DNA of 64,000 bases from Prescottella equi (GTDB lineage: Bacteria; Actinomycetota; Actinomycetes; Mycobacteriales; Mycobacteriaceae): positions 1 to 64,000 of the forward strand of contig NZ_LWTX01000012.1 in NCBI RefSeq assembly GCF_002094305.1, in the 5' to 3' direction. Position numbers and translations under genes: made by a program. The notes beneath the pieces are model-generated. The model ran no database searches. It was not told where the DNA came from and saw nothing but the letters and a program-made list of their open reading frames with translations. Positions 1 through 64,000 of this stretch are shown here, one piece after another; the first letter of the stretch is position 1, and every line of letters begins with the position of its first letter.

Positions 1-450
1 TACATCCTCGGCTTCACCGTCATCTCGATGTTCATCGCGATCGCCGCGAGCGCCGCGAGCGCCGACTTCCTGGACAACTTCAAGAACTTCGTCCTGGTGC
101 TGCTGATGGTGTTCACCCCGTGGAGTGCGATCAACCTGATCGACTACTACCTGATCTCGAAGGAACGCATCGACATCCCGGCGCTGTACGACCCCAAGGG
201 CCGCTACGGAGCCTGGAACGTCCCGGCCCTGATCGTCTACGCGATCGGCGTGCTCGCCCAGATCCCGTTCCTCGCGCAGAAGATGTACACGGGCCCGATC
301 ACCGACATGCTCGGCGGCGCGGACATCTCGTGGATCGTCGGCATCGTGCTCACCGGTGCGATCTACTACCCGGTCGCCAAGCGGACCAACAACCCGCCGG
401 CCGAGATGATCTACCCCTCCCACACCTCGATGGTCGACAGCCGGGTCTGA
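1..450 (+). CDS. NCS1-family permease, C-terminal part (5' end outside window)
   Basis: The reading frame is open from base 1, so this is the last ~149 residues of a longer gene. Three hydrophobic segments are visible (about residues 30-50, 82-102 and 115-133), and the stretch FTPWSAINLIDYYL followed by LYDP resembles the C-terminal half of nucleobase:cation symporter-1 (cytosine/allantoin/hydantoin) permeases. It is 57 nt upstream of hutI on the same strand, so a role in taking up histidine, urocanate or a related imidazole is likely by context. Substrate cannot be read from this fragment. Confidence 0.75.
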   Translation, partial: YILGFTVISMFIAIAASAASADFLDNFKNFVLVLLMVFTPWSAINLIDYYLISKERIDIPALYDPKGRYGAWNVPALIVYAIGVLAQIPFLAQKMYTGPITDMLGGADISWIVGIVLTGAIYYPVAKRTNNPPAEMIYPSHTSMVDSRV

Positions 451-507
451 CCCCGGCCACCCGATCACCGATCCACCCCTCGAAGAAAAGTCACCTAGGA
501 GCCTCAC

Positions 508-1701
508 GTGACCACGACCGGTCCCCGGACCACCGCACTGACGAACATCGGCACCCTCGTCACCAACGACCCCTCGCTGGGCGACGGGCCGCTGGGTGTC
601 CGAGAGAACGCAGCGGTGGTGTTCGAGGACGGCGTGGTCGCGTGGGTCGGTGACTCCGCGGACGCCCCGGCCGCCGACACCGGTTTCGATCTCGGTGGCC
701 GGGCCGTGCTGCCCGGCTTCGTCGAGAGCCACTCGCACCTGGTGTTCGCCGGGGAGCGGGCCGAGGAGTTCGCGGCGCGCATGTCGGGCGAGAAGTACGC
801 GGCCGGCGGCATCCGCACCACGATCGAGGCAACGCGGGCCGCGAGCGACGACCAACTCGCCGCGAACGTGCGACGCCTGCTCGACGAGTCGCTACGCTCG
901 GGCAGCACGACCGTCGAGATCAAGAGCGGCTACGGCCAGAGCACCCGGGACGAGCTGCGCAGCGTGCAGGTCGCGGGCCGGTTCACCGACGAGGTCACGC
1001 TGCTGGCCGCGCACGTCCCGCCGCCGGAGTACGCGGGCCGCGGCGACGAGTACGTCACCATGGCCGTCGACGAGATGATTCCGGCATGCGCCCCGTACGC
1101 GAAGTGGATCGACGTGTTCTGTGAGCGCGGCGCGTTCACTCTCGAGCAGTCCCGCGCGGTCCTCGCCGCCGGTGTCGCGCACGGTCTGATCCCCCGCGTG
1201 CACGGCAACCAGCTGGGTGAGGGCCCCGGCGTGCAGCTGGCCGTCGAGATGGGTGCCGCCTCGGTGGACCACGTCACCTACGTGACCGACGCCGACATCG
1301 ACTCCCTCGCCGGCAGCTCGACGGTGGCGACCCTGCTGCCGGGGGCCGACTTCTCCACCCGCAACCAGTACCCCGGGGCCCGCGCGCTGATCGACGCGGG
1401 CGTCACCGTCGCGCTGGGTGCGGACTGCAATCCCGGTACCTGCTACACCACCAGCCTGCCGTTCTGCATTGCCATCGCTGTCCGGGACATGCACATGACC
1501 CCGGCCGAGGCCGTGTGGGCGGCCACCGCGGGCGGCGCGAAGGCGCTGCGCCGCGACGACGTCGGCAGCCTGCGGATCGGCGCCCGCGCCGACGCCATCG
1601 CGCTCGATGCCCCGTCGTACCTGCATCTCGCCTACCGTCCCGGTGTGCCGCTGGTTCGTGAAGTGTTCAAGGACGGCGTCCTCGCGGCGACCACGAACTG
1701 A
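508..1701 (+). CDS. hutI: Imidazolonepropionase
   Basis: Opens the imidazolone ring of 4-imidazolone-5-propionate to N-formimidoyl-glutamate, the third step of histidine degradation, in the cytoplasm. The 397-residue length is normal for the family. Metal-ligand motif H-S-H at residues 75-77 ([14 protein letters not shown]), the HGNQLG motif starting at His232, and GADCNPGT with Asp306 near the C-terminus are the family's metal and substrate residues. GTG start chosen because AGGAG lies 6 nt upstream and the protein begins like its homologues. hutG follows after 21 nt, so the two are one operon with the permease fragment upstream. Confidence 0.95.
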
Positions 1702-1722
1702 TCGAGGGAGCAGGTAGCTGAC

Positions 1723-2688
1723 ATGACGAACAACATCGACGTCGACATCGCTCCCCGGCCGTGGTCGGGCCGCACCGACGGTCTCGGGCCCGAGCATCTT
1801 CGCTGGCATCAGGCCGTCACCCCCTACCGTCCCGGCGCGGGCCCCGGCACGGTCCTCATCGGCTTCGCCAGCGACGAGGGCGTGCGCCGCAACAAGGGAC
1901 GCCAGGGCGCCGCTGCCGGACCCGATGCGCTCCGCAAGGCGCTGTCCTCGATGGCCTTGGAGAAGGAGACGGCGCTCTCGGACGCGGGCACCGTCGCCGT
2001 GACGGGCGACCGGCTCGAAGAAGGCCAGGACGCGCTGGGCCGCGCCGTGACGACGGCACTCGACTCCGGACGGCTCGCGGTGGTCCTCGGCGGCGGCCAC
2101 GAGGTCGCGTACGGCACCTACCTGGGTGTCGCCGGATCTGCGCTGCGGCAGCAGCATCCGCGTCTGGGCATCCTCAACCTCGACGCCCACTTCGATCTGC
2201 GCAGCGACCCGATCCCGAGCTCCGGGACGCCGTTCCGCCAGATCGCCGAGGCCGAGGAGGCTGCGGGTACCAGCCACCGGTACGACGTCATCGGCATCAG
2301 CCAGCCCAGCAACACCAACGTGCTGTTCGACACTGCGCACCGCCTCGGGGTCCGGTACCTCCTGGACGATCACTGCGGTGTCGCCGATCGCGCCCGGGTC
2401 GACGAGTTCCTCACCGATTTCTTGGGCGACGTCGACATCGTCTACCTGACGATCGATCTCGATGTCCTGCCCGCCGGTGTCGCACCGGGTGTCAGCGCGC
2501 CCGCCGCTTACGGCGTTCCGCTCGAGATCATCCAGCACGTGTGTGATCGGGTGAGCGCGAGCGGCAAGCTCGCTGTCGTCGATGTCGCCGAACTCAACCC
2601 GTGCCTGGACGTCGACAACCGCACCGCCCGGACTGCGGCGCGGCTGATCCACCGCATCGTCACCGGGCACGTTCCGCCGACAGCCTGA
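1723..2688 (+). CDS. hutG: Formimidoylglutamase (ureohydrolase family)
   Basis: Hydrolyses N-formimidoyl-glutamate to glutamate and formamide, ending the short histidine pathway. It is a 321-residue arginase-fold enzyme: GGGHE (His126), NLDAHFD (Asp154, His156, Asp158) and TIDLDVL (Asp245, Asp247) supply the binuclear manganese site. It could in principle be another ureohydrolase such as agmatinase, but adjacency to hutI strongly favours HutG. A 12-bp hairpin terminator follows 42 nt after the stop, so it is the last gene of the operon; hutH and hutU must lie upstream of the window or elsewhere. Confidence 0.92.
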   Translation: MTNNIDVDIAPRPWSGRTDGLGPEHLRWHQAVTPYRPGAGPGTVLIGFASDEGVRRNKGRQGAAAGPDALRKALSSMALEKETALSDAGTVAVTGDRLEEGQDALGRAVTTALDSGRLAVVLGGGHEVAYGTYLGVAGSALRQQHPRLGILNLDAHFDLRSDPIPSSGTPFRQIAEAEEAAGTSHRYDVIGISQPSNTNVLFDTAHRLGVRYLLDDHCGVADRARVDEFLTDFLGDVDIVYLTIDLDVLPAGVAPGVSAPAAYGVPLEIIQHVCDRVSASGKLAVVDVAELNPCLDVDNRTARTAARLIHRIVTGHVPPTA

Positions 2689-2730
2689 AACGGGCCTGTC
2701 GCCGCTCAGCCGCTCTTCCCCCTCCCCTGT

Positions 2731-2759
2731 AGCCGGCACCCTCTTGCAGGGTGCCGGCT
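2731..2759. terminator. Hairpin terminator between convergent hutG and HNH gene
   Basis: Perfect 12-bp stem (AGCCGGCACCCT pairing with AGGGTGCCGGCT) with a 5-nt loop CTTGC. It lies between two convergent genes and lacks a long T tract, as is common in actinobacteria, so it may work in both directions. Confidence 0.8.
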
Positions 2760-2797
2760 TCAGTGGTTTCGGGCGGCAGTGCGTGCCGTTGTCGCGG

Positions 2798-4099
2798 TCA
2801 GGCCGCGTGTGGTCCCGCGCGGTTGTGGGCGGGGACGGGTTTCTTGTAGGGGTCGACGGTGCTCGGTGGTGTGAACCACGGCTTTCTGTCGACGCCGATT
2901 TTCACGTCCCAGTGGGAGTGGTGCAGCAAGGTGTGGTGGTAGCGGCAGAGTAGGACGAGGTTGTCGAGGTCGGTGGGTCCACCGTCTGCCCAATGCTTTA
3001 CGTGGTGGCCTTCGCAGTGGGCGGGTGCTGTGCCGCAGCCGGGGAAGGCGCAGCCGTGGTCACGGGCGATCAACGCCCGGCGCTGCTTCTTCGACACGGT
3101 GCGGCTCGTTCGCCCCAGATTCAAGGGGACGCCGTCGTCCATGACGATGGCGGTGAGGTGACAGTCGCAGGCGAGCCTGCGGGCGGTGGCGATGGACAGT
3201 GGCCCGGTGTGGGGCAGGCGTGCGATGTCTTTGTCGCCGAACAGGTCCGGATCGCCGTCCGAGCCAACCCATTCGTGATCCGCCTCGCTGCGTGCGAGAT
3301 CGGCGGCGTCCACATGCAGGGACAGGTGGGGTCGTTCCCCGCCTTCGATGGGCGCCTCACCCGAGTCGAGGTAGCGGCGCAAGATTTCGGCGAACGCGTC
3401 CGCGCGCTGCCGTGCCGGCGTACGGGCACCGGCCGGGTCGTCCATCGGGTTGCGCGGCTTCGTCAACGCCGACAGCGCGGTCAGCAGCATCTCGCCGGTC
3501 ACCGCATCGAGATCACCCTTGACCGCGACGCGTCCGTTCAAGGTTTTCGAGACGTGGAATTCGTTGCGTTCGGTGTCTTCGCTGGGTGGCAGTTCGTCGG
3601 ATTCGAAGATCCGCTCCAACCGCGAGATGCAGGTGCGAACGGTCGTAGTGGTCGCGGCGGGACCGGACGCGGCGTCCAGCAACACCTTCCGGCACGAACC
3701 AAGCGCTTCGTTCGGCATGCCGCGCGGCGGGGTCTCGCAGAACTTCCCGATCAACGCCGCATGCTCGGCCGAAATATCGCCGGCATTGAACGCGTCGGCG
3801 ATCTCGGACTGCCTGGCCAGCATCCGGCCCAACGCAAGGATCCGTGCCGCGGCCGGCACTTCCAGCAACGTGTTCGCGGCCAGCCACTGCCTGACACTGC
3901 GAAATCCGAGGGTGTCGAACGAGACTGCACGCTCATCGATTTCGGCAACCGCGACAGTCCTGAGAGCCTCCAGACGTTCGATCTCGCGAGACACCTCGAT
4001 CACCGACCGCACGAGGTCGGGTTCGACGAGTCGACGCACCTCGGCAGGCTGCAGCGCGGTGGCCGCGATGCCCGAATTGTTGAGTCCCCCCGGATTCAT
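2798..4099 (-). CDS. DUF222 / HNH endonuclease-like protein, 13E12 repeat family
   Basis: A 433-residue protein with the helical DUF222 domain over most of its length and an HNH nuclease motif near residues 348-392: CAFPGC, then EGHHVKHWADGG, DLDNLVLLC and RYHH, giving paired Cys and His residues of the zinc/catalytic site. This is the 13E12/REP13E12 family, present in many copies in mycobacteria and rhodococci; the biological role is unsettled. ATG start chosen because a TAGGCT -10 hexamer ends 6 nt upstream (leaderless). A perfect mycobacterial-type SOS box sits directly behind that hexamer, so expression should be DNA-damage induced. It is an island between the hut and gentisate genes. Confidence 0.88.
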   Translation of the reverse strand: MNPGGLNNSGIAATALQPAEVRRLVEPDLVRSVIEVSREIERLEALRTVAVAEIDERAVSFDTLGFRSVRQWLAANTLLEVPAAARILALGRMLARQSEIADAFNAGDISAEHAALIGKFCETPPRGMPNEALGSCRKVLLDAASGPAATTTTVRTCISRLERIFESDELPPSEDTERNEFHVSKTLNGRVAVKGDLDAVTGEMLLTALSALTKPRNPMDDPAGARTPARQRADAFAEILRRYLDSGEAPIEGGERPHLSLHVDAADLARSEADHEWVGSDGDPDLFGDKDIARLPHTGPLSIATARRLACDCHLTAIVMDDGVPLNLGRTSRTVSKKQRRALIARDHGCAFPGCGTAPAHCEGHHVKHWADGGPTDLDNLVLLCRYHHTLLHHSHWDVKIGVDRKPWFTPPSTVDPYKKPVPAHNRAGPHAA

Positions 4100-4105
4100 G
4101 AGACG

Positions 4106-4111
4106 AGCCTA
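4106..4111 (-). promoter_or_regulatory. -10 element (leaderless) of the HNH gene
   Basis: TAGGCT on the minus strand, 6 nt from the ATG at 4099, fits TANNNT spaced for transcription starting at the start codon. No ribosome-binding site lies between them. Confidence 0.6.
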
Positions 4112-4113
4112 GT

Positions 4114-4129
4114 TCGAACTCATGTTCGA
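4114..4129. promoter_or_regulatory. LexA SOS box
   Basis: TCGAAC-TCAT-GTTCGA is a perfect 6-4-6 inverted repeat equal to the mycobacterial/actinobacterial LexA consensus TCGAAC-N4-GTTCGA. It abuts the -10 element of the HNH/DUF222 gene, where bound LexA would block RNA polymerase. LexA sites upstream of 13E12-family genes are known in Mycobacterium tuberculosis. Confidence 0.88.
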
Positions 4130-4188
4130 GTCAATGCCCACCCGGAAGTGTCGATCGAAGTCCTGGACAGCCTGCAGGCTCGGGCGCC

Positions 4189-4905
4189 TCAGAGCCAGCG
4201 CGGCGGCTGCAGTTCGCTGCCGGCGGTGAGGCCGCTCGCGCCGCGGCCCGACGCCCAGCGCACCACGGCGGCAAGCGGTCCCGCGACCATGTCGGTGACC
4301 GGCGGACCGTCCTCGACCACGACGAACCGCCGATCGTCCACCTCGAGCACCAACCCCGAACCCTCGCCCTTGCGTCGCCACATGCCGACGATGTCGTCGA
4401 GAAGCGAGCCGAGCACCACGTCCGGGAAGTCCTCGAACCGTCCACCGTTGCCGAGGTCGACCGCGTGGATCCACACCTCGCGGTTGCGCATCCACGCCGT
4501 CTCCGCCGCCGGCACCGTGCGCCCCTGCGCCGTCCGCACCTGGGCGTCCCAGGCGGCGTCCGGGAGCGCGCGCCACTTCTCGTCGAGTCGAGCTGCCTTC
4601 TCGACGAACAGGTTTCGCAACGACCCGGCGCTGAGCGTTGCGCCCTCGTCGATCTCGCGTCCCCGCTGCTCCACCGACTCGTACATCGGTGTCTCCACCC
4701 CGGTGGCCGCCCAGTCGAGGAGCCGGCACAACGCGGCGGCGTTGTAGCCGACGTGCCCGACAAGGTGCTTACGCGTCCACCCGTCGAGCAGGCTCGGACC
4801 GGGCATCTCCTCGTCCGACAGCTCCGCCAGCTTCTGCGCGAAGTACGCGGTGCCCTCTCGCGCGATATCCAGGCGCTCGGCCAGATCCAGATCGTTGAAG
4901 GTCAC
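4189..4905 (-). CDS. nagL: Mycothiol-dependent maleylpyruvate isomerase
   Basis: Isomerises maleylpyruvate to fumarylpyruvate in the gentisate pathway using mycothiol as cofactor. A 238-residue DinB-like fold; the zinc-binding trio is in place: His51 (KHLVGHVGYN), Glu143 and His147 (NREVWIH), matching His52/Glu144/His148 of the Corynebacterium glutamicum enzyme. GTG start supported by GGAG 5 nt upstream. It starts 8 nt after the stop of nagK and is the last gene of the nagI-nagK-nagL operon. Its presence implies a mycothiol-producing actinobacterium. Confidence 0.92.
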   Translation of the reverse strand: MTFNDLDLAERLDIAREGTAYFAQKLAELSDEEMPGPSLLDGWTRKHLVGHVGYNAAALCRLLDWAATGVETPMYESVEQRGREIDEGATLSAGSLRNLFVEKAARLDEKWRALPDAAWDAQVRTAQGRTVPAAETAWMRNREVWIHAVDLGNGGRFEDFPDVVLGSLLDDIVGMWRRKGEGSGLVLEVDDRRFVVVEDGPPVTDMVAGPLAAVVRWASGRGASGLTAGSELQPPRWL

Positions 4906-4913
4906 GAACGCTC

Positions 4914-5735
4914 CTACCTGACGATGGTCTTGTTGCGCACCGAGCCGAGTCCCTCGATGCTCACCTCGACCGTATCCCCGTCACCGATGTAGCGGGCGGG
5001 CTTGCGGGCATGACCCACACCGCCGGTGGTGCCGGTGATGATGACGTCACCAGGCTGCAGGGTGACGATGTGCGAGATGTAGTCGACGAGCTTCGTAGGG
5101 GTGAACACCAGGTCATCGGTGGTGGCCGACTGCATGACCTCACCCTCGAGCCGGGTCTCGATGCGCGTGCCGAGCTCGTAGTCGGTGTCGAGGACCGGGC
5201 CGAAGCCGCTGGTCTTCTCGAATGTCTTGCCTTGGTCCCACTGCAGCGTGCGGTACTGGAAGTCGCGCATCGTGTAGTCGTTGATCACCGAGTAGCCGGC
5301 AATGTAGGCGTCGGCGTCCGCCTCGGACACCTGGTACGCCGGCTTGCCGATGACGACGGCCAGCTCGGCCTCCCAGTCCAGCTGCGATGCCGCGTACGCG
5401 GGCACGATCACATCGTCGTACGCGCCGGTGAGCGCCTCTTTGAACTTCGAGAACAGCGTCGGGTATTCCGGCAGCTCCCGCCCCATCTCGGTGATGTGCG
5501 TGCCGTAGTTGAGGCCCACGCAGACGATCTTCCCGGGGTTCGGGACCACCGGTGCGTAGTCGGCGTCGGCGAGGTCGACGACAGCCCCCGCCGCCCGCTC
5601 CGCGACCGCCTTCCAGTCCGGGTCGCTCAGCAGAGCCGACAGATCCGTGTAACCGTCGACGACTGTCGCGGAGGTATCGGAATCGACGCGGACGGCCGCG
5701 GTACCGCCGTCGAGGCGGAGTGTGGCGAGACGCAT
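4914..5735 (-). CDS. nagK: Fumarylpyruvate hydrolase (fumarylacetoacetate hydrolase family)
   Basis: Cleaves fumarylpyruvate to fumarate and pyruvate, the last gentisate-pathway step. The 273-residue protein has a short N-terminal domain and the FAH catalytic fold; acidic metal ligands are Glu122 and Glu124 (DWEAELAVVIG) and Asp153 (SVINDYT), and ITGTTGGVGH near the C-terminus is typical. ATG start with AAGGAGC upstream, which lies within the end of nagI; only 4 nt separate the two genes, so translation is probably coupled. Homologues include acylpyruvases and other FAH members; the context fixes the substrate. Confidence 0.92.
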   Translation of the reverse strand: MRLATLRLDGGTAAVRVDSDTSATVVDGYTDLSALLSDPDWKAVAERAAGAVVDLADADYAPVVPNPGKIVCVGLNYGTHITEMGRELPEYPTLFSKFKEALTGAYDDVIVPAYAASQLDWEAELAVVIGKPAYQVSEADADAYIAGYSVINDYTMRDFQYRTLQWDQGKTFEKTSGFGPVLDTDYELGTRIETRLEGEVMQSATTDDLVFTPTKLVDYISHIVTLQPGDVIITGTTGGVGHARKPARYIGDGDTVEVSIEGLGSVRNKTIVR

Positions 5736-5739
5736 GGGG

Positions 5740-6810
5740 TCAGGCTCCTTCGGAGATTTGGGTGCGATGAAAGTGCAGGCGCTCCACGATCGGAGCGTCC
5801 GAGAAGGCGAAGAGATCGATGCCGCCGCCGGTTTCGAGGCTCCACGGCACCCACGACGGAACGACGATCATGTCGCCTTTCGCGACATCGTGAGCCTGGT
5901 CCCCGAGCCGGAAACAGCCCTCTCCCTCGAACACCTGGAAGACCGTGCCGCCGACGTCCCGACGGGTGTGGGTCGCAGCACCCGGGCGCAGACGGTGGAA
6001 TTCGGCCCGGATCGTCGGCATCACGTCGCTGCCCGTGGTCGGGTTGGTGAACCGCACGGCGGCGTGGCCGGGTTCGGTCGTGGCCGGGTAACCCTCGTCC
6101 TCGAGCGCAAGTTGCTCACGCAGCGCAGCATCGGTGTGCTCCCAGCGGTAGCACGCGATGGGCGAACTGACCCTCGTGTCGACGCCGACCAGCGGACGCA
6201 GGCCCGGATGCGCCCAGAGTCGTTCCGAGCGTGAGATGTCCGGCGTCGACATGTCGGTCACGCCGTCGGCCCCGAACTCGAAGAACCCGGTGTCGGTGTA
6301 GTTCACGAACGGAATGTCGAGACCGTCGATCCATGCCATCGGATGATCGGTCTCGTTGTGGTGGCCGTGGAAGGCCCAGCCCGGCGTCAGCAGGAAGTCG
6401 CCGCGGCGCATCGCGACCGGATCGCCGTCGACGACCGTCCATACCCCCTCGCCTTCGACGACGAAGCGGAAGGCGTTCTGCGAGTGGCGATGTTCTGGAG
6501 CGGTTTCCCTCGGACCCAGATACTGGATGGCCGCCCACAGCGTCGGCGTCACGTACGGGACGCCGCCAAGACCGGGATTGGCCAGCGCGATCGCTCGACG
6601 TTCACCACCACGCCCGACGGGGACCAGGTCCCCGGCCCGCTGCGCGAGCGGGTACAACGTGGACCACTTCCACACGAACGGAACAGCTTTCGATGCGGGG
6701 GCCACGGGCATCAGGTCACCGAGCTGAGTCCACAACGGATTGAGATTCTCGGTCGCGAAATCGGCGTACAGCTGATCCAGCGCGGGATCGTGGGTTTCTG
6801 GGGCAGTCAT
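5740..6810 (-). CDS. nagI: Gentisate 1,2-dioxygenase
   Basis: Opens the gentisate ring to maleylpyruvate with Fe(II) and O2. A 356-residue bicupin; the first cupin carries PEHRH (His107, His109) and WAFHGH (His148/His150) as iron ligands, and a second cupin-like half follows. The frame continues far upstream without a stop, but ATG at 6810 has GAGGAGAG at the right distance and gives the family N-terminus, so the longer version is spurious. First gene of nagI-nagK-nagL. The gene order matches the C. glutamicum gentisate cluster apart from the genes inserted next door. Confidence 0.94.
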   Translation of the reverse strand: MTAPETHDPALDQLYADFATENLNPLWTQLGDLMPVAPASKAVPFVWKWSTLYPLAQRAGDLVPVGRGGERRAIALANPGLGGVPYVTPTLWAAIQYLGPRETAPEHRHSQNAFRFVVEGEGVWTVVDGDPVAMRRGDFLLTPGWAFHGHHNETDHPMAWIDGLDIPFVNYTDTGFFEFGADGVTDMSTPDISRSERLWAHPGLRPLVGVDTRVSSPIACYRWEHTDAALREQLALEDEGYPATTEPGHAAVRFTNPTTGSDVMPTIRAEFHRLRPGAATHTRRDVGGTVFQVFEGEGCFRLGDQAHDVAKGDMIVVPSWVPWSLETGGGIDLFAFSDAPIVERLHFHRTQISEGA

Positions 6811-6893
6811 CGACTCTCCTCGTGAGCACTCGCGTGCGGCATCCGCCTCAACGTATGTAGGACGCCACACGGAAGCCCACCTAATTCTGCTGT

Positions 6894-6957
6894 GCGGAAC
6901 TTCGACCGCTTTCTGCGCAAAGCGGCCTGTGGGGTTGCGCTTCTCGCATAGTTCCGC
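6894..6957. promoter_or_regulatory. Inverted repeats in the nagI / monooxygenase divergent promoter region
   Basis: The 240-nt divergent region contains GCGGAACT at 6894-6901 and its reverse complement AGTTCCGC at 6950-6957, flanking a 7-bp hairpin CCGCTTT/AAAGCGG (6906-6912 with 6919-6925). These are candidate binding sites for the IclR regulator; GTTCCGC also occurs once in the promoter region of 3-hydroxybenzoate 6-hydroxylase (12329-12335). The regulator assignment is inference. Confidence 0.4.
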
Positions 6958-7050
6958 AGCGTTCGCCCTGCCTACCGTGCCTGCACACCCCCCCACCGAC
7001 CCGCCGGCCCACCGATCGGCCGGTGCCCCGCCCCCACAGAGGAGAACGAC

Positions 7051-8184
7051 ATGCCCACCCCGACGACGAGCTACGAAGACCTGCTCGAGGCCCGCCGCGC
7101 CAGCGGCGTTGCGATGTTCAACGACAACCGGATGAAGCTCGGCATCTTCGGCTCCAACGTCAGCCACGGGCTCATGGCGACCCATGCCGAGACCACGTAC
7201 GAATTGACGTGGGAACACGGCAAGAGGATCGCGCAGCTGGCCGACCGCCTCGGCTTCGAGGCGATGCTGCCGGTGGCCCGCTACCGCGGTATGGGCGGCG
7301 AGACGAACTTCAACGGCTCCAACTACGAGACCCACGCGTGGGCGGCCGGTATCGCCGAGGCCACCGAGAACATCATGGTGTTCACCACGATTCACGTTCC
7401 GACCAAGCACCCGATCGTCGCCGCGAAGGAGTCGGTCACGGTCGACCACATCTCCGGTGGTCGGCACGGACTCAACATGACGATGGGCTGGTACAAGGCC
7501 GAGATGGAGATGTTCGGCGGCACCCAACGCGAGCACGACATCCGGTACCGCTACGGCTCCGAGTGGATCGAGGTCGTCAAGCGCATGTGGACCGAGGGCG
7601 AGGGCGTGAACTTCACCGGCGAGTTCTTCGAGATCAAGGATGCGTTCTCCTCCCCCAAGCCGATCCAGCAGCCGTACCCCGTACTGGTCAACGCAGGAAA
7701 CTCTCCGGCCGGGCTCGAATTCTGCGCCCGCGAATGCGATTTCAACTTCATCGCCTTCTCCGACCCCGCCGAGGCGAAGGACACCGCGGCCCGCGTGCGC
7801 GGCATCGCCCGAGACCAGGGCAGCGACCTCGGAATCCTCAGCTACGGCAACATCATCTGCCGGGACACCGAGAAGGAGACCAAGCAACTCCTCGACCACA
7901 TCCTCGACCAGGGTGACTGGGACGTCGCACGCCAGGTGTCCGGCGGACTGGGATCCGAGAGCGGATCGTTCGACAAGATCAAGGCGATGCAGGAGCGCTT
8001 CATCCTCGGTTACGGCGGCTACCCGCTCATCGGCACGCCGGAGCAGATCGTCGATCAGCTCCTCGAGCTGGAGCAGGCCGGCGTCGGCGGGATGATGGTC
8101 GGATTCCTCGACTACGTCCAGGAACTCGAATACTTCGGTGAGCGGGTGCTGCCGCTCATGCGCGAAGCCGGCCTGCGGCAGTGA
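7051..8184 (+). CDS. Luciferase-like (LLM class) flavin-dependent monooxygenase
   Basis: A 377-residue TIM-barrel monooxygenase that would use reduced FMN and O2. N-terminal strand MKLGIFGSNVSHG, the TNFNGSNYETH stretch, VDHISGGRHGLNMTMGW and PYPVLVNAGNSPAG are family hallmarks; the overall pattern resembles RutA-type pyrimidine oxygenases and dimethylsulfone monooxygenases, but the substrate cannot be assigned. ATG start behind GAGGAGA. An FMN reductase and an aldehyde dehydrogenase follow in the same operon, so an oxygenation that yields an aldehyde is plausible. It is divergent from nagI, splitting the gentisate cluster. Confidence 0.85.
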   Translation: MPTPTTSYEDLLEARRASGVAMFNDNRMKLGIFGSNVSHGLMATHAETTYELTWEHGKRIAQLADRLGFEAMLPVARYRGMGGETNFNGSNYETHAWAAGIAEATENIMVFTTIHVPTKHPIVAAKESVTVDHISGGRHGLNMTMGWYKAEMEMFGGTQREHDIRYRYGSEWIEVVKRMWTEGEGVNFTGEFFEIKDAFSSPKPIQQPYPVLVNAGNSPAGLEFCARECDFNFIAFSDPAEAKDTAARVRGIARDQGSDLGILSYGNIICRDTEKETKQLLDHILDQGDWDVARQVSGGLGSESGSFDKIKAMQERFILGYGGYPLIGTPEQIVDQLLELEQAGVGGMMVGFLDYVQELEYFGERVLPLMREAGLRQ

Positions 8185-8202
8185 CCCGGAAGCGACTGTG
8201 AC

Positions 8203-8799
8203 ATGAACCTTCTCACCGTCTACGGGAGCCCGACGCCGCCGGGCAAGCTTGCTCGCGCTCTCGGCCGCGTCGAGGACGACGTCCGGGCTCGACAACCCGG
8301 CTGGGCCGTCGACCGACTGGTCCCCGAACCCACCGCCGACCCCGTGGTCGCACTCTGGGGTGACGACGCCGTCGAACGCGTGCGCGCCGCGGACGCGGTG
8401 ATCCTCGCGTCGCCGGTGTTCCGCGGGTCGTTCACCGGCACCCTGAAACTGCTCGTCGACGCCCTGCCCAACGACGCCCTGCGCAACAAACCCGTCGGGA
8501 TCCTCACCGTCGCAGCGGCCCCGCACCACTTCCTCTCCGCGGAGCGGCATCTGCGTGACGTCCTCGCCTGGTTCGGCGCCCTCACCGCCCCCAACGGAGC
8601 GTTCTTCGTCGACCGCACGTTCGCATCCGACGACGTCGCTCCCGACGCCCTGGCCGAACTCCGCGAACTCGTCGAACAGGTGACCGTGCTGGCCGAGCGC
8701 CTGCCCGGGCACCACTTCGGCCCCGACCCCCTCCACGTCCGATTCACCCGGCCGAAGGCTTCCGACGCCTCGGCCCCGGCGACAAGGAAAGCCACATGA
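8203..8799 (+). CDS. NADPH-dependent FMN reductase (SsuE-like)
   Basis: A 198-residue flavodoxin-fold reductase that would supply FMNH2 to the monooxygenase upstream. It shows TVYGSPTPPGKLARAL at the N-terminus (phosphate-binding loop) and ASPVFRGSFTGTLKLLVD, the SsuE/MsuE signature. It begins 18 nt after the monooxygenase stop and its own stop overlaps the ATG of the aldehyde dehydrogenase by 4 nt, so the three are translated together. The C-terminal ~20 residues are Ala/Lys/Ser-rich and probably disordered. Confidence 0.87.
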   Translation: MNLLTVYGSPTPPGKLARALGRVEDDVRARQPGWAVDRLVPEPTADPVVALWGDDAVERVRAADAVILASPVFRGSFTGTLKLLVDALPNDALRNKPVGILTVAAAPHHFLSAERHLRDVLAWFGALTAPNGAFFVDRTFASDDVAPDALAELRELVEQVTVLAERLPGHHFGPDPLHVRFTRPKASDASAPATRKAT

Positions 8800-10256
8800 C
8801 GACCATCGAGTCCACACTTCGCGCCGACACCGCCCGCAACTACATCGGAGGCCGCTGGGAGCCGTCGAGCACCATCGGCACGTCGCTCTCACCCTCGACC
8901 GGGGAACCGCTCGGCACTTTCTACGACGCCGACGTCGACCAGGTGCGGGACGCCGTCCGGATCGCCCGGAACACGTTCGTCACCCACCCGTGGCGGCGGG
9001 ATCGTCACCTGCGAGCCAGGGTGCTCGAGGAGATGGCGGACCGGATCGAGGCGGCGTCCGGTGAACTCGCGATGCTGCTGGCCCGCGAGAACGGAAAGAT
9101 CCTTCCGGAAGCCGACTTCGAGCTCGGACTGACACCGTCCAAGCTGCGGTACTACGCGGCGCAGGCCCTCACCGATTCCGGTCGCGGCGGCCGGGTCCGC
9201 GACGGCGTCTACTCGATGCTGCTGTCCGAGCCGATCGGTGTCGCGGGCGTCATCGTGCCGTGGAACTCGCCGGTGGTGCTGTCGGTGCGGTCCTTCGCAC
9301 CGGCGCTCGCGGCCGGATGCACGGTGGTGATGAAGATGGCCGCGCAGACCGCACTCGTCAACGCGCGACTGGCCGAACTGCTGGCCGAATGCCCGTCCCT
9401 GCCCGCCGGCGTCCTCAACATCTTCACGGAGTCCGGCAGCGACGGTGCGAAACTGCTGGTGTCGTCGCCGGAGGTGAACGCCGTCAGCTACACCGGCAGC
9501 ACCGCGGTAGGCCGGCAGATCATGGCGGCCGGCGGCGCCACCCTCAAGCGCTTGTCACTCGAACTCGGTGGCAAGACACCGATGATCGTGTTCGACGACG
9601 CCGACCTCGAGACAGCGGTAGGCACGATTGTCGCCGGAATCACCACGTTCACGGGACAGTTCTGCATGACCGGCAGCCGGATCCTCGTCCAGCGCTCGAT
9701 CGCGGACCGGGTCCGCGAAGCGCTCGTCCACGCCCTCGTGAACGTGCACGTGGGGCCGGGTGACGCCGACACCTCGCACATGGGTCCGATGATCGACATC
9801 TCCTCCCGCGACCGGCTCGAGTCGCTGCTCGCCGAGCACGCCGACGACGCCGAGATCCTGGTCCGCGGCGGGCGGCCCGACGACCCCGCCCTCGACAACG
9901 GCGCCTACTTCCGGCCCGCGCTCCTCGCCGTCCACGACGTGAAGTCCCCACTCGTCCAACGCGAACTGTTCGGCCCGGTCGCCACGTTCGAAGTCTTCGA
10001 CACCGAGGACGACGCCGTCCGGATGGCCAACGCCACCGAGTACGGGCTCGCCGCTTCCGTGTGGACACAGGACGGCGCGCGCGGACTACGCATGGCCGAC
10101 GCACTCGACGCCGGCACCGTGTGGACCAACGGATGGGCCGTCGTCGTCGACCAGTTCGAAGAGGGCGGCTACAAGCAGAGCGGACTCGGGCGGCTCAACG
10201 GCCATCGAGCGCTCGAAGAGTTCCAGGAATACAAGCACGTGGTCCAGGTGATCTGA
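8796..10256 (+). CDS. NAD(P)-dependent aldehyde dehydrogenase
   Basis: A 486-residue enzyme of the ALDH superfamily. Catalytic Cys290 is in GQFCMTGS, the general base Glu256 in LELGGK, and the oxyanion Asn157 in PWNSP; the C-terminal half has ELFGPV and the closing GRLNGHRALEEF segment. It would oxidise the aldehyde produced by the LLM monooxygenase to the acid. The ATGA overlap with the FMN reductase shows tight coupling. It converges on an AraC-type regulator which may control the operon. The substrate is unknown; homologues include betaine, phenylacetaldehyde and benzaldehyde dehydrogenases. Confidence 0.93.
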   Translation: MTTIESTLRADTARNYIGGRWEPSSTIGTSLSPSTGEPLGTFYDADVDQVRDAVRIARNTFVTHPWRRDRHLRARVLEEMADRIEAASGELAMLLARENGKILPEADFELGLTPSKLRYYAAQALTDSGRGGRVRDGVYSMLLSEPIGVAGVIVPWNSPVVLSVRSFAPALAAGCTVVMKMAAQTALVNARLAELLAECPSLPAGVLNIFTESGSDGAKLLVSSPEVNAVSYTGSTAVGRQIMAAGGATLKRLSLELGGKTPMIVFDDADLETAVGTIVAGITTFTGQFCMTGSRILVQRSIADRVREALVHALVNVHVGPGDADTSHMGPMIDISSRDRLESLLAEHADDAEILVRGGRPDDPALDNGAYFRPALLAVHDVKSPLVQRELFGPVATFEVFDTEDDAVRMANATEYGLAASVWTQDGARGLRMADALDAGTVWTNGWAVVVDQFEEGGYKQSGLGRLNGHRALEEFQEYKHVVQVI

Positions 10257-10298
10257 GCCGCGCACCGGTGGGGGCGTCGGCACACCGGACGATGCCCC

Positions 10299-10356
10299 CA
10301 CCACCGCAGCATCACGAGCGGCACCGCCGCAGCATCACGGGCGGCACCGCCGCAGT
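10299..10356. repeat. Tandem repeat, 23-nt unit, about 2.5 copies
   Basis: Units at 10299-10321 and 10322-10344 differ at two positions, and a partial third starts at 10345. The unit begins CACCGCCGCAGCATCAC. It lies between the convergent ALDH and AraC genes, and the AraC stop codon (10335-10337) falls inside the second unit. Confidence 0.75.
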
Positions 10357-11336
10357 GTCTCCGAGGGGGACTCCCCGTACACCTCCCGATACAGCGACGA
10401 GAACCGGCCCAGGTTGTAGAACCCCCACGAAGCGGCGACGTCGGTGACGGTCACATCCGGCGAGTCCGGATGCAGCAGGTCGTCACGCACCCCCCGTAAT
10501 CGCACGTCTCGTATGTACTGGATCGGAGTGCGGTCGAAGTGCCGCAGGAACTGGTTCTGCAGCGTGCGAGCACTCGAGCCGGACACCGCCGTCAGGTCGG
10601 CGAGCGTCGGCAGCGACCGCGCGTGATCGTGCACGTAGTCGACGGCACGCTGCAGCGCATCGGGCACCTCCTGTCCGAGCGGCCGATCCAACAACTCACG
10701 GTGCGGCCCACCCGTTGCCATGACGAGATTGGTCAGCGTCAGCGATTCCAGATGCCGACGCGAATTGTCGTATCGCGTGAGAATTCCCCCGTCCTCCCAT
10801 TCGGATCGAATGAATTCGACACAACGAAGCAATCCACGACCCGCCGTCGAATTCAGATCGACCACCAGATCGAAATCGACAGGGTCGGAAATACGTGTCC
10901 GGGTGAGATTCTCGAGATGGCTCTCCAGATCCACGCGCGGCACGCGCAGGGCGAACTGTGCGGTGTCCGAGTCCCATTCGATGGTCTGGAGATGGTGAGG
11001 GACCAGCATCGCCGCCCCCGCCATCGCCGCGGTCTCACCTCGCACCGAGTCACCCCGCGCCACCCGGCTTCCGCCGGACAGGGTGATGTTCACGTGGTAC
11101 CACCGCTCACTGGGTGGCAGTGTAATTCCCGCTCCCACACCGTAAGTCAGATAGCCTAGCGTCAGCGAACCATTCTGCACGGCGTTCAGGCGTGCATCCA
11201 GACGCCCGCCGCCATGGGGCTCGAGCACGTGCGGTTCGTACACCGCGGACACCACCGACTGAGCCAGGTCGACATCGTCGGTACGTAATCGCCCGTGCTG
11301 GTGGAGCGGCTCGGGCGCCGAGGACGGCAGGGTCAT
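10335..11336 (-). CDS. AraC-family transcriptional regulator
   Basis: A 333-residue regulator: an N-terminal sensor domain of the AraC-binding-like type (about residues 20-190, with a cupin-like segment) and a C-terminal double helix-turn-helix (about 230-330) with LADLTAVSGSSARTLQNQF and VAASWGFYNLGRFSSLYRE. ATG at 11336 chosen because GGAGGTCGG precedes it; an in-frame ATG 45 nt earlier has no such site. It converges with the LLM/FMN reductase/ALDH operon, its probable target. The final residues are encoded by the 23-nt tandem repeat, so the C-terminal tail may be recently altered. Confidence 0.88.
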   Translation of the reverse strand: MTLPSSAPEPLHQHGRLRTDDVDLAQSVVSAVYEPHVLEPHGGGRLDARLNAVQNGSLTLGYLTYGVGAGITLPPSERWYHVNITLSGGSRVARGDSVRGETAAMAGAAMLVPHHLQTIEWDSDTAQFALRVPRVDLESHLENLTRTRISDPVDFDLVVDLNSTAGRGLLRCVEFIRSEWEDGGILTRYDNSRRHLESLTLTNLVMATGGPHRELLDRPLGQEVPDALQRAVDYVHDHARSLPTLADLTAVSGSSARTLQNQFLRHFDRTPIQYIRDVRLRGVRDDLLHPDSPDVTVTDVAASWGFYNLGRFSSLYREVYGESPSETLRRCRP

Positions 11337-11471
11337 TCCGACCTCCACGAAAGTCGTTCCTAACGGGGGGATTCCCGACAAACCCCGGCAATATCGTCGA
11401 TGATAGCCAGCGGAACGATCCGAATCGACCCTCTGGGAGATCTTCGTGAAATCGATTCGCGAGCCGAAGGT

Positions 11472-12305
11472 TCAACCGATGTGGGCGATCTCCACCTGGA
11501 CGTCGCGGACCGTGGATCGCAACTGTGCGACGAGTCGACCGGCGACGTGCTGCCCGTAGCGCGTGGTGGGCACCGCCACCGTGAGCGCGGCGACGGCCTG
11601 CCCGTTGCCGTTGCGCAGGGCGACACCGAGAGCGGCCACACCGGCCTCCGTCTGCTCGACGTTGACCGCGAAGCCGACCGCCCGGGCCGCCTCGAGTTCA
11701 CCGCGGAAGGACTCGAACTCGTCGGGTGTGAGTCGGCGATCGATCTCGAGTTCGGACGAAGGGTCGGGACCGGGCTCCCCGGCGGGAAGCAGATAGAGCT
11801 GCTCGAGGGTCTGCCGAGGGAGTTCGGCCAGCAGGATCCGTCCACCCGCCGTCCGTTCCGCCGGAAGCACCTGGCCCTGCCGGTCACCGACCCGCAACAT
11901 CGATTCCGACTCGGCCGAGCACAGGAACCGCACCTGCGATCCGACGCGAATCACCAGGTTGATCGTCTCGCCGATCGACGTCGACAGGGCGTCCATGTGG
12001 GGCCGGCAGACGTCGGTCAGTTCACGAGTCCATCCCTGCTGGGCGGGACCCACCCCCATCGCGGGCCCGGGGTGGTAGCGACGCTTCTCGTCCTGCACGG
12101 CGAACCCCCGATAGACCAGCATCGCCAGCAGTCGATGCGCGGTGGACGGAGCGGTGCCGAGTTCCTCGGCGGCGTCCTTGAGGCGGAGCGCACCGACGTC
12201 GCGCAACATCTGCAGCAGCCGCAGCGCGTTGTCGACCGAATCGAGCGCGTACGACGGCCGAGTGATCGTCTTCGCCGCCTTCTTCGCGGGCGGGTTCTTC
12301 CGCAT
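11472..12305 (-). CDS. nagR: IclR-family regulator, probable gentisate-pathway regulator
   Basis: A 277-residue IclR protein: winged helix at about residues 18-85 (LRLKDAAEELGTAPSTAHRLL) and an effector-binding domain after it (TINLVIRVGSQVRFL, then AGGRILLAELPR). A basic N-terminal tail of ~15 residues precedes the HTH. It is divergent from the 3-hydroxybenzoate 6-hydroxylase gene, as nagR is placed near nagM in C. glutamicum, so control of the gentisate genes is inferred. Start supported by TAGAGT ending 6 nt upstream (leaderless); no ribosome-binding site is visible. Confidence 0.82.
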   Translation of the reverse strand: MRKNPPAKKAAKTITRPSYALDSVDNALRLLQMLRDVGALRLKDAAEELGTAPSTAHRLLAMLVYRGFAVQDEKRRYHPGPAMGVGPAQQGWTRELTDVCRPHMDALSTSIGETINLVIRVGSQVRFLCSAESESMLRVGDRQGQVLPAERTAGGRILLAELPRQTLEQLYLLPAGEPGPDPSSELEIDRRLTPDEFESFRGELEAARAVGFAVNVEQTEAGVAALGVALRNGNGQAVAALTVAVPTTRYGQHVAGRLVAQLRSTVRDVQVEIAHIG

Positions 12306-12311
12306 GACAGA

Positions 12312-12317
12312 ACTCTA
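12312..12317 (-). promoter_or_regulatory. -10 element (leaderless) of the IclR gene
   Basis: TAGAGT on the minus strand, 6 nt before the ATG at 12305. A short palindrome CTGCG-TT-CGCAG at 12358-12369 lies further upstream between the divergent genes and may be an operator. Confidence 0.5.
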
Positions 12318-12394
12318 TTGTCTCCACGGTTCCGCGCGCACGAGGGTCTAGGGGCGGCTGCGTTCGCAGATCCGACCCGAACATAAGGAGTGAC

Positions 12395-13606
12395 ATGTCC
12401 GCGTTGAAGGACACGCACGTCATCGTCGCCGGTGGCGGCATCGGAGGCGCCGCGAACGCCCTCGCTCTCGCCCGCCGCGGCGCACAGGTCACGCTGTTCG
12501 AACGGGCCTCCGAATTCGGAGAGGTCGGTGCGGGGCTCCAGATCGGACCGCACGGTTCGCGAATCCTGAAGGAATGGGGCATCTTCGACGAGGTGGTCGC
12601 CAAGGGCGTGCTCCCGAAGAACATCGTGTTCCGGGATGCCGTGACCGCCGAAGTACTCACCAGGATCGATCTGGGCCGCGAGTACCAGGAACACTACGGT
12701 GGCGTGTACTTCGTGGTCCACCGCTCGGATCTGCACGCGGCAGTCGTCGCCGCCGCCCGGCGCGCCGGTGCGGAACTCGTCACCGACGCCGACGTCGTCG
12801 ACGCCGTCACCGAGGGTGACCGCGTGCACGTGACGCTCGCCGACGGCAGCGTGCACGCCGCCGACGCGCTGCTCGCGTTGGACGGCCTGCATTCGACGCT
12901 GCGCCGGAAGATCCACGACGACAAGCCGGTCGGCTCCGGATACGTCGCTTTCCGCGGCACCGTGCCGATGGAGGAGGTTCGGTTCGCGGACGAGATCGAG
13001 GACGTCGTCGGCTACATCGGACCGCGCTGCCACTTCATCCAGTACCCGCTGCGGGGCGGCACCATGCTGAACCAGGTCGCCGTCTTCCAATCCCCCGCGT
13101 TCCTGCGCGGCGAGGAGATGTGGGGCAGCCCGGAGGAACTCGCGCACGCGTACGACCACTGCCACGAGTCCGTCCGGAAGGCGCTCGGATACCTCTGGAC
13201 CGACAAGTGGTGGCCGATGTTCGACCGGGAGCCCGTCGAGAACTGGGTGGACGGGCGGATGATCCTCCTCGGCGACGCCGCGCACCCGCCGCTGCAGTAC
13301 CTGGCGTCCGGCGCCGTCATGGCCCTCGAGGACGCCAAGTGCCTGTCCGACTACGCGACCCGGGACCTGCAGGGCGACAACGCCAACTGGCCGGCGATCC
13401 TGCGCGACGTCAATGCCGAGCGGGCACCGCGCTGCAACCGCATCCTCACTGTGGGACGCATGTGGGGCGACCTGTGGCACCTCGACGGAGCCGGACGCGA
13501 GGCCCGCAACGAACTGTTCCGTATCCGTGACACGTCGAGCTACAAGTACACCGACTGGCTGTGGGGTTACGACTCAGGCCGCGCCCGGACCGCCGCTGCG
13601 GTGTAG
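12395..13606 (+). CDS. nagM: 3-Hydroxybenzoate 6-hydroxylase
   Basis: FAD monooxygenase that converts 3-hydroxybenzoate to gentisate with NADH and O2, feeding nagI. The 403-residue protein has the dinucleotide fold [15 protein letters not shown] near residue 11 and [15 protein letters not shown] just after, the FAD motif [15 protein letters not shown] near residue 293, and long stretches ([29 protein letters not shown]) that I recognise from the characterised Rhodococcus jostii RHA1 enzyme. ATG behind AAGGAG. Divergent from the IclR gene; its 3' end overlaps the convergent reductase gene by 40 nt. Confidence 0.93.
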
Positions 13607-14973
13607 CGCCGGGCCGGCGTCCGAGTGGCGACGGCGATCAGTTCGTCGCGACCGACGATCCTGGCTCGTTCGCGGCCACGCGCGTCTCCGCACTCCCTTT
13701 CGGCGGAGTCCACTCGGAGCCAGCCGTCCCACCCGATCGGCCGAACGCCCCTTTTTCGCAGCAGTCGATCGATCACCTGGCCTCCGGCACGGGCGCGGGA
13801 GCCGGGGACGGCCGTTGCGAGCAGGGTCTCGACGGTCCGACGCGCGTCCGATTTCGTCGATTCGATCAGCCCCACGGGTCCGCGCTTGATCCACCCCGTG
13901 GTGTAGAGGCCGGGAACAGGAGTACCGGCGCCGTCGACGACGGCTCCCTCGATGTGCGGGACGGTGCGGGTGGAGTGATCGAACGGGACGCCTGGCAAGG
14001 GTGTGCACGCGTACCCGATCGCCCGGTAGACCGCCTGCACCTCGTGCTCGACGTGTACACCCGATCCCACAACGTGCCCGTAGCCATCGGGCGTCATGAT
14101 CTCGGTACGCAAGCTGTCCACGGCATCACCACCGAGGATCGCTGAGGGGGCCTGGTGAAAATGCAGGTGCACCCGCCGCGACGCCGTCCGCCGGCTCGCG
14201 GGGATGCGGGCCCACTCCCGCATGGTCTCGACGACGTGGCGAACCGGGGTGAACTGGCGCGTCATCCGATCGAGGTGCGGATCGGGCTCGAGGTCAGCGG
14301 GATTCACGATGATGTCGACGTCGTACTGGTCGCCGAGTTCTCGTAGTTCGATGGGCGAGAAGCGGACGTCCACGGGCCCGCGTCGCGCGAACAAATGCAC
14401 GTCGCGGATCGGGTTCGCCGCGAATCCCTCGTGCACGTCGTCGGAGACGTCGGTCTCCGCCAGCGTGTGCGCGCGCTTGACGAGCATGCGGGTGACATCC
14501 AGGGCGACGTTGCCCGCGCCGATCACTGCCACCGCCTCGGCATCCAGCGGCCATGCAGTCGACACGTCGGGGTGGCTGCGGTACCAGGAGACGAAGTCCG
14601 CGGCACCGAACGATCCCGGCAGGTCGATGCCGGGAAGCTCCAGCGGCGCGTCCCGCAGCGCACCGGTGGCGACGATGACGGCATCGTACGAGTCGCGGAG
14701 TTCACCCACCGTGATGTGGACACCGATCTCGACGTTGCACAGGAGTCGAACACCGCTGTCGGCGAGTACGACATGCAGCGCGTCGCTGATCTTCTCGATC
14801 CTCGGATGATCCGGGGAGACCCCGTACCGGACCAGCCCGAAGGGGACGGGCAGACGTTCGAACAGGTCGATCCGTGTTCCCGGTGCGAGCCGAGAAAGGG
14901 TGGCGGAAGCGTGAATTCCGGCCGGACCGGCTCCCACGACCGCGACCTGCAACGGCCGGTTCACATACGTCAT
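13567..14973 (-). CDS. fprA: Ferredoxin-NADP reductase, adrenodoxin-reductase (FprA) type
   Basis: A 468-residue FAD/NADPH enzyme that passes electrons from NADPH to ferredoxins serving cytochromes P450 or oxygenases. FAD motif [14 protein letters not shown] near residue 9, [16 protein letters not shown] (typical of the family), NADP motif [16 protein letters not shown] and the late FAD segment [12 protein letters not shown] are all visible. No ferredoxin domain is fused, unlike FprB in this window. The start is supported by TACCCT ending 7 nt upstream (leaderless). The C-terminal ~60 residues are Arg-rich and longer than needed. No P450 or ferredoxin gene is adjacent. Confidence 0.9.
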
Positions 14974-14980
14974 GGGCCCG

Positions 14981-14986
14981 AGGGTA
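14981..14986 (-). promoter_or_regulatory. -10 element (leaderless) of the FprA-type gene
   Basis: TACCCT on the minus strand, 7 nt before the ATG at 14973. Confidence 0.5.
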
Positions 14987-14990
14987 GAAC

Positions 14991-15006
14991 CTCAACAGGG
15001 GTTGAG
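14991..15006. promoter_or_regulatory. Candidate operator, inverted repeat CTCAAC-N4-GTTGAG
   Basis: Perfect 6-4-6 palindrome 4 nt upstream of the -10 element of the FprA-type gene, in the divergent region shared with the GlcD-type gene. Its half-sites also occur in the pirin promoter at 47176-47208. The regulator is unknown; spacing suits a MarR- or TetR-type repressor. Confidence 0.45.
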
Positions 15007-15061
15007 ATCAAGCCGAGTGACATGGAACACAACCTCTCGAAAATCGCACCGCCCCTTGGGA

Positions 15062-15067
15062 TATCGT
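15062..15067 (+). promoter_or_regulatory. -10 element (leaderless) of the GlcD-type gene
   Basis: TATCGT ends 7 nt before ATG 15075, which favours that ATG over the GTG at 15066 that overlaps this hexamer. Confidence 0.5.
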
Positions 15068-15074
15068 GGCCCGC

Positions 15075-16474
15075 ATGCTTGACAGCGAATCCTTGAATGC
15101 GCTCGCAGAACGACTCTCACCCGGCGCCGTTCTCACCGATCCCGATCTACTCGAGTCCTATCGGCAGGACTGGAGCTTCGATCCCGAGTCCGGAACACCC
15201 GCCGTGGTGGTACGTGCCGCCGACACGGCCGACGTCCAGGAGGTCCTCAGGTTCGCCGTCTATCACGGTGTTCCGGTCGTTCCCCGGGGTGCCGGCACCA
15301 GCGTGGTCGGAGGATCCACCGCCATCGACGGAGCCATCACTCTCAGTCTGGAACGGATGACCACGATCTCCGTAGACCGTGAGTCACGGACGGCCGTCGT
15401 CGAGCCGGGAGCAGCCACCGCCGACGTCAAGGAGGCTGCCGCCGACGCCGGCTTGTTCTACCCACCGGACCCGTCATCGTTCGAGATCTGTTCCATCGGA
15501 GGCAACGTCGCGACCAACGCGGGTGGCCCGTGCTGCGCGAAGTACGGCGTCACGAGTGACTACGTGCTGGGCCTGACGGTGGTTCTCGCCGACGGTTCGG
15601 CGGTGGAGCTCGGCGGGACCCGCGTGAAGGACTCACCCGGTCTGGCATTGACGAAGCTCTTCGTGGGGAGCGAAGGAACACTCGGCGTGATCACGAGCGT
15701 ACCCTTCGTCTCGTTCCCCGACCGGCGTCCCCCCACACGCTGGTGGCGTACTTTCCGCACATGTCCGACGCTGCCGCCGCCGCACAGGACATCGCGGCCG
15801 CCCTCAGCCCGTCCCAACTCGAGATCATGGACAGTGCCGCGATCGGTCTCGCCGAGGACTTCCTCCGGATGGACCTCGATCGGACGGCCGGCGCTCTGCT
15901 GATCGCGCGCTCAGACGCCGGACTCGGGGCTCCGAGTGAGATCGACGCCATGCAGAAGGCGTGCAAAAGCCACGGTGCCGCAGATGTTTTCGCGACCGAC
16001 GACGAGTTCGAAGGGGAAGTGTTCGATCGCCCGCGCCACGCGATCTACGAGGCACTGGAGCAGGTCGGCGCGTTGATCAGCGACGACGTGGCGGTGCCGC
16101 TTCGGCGTCTCGGCGAACTGACCGACGGGCTGGCCGCGATCGCGGAGCGCCACGGAACGACCATCGTCAGCTGCACGCACGCCGCGGACGAACTGACCCA
16201 CCCGGTCCTGGGCTATCCGCACGGCGACGACGCGGCCGCTGTCGCAGCCGCTGCGGCGCGCAGTGAGATCCATGAACTCGTCGTCGCTCTCGGTGGCACC
16301 GTTCCCACCGAGTACGGCATCGGACGGCACAAGCGTGCGGCGTTGGCCGCGGCGCTGTCACCGGAGCTCCTCGCTCTGAATCGTCGCATCAAGCATGCTG
16401 TCGATCCCACCGGCATCCTCAACCCGAAGGTTCTGGTCTCCGCGCTCGGTGAGACCGGCGGGCGTGCCGGCTGA
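15075..16474 (+). pseudogene. GlcD-type FAD-linked oxidase, frameshifted
   Basis: A glycolate/D-lactate oxidase-like flavoprotein read in two frames. The first part (15075 to about 15700) holds the PCMH-type FAD domain with VVPRGAGTSVVGGSTA and GGNVATNAGGPCC; the second (from 15701) holds the FAD-oxidase C-terminal domain ending EYGIGRHKR and DPTGILNPKVL. At 15699-15703 the frame changes: one missing base after 15700 would join ...GVITSV to TLRLVPRPASPHTLVAYFP, the sequence expected for the family. Restored length would be ~466 residues, normal for GlcD. No other lesion was seen, so this is either a recent inactivation or a sequencing error; the site is not a homopolymer. Confidence 0.88.
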
Positions 16475-16586
16475 ACCCGCCGCGGCGCCGCGCAGCCGAC
16501 CGGATCGGATCGCTTCCATCGGCGAGGCGCGCGCCCGGCAGGTGCGCGATACGGAAGGCGCCCGGTAATCCGACTGTCGTACAAGA

Positions 16587-16629
16587 CAACTCGGGCGCCG
16601 TGACCGATTCGGTCACGGCGCCCGAGTTG
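16587..16629. terminator. Long hairpin terminator after the meta-cleavage operon
   Basis: A perfect 19-bp stem: CAACTCGGGCGCCGTGACC pairs with its reverse complement at 16611-16629 around a 5-nt loop GATTC. It lies between the convergent GlcD-type pseudogene and the aldolase gene and can serve both directions. Confidence 0.85.
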
Positions 16630-16643
16630 GGAGTTGCCTCGGA

Positions 16644-17675
16644 TCAGGCGCTCTGGCCCTCGCGCTCGGCGACGAGGTTCAGCGCGATGTCGACGATCAT
16701 GTCCTCCTGGCCACCGACCAGCTTGCGCTTGCCGGCCTCGAGCAGCAGGGTGCGAACGTCGATGCCGTAGCGAGCCGACGCGGCCTCCGCGTGGCGCAGG
16801 AAGCTCGAGTACACACCCGCGTAGCCGAGGGTGAGGGTCTCGCGGTCGACGCGGACCGGGCGGTCCTGCAGCGGGCGGACGATGTCGTCGGCCGCGTCCT
16901 GCAGCTTGAAGACGTCGCAGCCGTGCTTCCACTCGTGCAGGTCGGCGACGGCGATGAAGGGCTCGATGGGGCAGTTGCCGGCACCGGCACCGTGACCGGC
17001 GAGCGATGCATCGACGCGGTAGACGCCTTCCTCGACGGCGACGACGCTGTTCGCCACCGACAGCGAGAGGTTCTCGTGGGCGTGGATGCCGATCTCGGTA
17101 CCCTCGTTCAGCACGTCCTTGTACGCGCGGACGCGGTCCCGGACGCCGTTCATCGTCAGGCGTCCGCCCGAGTCGGTGACGTACACGCAGTGTGCGCCGT
17201 AGGACTCCATCAGCTTGGCCTGCTTGGCCAGCTCCTCGGCGGGAGCCATGTGGCTCATCATCAGGAAGCCGGAGACGTCCATGCCGATCTCGCGGGCCGT
17301 TTCGATATGCTGCGCGGAGACGTCGGCCTCGGTGCAGTGCGTCGCGATGCGGACCGAGCGCACACCCAGCTTGTAGGCGTGCTTGAGCTCCTCGATGGTG
17401 CCGACACCCGGCAGCAGCAGGGTGGTCAGGCGGGCGTGCTCGAGTACCTCCGCCGCAGCCTCGATCCACTCCCAGTCGGTGTTGGAGCCCGGACCGTAGT
17501 TGACGGAGCCGCCGGCCAGACCGTCACCGTGCGCGACCTCGATCGCGTCGACGCCGGCCTCGTCGAGAGCCTTGACGATCCGCTTGACGTCCTCCGGCGA
17601 GATGCGGTGGCGCACTGCGTGCATGCCGTCGCGCAGCGTGACGTCCTGGACGAAGATGGTGGGGTTGGTGCTCAT
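16644..17675 (-). CDS. dmpG: 4-Hydroxy-2-oxovalerate aldolase
   Basis: Cleaves 4-hydroxy-2-oxovalerate to pyruvate and acetaldehyde; acetaldehyde is channelled to the partner dehydrogenase. 343 residues; [13 protein letters not shown] at the N-terminus, [33 protein letters not shown] and the C-terminal [16 protein letters not shown] and GGQEDMIVD are all family motifs; Mn2+ ligands are the Asp of TLRDG and the His pair of HAHEN. It is closer to DmpG/BphI than to the steroid-pathway HsaF as I recall them. Its start overlaps the acetaldehyde dehydrogenase stop by 4 nt. Last gene of the operon. Confidence 0.94.
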
Positions 17676-18616
17676 CGGGTGGCTTCCTTCTTCTGGGCGA
17701 TGCGCTCAGCGATCTGCAGGCCGGCAGAGGTCATGATGTCGAGGTTGCCTGCGTAGGCGGGCAGGTAGTGTCCTGCGCCCTCGACCTCGAGGAAAATCGA
17801 CACCTGGTGGGTCGGGCGGTTGCCGCCGTCGATGAGGGTCTCGACCGGCTGGTCCGCGGGGATCTCGGCGATCTGGACCTGCTGCTTGAGGCGGTAGCCC
17901 GGAACGTAGGCGGCGACGTCGCCGACCATCTTCGCGACCGACTCGCGGATCTGGTCGTGGGTGGCCGGGTCCGCAGCGTCGACCAGGCAGAAGACCGTGT
18001 CGCGCATGATCAGCGGCGGCTCGGCCGGGTTCAGGATGATGATCGCCTTGCCGCGCTTGGCGCCACCGACGGACACGATCGCGCTCGACGTGGTCTCGGT
18101 GAACTCGTCGATGTTGGCGCGGGTGCCGGGGCCGGCGGACTTCGACGCGATCGAGGCGACGATCTCGGCGTAGGCGACCGGGACGACCCGGGAGACGGCC
18201 GCGACCATCGGGATCGTGGCCTGGCCACCGCAGGTCACCATGTTCACGTTCGGAGCGTCGATGTGCTCGTCGCCGTTGACGGCCGGCACCACGAAGGGGC
18301 CGATCGCGGCGGGGGTGAGGTCGATCATGCGCTTGCCGAGCGGACGCAGACGCGCGTCGTTCACGACGTGGGCCTTGGCCGACGTCGCGTCGAAGACGAT
18401 GTCGATCTCGTCGAAGTTGGGGAGGCCGACGAGGCCCTCGACACCCTCGGCGGTGATCGGCACGCCCATGGACGCGGCGCGCGCGAGACCGTCCGACGCC
18501 GGGTCGATACCGACCATCGCGCCCATCTCGAGGTGATCGGAGTGGTTGAGCACCTTGATCATCAGATCGGTGCCGATGTTGCCGGATCCGATGATCGCGA
18601 CCTTGACCTTGCTCAT
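17672..18616 (-). CDS. dmpF: Acetaldehyde dehydrogenase (acetylating)
   Basis: Converts acetaldehyde, CoA and NAD+ to acetyl-CoA in complex with the aldolase. 314 residues with an N-terminal Rossmann motif [13 protein letters not shown], the catalytic Cys in [10 protein letters not shown], and a C-terminal interface region. Both gene junctions are 4-nt overlaps (upstream with the hydratase, downstream with the aldolase), the usual arrangement for these channelling partners. Confidence 0.95.
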
Positions 18617-19437
18617 GCCTCGGTTCCTTCCTTGAAACGTGTGGTCACGACACCGAGTCCGGACACGGAGACGGTGACGACGTTGCCGGCCTGGACCGGC
18701 GCCATGGGGCCGAGGGCACCGGACAGGATGACCTGACCGGCGCGCAGCGGCTGACCCAGCTCACGGGCCGTGCGGGCGAGCCACACGACGGCCTCGATCG
18801 GGTCGCCCAGGCAGGCCTCGCCGTTGCCGGAGGAGACTTCCCGACCGTCGACGGCCATCGACATGACGACGTCCTTGGGCTCGAACTCGTCGAGCGTGCG
18901 GCGCTGCGTGCCGAGGACGTAGACGCCGGACGACGCGTTGTCGGCGACGGTGTCGCCGAAGCGGATGTCCCAGTTCTCGATTCGGCTGTCGCAGATCTCG
19001 AGTGCGGCGACCGCGTACTCGATCGCGTCGCGCACCTGCGCGGCATCGAGCGGGCCGTCGACCAGGTCGGCGCCGAGTACGAAGCCGACCTCGCCCTCGA
19101 TCTTCGGCTGGATCAGCACGCTCATCGGGACGTCGTCGCCGTCGGCGTACTGCATGTCGTCGAAGAGGACGCCGAGGTCGGGCTGGTTCACGCCGAGCTG
19201 CTGCTGGACGGCGACCGACGTCAGACCGATCTTGCGGCCGACGACGACGGCGCCCGCCTTCATCCGGAGGTCGTTGACGCGTTCCTGCACCTGGTACGCG
19301 GCAACGAGGTCGTCGGCGCCGATCAGGTCACGGATCGGCGCGCAGGGCACACCGGCCGCGGCGGCCGACGCGAGGCGCTCCGCGGCAGCGGCGATAGCGG
19401 ACTCGCTCACCGCGGTGGAGTTCGTGGACTGGGTCAT
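18613..19437 (-). CDS. 2-Oxopent-4-enoate (2-hydroxypenta-2,4-dienoate) hydratase
   Basis: Adds water to 2-hydroxypenta-2,4-dienoate to give 4-hydroxy-2-oxovalerate. 274 residues with [16 protein letters not shown], the metal-binding acidic segment [21 protein letters not shown] and the C-terminal [16 protein letters not shown]. The same fold includes 4-oxalocrotonate decarboxylase, but placement directly before the dehydrogenase and aldolase fits the hydratase (DmpE/MhpD/HsaE role). First gene of a three-gene operon; an IclR regulator is divergent 69 nt away. No ring-cleavage dioxygenase is next to it. Confidence 0.9.
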
Positions 19438-19452
19438 GACGCTAACTGTGCT

Positions 19453-19466
19453 GGGCGGAACCGCCC
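19453..19466. promoter_or_regulatory. Palindrome in the hydratase / IclR divergent promoter
   Basis: GGGCGG-AA-CCGCCC is a perfect 14-bp palindrome 16 nt upstream of the hydratase start. It is a candidate IclR operator, but a GC-only palindrome in GC-rich DNA has a fair chance of being coincidental. Confidence 0.35.
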
Positions 19467-19494
19467 GAGGCCAACCTTCCGTCTCGCTCAGCGA

Positions 19495-19500
19495 TACGCT
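19495..19500 (+). promoter_or_regulatory. -10 element (leaderless) of the second IclR gene
   Basis: TACGCT ends 6 nt before the GTG start at 19507; no ribosome-binding site is present. Confidence 0.5.
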
Positions 19501-19506
19501 TGTCGG

Positions 19507-20268
19507 GTGACCGGTGCGGCGAACCTCGACACGGTCCTCGGCAAGGCCGTCGCGATCCTGCGCAGTTACCGCCCCGAGGACAATGTCGTGTCACTCGCCG
19601 AGCTGGTGCGGCGCACCGGCCTGCACAAAGCGACGGTGCACCGGCTCGCCGGCGAGCTCGTGGCGAACCGGCTCCTCGACCGTGTCGACGGCGGTTACCG
19701 GCTCAGCGGTGGGCTGTTCGAACTCGGGATGCTCGCATCGCTCGAACGCAGTCTGCTCGAGATGGCGATGCCGTTCCTGCAGGACCTCTACGAGCGCAGC
19801 CACGAGACCGTGCACCTCGGAGTCCGCGACGAACACGACGTCGTCTACGTCGCGAAGATCGGCGGTCACCGCCAGGCGATCTCCCCGTCCCGGACGGGCG
19901 GCCGCATCCCGCTGCACTGTTCCGCGATCGGTAAGGCACTGCTTGCCCACTGCGAACCGGACCTGCGCCGCGCGGTGCTGTCGGCACCGCTGGTCCGGCG
20001 GACGCCGCACACGATCGTCGCGCCCGGCATCCTGCAGACCCAGCTCGACAAGGTGGTCGAGACCGGTGTCGCGTTCGAACGCGAGGAGTCGGCGCTGGGA
20101 ATCGCGTGCGTGGCCGCGCCGGTGTTCGGGGCCGACGACCACATCGTCGCGGCCATCAGCGTCACCGGACCCACCAACCGGTACCGGCCCGAAAGTCAGG
20201 TCGCCGCAGTCCGGGCCGCCGCCGAGGGGCTGCGCAGCACGATGTCGCGTCGGGCGCGCCTGCGCTGA
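19507..20268 (+). CDS. IclR-family transcriptional regulator
   Basis: A 253-residue IclR protein: winged HTH at about residues 10-70 (VSLAELVRRTGLHKATVHRL) and the effector domain with LHCSAIGKALLAHCEP and GIACVAAPVF. It is divergent from the hydratase/dehydrogenase/aldolase operon and is its likely regulator. The GTG start is set by the -10 hexamer 6 nt upstream. Its stop codon directly abuts the stop codon of the convergent AsnC-type gene with no space between. Confidence 0.87.
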   Translation: MTGAANLDTVLGKAVAILRSYRPEDNVVSLAELVRRTGLHKATVHRLAGELVANRLLDRVDGGYRLSGGLFELGMLASLERSLLEMAMPFLQDLYERSHETVHLGVRDEHDVVYVAKIGGHRQAISPSRTGGRIPLHCSAIGKALLAHCEPDLRRAVLSAPLVRRTPHTIVAPGILQTQLDKVVETGVAFEREESALGIACVAAPVFGADDHIVAAISVTGPTNRYRPESQVAAVRAAAEGLRSTMSRRARLR

Positions 20269-21315
20269 TCACACGCCTTCGGCGTTCGCGACCGGATCCG
20301 ACCAGATATCCATCGGGACGGCCTCGACGCTGCGTCCGGACTCGTCGAGGACGCGTCCCATCCGTTTGAAGAAGCGCAGCGTGACGGTGCGGTCGAGAAT
20401 CTCGAGCGACGGCACCGTCCGCCGCAGGAGCTGTTCGAGTCGGTGGACGTCCTCGAGCGACCGCACCCACACCGAGTAGAAGAAGTTGGCCGGCGCCCCC
20501 GTCAGGACGAGGCACGCGCGGGTCTCCGGCAGTTCGATCAGGCGCTGCGCGACGGCGTCGCACTCGTCCACCGGCACGTGCGCCCACATCCACACCGACA
20601 CCGGCCAACCCGACAGCGGCTGTGCCACGTCGCACCGCAGCAGCAGCGAGTGCCGCTCGAGCAGGACACGCACCCGGCGGCGCGCGGTGCTGACGCTGCA
20701 GCCGAGTTCCGCGGCCAGATCGGTGAGCGACGCCCGGCCGTCCCGGGACAGGCACGCGATGAGCGCCCGGTCCGCGTCGTCCAGTGGACGCAGTGTGCCC
20801 GTCGTGCGTGGGCCGCGGCCGTCGAGGTGTGCCCGCTGGTCGGAGTCGAGCGCCCGCAGCTGCCAGTCCCCACCCATCGCGTACGGGCGGATCACGAGGT
20901 GCGTTCGGGTGGAACGGATTCCGGGCAGCTTCTCGATTGCGCGCAGCAATAGGTCCGACAGTGCCGCTAGGCTTTCGACGCTCACCGTGAGGAGCAGGTC
21001 GCGGGCGCCGCTGGTGTGCTCGACGGTGAGGACGTGGGGCCACCGCACCAGGATCTCCGCGGTCTGCAGCACCTGACCGGCCACGCACTCGATCTCGATC
21101 AGCGCCGCCGTCTGCGGACCCGCCGGGTGGGCGGTGACCCACGCCGACCCGCTCTCCACCAGGCGGGACCAGCGGCGGGCGGCGGTCACCGGGTCGACCC
21201 CCAGCGCGGCACCGATCTGCGCCCACGGCGCTCGCGGCCCGAGTTGAAGGGTGTTGATCAGGCTCAGGTCCAGCTCGTCCAGAACGTCAGATTCCTGAAC
21301 CGATTCGTTCCTCAC
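20269..21315 (-). CDS. Lrp/AsnC-family regulator with two tandem modules
   Basis: 348 residues, about twice a usual AsnC protein. Two HTH plus ligand-domain units are visible: the first HTH at residues ~10-55 (LSLINTLQLGPRAPWAQIG), the second at ~175-225 (DADRALIACLSRDGRASLTDLAAELG), each followed by a RAM-like sensing region. Such double AsnC regulators are frequent in rhodococci. It is divergent from an M20 amidohydrolase, the likely target. GTG start; AGGA lies 7 nt upstream. Confidence 0.87.
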   Translation of the reverse strand: MRNESVQESDVLDELDLSLINTLQLGPRAPWAQIGAALGVDPVTAARRWSRLVESGSAWVTAHPAGPQTAALIEIECVAGQVLQTAEILVRWPHVLTVEHTSGARDLLLTVSVESLAALSDLLLRAIEKLPGIRSTRTHLVIRPYAMGGDWQLRALDSDQRAHLDGRGPRTTGTLRPLDDADRALIACLSRDGRASLTDLAAELGCSVSTARRRVRVLLERHSLLLRCDVAQPLSGWPVSVWMWAHVPVDECDAVAQRLIELPETRACLVLTGAPANFFYSVWVRSLEDVHRLEQLLRRTVPSLEILDRTVTLRFFKRMGRVLDESGRSVEAVPMDIWSDPVANAEGV

Positions 21316-21342
21316 GACAAAATCCTGCAGTTTCGATGATTG

Positions 21343-21354
21343 TGACGCACGTCA
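21343..21354. promoter_or_regulatory. Candidate Lrp/AsnC operator
   Basis: TGACG-CA-CGTCA is a perfect palindrome in the divergent region between the AsnC-type gene and the amidohydrolase. The regulator link is inferred from position. Confidence 0.4.
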
Positions 21355-21410
21355 TGGGCATCATGCCTCAGCCGCGCCGACGCGGCACACCGCGAGGAGA
21401 GGAGACGCCA

Positions 21411-22616
21411 GTGTCGTTGACCGAGGACGCCAAGCAGTTGCACGGGGATCTGGTCCGGCTGCGCCGCGAACTGCACGCTGCACCGGAGGTCGGTCTGCAC
21501 CTGCCGCGCACACAGGAGCGCGTGCTCGCCGCACTGGACGGTCTGCCGCTCGAGGTCGGCACCGGCACCGCACTGACGTCGGTCACCGCGGTACTGCGCG
21601 GCGGCCGACCCGGACCGACGGTCCTGCTGCGCGGCGACATGGACGCGTTGCCGGTGGGCGAACGTGCCGACGTCGACTACGCCTCGACGGTTCCCGGCCA
21701 CATGCACGCGTGCGGGCACGACCTGCACACCTCGATGCTCGTCGGCGCCGCCCACCTGCTGTCGGCGCGGCGCGAGCACCTCGCGGGCGACGTCGTGTTC
21801 ATGTTCCAGCCCGGCGAGGAGGGCTACGACGGCGCCGGGCACATGCTGGCCGAGGGTGTGCTCGAGGCGTCGGGGTCGCGCCCGGTGGCCGCGTACGGCC
21901 TGCACGTCAGCGCGTCGGGAGCCCCAGGCGGCGTGTTCGTCACGCGCAAGGGCCCGTTGATGGCCGCGAGTGACGTTGCGACCGTGCGCGTCCTGGGCCG
22001 CGGTGGCCACGGGTCGTCACCTCACGCGGCCCTCGACCCGATTCCCGCGGCGTGCGAGATGGTGACCGCGCTGCAGACCTTCGCGACCCGCACATTCCCC
22101 CCGTTCGACCCGGTCGTGCTCACGGTCGGCTCGTTCCACTCCGGCACCGCGGCCAACGTCATCCCCGACGACGCCCGATTCGACATCACCGTGCGCACCT
22201 TCTCCCCCGAGAACCAGGCGAAGGTCCGGGACGGCATCAACCGGGTGTGCCGGGGAATCGCCGCCGCGCACGGGCTCGAGGTGGACGTCGACTACGACGA
22301 GCAGTACCCGGTGACCGTCAACGACGACACCGAGACGCAGTTCGTCGCCGACGTCGTCGCCGAGGTCCACGGCCCCGAGCGCTTCGCCTGGCAGCCGCAG
22401 CCGGCGGCCGCGTCCGAGGACTTCTCGCGCGTTCTGAACGAGATTCCGGGAGCGTTCGTGTTCCTCGGCGCCTGCCCCGCGGACCGCGATCCGAGGGCGG
22501 CCGCCTTCAATCATTCGCCGCTCGCGGAATTCGACGACGCCGTCCTGGGCGACGGCGCCGCGCTCTACAGCGAGCTCGCGCTCCGGCGGCTCGCCGCGGT
22601 CGACAGCGCAGCGTGA
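21411..22616 (+). CDS. M20-family amidohydrolase (hippurate hydrolase / N-acyl amino acid amidase type)
   Basis: A 401-residue zinc/manganese amidohydrolase likely to release an amino acid from an N-acyl conjugate. Metal-site motifs: RGDMDALPV, HACGHDLHTSMLVG and FMFQPGEEGYDGAGHML; the lid domain (about residues 180-295) includes GRGGHGSSPHAALDPI, and AASEDFSRVL near the end carries the last ligands. GTG at 21411 was preferred to an ATG 75 nt upstream because AGGAGAGGAGA stands just before it. Divergent from a double AsnC regulator. The exact substrate (hippurate, indole-acetyl amino acid, acetyl-amino acid) cannot be decided. Confidence 0.9.
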   Translation: MSLTEDAKQLHGDLVRLRRELHAAPEVGLHLPRTQERVLAALDGLPLEVGTGTALTSVTAVLRGGRPGPTVLLRGDMDALPVGERADVDYASTVPGHMHACGHDLHTSMLVGAAHLLSARREHLAGDVVFMFQPGEEGYDGAGHMLAEGVLEASGSRPVAAYGLHVSASGAPGGVFVTRKGPLMAASDVATVRVLGRGGHGSSPHAALDPIPAACEMVTALQTFATRTFPPFDPVVLTVGSFHSGTAANVIPDDARFDITVRTFSPENQAKVRDGINRVCRGIAAAHGLEVDVDYDEQYPVTVNDDTETQFVADVVAEVHGPERFAWQPQPAAASEDFSRVLNEIPGAFVFLGACPADRDPRAAAFNHSPLAEFDDAVLGDGAALYSELALRRLAAVDSAA

Positions 22617-22621
22617 ACGGC

Positions 22622-22656
22622 CCTCGGTCCGCACGTTCCCCTCGTGCGGACCGAGG
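22622..22656. terminator. Hairpin terminator between amidohydrolase and acyl-CoA dehydrogenase
   Basis: 13-bp perfect stem CCTCGGTCCGCAC / GTGCGGACCGAGG with a 9-nt loop, between the stops of two convergent genes. Confidence 0.8.
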
Positions 22657-22662
22657 CCGAGA

Positions 22663-23907
22663 TCACTTGCCCAGCAGCCCCTTCGCGATGTGGGTCACCT
22701 GGATCTCGTTGGAACCGGCGTAGATCATGAGCGACTTGGCGTCGCGCGCGAGCTGCTCCACCTTGTACTCGGCCATGTAGCCGTTGCCGCCGAAGAGCTG
22801 GACGGCCTCCATCGCGACCTCGGTGGCGGCCCGCGACGAGTACAGCTTCATCGCCGACGCCTCGGCGAGGCTGAGCGGAGAGCCGGAGTTGCTGCGCTCG
22901 ATGGCATTGAACAGCATGTTCTGTACGTTCAGGCGCGCGACTTCCATCTCGGCCAGCTTGAGCTGGATGAGCTGGAACTGGGCGATCTCCTTGCCCCACA
23001 GCTTGCGGTTCTTGGCGTAGTCGATGGACAGCCGCTGGCACTCGTTGATGATGCCCAGCGCGAGCGAGGCGATACCGATTCGCTCGGCCGCGAACGACTC
23101 CTTCGCGCTCTCCTTGCCGTCACCCTTGGCCGGGTTCTCGGTCTCGCCGAGGAGTCGATCCTTGGAGATCCGGACGTTGTCGAAGAACAGTTCGCCGGTG
23201 GGCGAGGAGTTCATGCCCATCTTCTTGAACGGCGGGCTCTGCGTGAAACCCTCCATGCCCTTCTCGAGCACGAAGCCGAGAACCTTGCGGTCGCGGCGGT
23301 CGACGGAGGCGTCGCCCTCGTCGAGCTTGGCGTACACGATGGTGACGTCGGCGTATGGGCCGTTGGTGATGAACGTCTTCTGCCCGTTGAGGATGTAGTC
23401 GTCACCGTCGCGGCGGACGTAGGACTTCATGCCACCGAACGCGTCGGAACCGGAGTCGGGCTCGGTGATGGCCCACGCGCCCACCTTCTCCATCGTGACC
23501 AGGCCCGGCAGCCAGCGCTTCTTCTGGGCCAGCGTGCCGCGGCTGCGGAGCGTGCCGGCGGTGAGGCCGATGCTGACACCCATCGACGCCACCAGACCGA
23601 GGCTCACGCCCGCGATCTCGCTGTTGAGGATGACGCCCATGCTGCCCGCGCCGCTGAATCCGCCGGACTTCTCGTCGGAGTCGGCGGGCGCTTCGCCGCG
23701 CTCCTTCGCCTCCTCCTTCGCGAACGACTTCTCGAGCGCCTCGCTGGCCATCTCGTCCATGCCGAAGGTGGCGTACATCTTGCGGATGATGTCGTACGGA
23801 GGTAGCTCACCGGTCTCGAGCTTGTCGACGTGCGGCTTGATCTCCTTGTCGATGAAGCCACGCAGTGCGTCGCGGAACATCAGGTCGGTGTCTGACCACT
23901 CGTACAT
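22663..23907 (-). CDS. Acyl-CoA dehydrogenase (FadE)
   Basis: A 414-residue FAD acyl-CoA dehydrogenase, catalysing alpha,beta-dehydrogenation of an acyl-CoA. WAITEPDSGSDAFG and NGQKTFITNGPYAD are the FAD/substrate signatures; the C-terminal FGGNGYMAEYKVEQLARDAK is typical. The usual YEG glutamate is replaced (YAGSNEIQ), while AAERIGIASLALG carries a Glu where isovaleryl-CoA and long-chain dehydrogenases hold their catalytic base, so activity on branched or long substrates is plausible. A Gly-rich stretch near residues 75-90 is unusual. ATG 23907 gives the family N-terminus. A KstR-like palindrome lies in its promoter. Confidence 0.9.
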   Translation of the reverse strand: MYEWSDTDLMFRDALRGFIDKEIKPHVDKLETGELPPYDIIRKMYATFGMDEMASEALEKSFAKEEAKERGEAPADSDEKSGGFSGAGSMGVILNSEIAGVSLGLVASMGVSIGLTAGTLRSRGTLAQKKRWLPGLVTMEKVGAWAITEPDSGSDAFGGMKSYVRRDGDDYILNGQKTFITNGPYADVTIVYAKLDEGDASVDRRDRKVLGFVLEKGMEGFTQSPPFKKMGMNSSPTGELFFDNVRISKDRLLGETENPAKGDGKESAKESFAAERIGIASLALGIINECQRLSIDYAKNRKLWGKEIAQFQLIQLKLAEMEVARLNVQNMLFNAIERSNSGSPLSLAEASAMKLYSSRAATEVAMEAVQLFGGNGYMAEYKVEQLARDAKSLMIYAGSNEIQVTHIAKGLLGK

Positions 23908-23990
23908 GTGGGAACTCCAGTCGGTGCGCTCTCGGTGTGGCCTGCATGACAGACCGGGCCACCCCGTGGCGGCCGCCACATCCACACATA

Positions 23991-24004
23991 TAGAACGCGT
24001 TCTC
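23991..24004. promoter_or_regulatory. KstR-like operator upstream of fadE
   Basis: TAGAACGCGTTCTC contains the perfect 12-bp palindrome AGAACGCGTTCT (23992-24003) and matches the KstR consensus TNNAACNNGTTNNA at all but the last position. It lies ~85 nt before the acyl-CoA dehydrogenase start. Other acyl-CoA-sensing TetR proteins use similar sites, so the cognate protein is not certain. Confidence 0.6.
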
Positions 24005-24035
24005 TTTTGTCCACCCCACGGTCATTTAGTTAGTG

Positions 24036-24050
24036 CACGACTTAATCGTG
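24036..24050. promoter_or_regulatory. OhrR-type operator
   Basis: CACGA-CTTAA-TCGTG, a 5-5-5 inverted repeat with an AT-rich centre, directly abuts the TATGCT -10 hexamer of the OhrR homologue, the expected place for autorepression. Confidence 0.65.
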
Positions 24051-24056
24051 TATGCT
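24051..24056 (+). promoter_or_regulatory. -10 element (leaderless) of the ohrR-like gene
   Basis: TATGCT ends 7 nt before ATG 24064 and includes an upstream in-frame ATG (24052), which is therefore unlikely to be used. Confidence 0.55.
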
Positions 24057-24063
24057 TCATTCC

Positions 24064-24549
24064 ATGACCACGACCCTCCCCGAGCAGGATGTCGACTGGG
24101 GCGACGTCGATCCCCTGGCCCTCGATCGGCAGGTGTGCTTCGCCCTCGCGGTTGCCAACCGCGCAGTGCTGTCGGTCTACCGCCCCCTTCTCGAGCCGAT
24201 GGGCCTGACGCACCCGCAGTACCTCGTGATGCTCGCACTGTGGGGCCGCGCACCCATGTCGGTGAAGGAGATCGGGCAGGCGCTGCAACTCGATTCGCCC
24301 ACGCTCTCCCCGTTGCTCAAGCGACTCGAGTCCGGCGGCCTCATCACGCGCACCCGCAGCGCCGCCGACGAGCGCCAACTGGTCGTCGAACTCACCGAAG
24401 CCGGGAAGGCCCTGCGCACCCAGGCCGAACGCATCCCCGGCGCCGTCGTGCAGCGACTCGGTGTGAGCCTCGCCGAACTCGAAGAACTCCACTCCGTTCT
24501 CACTCGAGTCAATGCGGCGGCCCTGCGCGCCGGCGCCCTGCACGAGTGA
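24064..24549 (+). CDS. ohrR: MarR/OhrR-family redox-sensing repressor
   Basis: A 161-residue winged-helix repressor close to OhrR, the organic-hydroperoxide sensor. The reactive cysteine is conserved (Cys25 in RQVCFALAVANRAVLSVYRP), followed by GLTHPQYLVMLALWG and the recognition region LDSPTLSPLLKRLESGGL and RSAADERQ. Only the N-terminal Cys is present, so it would be a one-Cys sensor. ATG 24064 is chosen by its leaderless promoter. The usual target ohr is not next to it; the neighbours are a divergent fadE and a membrane protein. Confidence 0.88.
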   Translation: MTTTLPEQDVDWGDVDPLALDRQVCFALAVANRAVLSVYRPLLEPMGLTHPQYLVMLALWGRAPMSVKEIGQALQLDSPTLSPLLKRLESGGLITRTRSAADERQLVVELTEAGKALRTQAERIPGAVVQRLGVSLAELEELHSVLTRVNAAALRAGALHE

Positions 24550-24584
24550 ACCGCCCCCTCCAGACAGGTACAGGTATTCAGGAC

Positions 24585-24977
24585 ATGTCACCACGTTCGA
24601 AAGCCAAGCGCCCCAACCCGTTCCAGTGGATCGCCTACGCGTGCGGCCGCAAGCTTCCCGACTCGATGCAGGATTGGGTCCGCAACGACCTCATCGGCGA
24701 TTGGGCAGTGCCGCGGCACATGATTCGCAGCATGGTGCCATTCCTGCCGATCTTCGCGGCGTTCTTCCTGTTCCCCGGCCCGGTGTGGCTGCGGGGATCG
24801 ATGGTGCTCCTCGGCGTCTTCCTGGCGTTGTTCTTCTCCGCGGCCTACATGGAGCAGAACCGTCGTCGCCGGCTCGAGAGGCACGGCTTGAACCCCGACC
24901 TGGAGAACCCCAAGAAGGTCGCGCGCCACAACGCCGAGAAGGCCGCGTACGAGAAGGCGCACCCCCACGCGTTCTGA
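24585..24977 (+). CDS. DUF5313-type small membrane protein
   Basis: A 130-residue protein of a family seen in mycobacteria and rhodococci. The N-terminal half is polar (PNPFQWIAYACGRKLPDSM, QDWVRNDL), two adjacent hydrophobic helices lie at about residues 50-66 and 68-86 (LPIFAAFFLFPGPVW, MVLLGVFLALFFSAAY), and the tail is charged (EQNRRRRLERHG). It sits 35 nt downstream of the OhrR gene and could be co-transcribed. Function unknown; a membrane location is the only safe statement. Confidence 0.75.
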   Translation: MSPRSKAKRPNPFQWIAYACGRKLPDSMQDWVRNDLIGDWAVPRHMIRSMVPFLPIFAAFFLFPGPVWLRGSMVLLGVFLALFFSAAYMEQNRRRRLERHGLNPDLENPKKVARHNAEKAAYEKAHPHAF

Positions 24978-24984
24978 GGCGTCC

Positions 24985-26025
24985 TCATCTGCTGTACAGC
25001 GCGACGCCGTCGGACTCGGCCACCTGCACCGCACCGCGGTCGACCAGAACGTCCAGGTGCGCAACGGTTTCGATGACCGCATACGGCCGCAGCGGTGCGG
25101 GAAGGTCACCCAACCTCTGGTCACGTCGCGTCCAGCGCAACCGGTGCGCCACGTCGATCGCCGTGACCCCGTGCGACGACACGGCGTCGAGGGTGCGGTC
25201 CAGACGGCCGTGATGGTGATCGATGAGCTGCCGAGCACGCGTGGCCGCGCTCGGCATCGTCGGACCGTGTGCGGGCAGCAACTGAGCGTCGGGCATCGTC
25301 TGGACCAGTAGCAGCGAGGCGAGATAGTCGCCCAGCGGCAATCGGCCCGGCGCGGTCTCGAGCCCGATCCACGGAGTGATCCGGGGAAGGACGTGGTCGC
25401 CGGTGAAGAACAACCTGGCCCCCGGATCCCAGAACGAGTAGTGCCCGTTCGTGTGCCCCGGGGTGGGGATCGCAACGAGAGTTCGGTTCCGCAGCACGAT
25501 CCGCGGGTTGCCCTCGAGCCAATGGTCCGGCAACTCCACCCTCACATCGGGGACACCGTGCATCATCGCGATCATGTCGTGTGCGCCCGCCCGCGCCAGG
25601 GTGGCGGCCGCGCCGGACGACACTCGCGCCGCCTCTGCGCCGGCCGCGTGCCACTCGACCGTCGCCCGCTCGCCGACGCCGAGACTGATGGGCGTGCCGT
25701 GCCGTCGGCGAACCTCGAGCGCCTGCGAGTAGTGGTCGGTGTGCCAGTGCGTGATGAGGAACCGGCTGATCCCGCTCGGCTCGAACCCGATGCGTTCGAG
25801 CCCCTGCACCAGGTGACGCTCCCCGTCCTCGGTGGCCCATCCCGAGTCGATCAGAACGACGTCGTCGCCGTCGGCGACCGCATACACGTTGATCGCCGGC
25901 GGCCCCTCCGGTAGAGGCAAGGGGATGCGGAACACGCCGGGCGAGATCTCGTACGAACCAGGAGCCGTCCAGTGCGGCACCGAGTCCGGCCCGGCTGCCG
26001 TCGGAGCACTACTACGCAAATCCAC
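24985..26025 (-). CDS. Metallo-beta-lactamase fold hydrolase
   Basis: 346 residues with the MBL zinc motif THWHTDHYSQ (His-x-His-x-Asp-His) near residue 90-100, a further ligand in PTPGHTNGHYSFW, FTGDHVLP with the bridging Asp, and LLPAHGPTMPS with the last His. The C-terminal ~80 residues form a winged-helix-like extension as in glyoxalase-II-like or LACTB2-like hydrolases. A thioesterase, lactonase or ribonuclease activity is possible. GTG start; the upstream gene (PucR type) ends 72 nt away, and the stop is 7 nt from the convergent DUF5313 gene. Confidence 0.87.
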   Translation of the reverse strand: MDLRSSAPTAAGPDSVPHWTAPGSYEISPGVFRIPLPLPEGPPAINVYAVADGDDVVLIDSGWATEDGERHLVQGLERIGFEPSGISRFLITHWHTDHYSQALEVRRRHGTPISLGVGERATVEWHAAGAEAARVSSGAAATLARAGAHDMIAMMHGVPDVRVELPDHWLEGNPRIVLRNRTLVAIPTPGHTNGHYSFWDPGARLFFTGDHVLPRITPWIGLETAPGRLPLGDYLASLLLVQTMPDAQLLPAHGPTMPSAATRARQLIDHHHGRLDRTLDAVSSHGVTAIDVAHRLRWTRRDQRLGDLPAPLRPYAVIETVAHLDVLVDRGAVQVAESDGVALYSR

Positions 26026-26097
26026 GTCTCGAACATGCCACGGGCGGATCCGTCTCGATCCGCCCGAACCGCTGAGCGAGACGGCCCGGAGACGGGT

Positions 26098-27309
26098 TCA
26101 GTACGCGGACGTCCCGCCGCCCGCACGACGCGCCTCGAGCGCAGATCCCAGCGTCATGATTCCCTCGTAGCAGTTGGGGTCGAGACCGACGAGATCGCGG
26201 ATCCGACCCAGCCGGTTGTTGACCGTGTTCGGGTGGATGCCGAGAGCGCGCGCCGTCCGCCCACGGTCGAGGTCGTGATGGAGATAGACATCGAGCGTCT
26301 CCATCAGTTCGGGGAAAGGATCCAACGGCAGTAGACAGTCTCCCAGGTAGTGGTGTCCGGCGGTGGCCCGCGACAGCTGGAACGGCAACGCAAGGTCCTT
26401 CAGCTGATACACCGCCGGCTCCCGGCCCATCCGGCGTGCCAGTTCGACGAGTTCGCGTGCCAGCGCCCCCGCCCCCGCGAGTTCGCGGCGTTTGACCGGA
26501 CCGGACACCGCCCCGGTCACGGCGGATCCGACCACCTCACCCACCGCCGAGGTCAGATCTACCGCCAGCCGGAACCAGTCGGTGTCCGCGCCGGGACGTC
26601 TCGGGACGAGCACGGTCGCCGAATCGGGCTCCACGATGGCAAGCGTCGGCGGTGTGCCGACCGCATCGAGCACCCGGACCGTGCGCGCCTCCCTGGTCCG
26701 CCACGCCTTCGCGTCCGTCTCCACGTCGCCGCCGGACAGAGCTAGTACCGAGTACTCGTCGGCCAGTTCGATGCCGCACCAGCGCGCCGTAGGGTCCGCG
26801 TCCTGGCCCGCCAGCAGCAGTCTGGCCAGCAACTCGCGCGACGGCTGCTCGTCGCCCTCGAGCGCCACCCGCTCGCACTCGTACGAATCCACGACCGTGC
26901 GCGTGACCACCTCCTGCAGCCGCAGGACGCCGTCCGCGATGTCGACCAACGCCGCGGCGCGCTCACCCGCGGCCGCGGCACGACACTCGTCCAGGAGGAT
27001 TCGGCCGAACCGGTACCAACTGTGCAGCACAGCCGACAAGGACGCCCCGTCCACCGCTGCCTGAACGGCACCCTCACGGACCGGTAGCAGTTCGTCGGCG
27101 GTGAACGTCCGGTTCTCCCGGATCGCCCGCGAGGCAATTCGGAAGAACCGAAGGGTGCTGCGTTGCAACAACTCCGGATGGAACGAGTATCCCGGGTCCG
27201 CCGAGCACCGCCTACGCTCCAGTGCGTCGAACCGGACGTCGAGCCGGTCCAGGATCGCGAGCACCGCGGCGCTCGGTGCGCCGCGCCTGAGCTCGTCATC
27301 CGACGGCAT
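26098..27309 (-). CDS. PucR/CdaR-type helix-turn-helix regulator
   Basis: A 403-residue regulator. The N-terminal ~160 residues are helical (RsbT/RsbR-like sensory helices), a GGDEF-like degenerate middle region follows, and the C-terminal HTH of the PucR family is at ~340-395 (METLDVYLHHDLDRGRTARALGIHPNTVNNRLGRI). Start ATG 27309 is chosen because TATGGT ends 6 nt upstream (leaderless). The adjacent metallo-hydrolase is a possible target but nothing in the DNA proves it. PucR-like regulators in actinobacteria control purine, amino-acid or aromatic catabolism. Confidence 0.85.
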   Translation of the reverse strand: MPSDDELRRGAPSAAVLAILDRLDVRFDALERRRCSADPGYSFHPELLQRSTLRFFRIASRAIRENRTFTADELLPVREGAVQAAVDGASLSAVLHSWYRFGRILLDECRAAAAGERAAALVDIADGVLRLQEVVTRTVVDSYECERVALEGDEQPSRELLARLLLAGQDADPTARWCGIELADEYSVLALSGGDVETDAKAWRTREARTVRVLDAVGTPPTLAIVEPDSATVLVPRRPGADTDWFRLAVDLTSAVGEVVGSAVTGAVSGPVKRRELAGAGALARELVELARRMGREPAVYQLKDLALPFQLSRATAGHHYLGDCLLPLDPFPELMETLDVYLHHDLDRGRTARALGIHPNTVNNRLGRIRDLVGLDPNCYEGIMTLGSALEARRAGGGTSAY

Positions 27310-27315
27310 GCCCGA

Positions 27316-27321
27316 ACCATA
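27316..27321 (-). promoter_or_regulatory. -10 element (leaderless) of the PucR-type gene
   Basis: TATGGT on the minus strand ends 6 nt before the ATG at 27309. Confidence 0.5.
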
Positions 27322-27474
27322 CGCCGCCGACCGCCGGCGAGTAGCGCATCCGGAGGGGCCGTCCCCACCGAAAATCGCCGAAACCGAACATATCTCGCGT
27401 CGCCGCACTGGGATTGTGGAGATCGGCGCCGGCCGCCACCCGCGGTTCACCCCACCGAGCACCCACGGGCCGCG

Positions 27475-28746
27475 CTAGGCCCGATCCGTCGTCGCCTGCA
27501 GCCTGTTTCGCAGGTGATCGCGCTCCGGGTCGGTCCCGACCAGGTCCAGTGCGCGCCGGTACTCCGCGGCCGCCTCCTCCCGCCTTCCGAGGCGCGCCAG
27601 CAACTCGGCCCGCGCTGCGACATACGGATGGTGCGCCCGCAATTGCGGTTCCTCGGAGAGTTCGTCCAGCAGGGCGAGCCCCGCCGCCGGACCGTCCCGC
27701 ATCGCGACCGCAACTGCACGACTCATCGCCACCACCGGCGACGGCACCAACCGGAGCAGCACGTCGTACAGGGCGACGATCTGCGGCCAGTCGGTGCTCG
27801 CGACGTCGGGTGCCTCGTCGTGCAGTGCCGCAATGGCGGCCTGCACCCCGTATGCGCCGGGTGGGCCGCCCGTGAGCGACACCAGCACCAGCGCACTTCC
27901 TTCCTCGATCAGCGGCCGGTCCCACACCGCGCGGTCCTGATCCTCCAAGAGCACCATTTCGCCGCCCGGACCGGTGCGGGCGCCGCGGCGGGCGTGCACC
28001 AGCAGCATCAGTGCGAGGAGCCCGGCGATCTCGCGTTCGCCGGGCAGCAGGCGGTGCAGAACACGGGTCAACCGGATTGCCTCCTCGGCGACGTCGAGTC
28101 GCTGCAACCGTGGTCCGGTACTGGCGGCGTAGCCCTCGGTGAAGATCGCGTACAGCACCTGCAGGACACCGGGTAGCCGCTGCGGCAGCTCGTCGGCGTC
28201 CGGCACCCGGAACGGGATCCGCAGATCGTGGATCCGTTTCTTGGCCCGCGTGATCCGCTTCGCCATCGTCGCGGTCGGGACGAGGAAGGCCCGGGCCACC
28301 TCGGACGTCGTGAGCCCTGCCAGACAGCGCAGGGTCAGCGCCGTGCGGTCCTCGGCCGGCAGCGCGGGGTGCGCGCACGTGAAGAACAACTGGAGCCGCT
28401 CGTCGGGCAACTCGCCGCCCACGTCCGCAGCAGGGGCGGGATCGGCGCGATCCGCCTCCACCTGCAGCACCGCGATCCGCGCCGCGAGCACCTGATCACG
28501 CCGCAGACGGTCCACGGCCCGGCGCCGCGCCGTGGTCAGCAGCCAGGCCCCCGGCTTGGACGGCACGCCGTCCACCGGCCAACGCCGCAGCGCGGCCTCG
28601 ATCGCCTCCGACGTGGCTTCCTCCGCCAGATCGAGGTCGCCGAACCTGCTCACCAGAGCGGCGAGCAGGCGGCCGCGCTCCTCCCGGAAGACCGCCTCGA
28701 CGGACGTCTCCGCGTCGGTCGCGCGGCCACCGCTCCCGCTGACCAT
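27475..28746 (-). CDS. ECF sigma factor, ECF42 type with C-terminal TPR-like domain
   Basis: A 423-residue sigma factor. Region 2 at residues ~15-80 (DLDLAEEATSEAIEAALRRWP, KPGAWLLTTARRRAVDRLRR), region 4 at ~125-180 (LTLRCLAGLTTSEVARAFLVPTATMAKRI), then a ~240-residue helical extension ending in TPR-like repeats (YVAARAELLARLGRREEAAAEY). This architecture, with a YciI/DGPF gene directly upstream, is the ECF42 pattern, where the C-terminal extension replaces an anti-sigma factor. It starts 6 nt after the YciI stop without its own ribosome site, so it is translationally coupled. Confidence 0.92.
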   Translation of the reverse strand: MVSGSGGRATDAETSVEAVFREERGRLLAALVSRFGDLDLAEEATSEAIEAALRRWPVDGVPSKPGAWLLTTARRRAVDRLRRDQVLAARIAVLQVEADRADPAPAADVGGELPDERLQLFFTCAHPALPAEDRTALTLRCLAGLTTSEVARAFLVPTATMAKRITRAKKRIHDLRIPFRVPDADELPQRLPGVLQVLYAIFTEGYAASTGPRLQRLDVAEEAIRLTRVLHRLLPGEREIAGLLALMLLVHARRGARTGPGGEMVLLEDQDRAVWDRPLIEEGSALVLVSLTGGPPGAYGVQAAIAALHDEAPDVASTDWPQIVALYDVLLRLVPSPVVAMSRAVAVAMRDGPAAGLALLDELSEEPQLRAHHPYVAARAELLARLGRREEAAAEYRRALDLVGTDPERDHLRNRLQATTDRA

Positions 28747-28752
28747 CGGACG

Positions 28753-29097
28753 TCAGTTGCCGAAGTCGGCGATGGGGCGCACCACTATCCGGCCGCCGCC
28801 GCGCGAGCCGGGACAGCGGGCCGCCCAGTCGAGCGCGACATCGAGGTCCGGCACGTCGATCACGTAGAAGCCGCCCAGCACCTCACGGGCCTCGGCGAAC
28901 GGTCCGTCGGTGGTGACGGTGCGGGTGCCGTCGTCCCCCACCTGGATGCTGGTGGCTGTGACGAGGTCGGCCAGCGACTCACCCGAGACGAAGATCCCGG
29001 CGTCCTTGACCTCCTTGTCGTAGACCATCCAGTCCTCGGGCGTGCAGTCGCTCGTGGCGTCGGCGGACTCGGCGTTGATCAGCAGCAGGTACTTCAT
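28753..29097 (-). CDS. YciI-family (DGPF domain) protein, ECF42 partner
   Basis: A 114-residue ferredoxin-like-fold protein: MKYLLLINAES at the start, then the DGPFAEAREVLGGFYVIDVP signature that names the family, and RPIADFGN at the end. DGPF proteins are always found beside ECF42 sigma factors and are probably their targets or sensors, but the biochemical activity is unknown. ATG is preceded by a strong GAGGAGGA. First gene of the two-gene unit. Confidence 0.9.
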   Translation of the reverse strand: MKYLLLINAESADATSDCTPEDWMVYDKEVKDAGIFVSGESLADLVTATSIQVGDDGTRTVTTDGPFAEAREVLGGFYVIDVPDLDVALDWAARCPGSRGGGRIVVRPIADFGN

Positions 29098-29197
29098 GAT
29101 CGGTTCCTCCTCGAGAGGTGCTCATTGTTGCGGTACACCATGACGACGAACGAGGTGGCCCCGAAAGGACAGCGCGGGTGAACTTTCTTTCGCGCCG

Positions 29198-30175
29198 TCA
29201 GTCGAGCCCGCGGAGGAACTCGAGCATCGCGGTGTTGACCTGGTCGGCTGCCTCCATCTGCACGAAATGCCCGACGTCGGGGATCACGTGGGTCGAGCGC
29301 AGGCCGGGCACCATCGCGGCCATCGTCTCGAACGGATTCTCCCCCATCATCTCGAGCACCGGATCCTTCGCGCCGGCGATGAACGTGGTCGGGACGGTGA
29401 CGGGACGGCCGTGCAGTTCCTCGTTCTGCTCCCACACGTAGTCGTCGGCCCGATACCAGTTGAGGCCGCCCGTGAAGCCGGTGCGCGTGAACTCGTCCAC
29501 GTAGTAGCCGAATTCGTCCTCGCTGAGCCACGGCCACGGCAACGCCGGAGGTTCGGGCAGCACGTCGAGGTAGCCGTTGCCCTCGGACGGGAAGTCCCAG
29601 CAGTCGAGGTAACGGTTCGCTCCGCTGAGCGCGTGGAAGATCTTGGACAGGAACTCGCGCGGGTGGTCGCCGAGTTCGCGGTCGGCCGGTCCGTACTCCT
29701 GGAAGTAGTGCAGGTGCACGAAGTGCTGCGACGACATGTACCGGAAGCCGTCGGTGGGCCGGACCGGCGACCGTGGCATTCGCGGCACGCTCAACTGCAT
29801 CAGGGCGCGGACGCGTCCCGGCGCCCAGTTCGGCAGGTCCCACACCAGTTGCGCGCCGAAGTCGTGGCCCGAGAACACCGCCTGCTCGATGCCGAGCGCG
29901 TCGAGCAGGCCGACCATGTCGTCGACGGTGTGCCGGCGGTCGTACTCGCGAGGATCGGAGGGCACGTCGGTGCGTCCGTAACCGCGCATGTCGGGGGCGA
30001 TCACCCGGTAGCCGGCCGCGGACAGCGCCGACAGTTGGTGCCGCCAGCTGTACCAGAGTCCCGGGAAGCCGTGACACAGCACGATCGGGTCGCCCTCGCC
30101 CTGCTCGGCGATGTGCATGTCGAGGTCCCCGACGCGTACCGTCCGGTGCGTGAGTGTCGTTGCAGGATCGGTCAT
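29198..30175 (-). CDS. Alpha/beta hydrolase, epoxide hydrolase type
   Basis: 325 residues with the epoxide-hydrolase signature: HGFPGLWYSWRHQ (oxyanion loop HGFP), the nucleophile Asp in GHDFGAQLVWDL, cap-domain tyrosines (for example GYYVDEFTRTGFTGGLNWY) that activate the epoxide, and the base His in PDVGHFVQMEAAD. It would hydrolyse an epoxide to a diol; haloalkane dehalogenases share the nucleophile but lack this tyrosine arrangement. TAATAT ends 6 nt before the ATG, so it can be transcribed separately from the lipase gene whose stop is 14 nt upstream. Confidence 0.88.
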   Translation of the reverse strand: MTDPATTLTHRTVRVGDLDMHIAEQGEGDPIVLCHGFPGLWYSWRHQLSALSAAGYRVIAPDMRGYGRTDVPSDPREYDRRHTVDDMVGLLDALGIEQAVFSGHDFGAQLVWDLPNWAPGRVRALMQLSVPRMPRSPVRPTDGFRYMSSQHFVHLHYFQEYGPADRELGDHPREFLSKIFHALSGANRYLDCWDFPSEGNGYLDVLPEPPALPWPWLSEDEFGYYVDEFTRTGFTGGLNWYRADDYVWEQNEELHGRPVTVPTTFIAGAKDPVLEMMGENPFETMAAMVPGLRSTHVIPDVGHFVQMEAADQVNTAMLEFLRGLD

Positions 30176-30181
30176 TCCGGA

Positions 30182-30187
30182 ATATTA
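30182..30187 (-). promoter_or_regulatory. -10 element (leaderless) of the epoxide hydrolase gene
   Basis: TAATAT on the minus strand in the 14-nt gap after the lipase stop codon, 6 nt before the ATG. Confidence 0.5.
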
Positions 30188-30189
30188 AG

Positions 30190-31026
30190 TCACTCCAGGC
30201 GCGGGCGGAGCCAATCGACCAGATCGTCGAGCACCTTCTCCTGCTCGGGTTCGTTGAAAACCTCGTGGAACAGGCCGTCGTACGTCTTCAACGTCAGATC
30301 TTTCGATCCGGCGTGGGCCGCGATCATCCGGCTACCGGAGACGTCGGCCAGGCGATCCTCGGTGCCGTGGAGCAGCAGGACCGGAATGGTCAGCGACGGC
30401 AACCGAGCCGGGAAGCTCTCGGCGGCCAGAATCATCCCCCGCGCGATGCCCGCCTTGACCTTTCCGTGATGGACGAGAGGGTCGGACTCGTACGCCGCGA
30501 CCACCGCGGGATCGCGGGAGACCGACTTCGCGTCGAGGGTCTCGACGGGTATTCCGGGTGCGAACCGACCGAGGATCTTGCCGATCTCGATCACCACCCG
30601 CGGCTTGCCGCCCACGACGTCCACGGCCGGCGCCGACAGGATCAGACCCGACAATTCGTCCTGGTGGTCGAGCGCGTACGACAGCGCGATCGCGCCGCCC
30701 ATGCTGTGTCCCAGCAGGAATCGTTGCAGGCCCGGATTCTCGGCGATCGCGACGGCCGACAACCGGTGCAGGTCGTCGAGGAACTCCGACCAGTCGTGCA
30801 ACTCGATCCGCTTGCCACCGGAGCGACCGTGCCCGCGGTGGTCCGGCGCGTAGACGACGAGACCGAGCCCCACCAAGCGTTCGACGACATGGTCGTAGCG
30901 ACGCGCGTGTTCGCCCAGACCGTGCGCGAGCAGGAGTATGCCCGTCGGCGGACCGTCCGGACGCCAGACGTCGTACACGATGCGGGTGCCGTGCACCCCG
31001 GCGAATTCCGACTCTGTGTGCTGCAC
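30190..31026 (-). CDS. Monoacylglycerol lipase (Rv0183-like)
   Basis: Hydrolyses monoacylglycerols; the M. tuberculosis homologue Rv0183 is an exported/cell-wall-associated lipase of 279 residues, and this protein has 278. HGLGEHARRYDHV gives the oxyanion loop, GHSMGGAIAL the nucleophilic serine, LHGTEDRLAD the acid and GLFHEVFNEPE the catalytic His. GTG at 31026 is chosen because TAGACT ends 7 nt upstream and the length matches the family; a longer frame upstream has no homology. SigG lies close by, as in mycobacteria. Confidence 0.9.
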   Translation of the reverse strand: MQHTESEFAGVHGTRIVYDVWRPDGPPTGILLLAHGLGEHARRYDHVVERLVGLGLVVYAPDHRGHGRSGGKRIELHDWSEFLDDLHRLSAVAIAENPGLQRFLLGHSMGGAIALSYALDHQDELSGLILSAPAVDVVGGKPRVVIEIGKILGRFAPGIPVETLDAKSVSRDPAVVAAYESDPLVHHGKVKAGIARGMILAAESFPARLPSLTIPVLLLHGTEDRLADVSGSRMIAAHAGSKDLTLKTYDGLFHEVFNEPEQEKVLDDLVDWLRPRLE

Positions 31027-31033
31027 GAAAGCG

Positions 31034-31039
31034 AGTCTA
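31034..31039 (-). promoter_or_regulatory. -10 element (leaderless) of the lipase gene
   Basis: TAGACT on the minus strand ends 7 nt before the GTG at 31026. The direct repeat GGGCGCTTGTC at 31060-31070 and 31074-31084 lies upstream in the divergent region. Confidence 0.5.
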
Positions 31040-31131
31040 GGTGTGCGGACGGCGTCGTGGGGCGCTTGTCGCCGGGCGCTTGTCAGCCCGATCGCGCGGC
31101 GGGACGATGAAGGTGGCCGACAGGAGTCGCG

Positions 31132-31752
31132 ATGAGTACCACCGATGCCCCGTTCCTGAGGTACACCGACGAGACCGGGCACGCCCGGGAGGTGACACTG
31201 TCCATCGACAGCCCGCGCGTGACGGTGGGCCGATCGTCGGACGCCGACGTCTCGCTGGCCGACGACCCCGAGGTCTCGCGCCTGCACGCGACACTCGAGT
31301 GGATCGGTACGGACTGGACCATCGTCGACGACGGCCTGTCCCGCAACGGCACGTTCGTCAACGGTGAGCGCATCTCGGGACGCCGGCGCCTACGGAACGG
31401 CGACAGCATCCGGATCGGCAACTCGGCCTTCGTGTTCCGCGACCTCGCGCGTCAGGGCGGCGAGCCCACCCGGGTGGCCGCGGACATCCCGACGGTACGG
31501 TCGCTCACCAGGACGCAGCGGGAGATCCTGATCGCGCTGTGCCGTCCGTACAAGCACAACGCGGCGTTCGCGAATCCCGCGTCCAATCAGCAGGTCGCCG
31601 ACGAGGTGTTCCTCAGCGTCGACGCCGTCAAGACGCACCTGCGTGCGCTGTTCGCGAAGTTCGGTGTCGAGAACCTGCCGCAGAACCAGAAGCGGTTGCG
31701 CCTGGTCGAGAAGGCGCTGCACAGCGGGGTCATCACCGAACACGATCTGTGA
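31132..31752 (+). CDS. FHA-domain protein with C-terminal helix-turn-helix
   Basis: 206 residues. An FHA phosphothreonine-binding domain spans about 25-105 (VTVGRSSDADVSLADDPEVSRLHA, then LSRNGTFVNGERI), followed by a helical segment LTRTQREILIALCRPY and a LuxR-like HTH with NQQVADEVFLSVDAVKTHLRALFAKFGV. This pairs phospho-dependent recognition with DNA binding, suggesting a Ser/Thr-kinase-controlled transcription factor. AGGAG lies 5 nt before the ATG. Divergent from the lipase and convergent (4 nt gap) with the SigD-like gene. No kinase gene is nearby. Confidence 0.88.
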   Translation: MSTTDAPFLRYTDETGHAREVTLSIDSPRVTVGRSSDADVSLADDPEVSRLHATLEWIGTDWTIVDDGLSRNGTFVNGERISGRRRLRNGDSIRIGNSAFVFRDLARQGGEPTRVAADIPTVRSLTRTQREILIALCRPYKHNAAFANPASNQQVADEVFLSVDAVKTHLRALFAKFGVENLPQNQKRLRLVEKALHSGVITEHDL

Positions 31753-31756
31753 CCGG

Positions 31757-32374
31757 TCAGGCCGCGGCCCGCACGTCCGGCCGCACCTGCGCGCGCAACC
31801 GGGTGAGCGCACGATGCTGTGCGATGCGCACCGCCCCGGGGGTGGTGCCGAGGGCGGCGGCGGTCTCGGTGGCCGACATACCGCACACCAGGCGCATGAC
31901 GAGGATGTCCCGGTGCCGCGGCGGCAGGGTCTCGACGAGGCTGCGTGCCCACGTCCCCCGCTCACCGGCGATCGCACGTTCCTCCGGCCCGGCCTCGGGG
32001 CACACCACCTCGCCCGCGTCCTCGATGGGCGCGCATGCCCTTCCGGCGGCGCGTCGGGCGTCGATCACCTTGTGACCCGCGATCGCGTAGACGTACGTCA
32101 GGAACGACGCTCCGCGGTCGCAGTAGCGCGGCAGGGCTGTCATCAGGGCGACGCACGCCTCGTGGGAGACGTCCTCGGCGACGGACTGCAGGGCCCCGCG
32201 GCCGAGCCGGGCGAAACAGTACCGGCGCACCAGTGGGTAGACGATCGCGAGCACTCGCTCGCGTGCCCGGGGGTCGCCGGCCACGGCGTCCGGTACCCAC
32301 TCCTGCAGTACCTCGCGGGCACGTTCGGCGGTCATCTCGTTCTTCGACGTCGCGGTCGGAGCGTGTGCACGCAT
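31757..32374 (-). CDS. Sigma-70 family factor, SigD/ShbA-like
   Basis: 205 residues, near the 212 of M. tuberculosis SigD. Region 2 at ~35-105 (RVLAIVYPLVRRYCFARLG, SVAEDVSHEACVALMTALPRY, FLTYVYAIAGHKVIDARR) and region 4 at ~135-195 (LVETLPPRHRDILVMRLVCGMSATETAAAL, TTPGAVRIAQHRALTRLR). ATG 32374 has GGGAG at the right distance. It is a stand-alone unit convergent with the FHA-HTH gene and divergent from SigG. Whether it is the true SigD/ShbA orthologue cannot be settled because the usual guaB neighbours are absent. Confidence 0.85.
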   Translation of the reverse strand: MRAHAPTATSKNEMTAERAREVLQEWVPDAVAGDPRARERVLAIVYPLVRRYCFARLGRGALQSVAEDVSHEACVALMTALPRYCDRGASFLTYVYAIAGHKVIDARRAAGRACAPIEDAGEVVCPEAGPEERAIAGERGTWARSLVETLPPRHRDILVMRLVCGMSATETAAALGTTPGAVRIAQHRALTRLRAQVRPDVRAAA

Positions 32375-32504
32375 CTCGAATCTCCCAACGCGGACGGCGC
32401 GGTCGGCCGTCCCACGTCTTCGATCCTCTGCGGGGAGCGCTGCCCCCGACAGGCACCCTCGGGTGGCGGTCGCGCACCCTGTTCCGCTTGTCGGACTCCG
32501 CAAC

Positions 32505-32510
32505 TAGGGT
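32505..32510 (+). promoter_or_regulatory. -10 element (leaderless) of sigG
   Basis: TAGGGT ends 7 nt before the ATG at 32518. Confidence 0.5.
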
Positions 32511-32517
32511 TCCGGAC

Positions 32518-33507
32518 ATGACCGTAGAGCAGAGTCTCGACGACCAGTTCCTCACTGCCGCTGATCCTTATCGGCGCGAACTACTTGCGCACTGCTACCG
32601 CATGATGGGCTCGATCCACGACGCGGAGGACCTGCTGCAGGAGACGATGGTGCGTGCGTGGCGCGGCTACGGCAAGTTCGACGGCCGCTCGTCCGTGCGC
32701 ACGTGGCTACACCGGATCGCCACCAACACGTGCCTGACGGCCCTCGAGGGCCGCGAGCGCCGACCCCTGCCCACCGGCCTGGGGGCACCCAGTTCGGACC
32801 CCTCGGACGAACTGATCGAGCGCCGCGAGGTGCCATGGCTGGAGCCGATCCCGGATTCGATGGTGTGGGGCGATTCCGGGTGGGGTGCGGACGATCCCGC
32901 GACGGTGGTGGCCGCCCGCGAGTCGGTGCGGTTGGCGTTCGTCGCCGCCCTGCAGCACCTGTCGGCCCGGCAGCGAGCGGTACTGGTCCTGCGGGACGTT
33001 CTGCAGTGGAAGGCCGCCGAGGTGGCCGAGGCGCTGGGCACGTCCACCGCGGCGGTCAACAGCCTGCTGCAGCGCGCACGGGCACAGCTCTCCGAGGCCA
33101 CACCCAACCCGGACGCACTGGTGGAACCGGAGTCCGACGACGCCCGCGAGTTGCTGCGCCGGTACGTCGACGGATTCGAACGCTACGACATCGACGGTCT
33201 GGTGGACCTGTTCACGCAGGACGCGGTGTGGGAGATGCCCCCGTTCGTCGGCTGGTACGTCGGCGGCGCCGACATCGCCCGGCTCATCAAGGAGAAGTGC
33301 CCGTCGGAGGGCCCGGGCGACATGCGACTGCTGCCGGCGTCGGGCAACGGCCAGCCCGCGCTCGGCCTCTATATGCGGGAACCGGACGGCGGGCACCGCC
33401 CGTTCCAACTGCACGTCCTCGACATCACCGAGCGCGGGGTCGCCCACGTCACGTGTTTCTTCGACGTCGACCTGTTCGAGAGGTTCGGGCTGCCACCGCA
33501 ACTCTGA
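32518..33507 (+). CDS. sigG: ECF sigma factor SigG with SnoaL-like C-terminal domain
   Basis: A 329-residue sigma factor. Region 2 at residues ~15-85 (YRRELLAHCYRMMGSIHDAEDLLQETM..), region 4 at ~140-195 (LQHLSARQRAVLVLRDVLQWKAAEVAEAL), and a SnoaL/NTF2-like domain at ~205-325 (LLRRYVDGFERYDIDGLVDLF) thought to control activity in place of an anti-sigma factor. Length, domain order and closeness to a monoacylglycerol lipase match Rv0182c of M. tuberculosis. Leaderless start. It lies 143 nt from the divergent SigD-like gene. Confidence 0.9.
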   Translation: MTVEQSLDDQFLTAADPYRRELLAHCYRMMGSIHDAEDLLQETMVRAWRGYGKFDGRSSVRTWLHRIATNTCLTALEGRERRPLPTGLGAPSSDPSDELIERREVPWLEPIPDSMVWGDSGWGADDPATVVAARESVRLAFVAALQHLSARQRAVLVLRDVLQWKAAEVAEALGTSTAAVNSLLQRARAQLSEATPNPDALVEPESDDARELLRRYVDGFERYDIDGLVDLFTQDAVWEMPPFVGWYVGGADIARLIKEKCPSEGPGDMRLLPASGNGQPALGLYMREPDGGHRPFQLHVLDITERGVAHVTCFFDVDLFERFGLPPQL

Positions 33508-33528
33508 CGACCCCCGCGGTCGTCGGCA

Positions 33529-33933
33529 TCACTGACCGGCGGCTGCCGGATCCATCCACATGACCTCCCACACGTGGTTGTCGAGATCGCGGAACGACCG
33601 GCCGTACATGAAGCCGTGATCCTGCGGGTCCATCCACTTGCTGCCACCGGCCGCGATGGCGGCATCCACGAGCGCGTCCACGCCGTCGCGGCTGTCCGCG
33701 GAGATGCAGGTGAGCACCTCGCGGCTCTTCGACGTGTCGCAGATGTCGTCGGCGATGAAGTCGCGGAAGCGGTCCTTCTGCAGCATCATGATCCACGCCG
33801 AGTCGTTGATCGCCATGCAGGCGGTGCTTCCGTCGCAGAACTGCTCGTTGAACTCGAAGCCGAGGCCACCGAAGAAGGACCGGCTCGCGGCGACGTCCTC
33901 GACCGGCAGGTTGACGAAGATCAGACGGGACAT
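33529..33933 (-). CDS. VOC-family (glyoxalase-like) protein
   Basis: A 134-residue vicinal-oxygen-chelate fold protein: MSRLIFVNLPVEDVAASRSFF at the start (first beta-alpha-beta unit), GFMYGRSFRDLDNHVWEVMWMDP at the end (second unit with the metal-ligand Glu). These small proteins often act as resistance or isomerase-like enzymes, and this subgroup (lactoylglutathione-lyase-like) is uncharacterised. ATG preceded by AAGGAGAG. It converges on sigG (21 nt apart). No catalytic role can be stated. Confidence 0.85.
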   Translation of the reverse strand: MSRLIFVNLPVEDVAASRSFFGGLGFEFNEQFCDGSTACMAINDSAWIMMLQKDRFRDFIADDICDTSKSREVLTCISADSRDGVDALVDAAIAAGGSKWMDPQDHGFMYGRSFRDLDNHVWEVMWMDPAAAGQ

Positions 33934-34106
33934 GGGGCTCTCCTTATGTTCGCGGTTGGTCTGTTCGCAGTGGGGGTCGAGGCCGGGCCCGTTCGGGGCC
34001 CGCACAGATGACAGACCACCGCCGCACCGAAAACTCATCGCGGCCGTCCGTCATCGAGATCGCGGAGGGACTAGGCACGCGCGCGGCGCGGTGGTGTCAT
34101 GGATTC

Positions 34107-34352
34107 ATGAGTGAGGACAAGCGACACTTCGTGGCGAGTCGACTCGACGGACTCATCCACGCGCTGGAACTGCAGGCGCCCACCGAGAAGGAGCCGTCAC
34201 CGGTACCCACCGCCAATGGCTTCACGGGATCTCTCGCCGAGGCGCAGCGGCATCGGGCCGAGTTGGAATCCGCGACGCCCGCACGCGTGGACGAGATCGC
34301 GGCCGGGTATCCCGAGATCGCGAAGGACTGGGGCGAGCAACAGTCGGCCTGA
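34107..34352 (+). CDS. Small hypothetical protein
   Basis: An 81-residue acidic, helix-rich protein (MSEDKRHFVASRLDGLIHAL, SLAEAQRHRAELESATPARV, GYPEIAKDWGEQQSA) with a Pro-rich linker in the middle and no transmembrane segment. I do not recognise a family. ATG 34107 is chosen because upstream in-frame sequence is low-complexity; there is no clear ribosome site, so the start is uncertain. Codon use is typical of a coding gene (G/C at third positions). Confidence 0.45.
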   Translation: MSEDKRHFVASRLDGLIHALELQAPTEKEPSPVPTANGFTGSLAEAQRHRAELESATPARVDEIAAGYPEIAKDWGEQQSA

Positions 34353-34565
34353 TCCGCGGGGCCCGATCCCGTACGGGAAGGCCCCACCCGCCGTGTCGAG
34401 CCGCCCGACCCGGCGATGTTCCGCGCGACCACGACCCGAGCCCGACCCCAGGGGGTGGGAACACCACCCCTCGGTGGCCCGACGACCACCTCGGAGAGCC
34501 TGTCGACGGCACCCCCGGACGACGAGATTGGAAGGAGCAGGAAGACACCACACCGGGAGGACGCC

Positions 34566-35450
34566 ATGAAGTCCGCTACTCACGACCGCAGCCGTCGTCA
34601 CGTCGTGCAGTCCGAGGACGGCGTATCGCTCGCCGTGCGCGAGTACGGGCCCGTGGATGCCCCGGTCACCGCGGTGTTCGTGCACGGCCACTGCCTGCAC
34701 ACCCACTCGTGGGCCCGACTGCGCTCGCGCCTGACGCGGGAGTGGGGTGCGGCGGTCCGGATGGTCTTCTACGACCATCGCGGTCACGGCGAATCGGGCA
34801 GCGCCCCCGCACACACGTACACGATCGACCAACTCGGACGCGACCTCGACGCGGTGATCCGGGAAGTCGTCCCGACGGGCCCCATCGTCCTGATCGGTCA
34901 TTCGATGGGTGGGATGACGGCTCTCGCCTACGCGCGCCAGAACCCGGGGGCCGTGGGCACCCGGGTCGTCGGGGTGGGTCTGCTGTCGACCGCAGCCGGT
35001 GACATCACCCGCTCGGGCCTGGGCCGGTTCCTGCGGCACCCGCTCGTCTCCGCGTTCCAGTTCGGGGTCGAGCGCCTGCCGCGACTGAGTCAGCGCCTGC
35101 TCAGTCTCGTCCTCGACAACCCCACGTCGGTGGTGACGATGTACGGCTTCCTGCGGTCGCTCGTCGGATTCGACGAGTCTCGATCCCTGGCGGGGCTGGC
35201 CGAGATTCCGTCACTGGTCCTCGGCGGGTCCTCCGACATGGTCACGCCGTTCGAGCACTCCGTCGCGATCGCCGCGAATCTCCCGTCCGCCGAGCTGGTT
35301 CGGCTCGGCGGCGCGGGACATTCGGTGATCCTCGACCAGGCGTACGAGGTCGCGCACGCGCTGGTGCGGCTCGTCGACCGCGCGGCGGCGCACCACGCGG
35401 CCCGTCAGCCCGCGGCGTACGCGCTCGCGGCGGCGTCCAGTGCGGCGTGA
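34566..35450 (+). CDS. Alpha/beta hydrolase
   Basis: 294 residues. VFVHGHCLHTHSWARL has the oxyanion HGH loop, GHSMGGMTALAYA the nucleophilic serine, SSDMVTPFEH the acid, and GGAGHSVILDQAYEV the catalytic His, so it is a functional serine hydrolase of the esterase/lipase group. A long C-terminal Ala-rich tail follows the His. ATG behind GGGAGGA. Its 3' end overlaps the convergent small gene at 35405 by 46 nt. The substrate is unknown; the next genes (acyl-CoA ligase and others) suggest ester substrates in a catabolic pathway. Confidence 0.88.
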   Translation: MKSATHDRSRRHVVQSEDGVSLAVREYGPVDAPVTAVFVHGHCLHTHSWARLRSRLTREWGAAVRMVFYDHRGHGESGSAPAHTYTIDQLGRDLDAVIREVVPTGPIVLIGHSMGGMTALAYARQNPGAVGTRVVGVGLLSTAAGDITRSGLGRFLRHPLVSAFQFGVERLPRLSQRLLSLVLDNPTSVVTMYGFLRSLVGFDESRSLAGLAEIPSLVLGGSSDMVTPFEHSVAIAANLPSAELVRLGGAGHSVILDQAYEVAHALVRLVDRAAAHHAARQPAAYALAAASSAA

Positions 35451-35851
35451 TCGGACACCGACGCGTCGGCGACCGCACGCGCGGCCTCCGCCTCGGCGCC
35501 GCGACCGATCTCGCCGGTGAACGTCGTGTGCCACCGGACGAGCCGGTCGGGGTCCCAGCCGAGCAGCGCCCGGTCCAGGAGCAGGCGTTCACCCACCCGG
35601 CGGGACGATCGGATCCGGTTCCTGGCGACGGCACCGACCCGCTCGAGGATGTCTCCCGGCAACAACGTCCTCGACGTGGTCCGGTAGTGCGCCCACGTGG
35701 CCTCGAGAACGTCGGATTCGGAACAGTCCCTGAGCAACTCGGACCAGTAGTACTCGGCCCGTTCGTCCGGGACCGGCGCCTGCTCGACGCCCGCGCGGAT
35801 CCGGAGCACCTCTCGGCACGTGAACACGTCGACGGTCTTGACCGGGTTCAC
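35405..35851 (-). CDS. Hypothetical protein with replication-loader-like helical repeat pattern
   Basis: A 148-residue protein. Residues ~25-75 (AEYYWSELLRDCSESDVLEATWAHYRTTSRTLLPGDILERV) resemble the pattern in phage/actinobacterial helicase-loader (G39P-like) proteins, in which an acidic dipeptide, AHYR and LLPGDI recur. GTG start overlaps the acyl-CoA ligase stop by 4 nt (GTGA), giving strong support for the start and coupling it to a metabolic gene, which is unexpected for a replication protein. C-terminal third is Ala-rich. The family link is a memory-based guess. Confidence 0.5.
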   Translation of the reverse strand: MNPVKTVDVFTCREVLRIRAGVEQAPVPDERAEYYWSELLRDCSESDVLEATWAHYRTTSRTLLPGDILERVGAVARNRIRSSRRVGERLLLDRALLGWDPDRLVRWHTTFTGEIGRGAEAEAARAVADASVSDHAALDAAASAYAAG

Positions 35852-37506
35852 TGCGCACTCGCACGAACGGTGGCCTCGACGACCGACTCGAGTGCCAGCG
35901 CCCGGATCTCCCCCTTGGCGAGCTTGCCGCCGGACGAGCGCGGCAACGCGTCGGCGACGACGAGGTGCTCAGGAAACAGCTCCTTCGACACTCCCCGGGC
36001 GCTCAGGTGCTCGACGAGGTCGGCAAGGGTCAGTGCCCGGCCGGGTCGCAGGCTCACGACCGCGCACACCCGCTCTCCGAACACCGGATCGGGGACGGCG
36101 ACGACACCGGCCAGGTCGACCGCGGGATGGGTCTCGACCTCCTGTTCCACCTGCGGCGCCGAGATGTTCTTGCCGCCGCGGATGATGATGTCGGACGTCC
36201 GCCCCACGGGCGTGAGGTAGTCGTCGGCGTCGACGGTCACCAGGTCGCCCATCAACATCCAGCCGTCCTTCGTGAACAGCTCGGCGTTGGCGTCGGCGTC
36301 GTCGTAGTAGCCCGCGCACGTCAACGGTCCGCGACCGGCGGGCCGGCCGGGACCGCCGGTGGCGGTCACATCGCGGCCGTCCTCGTCGAACAGGCGCACC
36401 TGCATCTCCGGGATCAGCCGTCCGGCGGTACCGATGCGGCGTTCGAAGGAATCCTCGACGCGGGTGACGCTGAACGCCCCGCTCTCGTTCGACCCGAAGA
36501 ACTGCAGCACGGACGCCCCGGTCCGGTCCTCGAACTCGGCAGCCCGATCCGCCGGCACCGCCTCGCCGCCGGTGAACATCACCCGCAGCGACGACAGGTC
36601 CGCCTGCACGGCGAGCGGCGAGTTCAACAGCATCCGGAACTGGGTGCTGACGCAGCACAGTACGGTCACCCGCTCCCGCTCGATCATCCGGATCATGGTC
36701 TCCACGTCGAACTTCGGCAGCACCACCGTGGGGACGCCCGACATCGCCGGGGCGTAGTGCGACGTCCACAGCCCGAACCCGAACGGGGCCGGAACCGCAC
36801 CGAAGAACACGTCGTCGCCGTCCAGGTGTCCGGCCTCGATCGCCAGACGGCTGAACGCCATCCACCGATTGTCGAACTGCGTCACACACTTCGGCAGACC
36901 CGTGGTCCCCGATGTGGAGTTGAGCAGGTTCAGGTCGTCGGGACCGAGGCTGCGGCCGTCCACGTCGGCCGGTGCGGCCCGGCCCGGCACGATCGGCACC
37001 GCGGTGGGACCGGAGACGTCGAAGACGTCGTGCACACCCCGGTCCGACAGCACGACGTGGAAGGCCAGTGGCAGCCCGAGGTCGCGCAGCTCGCGCACCA
37101 GCACCGACGACGAGCGGCCCGCGAGGGCGTCGAGGGTGACGAGCGCCCGGGCACCGGTCTTGCGGACGAGATGCGCGATCTCGCGGTCGCCGGCGCGGGC
37201 GCCGATCCCGACCGCCACCACGCCGGCGCGTGCCGTCGCGACCAATGCCGCGTGCACGAGAAACGTGTCCGGCAACTGCACCGCGACCCGATCCCCGACC
37301 GGGATGCCCAATGCCACGAGTGTGGCCGCGAGGTCGTCGGCGACGGAATCGTAAGTCGCCCAGCTGGTCCGGGCAGAAGGCGTGATGTAGGCATCCGCGT
37401 CCGGCGTCCGCGCCGCCTGTTCGCGCACCAACCGGTGCAGCGGGTCGGTCCCCCACCATCCGGACTCCACGTACCGGCCGACCGTCTCGGGGTCGATGAG
37501 GCTCAT
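35848..37506 (-). CDS. AMP-forming acyl-CoA synthetase
   Basis: 552 residues of the ANL superfamily. Phosphate loop STSGTTGLPK, substrate-pocket region FFGSNESGAFS, the AMP motif YYDDADANAELFTKDGWMLMGD, hinge GRTSDIIIRGGKNISAPQVE and the C-terminal catalytic lysine in PRSSGGKLAKGEIR. It activates an unidentified carboxylic acid to its CoA thioester. ATG 37506 is supported by AAGGAG; upstream in-frame ATG lies within the GntR promoter region. It is divergent from a GntR regulator and followed by the coupled small gene. Related ligases act on cyclohexane carboxylate or aryl acids. Confidence 0.92.
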   Translation of the reverse strand: MSLIDPETVGRYVESGWWGTDPLHRLVREQAARTPDADAYITPSARTSWATYDSVADDLAATLVALGIPVGDRVAVQLPDTFLVHAALVATARAGVVAVGIGARAGDREIAHLVRKTGARALVTLDALAGRSSSVLVRELRDLGLPLAFHVVLSDRGVHDVFDVSGPTAVPIVPGRAAPADVDGRSLGPDDLNLLNSTSGTTGLPKCVTQFDNRWMAFSRLAIEAGHLDGDDVFFGAVPAPFGFGLWTSHYAPAMSGVPTVVLPKFDVETMIRMIERERVTVLCCVSTQFRMLLNSPLAVQADLSSLRVMFTGGEAVPADRAAEFEDRTGASVLQFFGSNESGAFSVTRVEDSFERRIGTAGRLIPEMQVRLFDEDGRDVTATGGPGRPAGRGPLTCAGYYDDADANAELFTKDGWMLMGDLVTVDADDYLTPVGRTSDIIIRGGKNISAPQVEQEVETHPAVDLAGVVAVPDPVFGERVCAVVSLRPGRALTLADLVEHLSARGVSKELFPEHLVVADALPRSSGGKLAKGEIRALALESVVEATVRASAQ

Positions 37507-37575
37507 CTCGATCTCCTTGTCCGGGGACGACGACGTCCCTGCGGGTGCTGACTTCGCTAACATTCAGAACTCAGG

Positions 37576-37600
37576 CGACGGTTCCGGGGAGGAACCGTCG
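37576..37600. promoter_or_regulatory. Inverted repeat in GntR leader
   Basis: CGACGGTTCC and GGAACCGTCG form a perfect 10-bp inverted repeat with a 5-nt spacer GGGGA. It lies 23 nt before the GntR start in the divergent region with the acyl-CoA ligase; either a GntR operator or an RNA hairpin in the leader. Confidence 0.5.
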
Positions 37601-37622
37601 GCAACCGGAAGGAAGTGACGCG

Positions 37623-38441
37623 GTGCCCCAGCAGGGACCGGACAGCAAGCCCCGCGCAGTCGATCCGAGCAACCTCCGCTGGCGCAGGCTGGCCGAGATG
37701 GTCGCCGACCAGATCCGCGAGCGCATCCTGCGCGGCGATCTCGCCGAGGGCGACGTCCTGCCCAAGGAGGCCGAGCTGCGCGAGCAGTACCCGGTCAACG
37801 TCCAATCGCTGCGTGAGGCGCTGCGGATCCTCGAGGCGGAGGGGCTGGTGAGGGTCCGCCGCGGCAACCGGGGCGGGGCCGTGGTCCACCGCCCCACCCC
37901 CGGCAACGTCGCCTACAGCCTCTCGATGGTCCTCGCGATGTCCGGCACCGATATCGACGACGTCGGCCGCGCCCTGCACGAGATCGAACCCATGTGCGCC
38001 GCGCTGTGCGCCGAACGCGAGGATCGCGCCACCGAGGTGGTGCCGATCCTGCGCGCCCTGCACGAGGAGTCGCTCGCCAACGTCGACGATCTCGTCGCCG
38101 CCACGACGCTGTCTCGACGGTTCCACGAGGCCGTCGTACAGCTCTGCGGCAATCGGTCGCTGATCGTGCTTGCCGGCGCCCTCGAGTCGCTGTGGTCGAG
38201 CCACGTCACCGACTGGGCCAACCTGCGGGCCGATCCCGAGACCATTCCCCGGACCGAGCGAGCACAGGCCCTCGCCGTCCACGGCCAGATCCTGCAGTGC
38301 ATCGAGGACGGCGACGCCGCGTCGGCGCGGGTGATCGCCGCCCGCCACCTGCGCGACGTCGGGTCCTACCCGCACGACCCGGACCGCCCACTGGTACCGC
38401 TCGATCCGGCCGTGGCCCGCGACCGCCTCTTCTTCGGCTGA
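37623..38441 (+). CDS. GntR-family (FadR/FCD type) regulator
   Basis: 272 residues: winged HTH at about 20-90 (IRERILRGDLAEGDVLPKEAELREQY, SLREALRILEAEGLV) and an FCD ligand domain at ~115-260 (HEIEPMCAALCA, RRFHEAVVQLCGN). GTG start behind AAGGAAG; Asp and His ligands of the FCD metal site are in place, so it probably senses a carboxylate or acyl-CoA. Divergent from the acyl-CoA ligase and 10 nt short of the convergent amidohydrolase; it likely regulates one or both. Confidence 0.87.
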   Translation: MPQQGPDSKPRAVDPSNLRWRRLAEMVADQIRERILRGDLAEGDVLPKEAELREQYPVNVQSLREALRILEAEGLVRVRRGNRGGAVVHRPTPGNVAYSLSMVLAMSGTDIDDVGRALHEIEPMCAALCAEREDRATEVVPILRALHEESLANVDDLVAATTLSRRFHEAVVQLCGNRSLIVLAGALESLWSSHVTDWANLRADPETIPRTERAQALAVHGQILQCIEDGDAASARVIAARHLRDVGSYPHDPDRPLVPLDPAVARDRLFFG

Positions 38442-38451
38442 CGGGATCCGG

Positions 38452-39702
38452 TCAGAAGCTGTTCGGATCGTCGATCACGCTCTGCGGCACCGGATGTCGG
38501 TACAGCTTGGAGGCGTTCTCCCAGGTGACCTTGCGCAGCTCGTCGGCGGAGAGACCCTTCATGGACTCGTTGACGACGTCCATCGTGCGCGGCCACAGGC
38601 TGTCACTGTGCGGGTAGTCCTCCTCGAGGAGGATGTGGTCGACGCCGATGCGGTCGCGGAGCACCATCGTCGACGGATCCTCGACGGCGCAGAACCAGAA
38701 GTTCCGCTTGAGTACGTCGGCCGGCGAGATGTCGATGCCGTCCCACGTGCCGTACATCGACGAGTAGGTCGTCATGTGGTCGAGTCGGTCGAGAAGCGCC
38801 GGAACCCAACCGATCCCACCCTCGGACATCACGATCTTGATGTTCGGGAAGCGGACCGGGATCTTCGAGAACAGCCAGTCGACGGTCGCGAACATCGCGT
38901 AGCCGAAGAACAACGTGCCGGCGACGTCCGGCGGCGCGTCCTCGGACGTGCTCGGTGACGTGCTCGACGAGCCGATGTGCAGGTTGATGACGGTCTCGGT
39001 CTCCTCACACGCCCGCATGATCGGATCCCAGTGGCCCGAGTGCACCGACGGCAGGCCCAGCGCGTGCGGGCCCTCGGAGAACGTCACGGCCTTGAAACCG
39101 CGTTCGGCGTTGCGGTAGATCTCCTGCGCGCCGATCTCCGGGTCGAGGAAGTACGGGATCTGGCACGGGATGATGCGGTCCGGGTACGGCCCCGCCCACT
39201 CCTCGAGGTGCCAGTCGTTGTAGGCCCGGGTGGCCGCGAGCGCGAGTTCCCGATCACTCGTGCTCAACTGCAGGCGCTGGCCGGCGAACCCCGGAAGGAA
39301 CGACGGAAAATTTAGGGACGCATACACCCCCGAGAGGTTCATGTCCTTGACGCGGTGATGGATGTCCCACGATCCGCGGCGCATGTCCTCGAACCGCTGC
39401 GGGTCGAATCCCCACTCGTCGACCGGACGTCCGACGACGGCGTTGAAGCCGACGTTCGGGATCTCCTTGCCGTCGTACACCCAGATGTCTGCACCGTCGC
39501 GGTGGATGACCTTGGGTGCCCGGTCGGCGAACTTGGCCGGCAGGCGACCCTCGAAGGTGTCCTTCGGTTCGACGATGTGGTCGTCGACCGAGATGAACGG
39601 GAAGGGTCGATGCGCCTTGTCGGGCTCGGGCAGGAACGTGACCTTGCCCTTGACGTTGGTGGTGAAATCGGTGTTCTGCATCAGGTCGTCGAGACTGGCC
39701 AT
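38452..39702 (-). CDS. Metal-dependent amidohydrolase / decarboxylase (ACMSD-like)
   Basis: 416 residues of the amidohydrolase-2 family. FISVDDHIVEP gives the Asp-x-His metal motif near residue 42, a His occurs in INLHIGSSS, and LLEEDYPHSDSLWP carries the Asp ligand near the C-terminus. Members are hydrolases or decarboxylases of aromatic acids such as 2-amino-3-carboxymuconate semialdehyde or gamma-resorcylate. ATG 39702 has GAGGAG 8 nt upstream. Next upstream (85 nt) is a class II aldolase on the same strand, so an operon is likely. The reaction cannot be fixed from sequence. Confidence 0.85.
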   Translation of the reverse strand: MASLDDLMQNTDFTTNVKGKVTFLPEPDKAHRPFPFISVDDHIVEPKDTFEGRLPAKFADRAPKVIHRDGADIWVYDGKEIPNVGFNAVVGRPVDEWGFDPQRFEDMRRGSWDIHHRVKDMNLSGVYASLNFPSFLPGFAGQRLQLSTSDRELALAATRAYNDWHLEEWAGPYPDRIIPCQIPYFLDPEIGAQEIYRNAERGFKAVTFSEGPHALGLPSVHSGHWDPIMRACEETETVINLHIGSSSTSPSTSEDAPPDVAGTLFFGYAMFATVDWLFSKIPVRFPNIKIVMSEGGIGWVPALLDRLDHMTTYSSMYGTWDGIDISPADVLKRNFWFCAVEDPSTMVLRDRIGVDHILLEEDYPHSDSLWPRTMDVVNESMKGLSADELRKVTWENASKLYRHPVPQSVIDDPNSF

Positions 39703-39787
39703 CGTGCACACTCCTCGAATGCTTGGGGGTCGATGAATTCGGCTGCGCTACATACGCAACCGCTGATGAGTCGGGATCTTGGGTCCG

Positions 39788-40582
39788 TCAGTCGAGAACG
39801 TCGGGGTGGGTGCGGATCAGCTTGCGGACCGCACCGGCCCAGTAGACGCCCGCGGCGCGCTCGACGAGCGCCTTCTGCATCGCGACACGGATGCGCTTCT
39901 CGATCGGCAGCGGATCCTTGCCGAGCAGCAGGATGTCGTAGGCGAGACGGCAGAAGCGGTCGATCGACGCCGCGCGGTACACCGCGAGCTCGATCGTGTC
40001 CGCGGTCGTGATGATGCCGTGGCTGGCGAGGATCACATTGTTGCGGTCGCCGATCTTGTCGGCGAGGTCGCGGCCCAGCGCCGCGTCGTCGACCTCGCCG
40101 GTGTACTCGCTGACCAGCGACAAGTCGTCGTCGTACAGACTGCCCGTCTGGTGCGCGATCATCGGCAGCACGCCGACGGCGGCCAGCAGCGTCACGTAGT
40201 ACGGATGGTTGTGGATGACTACGCGGGCATCCGGCCGGCGACGGTGCAGCTCGGTGTGGATGTGGTACGCGGGCGTGACGTCCCACTTCCCTTCGACCAC
40301 AGCACCGTTCGCATCGACACGGCAGACGTCCGAGGCGGAGACCTCCTCCCACCACAGTCCCCACGGGTTGATGAGGAGGCTGTCGTCGTCGCGGTCCGCC
40401 CACGTGATGTGGCCGGCCATGTTCTCGCTGAAGCCGTCGTGCGCCAGGATGCGGAAGGCGCATGCGAGCTTCTGTTCGTCGGTGAGTTCCACCCCGATCG
40501 GCGGCGTGGCGCTCGGCTGCCAGCCGTCCATCGAGTTCTTCTCCTGCCCTGCAGAATTCGTCGACTCGCCGAGTGCGGTCAC
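39788..40582 (-). CDS. Class II aldolase/adducin family protein
   Basis: 264 residues. Zinc ligands are in VIHNHPYYVTLL (His-x-His) and ASHGIITTADT (His); GHITWADRDDDSLLINPWG is the family N-terminal signature. Such proteins are aldolases, epimerases or decarboxylases on small hydroxy acids or sugars. GTG 40582 sits close behind AAGGAGG; an ATG at about 40531 with AGGAGA upstream is an alternative, giving a protein 17 residues shorter. A 7-4-7 palindrome lies in the promoter. Probable operon with the amidohydrolase. Confidence 0.85.
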   Translation of the reverse strand: MTALGESTNSAGQEKNSMDGWQPSATPPIGVELTDEQKLACAFRILAHDGFSENMAGHITWADRDDDSLLINPWGLWWEEVSASDVCRVDANGAVVEGKWDVTPAYHIHTELHRRRPDARVVIHNHPYYVTLLAAVGVLPMIAHQTGSLYDDDLSLVSEYTGEVDDAALGRDLADKIGDRNNVILASHGIITTADTIELAVYRAASIDRFCRLAYDILLLGKDPLPIEKRIRVAMQKALVERAAGVYWAGAVRKLIRTHPDVLD

Positions 40583-40630
40583 GGCACCTCCTTGCATCGA
40601 GAGTAAGTCGCTTCGGGAACTACCGAGACT

Positions 40631-40648
40631 CTAACTTACAAAAGTTAG
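40631..40648. promoter_or_regulatory. Operator-like palindrome upstream of class II aldolase
   Basis: CTAACTT-ACAA-AAGTTAG, a perfect 7-4-7 inverted repeat, about 50-65 nt before the aldolase start. A second overlapping pair CTTACA (40634-40639) and TGTAAG (40652-40657) is present. AT-rich and dense, it stands out in GC-rich DNA, so a real operator is likely; a GntR- or TetR-type protein could bind. Confidence 0.6.
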
Positions 40649-40707
40649 CAATGTAAGCCCCATCTCATTCCGGTTCGAGAACAGAACTCAATCCCCCGGA
40701 GACGACG

Positions 40708-40738
40708 AAGCGCCCACCCTCGGTGAGGGTGAGCGCTT
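40708..40738 (-). terminator. Hairpin after HD-domain gene A
   Basis: AAGCGC and GCGCTT flank CACCCTC / GAGGGTG, giving 6+7 bp with one C/A mismatch and a 3-nt loop GGT. It lies 34 nt beyond the stop of the HD-domain gene and would separate it from the aldolase operon. Confidence 0.6.
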
Positions 40739-40771
40739 GCAGCCCAAAATGTTTCGCGGAAAGTCGACCTC

Positions 40772-41359
40772 CTAGTCGGAGCCGAAGCCTGAGGCGGGTC
40801 GGGTGAACACCTCGCGTAGCAGGGGGACGAAGGTGTCGATCGGCAGCGTGTCGTAGTCGGGGTCGAACGACACCTGATCCCATTCGGCACAGAAGTGCGC
40901 GCACGTGTCGAAGTACGGGCTGTCCCGGTAGCGTTCACGCGTGTTCGGGTCCAGCCCCAGCCGATCCCAGTAGTGATAGCCCTGGAACACGCCGTGGTGC
41001 TTGACGACCCAGGTGGCCTCCGCATCGAGGTAGGGCGCCACGATGGCGGCGGCGAGCTCGGAGTGATTCGCCGGCGCGATGGCGTCGCCGATGTCGTGCA
41101 TCAGGGCCGCGACCACGAGATCCGTTCGCGCACCCTCTCGTAGCGCACGGGTCGCGGTCTGCAACGAATGCTCGTAGCGATCCACCTGATAGCCGAGCGT
41201 GGGACCACGCAACGCCTCGAGCATCTCGATCATCGTGTCCGGCAAGCGATCATTCAGGAAGACCTTCGACTCGGCGACGATGAGAGCGATGTCCTCCGGT
41301 GTCGATTCGTCCATCCGCGTGAAGCTCACCTGCCGGCCACCCGACGCGTCGATCGCCAT
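40772..41359 (-). CDS. HD-domain protein A, PhnZ-like predicted di-iron oxygenase
   Basis: 195 residues. Conserved pattern His64 (YEHSLQ), His88-Asp89 (LMHDIGD), His99 (NHSE), His121/122 (VVKHHGVFQ) and Asp161 (AEWDQ) follows the order of the iron ligands of PhnZ (His34, His58, Asp59, His80, His104, Asp161), a mixed-valent di-iron oxygenase that cleaves a C-P bond. A family stretch RYRDSPYFDTCAHFCA is not one I know from PhnZ itself. About 60 percent identical to HD protein B. ATG behind GGAAGGAAG. It is 133 nt from the TetR gene. Substrate unknown; plain HD phosphohydrolase activity is the alternative. Confidence 0.72.
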   Translation of the reverse strand: MAIDASGGRQVSFTRMDESTPEDIALIVAESKVFLNDRLPDTMIEMLEALRGPTLGYQVDRYEHSLQTATRALREGARTDLVVAALMHDIGDAIAPANHSELAAAIVAPYLDAEATWVVKHHGVFQGYHYWDRLGLDPNTRERYRDSPYFDTCAHFCAEWDQVSFDPDYDTLPIDTFVPLLREVFTRPASGFGSD

Positions 41360-41492
41360 GACGTGACTTCCTTCCGCTCGTCGCGGTCATCGACCGCTGA
41401 TTCTCGTATCTTTACATAGAAAGGGCGAGTACGCGTACGAGATTCCCACTGGACGAAATCTCTCGCCGTCGGCCTACATCCAGTTCCACCGT

Positions 41493-42230
41493 TCAGGCCG
41501 ATGACAGGCGCAGTTCCTCGACCACACCGCGCAGGGCCTGCACTTCACGCCGCAGCTGCCCGATTTCGTCACCCGCCCCGCGCTCCCGGAACGGATCGGC
41601 GCGCACCGCCGCCGCTGCCGGAGCCGGCGACCCGGGCGCCCGGGCCGTGATGCCGTCCACGAACAGGTCCACCAGGGTCGTCGACAGCATGACGTGGTCG
41701 GCGTCGAGCGAGTCCCGGTGCCATCGCGTCGCGGTCCACACGATCTCCCGGAGCAGGCGCTGCAGCTGCGCCGACTCGAAATCCCGCCGAAAGCTGTTCT
41801 CGGCGATCCCGTTCGCGAGGATCCGCGACCACACGTCCTGAGCCTCGAGCACGCGTGCATCGATGTGCCGATAGCCCGGCAGCGTCGGCAGAACGCCGAA
41901 TTCCTTGTCGTAGATCTCCGACGCATGCGGATGGCGCACAGCAACCCGCAGCGAGACGTGGATCAGATCGCGCAGCTGTTCGGGGGCGGCCACCGACCAA
42001 CGGATCTCGCTCGCATAACTGCAGGTCAAGTCGTCGAGGAAGGCGATCAGGATCTCCGAGACCAACTCGTCCTTGGACCCGAAGTAGTGGTACAGACTGC
42101 CCGAGTGCAGCCCCACCTCGTCGGCGATGTCGCGCACCGTGGTCGCGGCGACACCGCGCGACGAGAACATCCGGGCGGCACACTCCACGATCTCCGGGCG
42201 CCTACTGGGGGTCGCGCGCGGGCGGCTCAT
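41493..42230 (-). CDS. TetR-family regulator
   Basis: 245 residues: HTH at about 15-60 (FSSRGVAATTVRDIADEVGLHSGSLYHYFGSK) with the TetR Tyr-His-Tyr-Phe feature, then a ligand domain of about 150 residues and a charged tail ending ALRGVVEELRLSSA that may be a coiled coil. ATG 42230 overlaps the stop of HD protein B by 4 nt (ATGA), so it is translationally coupled. It sits between the two HD-domain genes, and the divergent MFS transporter shares its promoter region. Confidence 0.88.
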   Translation of the reverse strand: MSRPRATPSRRPEIVECAARMFSSRGVAATTVRDIADEVGLHSGSLYHYFGSKDELVSEILIAFLDDLTCSYASEIRWSVAAPEQLRDLIHVSLRVAVRHPHASEIYDKEFGVLPTLPGYRHIDARVLEAQDVWSRILANGIAENSFRRDFESAQLQRLLREIVWTATRWHRDSLDADHVMLSTTLVDLFVDGITARAPGSPAPAAAAVRADPFRERGAGDEIGQLRREVQALRGVVEELRLSSA

Positions 42231-42823
42231 CGCGCCTGCCCGGCCAGGTCCTGGTCGCCCCACACCTTGGGCGGCCGGGAGAAGACCTCCTCGAGCATCG
42301 GCATGAAGAATTCGAGCGGCTCCGAATCGTATTCGGGATCGAAGGACTCCTGGTCCCACGCGGCGCAGAAGTGGGCGCAGGTGTCGAAGTACGGCGAATC
42401 CCGGTACCGGTCGCGGCTGTTCGCGGGTACGCCCAGCTTCTCGCCGTAGTGATAGGTCTGGAACACCCCGTGGTGCCGGACGACCCACACCGCCTCGTCG
42501 TCGAGGACCGGGCGCAGGATGGCCGCGGCGACCTCGCTGTGGTTGTCCGGGCACAGGTCGTCGCCGATGTCGTGGAGCAGTGCCGCGACGACCAGGTCCA
42601 CCCGCGCGCCCTCCCGATGGGCCCGCGTCGCCGACTGCAGGGAGTGCTCGTATCGGTCGACGCGATAGCCGAACGTATAGCCCTTCATCGACTCCAACAG
42701 CCGCACAACGGTTCCGAGCCAGTGATCGCGTCGATGCACGGCGGCCTCGTCCCGAATCAGCTCCATCTCGGCGACGGTGGCGTCGTCCATCCTGGTGAAT
42801 CCGACAGTTCGCGGCTGGTGCAC
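42227..42823 (-). CDS. HD-domain protein B, PhnZ-like predicted di-iron oxygenase
   Basis: 198 residues, paralogue of HD protein A with the same ligand set: His60 (YEHSLQ), His84-Asp85 (LLHDIGD), His95 (NHSE), His117/118 (VVRHHGVFQ) and Asp157 (AAWDQ). The stretch RYRDSPYFDTCAHFCA is identical between the two, and a basic N-terminal GFTRMDD is also shared. GTG start. It opens the operon that continues with TetR, 242 nt from the divergent MFS transporter. Having two copies in one regulated unit suggests different substrates or a heterodimer. Confidence 0.72.
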   Translation of the reverse strand: MHQPRTVGFTRMDDATVAEMELIRDEAAVHRRDHWLGTVVRLLESMKGYTFGYRVDRYEHSLQSATRAHREGARVDLVVAALLHDIGDDLCPDNHSEVAAAILRPVLDDEAVWVVRHHGVFQTYHYGEKLGVPANSRDRYRDSPYFDTCAHFCAAWDQESFDPEYDSEPLEFFMPMLEEVFSRPPKVWGDQDLAGQAR

Positions 42824-42880
42824 GTCTCGTCTCCCGTCCTGACGCCATGTGGCCTGGGTAACACTACGCAGCGGAACATT

Positions 42881-42921
42881 ACCCGATCAATCAGTTGATG
42901 GAGTCCCAATCGGGTGATTGA
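42881..42921. promoter_or_regulatory. Interlocking inverted repeats in HD-B / MFS divergent promoter
   Basis: ATCAA-TCAG-TTGAT (42886-42899) is a 5-4-5 palindrome; ACCCGAT (42881-42887) pairs with ATCGGGT (42909-42915); TCAATCA (42887-42893) pairs with TGATTGA (42915-42921). This concentration in a 242-nt divergent intergenic region is consistent with the TetR operator for both directions. Confidence 0.5.
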
Positions 42922-43065
42922 CAATCGGCGCGTCCTGCCTCAACATGACTTCGCAATTCCGGATCGCTTCGAACGGAATCCGCTGTGGCCGAACAGTGCC
43001 CGCCATCTCCACCGTTTCGAGACCAAGCTCCCCACCCTCACGGGCAGTCTCCGAAGGAGAACGTC

Positions 43066-44415
43066 ATGACCTCTTCCACCTCGACACCGCGTACGGGCAC
43101 CACCGTTCGAGGCAGAGCCCGGATGATCCTCGCGGTCAACATGGGCAACGCGCTCGAATGGTTCGACTGGACCGTCTTCGCGATCTTCGCGGTCTACTTC
43201 TCGAACCAGTTCTTCCACTCCGACAACGAGGTGTCGAACCTCCTGTCCACGATGGCGGTCTTCGCCGTCGGCTTCGTGATGCGACCGCTGGGCGGTCTGT
43301 TCTTCGGTCTCGTCGCCGACCGCCGCGGCCGCAAGTTCGTCATGGTGCTGACGATGTCGCTCGTCGCAGCGTCCAGCGTCCTCATCGCCGTCGCCCCCAC
43401 GTACGGCCAGGTCGGCGCCTTCGCGTCGCTGTGGCTCCTGGTGGTGCGCTGCATCCAGGGCCTCGCACACGGCGGCGAACAGGGCGGTTCCTACACCTAC
43501 ATCGCCGAGGTGGCCCGCCCGGACAACCGCGCCCTGTGGGGTAGCACCGTCATCATGTCGACGGTGGGCGGCACCGTGCTCGCCACCCTCCTCGGTGCCG
43601 TCATGCGCACCGGCGTCGACGCGTCCACCATGTCCGACTGGGGCTGGCGCATCCCGTTCCTGATCGGCGGGCTCCTCGGGTTCTTCGCGCTCTACCTGCG
43701 CCGCGGCCTCGCCGAGTCCGAGACGTTCGAGGACGCGGCCGAAGCCGCCCCCGTGCCCGAGTCCCCGGTCAAGACGGCGCTGCGCGACGTGTGGGCGCAG
43801 CGCGGATCGATCCTGCGGGTCGTCATCCTCGTCGGCGGCACCTCGGTGTTCTCGTACACCTGGTCGGTGAACGCGCCGGCGTACGCGATCAGCTTCCACG
43901 GCGTCGACGACCGCCTCGCGATGTGGTCCGGTGTGGTGGCGAACCTCGTGTTCATCGCCGCGCTGCCACTGGCAGCGATGCTCGCGGACCGGGTCGGACG
44001 TCGGGTCAACAACATGGTGTGGGGTATCGGCGTCGCGCTGCTGGCCTTCCCACTCTCCGGGCTGCTCGACGACTCCGCGATCAGCCTCGTGACGGCGATG
44101 TCGCTGGCACTGGTCCTGCAGTCGTTCGCGGCGAGCACGCAGGTCGCGTGGTTCGCCGAACTGTTCGCCACCAAGTCGCGCGCCACGGGCACCGGCATCG
44201 CGGTCTCGCTCGCGGCAGCGGTGTTCGGCGGCACCGCGCCCTACCTGAACACGTGGCTGACCTCGCGGGATTCGGCGGACCTCTTCACGTGGTACGTCGT
44301 GGCGCTGGCCCTGTGCGTGGCGGTCGCCGCCTACTTCACCCGGGAGACCAAGGGGACGGCGCTCACCTCCACCCACGTTCCGAACCCCGCGACGGCGGAG
44401 TCGACGGTCGCCTGA
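43066..44415 (+). CDS. MFS transporter, metabolite:H+ symporter (MHS) type
   Basis: 449 residues with about 12 hydrophobic helices. The N-terminal NALEWFDWTVFAIFAVYFS and the loop signature GLVADRRGRK at residues 81-90 are typical of MHS transporters (dicarboxylate, shikimate, proline/betaine types). ATG behind AAGGAG. Divergent from the HD-domain/TetR operon, so it probably imports the substrate of that pathway. Two strong hairpins follow the stop. The substrate cannot be read. Confidence 0.9.
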   Translation: MTSSTSTPRTGTTVRGRARMILAVNMGNALEWFDWTVFAIFAVYFSNQFFHSDNEVSNLLSTMAVFAVGFVMRPLGGLFFGLVADRRGRKFVMVLTMSLVAASSVLIAVAPTYGQVGAFASLWLLVVRCIQGLAHGGEQGGSYTYIAEVARPDNRALWGSTVIMSTVGGTVLATLLGAVMRTGVDASTMSDWGWRIPFLIGGLLGFFALYLRRGLAESETFEDAAEAAPVPESPVKTALRDVWAQRGSILRVVILVGGTSVFSYTWSVNAPAYAISFHGVDDRLAMWSGVVANLVFIAALPLAAMLADRVGRRVNNMVWGIGVALLAFPLSGLLDDSAISLVTAMSLALVLQSFAASTQVAWFAELFATKSRATGTGIAVSLAAAVFGGTAPYLNTWLTSRDSADLFTWYVVALALCVAVAAYFTRETKGTALTSTHVPNPATAESTVA

Positions 44416-44418
44416 CCC

Positions 44419-44444
44419 CGGTGCGCATTCCCCTCCGCGCACCG
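44419..44444 (+). terminator. Hairpin after MFS transporter
   Basis: CGGTGCGC / GCGCACCG stem of 8 bp with a 10-nt loop, directly after the stop of the transporter gene. Confidence 0.5.
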
Positions 44445-44470
44445 CGCTGCTGTGACAATATGTGCTGTCC

Positions 44471-44503
44471 GTGCACCTGGTCACGATTCGTGACCGGGTG
44501 CAC
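44471..44503 (+). terminator. Second strong hairpin between MFS and LuxR genes
   Basis: GTGCACCTGGTCACG and CGTGACCGGGTGCAC form a 15-bp stem with one T/G wobble and a 3-nt loop ATT. It is 71 nt before the LuxR gene start, so it may be a terminator for the transporter or a leader element of the regulator. Confidence 0.65.
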
Positions 44504-44574
44504 GAGCAAGGTTTCGCAGCGGGGGCGAACCAATCGCACCGACGGGGGTCGGTGGACATGGGGAGTGTGTTGCT

Positions 44575-47136
44575 GTGGCAGCTGACCGATCGGCGATCGA
44601 GACCGGTGGGAGATCACCGCGGGCAGAGCGCTTCCTGCTGAACCGTCCACGCCTGTTCGAGCTGCTGTCGAAACCGACGGCGTTGACCGTCGTCCGCGGC
44701 CCGCGTGCAGCGGGGAAGACAGCACTCCTGCGAACGTGGGCGCGCAGCCGGTCCGACTTCGGCGAAACGGTGATCGAGCAGGACACGCCCCCAGCCGACA
44801 TCATGCCGAATGGTTACTGGGACAGGGTGTCCCGCGAAATCGGGGCCGCAGCACAGAGCCAGGACGATTCTCCGATCGTCGTCGTGCTCGACGATCTCGA
44901 CCGACTCGGCGACCCGGACGCTCAGGCCCGCGCCCTCACGCTCCTCGAGAGCGACGAGCGCCTGCACCTCGTCGTCACCACCCGGTCCACGGCCATCTTC
45001 GACGACGCCACGATGCTCGACGTGGACGGGCTCACGATCTCCCCCACGGATCTGCTGTTCACTCCCGCCGAATCGCAGGCCGTCCTGCAGGCCCGCGGAA
45101 TCGACCTCGCGCCACACCTTCTGGAAACCGTGCAGACCGTGACAGGCGGCTTTCCGCCCCTCGTCCAGGCCGCCGTCTCGGTGGCCCGTCCGTTCGGGAC
45201 CGACTACGAGGAGAGCCGAGCACTCGCCCGCCGCGCGCTCGAGCGCTCCATCGACCGGTACGTCGAGCGCACGATCCTCGGCGACCCCGATCTGGCCGAC
45301 CTGCGTCAGTTCACGCTCACGATCTCCGCGGCGCGGATCGTCACCGACGAAGTGGCCGCCGTCCTCGCCGCCGACGGCGACGCGCCGCAGCGGGTACGCG
45401 CCCTCGAGGCCGCCGGCCTACTGGTTCGGTCGACGTGGCCGCGCGACGACGAGTGGCGTTTCCCGCAGCCGATCCGCGAATCCCTCATGCGCGATCTGCG
45501 ATTGGAGGCGCCGCAGGGGCCGCTGCGCGCGTCGGGCGACCTGGCCCGCTGGTTCCTGGGGCGCGGCGAACTCGACCCCGCGCTGGCGCACGCCGTCGAG
45601 GGCCACGACTGGGAACTGACGGTGTCGATCCTCAAGTCCAACTGGGTCGAACTCGTCTCGCGCCACTTCCGGCTGGTCCGCGAGTCGCTGCTGGCCCTTC
45701 CCGCCGAGGTGGCCGCCGACGACCTCACGATCAAGGCCGGGCGGGAGCTCTTCCTACGATTCGGCGCCGATTCGGCGGGGTTCGCGGCGCCGATGGTCCC
45801 GTCGTACGACATCGACGTCGCGGAGGCCGATACGTCCGTCGTCACCGAGACGCTCGCCGTGGGAACCGTGCAGTCGCTCATCCTGCGCGTGGCGGGTGAT
45901 TTCGAACGCGCCGCCGAGATGACGGCGCAACTGTCCGCGCTGGCGGACCGGGCGATCGAGGTCCAGCACGGCGAGGTCACCGAGTTCCTGCCGCTGCTGC
46001 GCCTGCAGTGGGGCATCACGCACCAACTGCGGGGCGATCTGACACGGGCGTCGAGCGAGTTGCGTCGCGCGCACCACGGCAACCGCCCCGACGGGACCGA
46101 CTTCATCGCCCGGAACGCGGCGGGCAATCTCGCTCTCGGCTACGCCCTGACCGGGGAACTGACGTACGCCGACACGTGGCTCGAGCGTGAACGGCGCTAC
46201 GACGACACCGGGTCGGGGATGTCGGCGGTGGTCCGCGTGAGCGGCCTGGTCGCGTCGGCGCTGGTCGCGCTGGATCGGATGGATGTCACGCTCACCGCGA
46301 AGGCCCTCGCCGAGCTCGGCGACCTGCCCGACGACGAGGAACTGTGGGCGTTCGCGCTGTACGCGCACTGCCAGCTGGCCCTCGTGACCGGCAACGCGGA
46401 ACAGGGGCTCGATCGCTTGCACCGCGCGACCGCGATCTACGACAGATGGTTCACGTCGGGATCGGTCGCGGCGCCGCTTCTGGCCTCGACCGAGGCGGAC
46501 CTGTTCTCCGCGCTCGGCCGTGGCAACGACATGTGGACCGCGCTCGAACAGGCCCGCGGTCGCGGCCCGTGGACGGCTGTCTCCCGGGCCCGGATGGACC
46601 TGTCGAGCGGCTACCCCGCGTCCACGCTCGCCGGTTGCGCCCGGCCGGTCGTCGCGGGCTGTCCGCAGCCCCGCATCCGGATGGAGTCCGCGCTTCTGCA
46701 GTCCGTCGCGCACCTCGACATGGGGAACACGGAACCGGCGGTGACGCTGCTGCAGCGCGCGGTCTCCCTGTTCGAGCAGACCGGGATGGTCCGGCCGTTC
46801 GCGTCGCTGTCCGAGAACGCCGTCGAACGTCTCGCCGGCCTGGGTGTGCCGTTGCCCGAGGCGTGGTCGGCGGCGGCGCCCCCGGTCGGCCGGGAGGTCT
46901 TTCCCGAGCGGATCCGCATGGTCGGCATCAGCGATCGCGAGTCCGCGGTCCTCGAGGCGCTGGCGTCGACGCCGTCGGTCGCGGAGATCGCCGCACAGTT
47001 GTACGTCTCCCAGAACACCGTCAAGACGCAGCTTCGCAGCCTGTACCGCAAGCTGGGCGTCCATTCCCGGGCCGACGCCCTGACCACGGCGACGCGGTTG
47101 GGCCTGCTCGCGAGCCGGCACGACACCGACGGCTGA
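44575..47136 (+). CDS. MalT-like LuxR-family ATP-dependent regulator
   Basis: 853 residues. Walker A GPRAAGKT at 42-49, Walker B VVVLDDLDR at about 102-110 and a STAND-type NTPase region; then a helical TPR-like central part and a C-terminal LuxR HTH at about 785-845 (ISDRESAVLEALASTPSVAEIAAQLYVSQNTVKTQLRSLYRK). Such proteins bind ATP and an inducer and activate catabolic genes. GTG start has GGGAG 9 nt upstream. Its targets are unknown; the following pirin genes have their own palindrome and may or may not respond to it. Confidence 0.87.
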   Translation: MAADRSAIETGGRSPRAERFLLNRPRLFELLSKPTALTVVRGPRAAGKTALLRTWARSRSDFGETVIEQDTPPADIMPNGYWDRVSREIGAAAQSQDDSPIVVVLDDLDRLGDPDAQARALTLLESDERLHLVVTTRSTAIFDDATMLDVDGLTISPTDLLFTPAESQAVLQARGIDLAPHLLETVQTVTGGFPPLVQAAVSVARPFGTDYEESRALARRALERSIDRYVERTILGDPDLADLRQFTLTISAARIVTDEVAAVLAADGDAPQRVRALEAAGLLVRSTWPRDDEWRFPQPIRESLMRDLRLEAPQGPLRASGDLARWFLGRGELDPALAHAVEGHDWELTVSILKSNWVELVSRHFRLVRESLLALPAEVAADDLTIKAGRELFLRFGADSAGFAAPMVPSYDIDVAEADTSVVTETLAVGTVQSLILRVAGDFERAAEMTAQLSALADRAIEVQHGEVTEFLPLLRLQWGITHQLRGDLTRASSELRRAHHGNRPDGTDFIARNAAGNLALGYALTGELTYADTWLERERRYDDTGSGMSAVVRVSGLVASALVALDRMDVTLTAKALAELGDLPDDEELWAFALYAHCQLALVTGNAEQGLDRLHRATAIYDRWFTSGSVAAPLLASTEADLFSALGRGNDMWTALEQARGRGPWTAVSRARMDLSSGYPASTLAGCARPVVAGCPQPRIRMESALLQSVAHLDMGNTEPAVTLLQRAVSLFEQTGMVRPFASLSENAVERLAGLGVPLPEAWSAAAPPVGREVFPERIRMVGISDRESAVLEALASTPSVAEIAAQLYVSQNTVKTQLRSLYRKLGVHSRADALTTATRLGLLASRHDTDG

Positions 47137-47192
47137 CGCGCCCGGAGAGGGCGGGAATAGATCGGGTTCGAGGTTGTTGAGCTACGGTGAAC

Positions 47193-47210
47193 TAGTTGAA
47201 TCCTCAACTA
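47193..47210. promoter_or_regulatory. Operator-like palindrome upstream of pirin gene
   Basis: TAGTTGA-ATCC-TCAACTA is a perfect 7-4-7 inverted repeat 20 nt before the pirin start, overlapping the probable promoter. Spacing is typical for MarR, HxlR or TetR repressors. GTTGAG at 47176-47181 and CTCAAC at 47203-47208 form another pair. Confidence 0.55.
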
Positions 47211-47230
47211 ACCGCCCGGAGGAGAACCCC

Positions 47231-48196
47231 ATGCCCGCCGTGACCGTCGACAACATCCTCGCGCTGCCGCGCATCGAAGCCGTGGATCCGACCGCCGTGG
47301 ACCGCCCCGTCCGGGGCATCGTCACCGCGCCCGTCGGCTACGAGGGCGAGGGTTTCCCCGTCCGCCGCGCCTTCGCCGGCATCGACCTCGCACAGCTCGA
47401 CCCGTTCATCCACATGGATCAGATGGGTGAGGTGAACTACGCCCCCGGCGAACCGAAGGGCACCCCGTGGCATCCGCACCGCGGCTTCGAGACCGTCACC
47501 TACATGATCGACGGGATCATGGAGCACCAGGACTCCAACGGCGGCGGCGGCATCATCGGCGGCGGCGACACCCAGTGGATGACGGCCGGTGGCGGCATCC
47601 TCCACATCGAGGCTCCGCCCGAGCACCTCGTGATGAGCGGCGGCCTGTTCCACGGCGTCCAGCTGTGGGTCAACCTGCCCAAGAGCAACAAGATGGCGGC
47701 GCCCCGCTACCAGGACATCACCGGCAGCAAGGTCGCCCTCGCCTCGAGCGCCGACGGCGGGGCCCTGGTCCGCGTCATCGCCGGTGAGATCGCGGGACAC
47801 CAGGGTCCCGGATCCACGTACACCCCCATCGCGCTGTCGCACACGACCGTCGCACCGGGAGCCAGCGTGACGCTGCCGTGGAACCCCGACTTCAACGCGC
47901 TGGTCTACGTGCTGGCCGGGGACGGCTTCGTCGGCGCCGAGAAGCGACCGATCTCGTCGGGCCAGACCGCCGTGCTGGGTCGCGGTGACACCGTCACGAT
48001 CGCGGCCGCCGACGTCCAGGACTCGCGCACCGAGTCGCTCGAGGTGTTCGTCCTCGGTGGCCGGCCGATCCGCGAGCCCGTCGCGATGGCAGGGCCGTTC
48101 GTCATGAACACCAAGGCCGAGGTCATCCAGGCGTTCGAGGACTACCAGGCCGGCCGACTCGGGTCCGTCCCGGCAGCGCACGAAACCCTCAACTGA
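47231..48196 (+). CDS. Pirin-family bicupin protein (pirin 1)
   Basis: 321 residues. The N-terminal cupin carries the iron site HPHRGFETVTYM (His-x-His) and a later His/Glu in the segment ILHIEAPPEHLVMSGGLFHGVQLW, as in human pirin and quercetinase YhhW; a second cupin with weaker ligands follows. Function could be quercetin-like dioxygenase or transcription co-factor activity. ATG behind GGAGGAGA. The start is set by that site. It is the first of two pirin genes; the 205-nt gap to the second suggests separate transcription. Confidence 0.88.
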   Translation: MPAVTVDNILALPRIEAVDPTAVDRPVRGIVTAPVGYEGEGFPVRRAFAGIDLAQLDPFIHMDQMGEVNYAPGEPKGTPWHPHRGFETVTYMIDGIMEHQDSNGGGGIIGGGDTQWMTAGGGILHIEAPPEHLVMSGGLFHGVQLWVNLPKSNKMAAPRYQDITGSKVALASSADGGALVRVIAGEIAGHQGPGSTYTPIALSHTTVAPGASVTLPWNPDFNALVYVLAGDGFVGAEKRPISSGQTAVLGRGDTVTIAAADVQDSRTESLEVFVLGGRPIREPVAMAGPFVMNTKAEVIQAFEDYQAGRLGSVPAAHETLN

Positions 48197-48401
48197 ATGT
48201 CTTTGCCGGACAGTCGATCACATCGGTCGAACGACCGACCGATTGTGGTCGACTCCCGGCCCGACACTCGTCCGTGAACAGTCCGAGACCGAACCGACAC
48301 CACTGATTCGGCGCCGGCGGGTCCCACTTCGTACCCTGGTGACTCGACAGCGCGAACGCCGTGGAGCAACTCTGACCGCGTCTGTCAGCGAGGAGGACCG
48401 C

Positions 48402-49166
48402 ATGCCAGCTCTCACCACCCCCCACGTCGACGTCCACCGTTCGGGTGACCGTCTCAAGACCCGGATCCCGTGGCTGGACTCCAAGCACTCCTTCTCGTTC
48501 GGGCAGCACTACGACCCCGACAACACCCATCACGGACTGCTGCTCGTGAACAACGACGACATCGTCCAGCCGGGCCAGGGCTTCGACACCCACCCTCACA
48601 AGGACATGGAGATCGTCACCTGGGTGCTGCGGGGGTCGCTGGTGCATCAGGACTCGATCGGCCACTCGGGTGTCATCTATCCGGGTCTCGCGCAGCGGAT
48701 GAGCGCGGGCACCGGCATCCTGCACTCCGAGAAGAACGACTCGTGGCGGCTGAAGGGCGACGAGCACGAGGAGCCCGTCCACTTCGTCCAGATGTGGGTC
48801 GTGCCCGACGAGCCGGGCATCATGCCAGGCTACGAACAGCTCGAGATCGACGCCGAACTCCTCGCCGGTGGGCTGGTGCCGGTCGCGTCGGGCATGCCGC
48901 AGCACCGCGACAACGCGGCCATCCGGATCAAGAACAAGTACGCGTCGCTGCACGCGGCCCGGCTGCAGCCGGGTAAGGCGGTCCGCATCCCCGAAGCGCC
49001 GTTCGTGCACGTGTTCGTCGCGCAGGGCACCGCGGAGATGGAGGGCGTCGGAACGCTGTACGAGGGCGACGCCGTCCGGCTCAGTGCGTCCGGCGGGCAG
49101 CAGGTCACGAGCGAGACCGGGGCCGAGATCCTCGTCTGGGAGATGCACGCACGTCTCGGCGGGTGA
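48402..49166 (+). CDS. Pirin-family bicupin protein (pirin 2, YhhW/YhaK type)
   Basis: 254 residues. FDTHPHKDMEIVTWVLRG carries the His-x-His iron motif, and GHSGVIYPGLAQRMSAGTGILHSEKN the remaining ligands; the second half lacks an obvious metal site. This short subgroup matches YhhW-like pirins with quercetin 2,3-dioxygenase activity. ATG behind AGGAGGA. It is more distant from pirin 1 than a recent duplicate, so the two are different subfamilies placed side by side. The M. tuberculosis Rv0181c region holds a comparable gene near sigG. Confidence 0.88.
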   Translation: MPALTTPHVDVHRSGDRLKTRIPWLDSKHSFSFGQHYDPDNTHHGLLLVNNDDIVQPGQGFDTHPHKDMEIVTWVLRGSLVHQDSIGHSGVIYPGLAQRMSAGTGILHSEKNDSWRLKGDEHEEPVHFVQMWVVPDEPGIMPGYEQLEIDAELLAGGLVPVASGMPQHRDNAAIRIKNKYASLHAARLQPGKAVRIPEAPFVHVFVAQGTAEMEGVGTLYEGDAVRLSASGGQQVTSETGAEILVWEMHARLGG

Positions 49167-49314
49167 GCATCGCCGGTTGCCGGGTCGGGCGCCGACTCGC
49201 GCCGATCCGTCCACGGCCGATCGGGGCGGACGGCACGCTGCCTACGTCCGCCCGGACGCGCGCGCAACCGGGACGGCGGTTCGGCGCCCGCGGCTCGGGT
49301 GGTACACAAGTGCA

Positions 49315-50238
49315 ATGACCCAGACTGCCGCCGATCCGAGCACCGCACCCGAACGGGTCGACCGCCTCAACCTGTTCATGGGTGTGGAGGCGCGGGAGGT
49401 CCGGCCCGGACACCTCGTGCTCGCGCAGCCGGTCGGGGCCCGCTTCCACGACCACCGCGGACAGACGATCCTCGGCTCGGTCGGCGTGCTCGCCGACGCG
49501 TGCCCGGGCGGCTCGCTCGGCAACTCGGTCCCCGCGGACGCGGGCATGGTGCTGTCGCAGATCTCCGCGACGCTCGCCGCACCGATGCCGACGCACGGCA
49601 CCGTCGTCGCGACCGGCGACGTCGTCGACCTCGACCTCGAGAGCGGCATCGGACTCGCGGCCGGCGCGATGCACGACGGCGACGGCACCACGGTCGCGGT
49701 CGTGCAGTCGCGTGGTGTGTTCGTCACGCGGCCCCGCGCGAACGCCGCGGCGGTGCTCAGCGGGCAGCGCCTCCCCGTGCCCGCCGCCGAACCGTGCGCG
49801 GCCCCCGACGAGCTGGCCGGCCGCGCCGGACTCGACGTCGTCGACGGCATCGCGTCGGAGCGGATCGCGCGCGGCCCGCTCGCCGGGCTGCTCGACCTGC
49901 GTCTGACCGACGTCGAACGCGGTTCGCTGACAGCGACGTTCGCGCCGCAGGACTGGATGAGCAACTACCTGGGCTCGATTCAGGGCGGCATCCTGATCAC
50001 CGCGGCCGACCTCGTGAACGGCCTTGTCGCGCAGACGCTCACCGCCGCCGATCAGCGGTACCGGATCCTGGATCTGCGGATCGACTTCGTCCGTTCCCCC
50101 GCCACCGACGGCCCCGCGATCCGCGCGGAGGCCGAGGTCGTCCGCGCCGGGCGCCGCCTCGCACTCATCGAGTCACGTCTGCTCGACAGCTCCGGGCAGG
50201 TCCTGATCCGGGCCGCGGCGAGCGCGCAACTGCTCTGA
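49315..50238 (+). CDS. Double hotdog thioesterase-like protein
   Basis: 307 residues in two hotdog halves. The N-terminal half (MGVEAREVRPGHLVLAQPVG, FHDHRGQTILGSVGVLADAC) and the C-terminal half (YLGSIQGGILITAADLVNGLV, RILDLRIDFVRSPATDGPAI) each look like PaaI/YbgC hotdog domains, so it is a single-chain version of a dimeric thioesterase. It probably acts on an acyl-CoA, unknown chain. ATG 49315 lacks a clear ribosome site and the exact start is uncertain. The next gene starts 12 nt after its stop. Confidence 0.8.
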   Translation: MTQTAADPSTAPERVDRLNLFMGVEAREVRPGHLVLAQPVGARFHDHRGQTILGSVGVLADACPGGSLGNSVPADAGMVLSQISATLAAPMPTHGTVVATGDVVDLDLESGIGLAAGAMHDGDGTTVAVVQSRGVFVTRPRANAAAVLSGQRLPVPAAEPCAAPDELAGRAGLDVVDGIASERIARGPLAGLLDLRLTDVERGSLTATFAPQDWMSNYLGSIQGGILITAADLVNGLVAQTLTAADQRYRILDLRIDFVRSPATDGPAIRAEAEVVRAGRRLALIESRLLDSSGQVLIRAAASAQLL

Positions 50239-50249
50239 CGGACACCCGC

Positions 50250-51107
50250 ATGCACCGGGACGTGGAGCTGAGCCGGCTACGGATCAGCCGGCGCCGCGCG
50301 CTGACCCTGGGCGGCGCCCTGACACTCAGCGGCGTCCTGGCGGCGTGCGGCGGCCCGGGCACCGATCCCGCCCCGGCCGTCCCCATCACCGCGGTCCCCA
50401 GCGACATCGAACCGCGGCTGCTCGCGCTGCTCGACGACGCCCCGCGCTGCGTCATGGCGGTCGAGGAGACGCAGGGCCCGTACTGGTTCGACGTCGACTC
50501 GATCCGCCGCGACATCCGCGAGGACCGTCCCGGACTCGAACTGCACCTCGCACTGCGCGTGCAGGACGCACGCAACTGCGACCCCGACGGCGGCGCACCC
50601 GGAGTCGCGAACGCCGTCGTCGAGATCTGGCACTGCGACGCGGGCGGCGTCTACTCGGGCTACGAGGCCGCGTCCGTCGCGGCGAACGGCGGCACGCCGA
50701 CTGCCGGTGACGCGTCGTCGATCGTCACGATGTCCGACGGGTCGTACAGCCTCGACGACGGCCAGATCCCCACCACCGACGACGGCACGTACCTCCGGGG
50801 CGCGCAGGTCACCGACGGCAACGGCATCGCGCAGTTCACGACGATCTTCCCCGGCTGGTACACCGGCCGCACCGTGCACATCCACCTCAAGGTGCACATC
50901 GACCGCAGAACGGTCCTGACCACGCAGCTGTACCTCGACGACGCGCTGACCGACGACGTCTTCGCCGGCGTCGCGCCGTACACCGCTCACCCCGGACGCG
51001 ACACCCGCAACGACACGGACGTCATCTTCCACGACACCGGGCTGGTGAACACCGCCCGTGAACCCGACCGGATCCTGGCGGCGATCAATCTGGGCATCGA
51101 CATCTGA
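50250..51107 (+). CDS. Exported lipoprotein with intradiol ring-cleavage dioxygenase fold (copy 1)
   Basis: 285 residues. Twin-arginine-like SRRRALTLGG followed by the lipobox LSGVLAACGG at residues 23-32 marks it as an exported lipoprotein. The body resembles intradiol dioxygenases; Fe(III) ligand candidates are Tyr135 (GGVYSG), Tyr204 (GWYTGR) and His210/His212 (VHIHLK), as in protocatechuate 3,4-dioxygenase (Tyr108, Tyr147, His160, His162). A dioxygenase outside the cytoplasmic membrane is unusual. It starts 12 nt after the thioesterase stop. ATG start, weak ribosome site. Confidence 0.87.
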   Translation: MHRDVELSRLRISRRRALTLGGALTLSGVLAACGGPGTDPAPAVPITAVPSDIEPRLLALLDDAPRCVMAVEETQGPYWFDVDSIRRDIREDRPGLELHLALRVQDARNCDPDGGAPGVANAVVEIWHCDAGGVYSGYEAASVAANGGTPTAGDASSIVTMSDGSYSLDDGQIPTTDDGTYLRGAQVTDGNGIAQFTTIFPGWYTGRTVHIHLKVHIDRRTVLTTQLYLDDALTDDVFAGVAPYTAHPGRDTRNDTDVIFHDTGLVNTAREPDRILAAINLGIDI

Positions 51108-51207
51108 CCTTCCGGTTCCCAGCAAGCTCACAGCCGACGTCCAGCCTCACGCCAGACCGCCCGCCGACGATGGTTCTCGACTCATTCGTTGCGAGGAAGG
51201 ATGTCGA

Positions 51208-52230
51208 ATGAACAAGGACGTGGAACTGAGCCGGCTGCGGATCAGCCGGCGCCGGGCGCTCGCGCTGGGCGGAACCGTCAGCCTGACCGGGCTGCTCGCG
51301 GCGTGCAGCGGGGGCGGTAGCTCCACGACCGCCGCTACGGCGTCGAGCGTCTCCGGGCCTTCGGGGGCTTCCGGGGTTTCGGGGGCTTCCGGTTCGCTCG
51401 CCACCGGCACCGTCGACGAGCAACTTCTCGCGCTCCTCGACCAGGCGCCGCGGTGCGGCCTGGCCGTCGAGGAGACGCAGGGCCCGTACTGGTTCGACGT
51501 CGACTCGATCCGCAGCGACATCCGCGAGGACCGTCCCGGACTCGAACTGAACCTCGCGATGCGTGTCCAGGATCTGACCAACTGCAGCGCCGACGGCAGT
51601 GCGGGCGCGGTTGCCAACGCCGTCGTCGAAATCTGGCACTGCGACGCGGGCGGGGTGTACTCCGGCTTCGAGTCCGGTTCCGTCGCCGCGAACCAGGGCG
51701 GGGGCATGGGCGGGGGTATGGGCGGGCCGCCGCCCGGTGGTACGCCGCCGGAAGGAATGCCGGAAGGCGGCCCCGGTGGGCCGGGTGGCCAGCCGCCCCA
51801 GGGCGGTATGGGCGGACCCGGTGGCCCCGGCGGCATAGGCGGCTCGGGCGAGACGTCGGACGGCTCGTACAGCGTCGGCGACCAGGAGGCCACCACCACC
51901 GACGACGGCACCTACCTGCGGGGCGCGCAGACCACCGACGCGAACGGCATCGCGCGGTTCACGACGATCTTTCCCGGCTGGTACACCGGCCGCACCGTAC
52001 ACATCCACCTCAAGGTGCACATCGACAAGAAGACCGTGCTCACCACGCAGCTGTACTTCGACGACGCGCTGAACGACGACGTGTTCTCCACCGTCCCGCC
52101 GTACACCGACCACACCGGCCGCGACACCCGCAACGACACCGACGGCATCTACGACGCGGCCGGGCTCATGGCGACGTCCCGGCAACCGGACCGCATGCTC
52201 GCCGCCATCAACCTCGGCATCGACGTTTGA
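51208..52230 (+). CDS. Exported lipoprotein with intradiol ring-cleavage dioxygenase fold (copy 2, Gly-rich insert)
   Basis: 340 residues, tandem duplicate of the previous gene. Same N-terminus (DVELSRLRISRRRAL), lipobox LTGLLAACSG and iron ligands Tyr151, Tyr259, His265 and His267. It differs by a Ser/Gly spacer after the lipobox and a ~52-residue Gly/Pro/Met-rich insertion at ~162-214 (GGMGGPPPGG type) between the first ligand and the rest of the fold. ATG behind GAGGAAGG. The insertion lies in a loop of the barrel and may act as a cell-wall or protein-binding linker. Substrate unknown. Confidence 0.87.
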   Translation: MNKDVELSRLRISRRRALALGGTVSLTGLLAACSGGGSSTTAATASSVSGPSGASGVSGASGSLATGTVDEQLLALLDQAPRCGLAVEETQGPYWFDVDSIRSDIREDRPGLELNLAMRVQDLTNCSADGSAGAVANAVVEIWHCDAGGVYSGFESGSVAANQGGGMGGGMGGPPPGGTPPEGMPEGGPGGPGGQPPQGGMGGPGGPGGIGGSGETSDGSYSVGDQEATTTDDGTYLRGAQTTDANGIARFTTIFPGWYTGRTVHIHLKVHIDKKTVLTTQLYFDDALNDDVFSTVPPYTDHTGRDTRNDTDGIYDAAGLMATSRQPDRMLAAINLGIDV

Positions 52231-52321
52231 CACCATCGATCCTGAAGGATTTCCATCGCCCGGCGAGAGGATTCCTTTCAGGGTCGGCCGACACCGGCGG
52301 CGCGGTGTAAAGATGGAGTGC

Positions 52322-54271
52322 ATGACTCGTTCCGGCATCGACCTGACCCACATCGACGCGGGCACGCGCCCGCAGGACGACCTGTTCGTGCACGTCAACG
52401 GCAAATGGCTGGACGAGTACGAGATCCCGGCCGACCGTGCGGTGGACGGCGCGTTCCGCACCCTGTACGACAAGGCCGAGGAGGACGTGAAGACGCTCAT
52501 CCAGGAGGCGTCCGAGTCCGGCGCGGCGCACGGTACCGACGCCCAGAAGATCGGCGACCTGTACTCGAGCTTCATGGACGCCGACGCCGTCGAGTCTGCC
52601 GGGCTGTCTCCGATCGCCGAGGAACTCGCGGCCGTCGCGGACGCCGCGGACCTGAGCGAACTCGCCGGCATCGTGGGACGCCTGCAGCGCACCGGCGTCG
52701 GCGGCGGCATCGGGCAGTACGTCGACACCGACGCCAAGGATTCGTCCCGCTACCTGGTGCACTTCACGCAGTCCGGTATCGGATTGCCCGACGAGTCGTA
52801 CTACCGCGAGGACAACTATGCCCCGATCCGCGACGCGTACGTCGAGCACATCCGGAAGATGTTCGAACTGGCCGGAATCGAGTACGACGCGCAGCGCGTG
52901 TTCGACCTCGAGACGGCGATCGCGGGCGGCCACTGGGACGTCGTCAAGCGTCGTGACGCGGAACTGGGCTACAACCTGGTGACACTCGACGACCTGCACT
53001 CGCAGTACGGCGGGTTCGACTGGGATGCCTGGATTTCCGGTCTGCAGGCGACGCCGGAGCAGCTCGCCGAGATCGTGGTACGCCAGCCCGGGTTCGTCGA
53101 GTCGTTCACCGAACTGTGGACCTCGCGCCCACTCGAGGACTGGAAGGCGTGGGCCACGTGGCGCGTCCTGCACTCGCGTGCCGCGTTCCTCACGGAGGCG
53201 ATCGTCGCGGAGGACTTCGCGTTCTTCGGCACGACTCTCAGTGGCACCCAGGAGAATCGCGAACGCTGGAAGCGTGGCGTCTCGCTGGTGCAGGACCTGC
53301 TCGGGGAGGCCGTGGGCAAGCTGTACGTCGAGCGGCACTTCCCGCCGGAATCCAAGGCGCGCATGCAGGAACTCGTCGCGAATCTGCAGGAAGCGTACCG
53401 CCGCAACATCTCCGACCTCGAGTGGATGTCCCCGGCTACCCGGCAGGCCGCGCTCGCGAAGCTCGAGAAGTTCACCCCGAAGATCGGCTATCCGGACAAG
53501 TGGCGGGACTACTCGGCCGTCGAGATCGACCCCGCCGATCTGGTGGGCAACTACCGCAGCGGCTTTGCTGCCGAACACGACCGCGACATCGCCAAGCTCG
53601 GCGGTCCGGTGGACCGTGACGAGTGGTTCATGACCCCGCAGACCGTCAACGCCTACTACAACCCGGGCATGAACGAGATCGTCTTCCCCGCAGCGATTCT
53701 GCAGCCTCCGTTCTTCGATCCGGAGGCCGACGACGCCGCCAACTACGGGGGTATCGGCGCGGTGATCGGCCACGAGATCGGCCACGGCTTCGACGACCAG
53801 GGCGCCAAGTACGACGGCGACGGCAACATGGTCGACTGGTGGACCGACGACGACCGCACCGAGTTCGGTAAGCGGACCAAGGCGCTCATCGAGCAGTACA
53901 ACGACTTCGAGCCCAAGGACCTGCCGGGCCACCACGTCAACGGCGAGTTCACGATCGGCGAGAACATCGGCGACCTGGGCGGCCTGTCGATCGCACTCGA
54001 GGCGTACCGGATCGCCACCGAGGGCACCGAGGCTCCGGTCCTCGACGAGTTGGACGGCCTGCAGCGCGTGTTCTTCGGCTGGGCGCAGGTGTGGCGTACG
54101 AAGGCGCGCAAGGAAGAGGCACTGCGGCGACTGGCGGTCGACCCGCACTCGCCGCCGGAGTTCCGCTGCAACGGCGTCATCCGCAATCTCGACAGCTTCC
54201 ACGACGCGTTCGACGTCCAACCGGGGGACGCCCTGTATCTGGAGCCCGAGAAGCGGGTCAAGATCTGGTAG
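52322..54271 (+). CDS. zmp1: M13-family zinc metallopeptidase (Zmp1/PepO-like)
   Basis: 649 residues. Zinc motif HEIGH (His484, Glu485, His488) in GHEIGHGFDDQG, third ligand Glu547 in GENIGDLGG 63 residues later (same spacing as neprilysin), substrate-binding NAYYNPG and the family C-terminus VKIW. No N-terminal transmembrane helix or signal is visible, so it is either cytoplasmic or exported without a classical signal, as for M. tuberculosis Zmp1 (Rv0198c, 663 residues). ATG 52322 is used; an ATG 9 nt upstream is possible. A 40-nt palindrome follows 13 nt after the stop. Confidence 0.93.
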   Translation: MTRSGIDLTHIDAGTRPQDDLFVHVNGKWLDEYEIPADRAVDGAFRTLYDKAEEDVKTLIQEASESGAAHGTDAQKIGDLYSSFMDADAVESAGLSPIAEELAAVADAADLSELAGIVGRLQRTGVGGGIGQYVDTDAKDSSRYLVHFTQSGIGLPDESYYREDNYAPIRDAYVEHIRKMFELAGIEYDAQRVFDLETAIAGGHWDVVKRRDAELGYNLVTLDDLHSQYGGFDWDAWISGLQATPEQLAEIVVRQPGFVESFTELWTSRPLEDWKAWATWRVLHSRAAFLTEAIVAEDFAFFGTTLSGTQENRERWKRGVSLVQDLLGEAVGKLYVERHFPPESKARMQELVANLQEAYRRNISDLEWMSPATRQAALAKLEKFTPKIGYPDKWRDYSAVEIDPADLVGNYRSGFAAEHDRDIAKLGGPVDRDEWFMTPQTVNAYYNPGMNEIVFPAAILQPPFFDPEADDAANYGGIGAVIGHEIGHGFDDQGAKYDGDGNMVDWWTDDDRTEFGKRTKALIEQYNDFEPKDLPGHHVNGEFTIGENIGDLGGLSIALEAYRIATEGTEAPVLDELDGLQRVFFGWAQVWRTKARKEEALRRLAVDPHSPPEFRCNGVIRNLDSFHDAFDVQPGDALYLEPEKRVKIW

Positions 54272-54284
54272 GCGCTCCGCACCC

Positions 54285-54324
54285 GTGCGCCTTTTCGGTA
54301 GCGACTCCTACCGAAAAGGCGCAC
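54285..54324. repeat. 40-nt palindromic repeat, copy 1
   Basis: GTGCGCCTTTTCGGTAG and its perfect reverse complement (54308-54324) around a 6-nt loop CGACTC: a 17-bp stem. Located between the Zmp1-like gene and the convergent AbiEi/DUF559-like gene; it supplies the stop codon (TAG) and last residues of the latter. Probably acts as a bidirectional terminator as well. Confidence 0.9.
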
Positions 54325-55366
54325 AGGCGCGACACCGCGAAGCACCGGCGCGCCTCCAACCCTCCCGGGTGAGGACGGCCTCGACCTCCCGGGCCACGAC
54401 ACACGGCATGCCGCCGACCTCGTCCATCCCGTACACCAGCCGCGGCCGGTCGGCGAGTTCGGCGGCGTTGTCGCGCCTACGATCGCGAAACTGGACCTCA
54501 CGCATCGAATGAGCCCACCGGCCGTCGAGCCGCACGATCAGAGGGACGCCGTGCTCGGAGTAGTCGACGTCTTCGAAGAGCGTGCGCCCGTCCACGATCA
54601 CCGGACCCTGACGGTGCGCCGTCGGGAGGCCATGCGCCTGTTCGACGTCCACCGCATAGTGATACTCGAGTACCGACTGCACGCCGTTCGCAAGGAGTCC
54701 GACCGCGTCCTCGAGCGCGCGTCGGTATCGACGCGGTCGCCGCTCGACCATGCGCTGCCGGACGTCGTTCAGTCGTATTCGCGCGTTGGTGACCGTGGTG
54801 ACGAGTGAGACGTAGGCCAAGCGGGCGGACGGCTCCGCCACCGCGACGTCGAGAGCAGTGTCGGCCTTCGACGTCCGCGGATTCGCCGTGTCCACTCCGA
54901 TGTGCCGGTGCGCGCGAGAGCGGTGCACCACGACACCCGGATGCAGGAGCGACCCGGGCCGAATGACGGGGTGCCCGGACGCCCGTGCCGGCAGCATCGC
55001 GGTTGCCGTCTGCGGCCTCGAGGACTTTCCGTACGGCACCGTCACATGCACCGGCGCGCCGTCGTCGACCCGGAACATTCCCCATTCCTCGGCAGCCGTC
55101 CGATGGCTGAGCATCGCGTGGTCGCCGCCGTACAGCAACGCCGCCGCCAGTGTCATCTCGCGAGTCAGCGGGCCGTTCGTCACGGCGTAGACGCCGTGCA
55201 GGACGCGACGCCACCGCCCGGTGTCGAGGAGGTGTCTGACACGTCCGCGGCCATAGCCGAGCAGCGCGATCTGGCCCTGGGTGACCATTCCCCACTGGTC
55301 GTCCACAAGTCGTCGAAGGTCGGGAGACTCGATTTCGGTCATGCCGCGATCGTTCGTTCCGGCCAT
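54308..55366 (-). CDS. AbiEi-antitoxin-domain / DUF559-like protein
   Basis: 352 residues. N-terminal ~60 residues form a winged HTH of the AbiEi antitoxin type (WGMVTQGQIALLGYGRGRVRHLL, WRRVLHGVYAVT), then a middle region (AMLSHRTAAEEWGMF, VTVPYGKSSRP) and a C-terminal DUF559/Vsr-like nuclease-fold part (SVLEYHYAVDVEQAHGLP, LFEDVDYSEHGVPLIVRLDGR). These proteins are common in actinobacteria and their role, possibly defence-related, is not known. No AbiEii toxin gene is adjacent. ATG 55366 chosen; ATG 55342 is an alternative. The last five residues and stop are read from repeat copy 1. Confidence 0.8.
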   Translation of the reverse strand: MAGTNDRGMTEIESPDLRRLVDDQWGMVTQGQIALLGYGRGRVRHLLDTGRWRRVLHGVYAVTNGPLTREMTLAAALLYGGDHAMLSHRTAAEEWGMFRVDDGAPVHVTVPYGKSSRPQTATAMLPARASGHPVIRPGSLLHPGVVVHRSRAHRHIGVDTANPRTSKADTALDVAVAEPSARLAYVSLVTTVTNARIRLNDVRQRMVERRPRRYRRALEDAVGLLANGVQSVLEYHYAVDVEQAHGLPTAHRQGPVIVDGRTLFEDVDYSEHGVPLIVRLDGRWAHSMREVQFRDRRRDNAAELADRPRLVYGMDEVGGMPCVVAREVEAVLTREGWRRAGASRCRACAPFR

Positions 55367-55407
55367 GACAAGTTCCGGTGGAGCCCGGGCAGTTATCCAC
55401 AGCCCCT

Positions 55408-55447
55408 GTGCGCCTTTCTGGTAGTCCCGGCCGCCGAAAAGGCGCAC
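55408..55447. repeat. 40-nt palindromic repeat, copy 2 (degenerate)
   Basis: GTGCGCCTTTCTGGTAG at 55408-55424, then CCGCCGAAAAGGCGCAC at 55431-55447. Same 17-6-17 layout as copy 1, but with arm mismatches. It lies upstream of the AbiEi-like gene start and next to the YnfA stop. Confidence 0.8.
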
Positions 55448-55462
55448 GGGCGGCGCAGCCGC

Positions 55463-55789
55463 CTATCGCGCATACATGATCACGCCGACGCCGCACAGAC
55501 AGATCAGTGCGCCGATGATGTCGTAGCGGTCCGGGCGGAAGCCGTCCATCACCACGGCCCACAGCAGTGAACCCGCCACGAACACACCGCCGTACGCAGC
55601 CAGAATGCGCCCGAAGTTGGCGTCGGGTTGAAGGGTCGCAACCAGACCGTAGATGCCGAGGGCGACCATTCCGGCGCCGACCCACAGCCAGCCCCGCTGC
55701 TCACGCACGCCCTGCCACACCAGCCAGGCCCCACCGATCTCGAACAGCGCAGCCAGGACGAAAAGCAGGATCGAGCGCGTCACCGTCAT
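55463..55789 (-). CDS. YnfA/UPF0060-family small membrane protein
   Basis: A 108-residue protein with four transmembrane helices ([20 protein letters not shown] near the N-terminus, then [35 protein letters not shown] and [18 protein letters not shown]), the hallmark of the SMR-like YnfA family; role in export or drug resistance is assumed from structure only. ATG start, stop at 55463. It lies between repeat copies 2 and 3, both within 20 nt of its ends. Confidence 0.9.
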
Positions 55790-55807
55790 GGCATCAATAT
55801 CTCAGCC

Positions 55808-55847
55808 GTGCGCCTTTCCGGTAGCGCCAGCTACCAAAAAGGCGCAC
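55808..55847. repeat. 40-nt palindromic repeat, copy 3
   Basis: GTGCGCCTTTCCGGTAG, 6-nt loop CGCCAG, then CTACCAAAAAGGCGCAC: 15 of 17 stem pairs. It sits between the YnfA start and the stop of the L,D-transpeptidase. Confidence 0.85.
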
Positions 55848-55860
55848 AGGTGCGAAGCGC

Positions 55861-56856
55861 CTATCGGTTCCAGTCACCCAGCCCGTCGGCGCCGCTGAGG
55901 ATTCCGCCGGCGGTGTTCTGCACGATCACCGGGTCGCCCTTCTTGGCGTTCTCGAAGAACCACCGGCCGTCCTCGGTGCTGACGTTGAGGCAGCCGTGAC
56001 TGACGTTGCTGTGGCCCTGCTGCTGCACGGACCACGGCGCGGCGTGGACGAAGATACCGCTGTAGGAGATTCGCGTCGCGTATTCGACGTACGTGCGGTA
56101 GCCCTCGGGGGCGTCGATCGGCACGCCGTACGTGGACGAGTCCATGTACATGTCGCGGAACTTCTCGCCGACGATGTAGGTGCCGTTCGGGGTCTCGTAT
56201 CCGGGTTTGCCGAGCGACGTCGGCATCGTCTTGACGACCTCGCCGTTGCGGGTGACGGTGATCTGCTTGGTGTTGTCGTCGGCGACGGTCACGAGGGCGT
56301 CGCCGATCGAGAAGGTGGAATGCGAATCGCCGGCCTGGACGGTGACCTGGATGTTGGCGGGCCAGAACTGATTCGGCTTCCACCGGACCTGCTTGTCGCC
56401 TACCCAGTAGAAGTGCCCCTCGACGGGCGGGTTCGTGGTCACCCGGATCGCCCGCTCGGCGACGGCGCGGTCGGCGATCGCCTCGTTGAAGCGAATGATG
56501 ACCGGCTGGGCGATGCCCACCACCTCGCCGGGCGCCGGATTCAGCGACGGAGCCGAGAAGTTCGCGGGCCCGAGCGGCGGCGGGGCCGTGACGACCAGCC
56601 CGGCCGGCAGCAACGCCTGGACCTCGCGGGGCAGTTCGAACCCCGGCGGAAGCACCAGCGGCGGGGTGGGGATCTGCGGCAACTCGAAGGCAGGAAGTTG
56701 GACGCCCGGGATCTCCGCGCTTCCGGGGAACAGCGGCGCCGCCTGCGCGGGGGCGACGAGGGCGCCGCCCGCTGCGGTGGCGCCGACGAGCACGGCCGCC
56801 GCACGGGCGAACCACTTCCGACGCCTCGCGCCGCGTCCTGCGATCTGCCCGGTCAT
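55861..56856 (-). CDS. L,D-transpeptidase (YkuD domain)
   Basis: 331 residues with an N-terminal signal/anchor (WFARAAAVLVGATAAGG), a proline-rich linker, Ig-like domain(s) at ~110-200 (APGEVVGIAQPVIIRFNEAI) and a C-terminal YkuD catalytic domain. The catalytic motif is HAAPWSV with His and SHGCLNVS with Cys289, so it forms 3-3 peptidoglycan cross-links in the periplasm. Comparable to the M. tuberculosis Ldt enzymes. ATG 56856 behind GAGGGG. It is flanked by the palindrome repeat downstream and a 125-nt gap to FprB upstream. Confidence 0.92.
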   Translation of the reverse strand: MTGQIAGRGARRRKWFARAAAVLVGATAAGGALVAPAQAAPLFPGSAEIPGVQLPAFELPQIPTPPLVLPPGFELPREVQALLPAGLVVTAPPPLGPANFSAPSLNPAPGEVVGIAQPVIIRFNEAIADRAVAERAIRVTTNPPVEGHFYWVGDKQVRWKPNQFWPANIQVTVQAGDSHSTFSIGDALVTVADDNTKQITVTRNGEVVKTMPTSLGKPGYETPNGTYIVGEKFRDMYMDSSTYGVPIDAPEGYRTYVEYATRISYSGIFVHAAPWSVQQQGHSNVSHGCLNVSTEDGRWFFENAKKGDPVIVQNTAGGILSGADGLGDWNR

Positions 56857-56981
56857 GTGCGCACCCCTCGCTCGACGACACCGTGCCACGGTCGCGCCGC
56901 CACGACGGGCGTCCGGTAGGTCTTATTCAGCCATACCGGACGCGCGTCCCACAACCGACCCGCCGCGAACCGCGACCGCCC

Positions 56982-58667
56982 TCAGCCGGCTTCGCCGCGC
57001 GCGATCTCGAGCATCGCGGCGATGTCGACGATCTTGGTGCGGGAACGGCCGCTCTCGGCGCCGAGTGCGCGTTCCTGCTTGTCGATGCGCTGCCAGCCCT
57101 GGAAATCGACGACCTCCGGCTGACGCTCGCCGACGAGCCGGCCGAGGTGCTCACGCTCGCTACCCGGCTGGGGCAGCAGTCCGTCGGAGAAATCGGACAG
57201 CAGCAGGTCGACGGTGGCCGCCGAGCAGTGCTTGTTGGTGCCGATGACACCGGTGGGGCCGCGCTTGATCCAGCCGGCGACGTAGACGCCGGGGACGGGC
57301 TTGCCGGTCTCCGGATCGATGACGCGACCGTTCTCGTTGGGGACCACGCCGCGACGCTCGTCGAACGGCAGGTCCTGAATCGGCAGACCCTTGTAACCGA
57401 TCGACCGCAGCACCAGACCGGTCTCGAGCGTCTCGGTGCGGTCGGTCGCGCGGGCTGTGAGCTTGCCCGCGTCGTCGGCGACCAGCTCGTTGCGCACCAG
57501 GCGGATGCTCTCGACGCGATCGTCGCCGATCAGTTCCGCGGGCGAGGCGAGGAAACGCAGCACGATGCGCTTGCGCCCGTCGGTGGCGGTCCGCTTGGCG
57601 AACTCCTCGACCTGACGCACCTTGAGCTTCTCGGACGGCTCGGAGTCGGGCCCGTCGACCCAGGCGCGGCTGGCCGCGTCCAGGATCACCTCGTCGGGAT
57701 CGACGACGATGTCGACATCCGCCATCTGCCCGAGGGCGATCAGTTCCGGGTTGGTGTACGCGGCCTGCGCGGGTCCACGACGGCCGACGATGACGACCTC
57801 GCGGATGTTGCTGTGGCGCAGCGCCTCTACGGCATGCTCGGCCATGTCGGTCTTGGCGAGCTCGTCGGGGTCGGTGACGAGCACGCGGGCGACGTCCAGC
57901 GCGACGTTGCCGTTGCCGACGATGACGGCGCGTTCACCCGAGAGGTCGAACTCGTGGTCCGCGTAGTCGGGGTGGCCGTTGTACCAGGCGACGAACTCGG
58001 TCGCGGCGTGCGATCCGGGCAGGTCCTCGCCGGGAACCCCGAGTCGACGGTCGCTCGCCGCACCCACCGCGTAGATGACGGCGTGGTGATGCTCGAGGAG
58101 CTCCTCGTGGCTCACGTGCCGGCCCACCTCGACGTTGAAGTGGCACTGCACCGAACGCTTGCCGAGGGCCGACCGGAACACGTCGGAGACACCCTTGGTA
58201 CCCGGATGGTCGGGGGCGACGCCGGCCCGCACGAGTCCGTACGGCGTGGGCAGGCGGTCGAACATGTCGACCTCGACCCGCGGGCGCGAGGTGAGTTCGA
58301 TGGCGGCGTAGCAGGCCGACGGGCCGGACCCGACGATCGCGACGCGCAACGTCCCCAGTTCGGCGCTGAGCTTCCGCGGCGACGCCAGCTCCGGCCAGTC
58401 CGGACCGATCGGATGCTTCTCGAAGTACGCCGCGTTGATCTCCGGGTACATCGAGTGCGCCTCGCTGAGCTCGTTCTCCCCGAAGATGGCGTCGACGGGG
58501 CACTCGTCGACGCACGCGCCGCAGTCGATGCACGTCTGCGGGTCGATGTAGAGCATCTCGGTCGTGGCGAACTCGGGCTCGTCCGGCGTCGGATGAATAC
58601 AGTTGACGGGACAGACGTCCACGCATGATGCATCGTTGCAGCATGCCTGCGTAATCACATAAGCCAC
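56982..58667 (-). CDS. fprB: FprB-type ferredoxin-NADP reductase with fused ferredoxin
   Basis: 561 residues. An N-terminal bacterial-type ferredoxin of ~65 residues has ACCNDASCVDVCPVNC and CIDCGACVDECPVDAIFG (Fe-S cysteines), followed by the FAD/NADP reductase with VAIVGSGPSACYAAIEL, PYGLVRAGVAPDHPG, VIVGNGNVALDVARVLV and GVYVAGWIKRGP. This is the layout of M. tuberculosis FprB (Rv0886, 575 residues). It has no obvious partner here. A -10 TATAGT (58717-58722) lies 50 nt upstream. Confidence 0.93.
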   Translation of the reverse strand: MAYVITQACCNDASCVDVCPVNCIHPTPDEPEFATTEMLYIDPQTCIDCGACVDECPVDAIFGENELSEAHSMYPEINAAYFEKHPIGPDWPELASPRKLSAELGTLRVAIVGSGPSACYAAIELTSRPRVEVDMFDRLPTPYGLVRAGVAPDHPGTKGVSDVFRSALGKRSVQCHFNVEVGRHVSHEELLEHHHAVIYAVGAASDRRLGVPGEDLPGSHAATEFVAWYNGHPDYADHEFDLSGERAVIVGNGNVALDVARVLVTDPDELAKTDMAEHAVEALRHSNIREVVIVGRRGPAQAAYTNPELIALGQMADVDIVVDPDEVILDAASRAWVDGPDSEPSEKLKVRQVEEFAKRTATDGRKRIVLRFLASPAELIGDDRVESIRLVRNELVADDAGKLTARATDRTETLETGLVLRSIGYKGLPIQDLPFDERRGVVPNENGRVIDPETGKPVPGVYVAGWIKRGPTGVIGTNKHCSAATVDLLLSDFSDGLLPQPGSEREHLGRLVGERQPEVVDFQGWQRIDKQERALGAESGRSRTKIVDIAAMLEIARGEAG

Positions 58668-58716
58668 AGTTCTTCCCTACCTGTGCGTACCCACCGAGAC
58701 CGACATTCTCGTTCAG

Positions 58717-58722
58717 ACTATA
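58717..58722 (-). promoter_or_regulatory. -10 element of fprB
   Basis: TATAGT on the minus strand, ~50 nt upstream of the fprB start; CTCGAC about 16 nt further upstream is a possible -35. Low information content, so tentative. Confidence 0.35.
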
Positions 58723-58771
58723 ACGTGTTTCAGTTTCGGTCGAGGTTCCGTTGCGTCGGAACGTGATCGGC

Positions 58772-58811
58772 CGGCCCCGCCATCATTCCGGGTCGGCCCC
58801 GCCATCATTCC
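58772..58811. repeat. 22-nt tandem duplication over the dodecin stop codon
   Basis: CGGCCCCGCCATCATTCC occurs at 58772-58789 and again at 58794-58811 (period 22). The second copy contains the dodecin stop codon. Likely replication slippage or remodelling of the 3' end. Confidence 0.75.
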
Positions 58812-59011
58812 AGCCGGAATCCGACCTTGAGTGTCACCTGGGTGTGGGCGACGGCCCCGTCCTCGATGTGGCCGCGCGTCTCGACCACCTCGAACCACTC
58901 CAGGTTCCGCATGGTCGCATTCGCCCGGCCGACGGCGTTGGCGATCGCGTCGTCGACACCCTTGCTCGACGAGCCGACGATCTCGATCACCCGATAGACA
59001 TGATCACTCAT
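58805..59011 (-). CDS. Dodecin (flavin-binding)
   Basis: A 68-residue protein matching the dodecin family: [21 protein letters not shown] at the start, [19 protein letters not shown] in the middle (Trp for flavin stacking, the WFEV motif) and [12 protein letters not shown] at the end. Forms a dodecamer that binds riboflavin/FMN or CoA in actinobacteria. GGGAGG ribosome site 7 nt upstream of the ATG. It is 13 nt downstream of the beta-lactamase-fold gene on the same strand, so the two may be co-transcribed. Confidence 0.92.
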
Positions 59012-59024
59012 CCGAGAACCTCCC

Positions 59025-60275
59025 TCACGAACGCACGATCGACTGCGCTTCGGCGCCGAGCCGGGCCAACCGCAGGTCACCGAGCGCGGTGACCGCGTTC
59101 CCCAGCCGGTTGGTGACGAACGCCAGCGCCAGACCCGTCTCCGGATCGGCGTAGGCGCCCGAACCGCCCACCCCGTAGTGCCCCAGCCCGCGGGTGGGCT
59201 GGACCCGGCTGGCCAGCAGCGGCGGGTGGTAGCCGAGTCGCCAACCGAGCTTGACGCCGAGTACGTAGTCGCGGTCGCGGGTCTGCACGGTGCCCATCTG
59301 CTCGAGAGTCTCCGGCTGCAGGAACCAGGCACCGTCGAGGACGCCACCGTTCGCGATGGCGGCATACATCCGGCCCAGTGAGCGGGCACTGAACACACCG
59401 TTCCATCCGGGCATCACGGCGTCGTGCACCGCGGGGTTGCGGACCAGTTCGTCGAAACCGTCGGGCATCGCCGCCTCCGCGAGTCCACGGAGCGGACCCG
59501 CGAACGACAGGACCGCCGACGTCATGCGCCAGTCCAGGCCGCCGGGATTGATGTGCGGAAACAGCTTGGCGATACGTCCCCGCTGCGCCTGCGGCACCTG
59601 GTACCAGAACTCGGGCATCCCGAGCGGTTCGGCGATCTCCTCGCGAACCAGTTCGGTGAACGGCCTGCCGGTGGCCCGCGCCAGCGTCTCGGCCACCAGC
59701 CAGCCGTAGGTGACCGCGTGGTACCCGGGCCCGCGGCGCCGCCGCGGATCGGGCGCCGCGGCGGCGAGGGCCTCGACGACGGTCTCGTAGTCGAGGAGCC
59801 CGGTCCGTCCGGGCACCAGTCCGCGGACCTTGTGCAGGCCCGCGCGATGGGTCAGGACGTCCCGGATCGTGATCTCGCCCTTGCCGGCGGCCCCGAATTC
59901 GGGCCAGTAGGCGGCGACGGGGGTGTCGTAGTCGACGATGCCGCGCTCGGCCAGACGGTGCGTGACGGTGCTCGCGACGCCCTTGCCCGTGGAGAACGAC
60001 AGCGACACGGTGTCGCTGTCCCACCGGCGGTCACGATCGGCGTAGCCGGCCCAGACGTCGAGCACCTTCTCGCCGTGGACGTACGCGACCAGCGCGCCGC
60101 CGCCGTTGTGCGGATGGCGGTACATCGAGAAGAACCGGTCGGCCAACGGCAGGAATTGCGGGTGCACCAGCATCTCGGTGCGCGCCTGGGTGGCGGCCGG
60201 CACCCCGAGCGGGGCTCGAACGGGGGCAGGTGCCGCAGTCCGCGGCGCGTTGCTGTGCTCCACATGGATCGCCAT
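59025..60275 (-). CDS. Serine hydrolase of the beta-lactamase/esterase family
   Basis: 416 residues. Nucleophile motif [10 protein letters not shown] (S-x-x-K in STGK), the second catalytic Tyr in YHAVTYGWL, and [12 protein letters not shown] as the third motif, as in class C-type esterases (EstB, LovD-like) and D,D-peptidases. No signal peptide is obvious, so a cytoplasmic esterase is most likely. ATG 60275 behind GGAGG. Its length and PMG-rich loops fit the actinobacterial LipL/LipE-type esterases. Starts 126 nt from the polymerase-domain gene. Confidence 0.87.
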
Positions 60276-60401
60276 CGCGACCTCCGATCCGCTCCTCACA
60301 CCATTGTGATTGGCGCAGCCTAAGCGTGGAAGGGTTTCCGGCGGAGCGAAACAGACATACGCGAAGAGCGGGACGGAGAACTACCTGGTCAAGCGACCGA
60401 C

Positions 60402-61448
60402 TCAGTCCTCCTTGCGGTCCCGGTCGCGACTCGGCTGCACCCGTTTGGGTTCGCCGGGCATCTTCGGATGGTTCGGCGGGTACGGCAGATCGCCCAGGCC
60501 GGCCGCCGCATCCCGCTCGGCCATCTCGAGCAGGACGTCGAGCGAGTGCGCGACGTCGTCGAGCGTCGCCATCGGGTCGCCGCGACCGGCGAGCAGCGCG
60601 GGAACGGTCGCGATGGTGAAGTCGTCGGGCTCGACGGAGGCGAGCTCCTCCCACGTCACCGGGGTCGAGACCGTCGCGATCGGGGTGTTGCGCGCGGAGT
60701 ACGCCGACGCGATCGTCTTGTCGCGGGCGTTCTGATTGAAGTCGAGGAAGATGCGCTTGCCGCGCTCCTCCTTCCACCAGTTGGTGGTCGCCCGGTCGCC
60801 GCTGCGCCGCTCGATCTCCCGGCACAGCGCGATCCCGGCGCGGCGGACCTCGACGAAGTCCCAACGCGGCTCGATCCGGATGTAGACGTGCAGGCCGCGC
60901 CCGCCCGACGTCTTCGGGAACCCGATCAGGCCGAGTTCGTCGAGCAGCGGTTGCATGACGTCCAGCGCGACACGACGGGCGTCGTCGAAGTCGGTGCCGG
61001 GCTGCGGATCGAAGTCGATCCGCAACTCGTCCGGATGCTCGACGTCGGGGCAGCGCACCGCCCACGGGTGGAAGGTGACGGTGCCGAGGTTCGCGGCCCA
61101 CACGATGTCGGCAGCACCGCGTACGCGCAGCACGTCCGCGGTGCGTTTGGACGGAAACGTCACCTCGCACGACGCGACGTGTTCGGGCCGCTTGGCCGGC
61201 ACCCGCTTCTGGTAGATCTCCTCGCCCTCGACCCCGTCCGGGTATCGCTGCAGGTGGGTGGGCCGGTCGTGCAGCGCCCGCAGCAGCTCGCCGCCGGTCG
61301 CGACCTTCAGGTAGTACTCGACGAGGTGGCGTTTCGTGCCGCCCTCGGGGCCCAGCCGCGGGTAGTAGATCTTGTCGGGGTTCGACAGCCGGACGGCCAC
61401 GCCGTCGACGTCGAGCTCCTCCGCCGGAGAACGCTTGGTATCCGCCAT
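60402..61448 (-). CDS. NHEJ-type DNA polymerase domain (LigD PolDom-like primase)
   Basis: 348 residues of the archaeo-eukaryotic primase fold used in bacterial non-homologous end-joining: catalytic RIDFDPQPG with Asp145 and Asp147, the nucleotide site SGGRGLHVYI, and a conserved WWKEERGKRIFLDFNQN stretch. It starts 3 nt after the ligase stop, so the two are coupled. In M. tuberculosis the homologue Rv3730c is paired with LigC (Rv3731) in the same way. It can fill gaps with NTPs/dNTPs. No Ku gene is visible in the window. Confidence 0.9.
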   Translation of the reverse strand: MADTKRSPAEELDVDGVAVRLSNPDKIYYPRLGPEGGTKRHLVEYYLKVATGGELLRALHDRPTHLQRYPDGVEGEEIYQKRVPAKRPEHVASCEVTFPSKRTADVLRVRGAADIVWAANLGTVTFHPWAVRCPDVEHPDELRIDFDPQPGTDFDDARRVALDVMQPLLDELGLIGFPKTSGGRGLHVYIRIEPRWDFVEVRRAGIALCREIERRSGDRATTNWWKEERGKRIFLDFNQNARDKTIASAYSARNTPIATVSTPVTWEELASVEPDDFTIATVPALLAGRGDPMATLDDVAHSLDVLLEMAERDAAAGLGDLPYPPNHPKMPGEPKRVQPSRDRDRKED

Positions 61449-61451
61449 GGT

Positions 61452-62525
61452 TCAGCTCTCTCCTGTGAGGACGTCGGCGAGGTCGTAGCGCAGCGGGACC
61501 TCGAGTTGCTCGAACGTGCACGACTGCGGGTCGCGGTCCGGACGCCAGCGCAGGAACCGGGCGGCGTGCCGGAAGCGGACCCCGGCCTGGCTGCCGCGCT
61601 CCCCCAGACCGCCTTCCATCTGGTCGTACGCGACCTCGAGGACCAGCTCGGGGCGCAGCGGCACCCAACTGCGGTCGGCACTCGACCGCCACCGCGTCGC
61701 CTCGCCCTCGGCGACGACGTCGTCGCCCACCCGCAACGGTTCGAGTTCGGCCAGCAGCTCGACGCGCCGCTTCGCGGTGAACGCCGACGCCCCGCCGACC
61801 ATGTGCAGCTCGCCGCCGTCGTAGAGGCCCAGCAGGATCGACCCGATGCCCGGCTGACTCTTGTGCGGCCGGTAGCCGATCGCCACGACATCTGCTGTTC
61901 GGGAGTGCTTGACCTTCACCATCTCCCGCTTGTTCGGCAGGTAGTGGCCGTCGAGGCGTTTGGCGACGACGCCGTCCAGTCCGGCGCCCTCGAACGTCTC
62001 GAACCAGCGCTCGGCGGTGGCGGCGTCGCGCGTCGCGGCGGTGACGTGGCAGCTCGGCCCGCCGCCGATCGCCCCGAGCAGGGCCGCCCGCCGCTCCGCG
62101 AAAGCACGTTTCGTGAAGTCGTCGTCGCCGAGCGCCAGCAGATCGAACCCGATGAACTGGGCCGGGGTCTCGGCGGCGAGCAGCCGCACGCGGCTGTCGG
62201 CGGGATGGATGCGCTCGGACAGCGAACCCCAGTCCAGCCGCGTGCGTCCGCCGATCTCGCGGGGCACCACCAGTTCACCGTCGACGACGCACCGCTCCGG
62301 CAACTCCGCGCGCACCGCGTCGACCATCTCCGGGAAGTAGCGCGCCAGGTCCTTGCCGCCACGGGAGCCCAGCACGACGTCGGCGCCGTCGCGGAAGACG
62401 ATGGCACGGAATCCGTCCCACTTCGGTTCGTACGACCACACGGGCTCGTCGGCCGGCTGTTCGGGCACTCCGGATGCGGCCTTGGCCAACATCGGCTGCA
62501 GGGGTGGCGCGATCGGAAGATCCAC
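61452..62525 (-). CDS. ligC: ATP-dependent DNA ligase, LigC type
   Basis: 357 residues (M. tuberculosis LigC 358). Motif I lysine is Lys35 in YEPKWDGFRA; RCVVDGELVV, GFDLLALGDD, GLDGVVAKRLDG and KVKHSRTADVVAIGY are the ligase motifs III, IIIa, IV and V. Seals nicks with ATP and forms a minimal end-joining pair with the polymerase-domain protein downstream. GTG start at 62525. Short linker to the OsmC gene 60 nt upstream. Confidence 0.93.
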   Translation of the reverse strand: MDLPIAPPLQPMLAKAASGVPEQPADEPVWSYEPKWDGFRAIVFRDGADVVLGSRGGKDLARYFPEMVDAVRAELPERCVVDGELVVPREIGGRTRLDWGSLSERIHPADSRVRLLAAETPAQFIGFDLLALGDDDFTKRAFAERRAALLGAIGGGPSCHVTAATRDAATAERWFETFEGAGLDGVVAKRLDGHYLPNKREMVKVKHSRTADVVAIGYRPHKSQPGIGSILLGLYDGGELHMVGGASAFTAKRRVELLAELEPLRVGDDVVAEGEATRWRSSADRSWVPLRPELVLEVAYDQMEGGLGERGSQAGVRFRHAARFLRWRPDRDPQSCTFEQLEVPLRYDLADVLTGES

Positions 62526-62585
62526 GGATCCATAGTGGCACCCGATCGGCGTCTTCGCGCTGCGCTTCGCCGTCGGTGTCGCCGC

Positions 62586-63110
62586 TCAGTTCGTCTCGGG
62601 AGTTTCGAGCACCGAGACGACAGGCGTCGGGTTGCGCGTCAGATCCAGCACCGGGCAGTGCGCCTCGGCCGCCGCGTGCAGTTCCAGGTAGCGCTCGCGG
62701 GTTTCCGGCCCGGTGACGGTCACGACGACGCGCACCTCACCGAATCCGGGGCGGACGTCGTCGTCGAACCCGAAGAAGCCGCGGACGTCGAGGTCGCCCT
62801 CGGCACGGGCCTTGATGTCGTCGACCCGGATCCCGAGGCGCTCGGCCCAGAAGCGGTAGGTGACGACGTGGCAGGACAGCAGCGAGGCCAGGTAGTACTC
62901 GACCGGGTTGGGTGCGGCGTTGTCGCCGCCGAGGGCCGGCGGCTCGTCGACCTCGACCGTGTACTTGCCCAGTGCGACGGTGCTGGCGACGGCGTCGTGC
63001 GCCTGGGCCTTCGCCCGGAACACGACGTGTGCCTTGGCGGCGTCGTCCGCGACGGCGTCGGCGGTCGCGGAGACGATGGCGGACAGATGCGATACGGAAG
63101 CTGTGGTCAT
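62586..63110 (-). CDS. OsmC-family protein
   Basis: 174 residues. Two cysteines typical of OsmC/Ohr proteins are present, in LASLLSCHVVTYR and AEAHCPVLDL, so a thiol-dependent peroxidase-like activity is plausible. The family is divided into OsmC, Ohr and YhfA types; the sequence around both Cys does not decide, so Ohr cannot be claimed. ATG 63110; the frame runs further upstream without similarity. It is 38 kb from the OhrR gene, so it is not its obvious target by position. Confidence 0.85.
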   Translation of the reverse strand: MTTASVSHLSAIVSATADAVADDAAKAHVVFRAKAQAHDAVASTVALGKYTVEVDEPPALGGDNAAPNPVEYYLASLLSCHVVTYRFWAERLGIRVDDIKARAEGDLDVRGFFGFDDDVRPGFGEVRVVVTVTGPETRERYLELHAAAEAHCPVLDLTRNPTPVVSVLETPETN

Positions 63111-63306
63111 GGGGGAACCTGTCGTGAGAGTGCGGATCCGGGCAGCCTCGGCCGCCCGGCGAACTGGTCGTCGGGGTCTATCGGAATCGACGACAACCGC
63201 ACGTGCACACGAGCGCGAAATCGACATGACGGCGCCGCGTCAGCAGCATCCCCAGGTCGAGCGCGCGTGTTCCGGTCACAGCCGAAACTGTAACGCGCCG
63301 AACGCG

Positions 63307-64000
63307 CTACAGCCAGCCGCGCCGCTTGAAAATGGTGTACAGGCTGGCGCAGGTCAGGAACATGAGCATCAGAGCGAACGGGTAGCCGCCCGCCCAGTTC
63401 AACTCGGGCATGTTCTCGAAGTTCATGCCGTAGACGGTTCCGATGAGCGTGGGCGCGAACAGGATCGCCGCCCAGGACGAGACCTTCTTGATCTCCTCGT
63501 TCTGCGCGTAGCTGGCCTGCGTGAGGTTGCGCATCTCCTCGTTCTGCGCCTGCGAGACCAGCGTCGCGTTGAGCGTGAGGATGCTGCCGAGCAGTTCCCG
63601 GAAGCCGTCCACCCGTTCGACGACCATGGTCGCGTGATCGGTGACGTCGCGCAGATACTTCTGCAGTTCCTCGTCGGTCTGGTACTTGTCGAAACCGGCG
63701 GACAGCGCCCGCAGCATGCCCAGCAGCGGCTTCGTGGCGCGCTGGAACTCGACCACCTCGCGCGAGAGTTCGTAGATGCGACGCGACACCATCGGATCGC
63801 CGCTGAACACCTCGGTCTCGATCTCGTCGATGTCGTTCTGCAGTCCGGCGACGACGGGAGCGTAGCCGTCGACCACGGCGTCGAGGATCGCGTAGAGCAC
63901 GGCCTCCGGGCCCAGCTTGAGCAGTTCGGGGTCGCTCTCCATGCGGTCCCGAACATTCGACAGGTCCGGCGATTCGCTGTGCCGGACCGTGAGCACGAAG
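63307..64000 (-). CDS. corA: CorA-type Mg2+/Co2+ transporter, C-terminal part
   Basis: At least 231 residues; the frame is open to the window edge (FVLTVRH before the first Met-like codon), so the N-terminus lies outside. The long helical domain with EIETEVFSGDP and QAQNEEMRNLTQ and two C-terminal transmembrane helices with the YGMNFENMPEL selectivity motif between them mark it as CorA. Ends in the charged KRRGWL. Its role is Mg2+ uptake in the membrane. Confidence 0.92.
   Translation of the reverse strand, partial: FVLTVRHSESPDLSNVRDRMESDPELLKLGPEAVLYAILDAVVDGYAPVVAGLQNDIDEIETEVFSGDPMVSRRIYELSREVVEFQRATKPLLGMLRALSAGFDKYQTDEELQKYLRDVTDHATMVVERVDGFRELLGSILTLNATLVSQAQNEEMRNLTQASYAQNEEIKKVSSWAAILFAPTLIGTVYGMNFENMPELNWAGGYPFALMLMFLTCASLYTIFKRRGWL

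Follow-up and report, generated by a model that had tools for sequence, protein, structure and literature searches.

The window analysed here, a stretch of 64,000 nucleotides from Prescottella equi (contig NZ_LWTX01000012.1, positions 1 to 64,000), contains two paralogous genes for HD-domain proteins, A and B, which lie among genes for regulators, catabolic-type enzymes and a divergent importer (Table 1). The first-pass annotation had confined this system to positions 40772 to 44415, which cuts off most of the pathway, as the cluster extends down to 35405. The reading frames of A and B are open at the coordinates claimed for them, and the ATGA overlap reported to couple the TetR gene to B is present. 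The divergent transporter, whose gene probably starts with the ATG at 43066, is of the metabolite/H+ symporter (MHS) type as described, although its score stays below the model cut-off. The 148-aa protein, for which no Pfam match was found at E≤0.1 in three orthologues, remains encoded next to the ligase gene or next to B in several relatives.

Table 1 Genes and sequence features of the HD-protein cluster, in window coordinates.
Feature	Position	Strand	Remarks
148-aa protein, no Pfam match	35405..35851	-	4-base overlap with ligase gene
AMP-dependent acyl/aryl-CoA ligase	35848..37563	-	nearest solved: salicylate- and 2,3-dihydroxybenzoate-AMP ligases
GntR/FCD regulator	37545..38441	+	
PF04909 'amidohydrolase' (Amh)	38452..39711	-	ligand set of amidohydrolase-related dinuclear oxygenases
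Class II aldolase/adducin-fold enzyme	39788..40597	-	nearest solved: fuculose-1-P aldolase, NovR, TqaM
HD protein A	40772..41359	-	195 aa, ATG start; paralogue of B
TetR-family regulator	41493..42230	-	ATGA overlap with B
HD protein B	42227..42823	-	198 aa, GTG start; putative dinuclear HD-domain oxygenase
Two tandem palindromes, CAATC-N4-GATTG type	42886..42922		putative operators, B/MFS promoter region
MFS importer, MHS type	43066..44415	+	TIGR00883 331 bits, cut-off 443

Across 14 B-clade loci, B is accompanied by Amh in 13, GntR in 13, the aldolase in 12, the MFS gene in 12 and the ligase in 11, whereas A adjoins B in only five and a close TetR gene is found in three. The conserved unit is therefore B with Amh, GntR, aldolase, MFS and ligase; a unit of A, B and TetR is ruled out by the gene maps of these loci, which do not support the proposed two-enzyme system in that form. 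The linkage to an importer is further seen in five loci, four of Nocardia and one of Rhodococcus, in which the genes are co-oriented in the order MFS, B, ligase. A-type and B-type proteins form separate clades in a tree that omits one locus (L034) in which the HD and the amidohydrolase gene are each split in two pieces, and A-type copies occur without B in two loci (L036, L037). Within the genus, B, A and the Amh orthologue (96-100%) are found in the same seven of 14 genomes.

The inverted repeats noted earlier between B and the MFS gene are real and correspond to the tandem palindromes, one of which is exact while the other carries a mismatch. Five relatives in an alignment retain them upstream of B, and they probably serve as operators in the B/MFS promoter region, in which a sigma-70/terminator scan found nothing. 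The exact motif occurs in 19 of 110 loci, some of them counted twice. Since it is present in two loci (L026, L027) whose fetched stretch has no close TetR gene, and in L037 precedes such a gene, GntR is as likely as TetR to act at these sites.

A and B are 61% identical, close to the approximately 60% first estimated, share RYRDSPYFDTCAHFCA as claimed, and match only HD in Pfam. Read directly from the residues, the PhnZ-type ligand order (H...HD...H...H...D) is complete in both: H60, H84-D85, H95, H118 (of the pair H117-H118) and D157 in B, and H64, H88-D89, H99, H122 (of the pair H121-H122) and D161 in A, with 24 residues from the first His to the HD pair in each. The pattern exceeds chance, as each of the six ligands is conserved in 81 or in all of the 82 family sequences (the split gene of L034 included). 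The AF2 model of B, built from an alignment of 55 sequences, has a mean pLDDT of 93.9. One scan confirmed at least 493 relatives, and no papers on the family were found in the open-licence literature; the family is widespread and apparently unstudied.

We compared the family with the HD oxygenases, of which a review counts three as characterized (MIOX, PhnZ and TmpB). A search of the family profile against all PDB sequences, that is, solved structures only, returned PhnZ (7.1e-11) and TmpB (8.3e-8) as the only matches with E<0.1 and no HD hydrolase at E≤1, bearing out the proposed kinship, and a profile-profile comparison with seven Phn-HD proteins (E 8e-17) aligned all six ligands. The family shares with PhnZ and Phn-HD the HD fold by sequence, the aligned ligands, the EHSLQ motif and the pairing of an HD gene with a hydroxylase gene, as seen for PhnZ and PhnY. 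However, the YxxE substrate lid that precedes the first ligand His in both PhnZ and TmpB is absent (in the HMMER alignment, Y is replaced by Thr and E by a Tyr that is conserved in 81 of 82 family sequences), and the HVxAKRxL lysine, the QGG motif and the arginine of RRxD, all invariant in the seven Phn-HD proteins, are Gln122, LGV and Ala in B. The lysine of HVxAKR and the QGG motif have a role in phosphonate binding. Searches with the family models place A and B outside Phn-HD: they score 34.6 and 36.0 bits, respectively, with the Phn-HD/PhnZ model TIGR03276 (cut-off 214.6), 27.9 and 27.7 bits with the TmpB model NF049941 (cut-off 300), and far below the HMP model as well. As for TmpB and its partner hydroxylase TmpA, two family loci (L113, L048) carry a TmpA/butyrobetaine-dioxygenase-like TauD gene immediately upstream of the HD gene, with scores of 347.5 and 257.5 bits against a cut-off of 400. 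MIOX (myo-inositol oxygenase) is a mixed-valent HD oxygenase that cleaves a C-C bond, according to PMC8177086. One family member is annotated as 'inositol oxygenase family protein', but the MIOX Pfam match is missing for A, B and this member, and MIOX was not retrieved by the profile search of PDB sequences. PMC8177086 attributes the six-ligand motif also to the hydrolase YqeK, so the motif alone decides nothing on oxygenase function.

The closest alignments of Amh are to DitZ (1.6e-76) and PtmU3 (5.4e-32), and it also matches decarboxylases (5-carboxyvanillate decarboxylase, 8e-8; LigW2, 3e-7). Its residues D43, H45, H245, E297, D365 and H368, together with D370, occupy the aligned PtmU3 positions; with the ligands as given in PMC7782822, every AibH2/PtmU3 position is filled, including the extra acidic residue, and the ligand positions are common to the amidohydrolase-related dinuclear oxygenases PtmU3, AibH2 and SfbO. 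This source describes PtmU3 as a beta-hydroxylase accepting CoA-ligated substrates. The ligand set suggests that Amh is likely an amidohydrolase-related dinuclear oxygenase and would act as a hydroxylase. A scan of the cluster proteins turned up neither a Rieske nor a ferredoxin gene; a neighbouring reductase or Rieske protein is not required for PtmU3.

The wider gene neighbourhoods cover 80 of the at least 493 loci and 11 of 15 plasmid records. Across 91 family loci, genes of six hydroxylase-type families, chosen because they had already been seen near HD genes, are denser close to the HD gene, with 45 matches within 3 kb of it (519 kb searched) and 14 at 3-8 kb (760 kb searched), with related loci counted at full weight, kinship uncorrected, and distances taken from stop-to-stop frames, which understates the gaps. 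PF04909 and luciferase-like genes, by name alone no hydroxylases, account for 29 of the 45 near matches; without them, 16 near and 8 far matches remain. In 54 of the 91 loci, the 3 kb around the HD gene contain no gene of hydroxylase type. Considered by itself, TauD shows no enrichment (4 near matches, 5 at 3-8 kb), and neither does the AMP ligase used as a control family (7 and 17). Individual pairings in other lineages are close: a P450 gene lies 0-66 bases from the HD gene in six Acidimicrobiales loci, PhyH immediately downstream of it in L056 and L058, and an FA-hydroxylase gene near it in L047 and L111. Where a class II aldolase gene is present, it lies within 3 kb of the HD gene in 15 of 17 loci, four of these 15 being outside Rhodococcus and Nocardia.

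In the reading that we favour, with moderate confidence, A and B are members of a large HD-protein family, very probably with a mixed-valent diiron site, that would act downstream of a hydroxylation and oxidatively cleave a non-phosphonate substrate beside its hydroxylated carbon, by analogy with PhnZ, TmpB and MIOX. We infer the oxygenase function, the substrate and the chemistry from the homology, the conserved ligands, the lost Phn-HD signature and the linked and co-occurring genes. Points against this reading are the motif shared with YqeK, the 54 loci with no hydroxylase-type gene close by, the missing enrichment of TauD, the decarboxylase matches of Amh, the lack of a Rieske or ferredoxin gene among the scanned cluster proteins, and the absent YxxE lid. 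Because that signature is lost and a likely hydroxylase belongs to the conserved catabolic cluster, the cleaved bond is probably of another kind than C-P. As a plausible sequence of events, the MFS protein would import an organic acid, which the AMP ligase may activate; Amh, as its ligands suggest, would hydroxylate the substrate, and B, in some rhodococci together with A, would cleave the hydroxylated product in an O2-dependent reaction, leaving a hydroxy- or keto-acid fragment on which the class II aldolase could work, with GntR and/or TetR controlling the cluster via the tandem palindromes. The PhnZ/TmpB kinship, the full dimetal ligand set and the importer linkage of the earlier interpretation are thus retained, but not its two-enzyme system or its chosen boundaries. 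More tentatively, and with somewhat less confidence, the family could represent a general 'hydroxylate, then cleave' module, in which one non-phosphonate HD-oxygenase family follows hydroxylases of unrelated superfamilies (P450, PhyH, TauD, FA-hydroxylase, the amidohydrolase-related dinuclear oxygenase and, perhaps, flavin-dependent enzymes), often with a class II aldolase.

It is unlikely that A and B are instead YqeK-like dinuclear HD phosphohydrolases that remove a by-product of the ligase pathway, be it a nucleotide, an acyl-adenylate or CoA. The HD-only Pfam match, the motif shared with YqeK and the AMP-forming ligase within the cluster would suit such a role, but the family profile reaches PhnZ and TmpB and, at E≤1, no HD hydrolase, and the pairing with P450, PhyH, TauD and FA-hydroxylase genes in other lineages offers no obvious use for a phosphatase. 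Action on quaternary ammonium or betaine-type compounds, with a TmpB-like cleavage yielding glycine betaine or similar and the actinobacterial cluster as one branch, appears rather unlikely. In its favour, and against the reading that we prefer, 16 of the 80 loci show a sarcosine/betaine one-carbon context, with sarcosine oxidase, GbdR-, MtgC- or DMGDH-like genes within 10 kb (SoxA, SoxB and SoxD exceed the NCBIfam cut-offs; SoxG, GbdR and MtgC fall below them). In addition, L113 combines its TmpA-like dioxygenase and HD genes with those for a choline-binding protein, choline dehydrogenase and aldehyde dehydrogenase, and L058 has a BKACE enzyme beside aldolase, HD and PhyH. However, scanning the window's cluster genes gave no sarcosine/betaine gene, and the kin of its ligase and PF04909 protein point to aryl or acyl acids.

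That one paralogue is a non-catalytic, regulatory or structural partner of the other is improbable: the patchy presence of A beside B is compatible with it, but both proteins have intact ligands, and A-type copies occur without B. We reject a phosphonate pathway because of the model scores and the lost motifs. Even a role as oxygenases for an unusual phosphonate, which would agree with PhnZ and TmpB as the closest characterized kin, is very improbable in view of the same scores and substitutions. It is further opposed by the scan of the cluster genes, which found no phosphonate gene, as had been claimed for the surroundings of A and B, and by a separate Phn-HD-like gene that the genome carries elsewhere (126 bits; cut-off 214.6).

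HD genes are mostly annotated as phosphohydrolases. A family of at least 493 members with a dimetal site but without the phosphonate signature would widen HD-oxygenase chemistry, and its gene neighbours provide concrete enzyme pairs for testing. If the module reading were true, two different dinuclear metal oxygenases, of the amidohydrolase fold and the HD fold, would act here one after the other on a single acid or acyl-CoA, and the family would consist of bacterial HD oxygenases that cut C-C (or C-N) rather than C-P bonds. If the oxidative-cleavage reading is right, many 'HD domain-containing proteins' of soil, marine and sponge-associated bacteria would be oxygenases of carbon catabolism.

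HD-domain proteins A and B occupy the frames assigned to them in the first-pass annotation (see table), are 61% identical, and share an identical 16-residue block and the six ligand residues, read directly. HD is their only Pfam match. The PhnZ-like character first ascribed to them holds in that PhnZ and TmpB are the nearest solved kin: in single-sequence PDB searches A matched PhnZ at E = 1.7e-5 and TmpB at 0.011, B matched the same two at 2.9e-6 and 0.0053, and a 55-sequence family profile matched PhnZ and TmpB at 7e-11 and 8e-8, with no other PDB match below 0.1. Using hhalign, the family aligned with seven PhnZ-family (Phn-HD) proteins at E 8e-17, with six of six ligands aligned. However, the PhnZ-type Lys, the Phn-HD QGG and the Phn-HD Arg are replaced in B by Gln122, LGV and Ala154, respectively, and the YxxE lid described in PMC8177086 is missing from the family in the profile alignment to PhnZ/TmpB. 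NCBIfam models of phosphonate HD oxygenases match A and B weakly and partially, far below cut-off, ruling out membership of Phn-HD or TmpB. The AF2 model is all-helical and confident (pLDDT 93.9, pTM 0.89). By sequence, A and B are members of the broad HD oxygenase group and very probably work like a PhnZ/TmpB/MIOX-type oxygenase; anything said of their cofactor, O2 dependence, substrate or the order of steps is inference. Elsewhere in the genome lies a distinct Phn-HD-like gene that scores 126 bits where the cut-off is 214.6 (loci L003 and L110); it has HVAAKRFL and QGG motifs, and its adjoining frames resemble, by eye, a regulator of the GntR/PhnF type and an FAD oxidoreductase.

At least 493 relatives were confirmed in genome contigs, 80 of which were retained as loci for study (Rhodococcus, Nocardia, Nocardioides, many Acidimicrobiales, Alpha- and Gammaproteobacteria); fifteen plasmids carry further members at <60% identity. 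Each ligand is conserved in 81 or 82 of 82 sequences, as are Tyr57 (81) and Gln126 (82; A numbering). A-type and B-type copies fall into two clades (support 100/97 and 96/99) and A and B are thus old paralogues; the long branch of the outgroup makes the root of this tree unsure.

Features of the analyzed loci
Feature	Sequence	Coordinates	Strand
Lower meta-cleavage genes: DmpG-type aldolase, dehydrogenase (by eye), FAA-hydrolase family	window	16644-19437	
148-aa protein, no Pfam match	window	35405-35851	
AMP (CoA) ligase	window	35848-37563	
GntR	window	37545-38441	
PF04909 protein	window	38452-39711	
Class II aldolase	window	39788-40597	
A	window	40772-41359	-
TetR	window	41493-42230	-
B	window	42227-42823	-
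MFS/MHS transporter	window	43066-44415	+
Pirin (Pfam) and adjoining pirin-like gene (by eye)	window	47174-49166	
Intradiol-dioxygenase family, Tat/lipoprotein-like N terminus (by eye)	window	50241-51107	
Phn-HD-like gene	contig C7	184718-185212	
L113 HD-gene locus	plasmid pF045_1	6863-12820	

The ATGA overlap of B with TetR, the MHS-like transporter (NCBIfam match below its cut-off) and the intergenic inverted repeats were all recovered, the last as two tandem palindromes kept 5' of B in five relatives. Of the proposed association of A, B, TetR and transporter, the transporter part stands in 12 of 14 B-clade loci, whereas A adjoins B in five and the close TetR does in three. The same loci keep PF04909 and GntR genes (13 each), class II aldolase (12) and AMP ligase (11). 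MFS, B and ligase share one orientation at five loci, four from Nocardia and one from Rhodococcus. At the Nocardioides carbamazepini locus (L033), B is accompanied by the ligase, aldolase, GntR and PF04909 genes; no counterpart of the window's MFS was found there, and a peptide-type ABC binding protein gene lies close by. Across 14 genomes sampled from the genus, B, A and the PF04909 orthologue (96-100%) occur in the same seven, which are related and hence not seven independent events; PF04909 paralogues of lower identity (50-52%) are present in 10 of 14. The gene for the 148-aa protein overlaps the CoA-ligase gene by 4 bases and is kept beside the ligase or B in several relatives. A luciferase-like monooxygenase gene lies shortly 3' of B at Rhodococcus loci L021, L023, L024 and L034, but not in the window.

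Six hydroxylase-type families were sought with HMMs at 91 loci, 80 of them from genomes and 11 from plasmids. Of the matches, 45 lie no more than 3 kb from the HD gene (in 519 kb of sequence) and 14 at 3-8 kb (in 760 kb); 37 loci have at least one near match. Several points speak against this pairing: the families were picked for having been noticed near HD genes, kin loci were counted separately, PF04909 and luciferase-like genes account for 29 of the 45, and TauD by itself is not enriched over the 91 loci (4 near, 5 far). P450 genes lie 0-66 bases from the HD gene at six Acidimicrobiales loci, PhyH, the fold of PhnY, immediately 3' at L056 and L058, and FA-hydroxylase occurs near it at L047 and L111. 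TmpA/butyrobetaine-dioxygenase-like TauD lies immediately 5' at L113 and L048. The control family, AMP ligase, is no denser close to the HD gene (7 near, 17 far). The 15 loci with class II aldolase within 3 kb include four from outside Rhodococcus/Nocardia (L056, L058, L114, L121). Family members in a sarcosine/betaine context may, alternatively, take a betaine-type substrate, as suggested by sarcosine-oxidase, GbdR-like, DMGDH-like or glycine-betaine corrinoid genes within 10 kb at 16 of 80 loci, mostly proteobacterial, and by choline genes at L113. On this Pseudomonas aeruginosa plasmid, the TmpA-like dioxygenase and HD gene are followed by choline-binding protein, choline dehydrogenase and aldehyde dehydrogenase; in proteobacterial MAGs (L085, L050, L042, L070), the HD gene lies amid MtgC-like corrinoid protein, methyl-THF methyltransferase and corrinoid activator genes.

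For the B cluster, we favor a hydroxylase partner. The best solved matches of the PF04909 protein are DitZ (1.6e-76) and PtmU3 (5.4e-32); its other matches include the four AROs 8SM6-8SM9 (PMC10811679) and, more weakly, decarboxylases. Its D43, H45, H245, E297, D365, H368 and D370 align with the AibH2/PtmU3 ligands, including PtmU3 Glu313, as given in PMC7782822, where PtmU3 is described as a beta-hydroxylase taking CoA-ligated substrates; the cluster ligase, nearest to a salicylate-AMP ligase (1.6e-72), fits this acceptance. From this kinship, the ligands and the PtmU3 activity, we infer a hydroxylase feeding the HD enzymes: the PF04909 protein would hydroxylate the substrate, and the product would pass to A and B.
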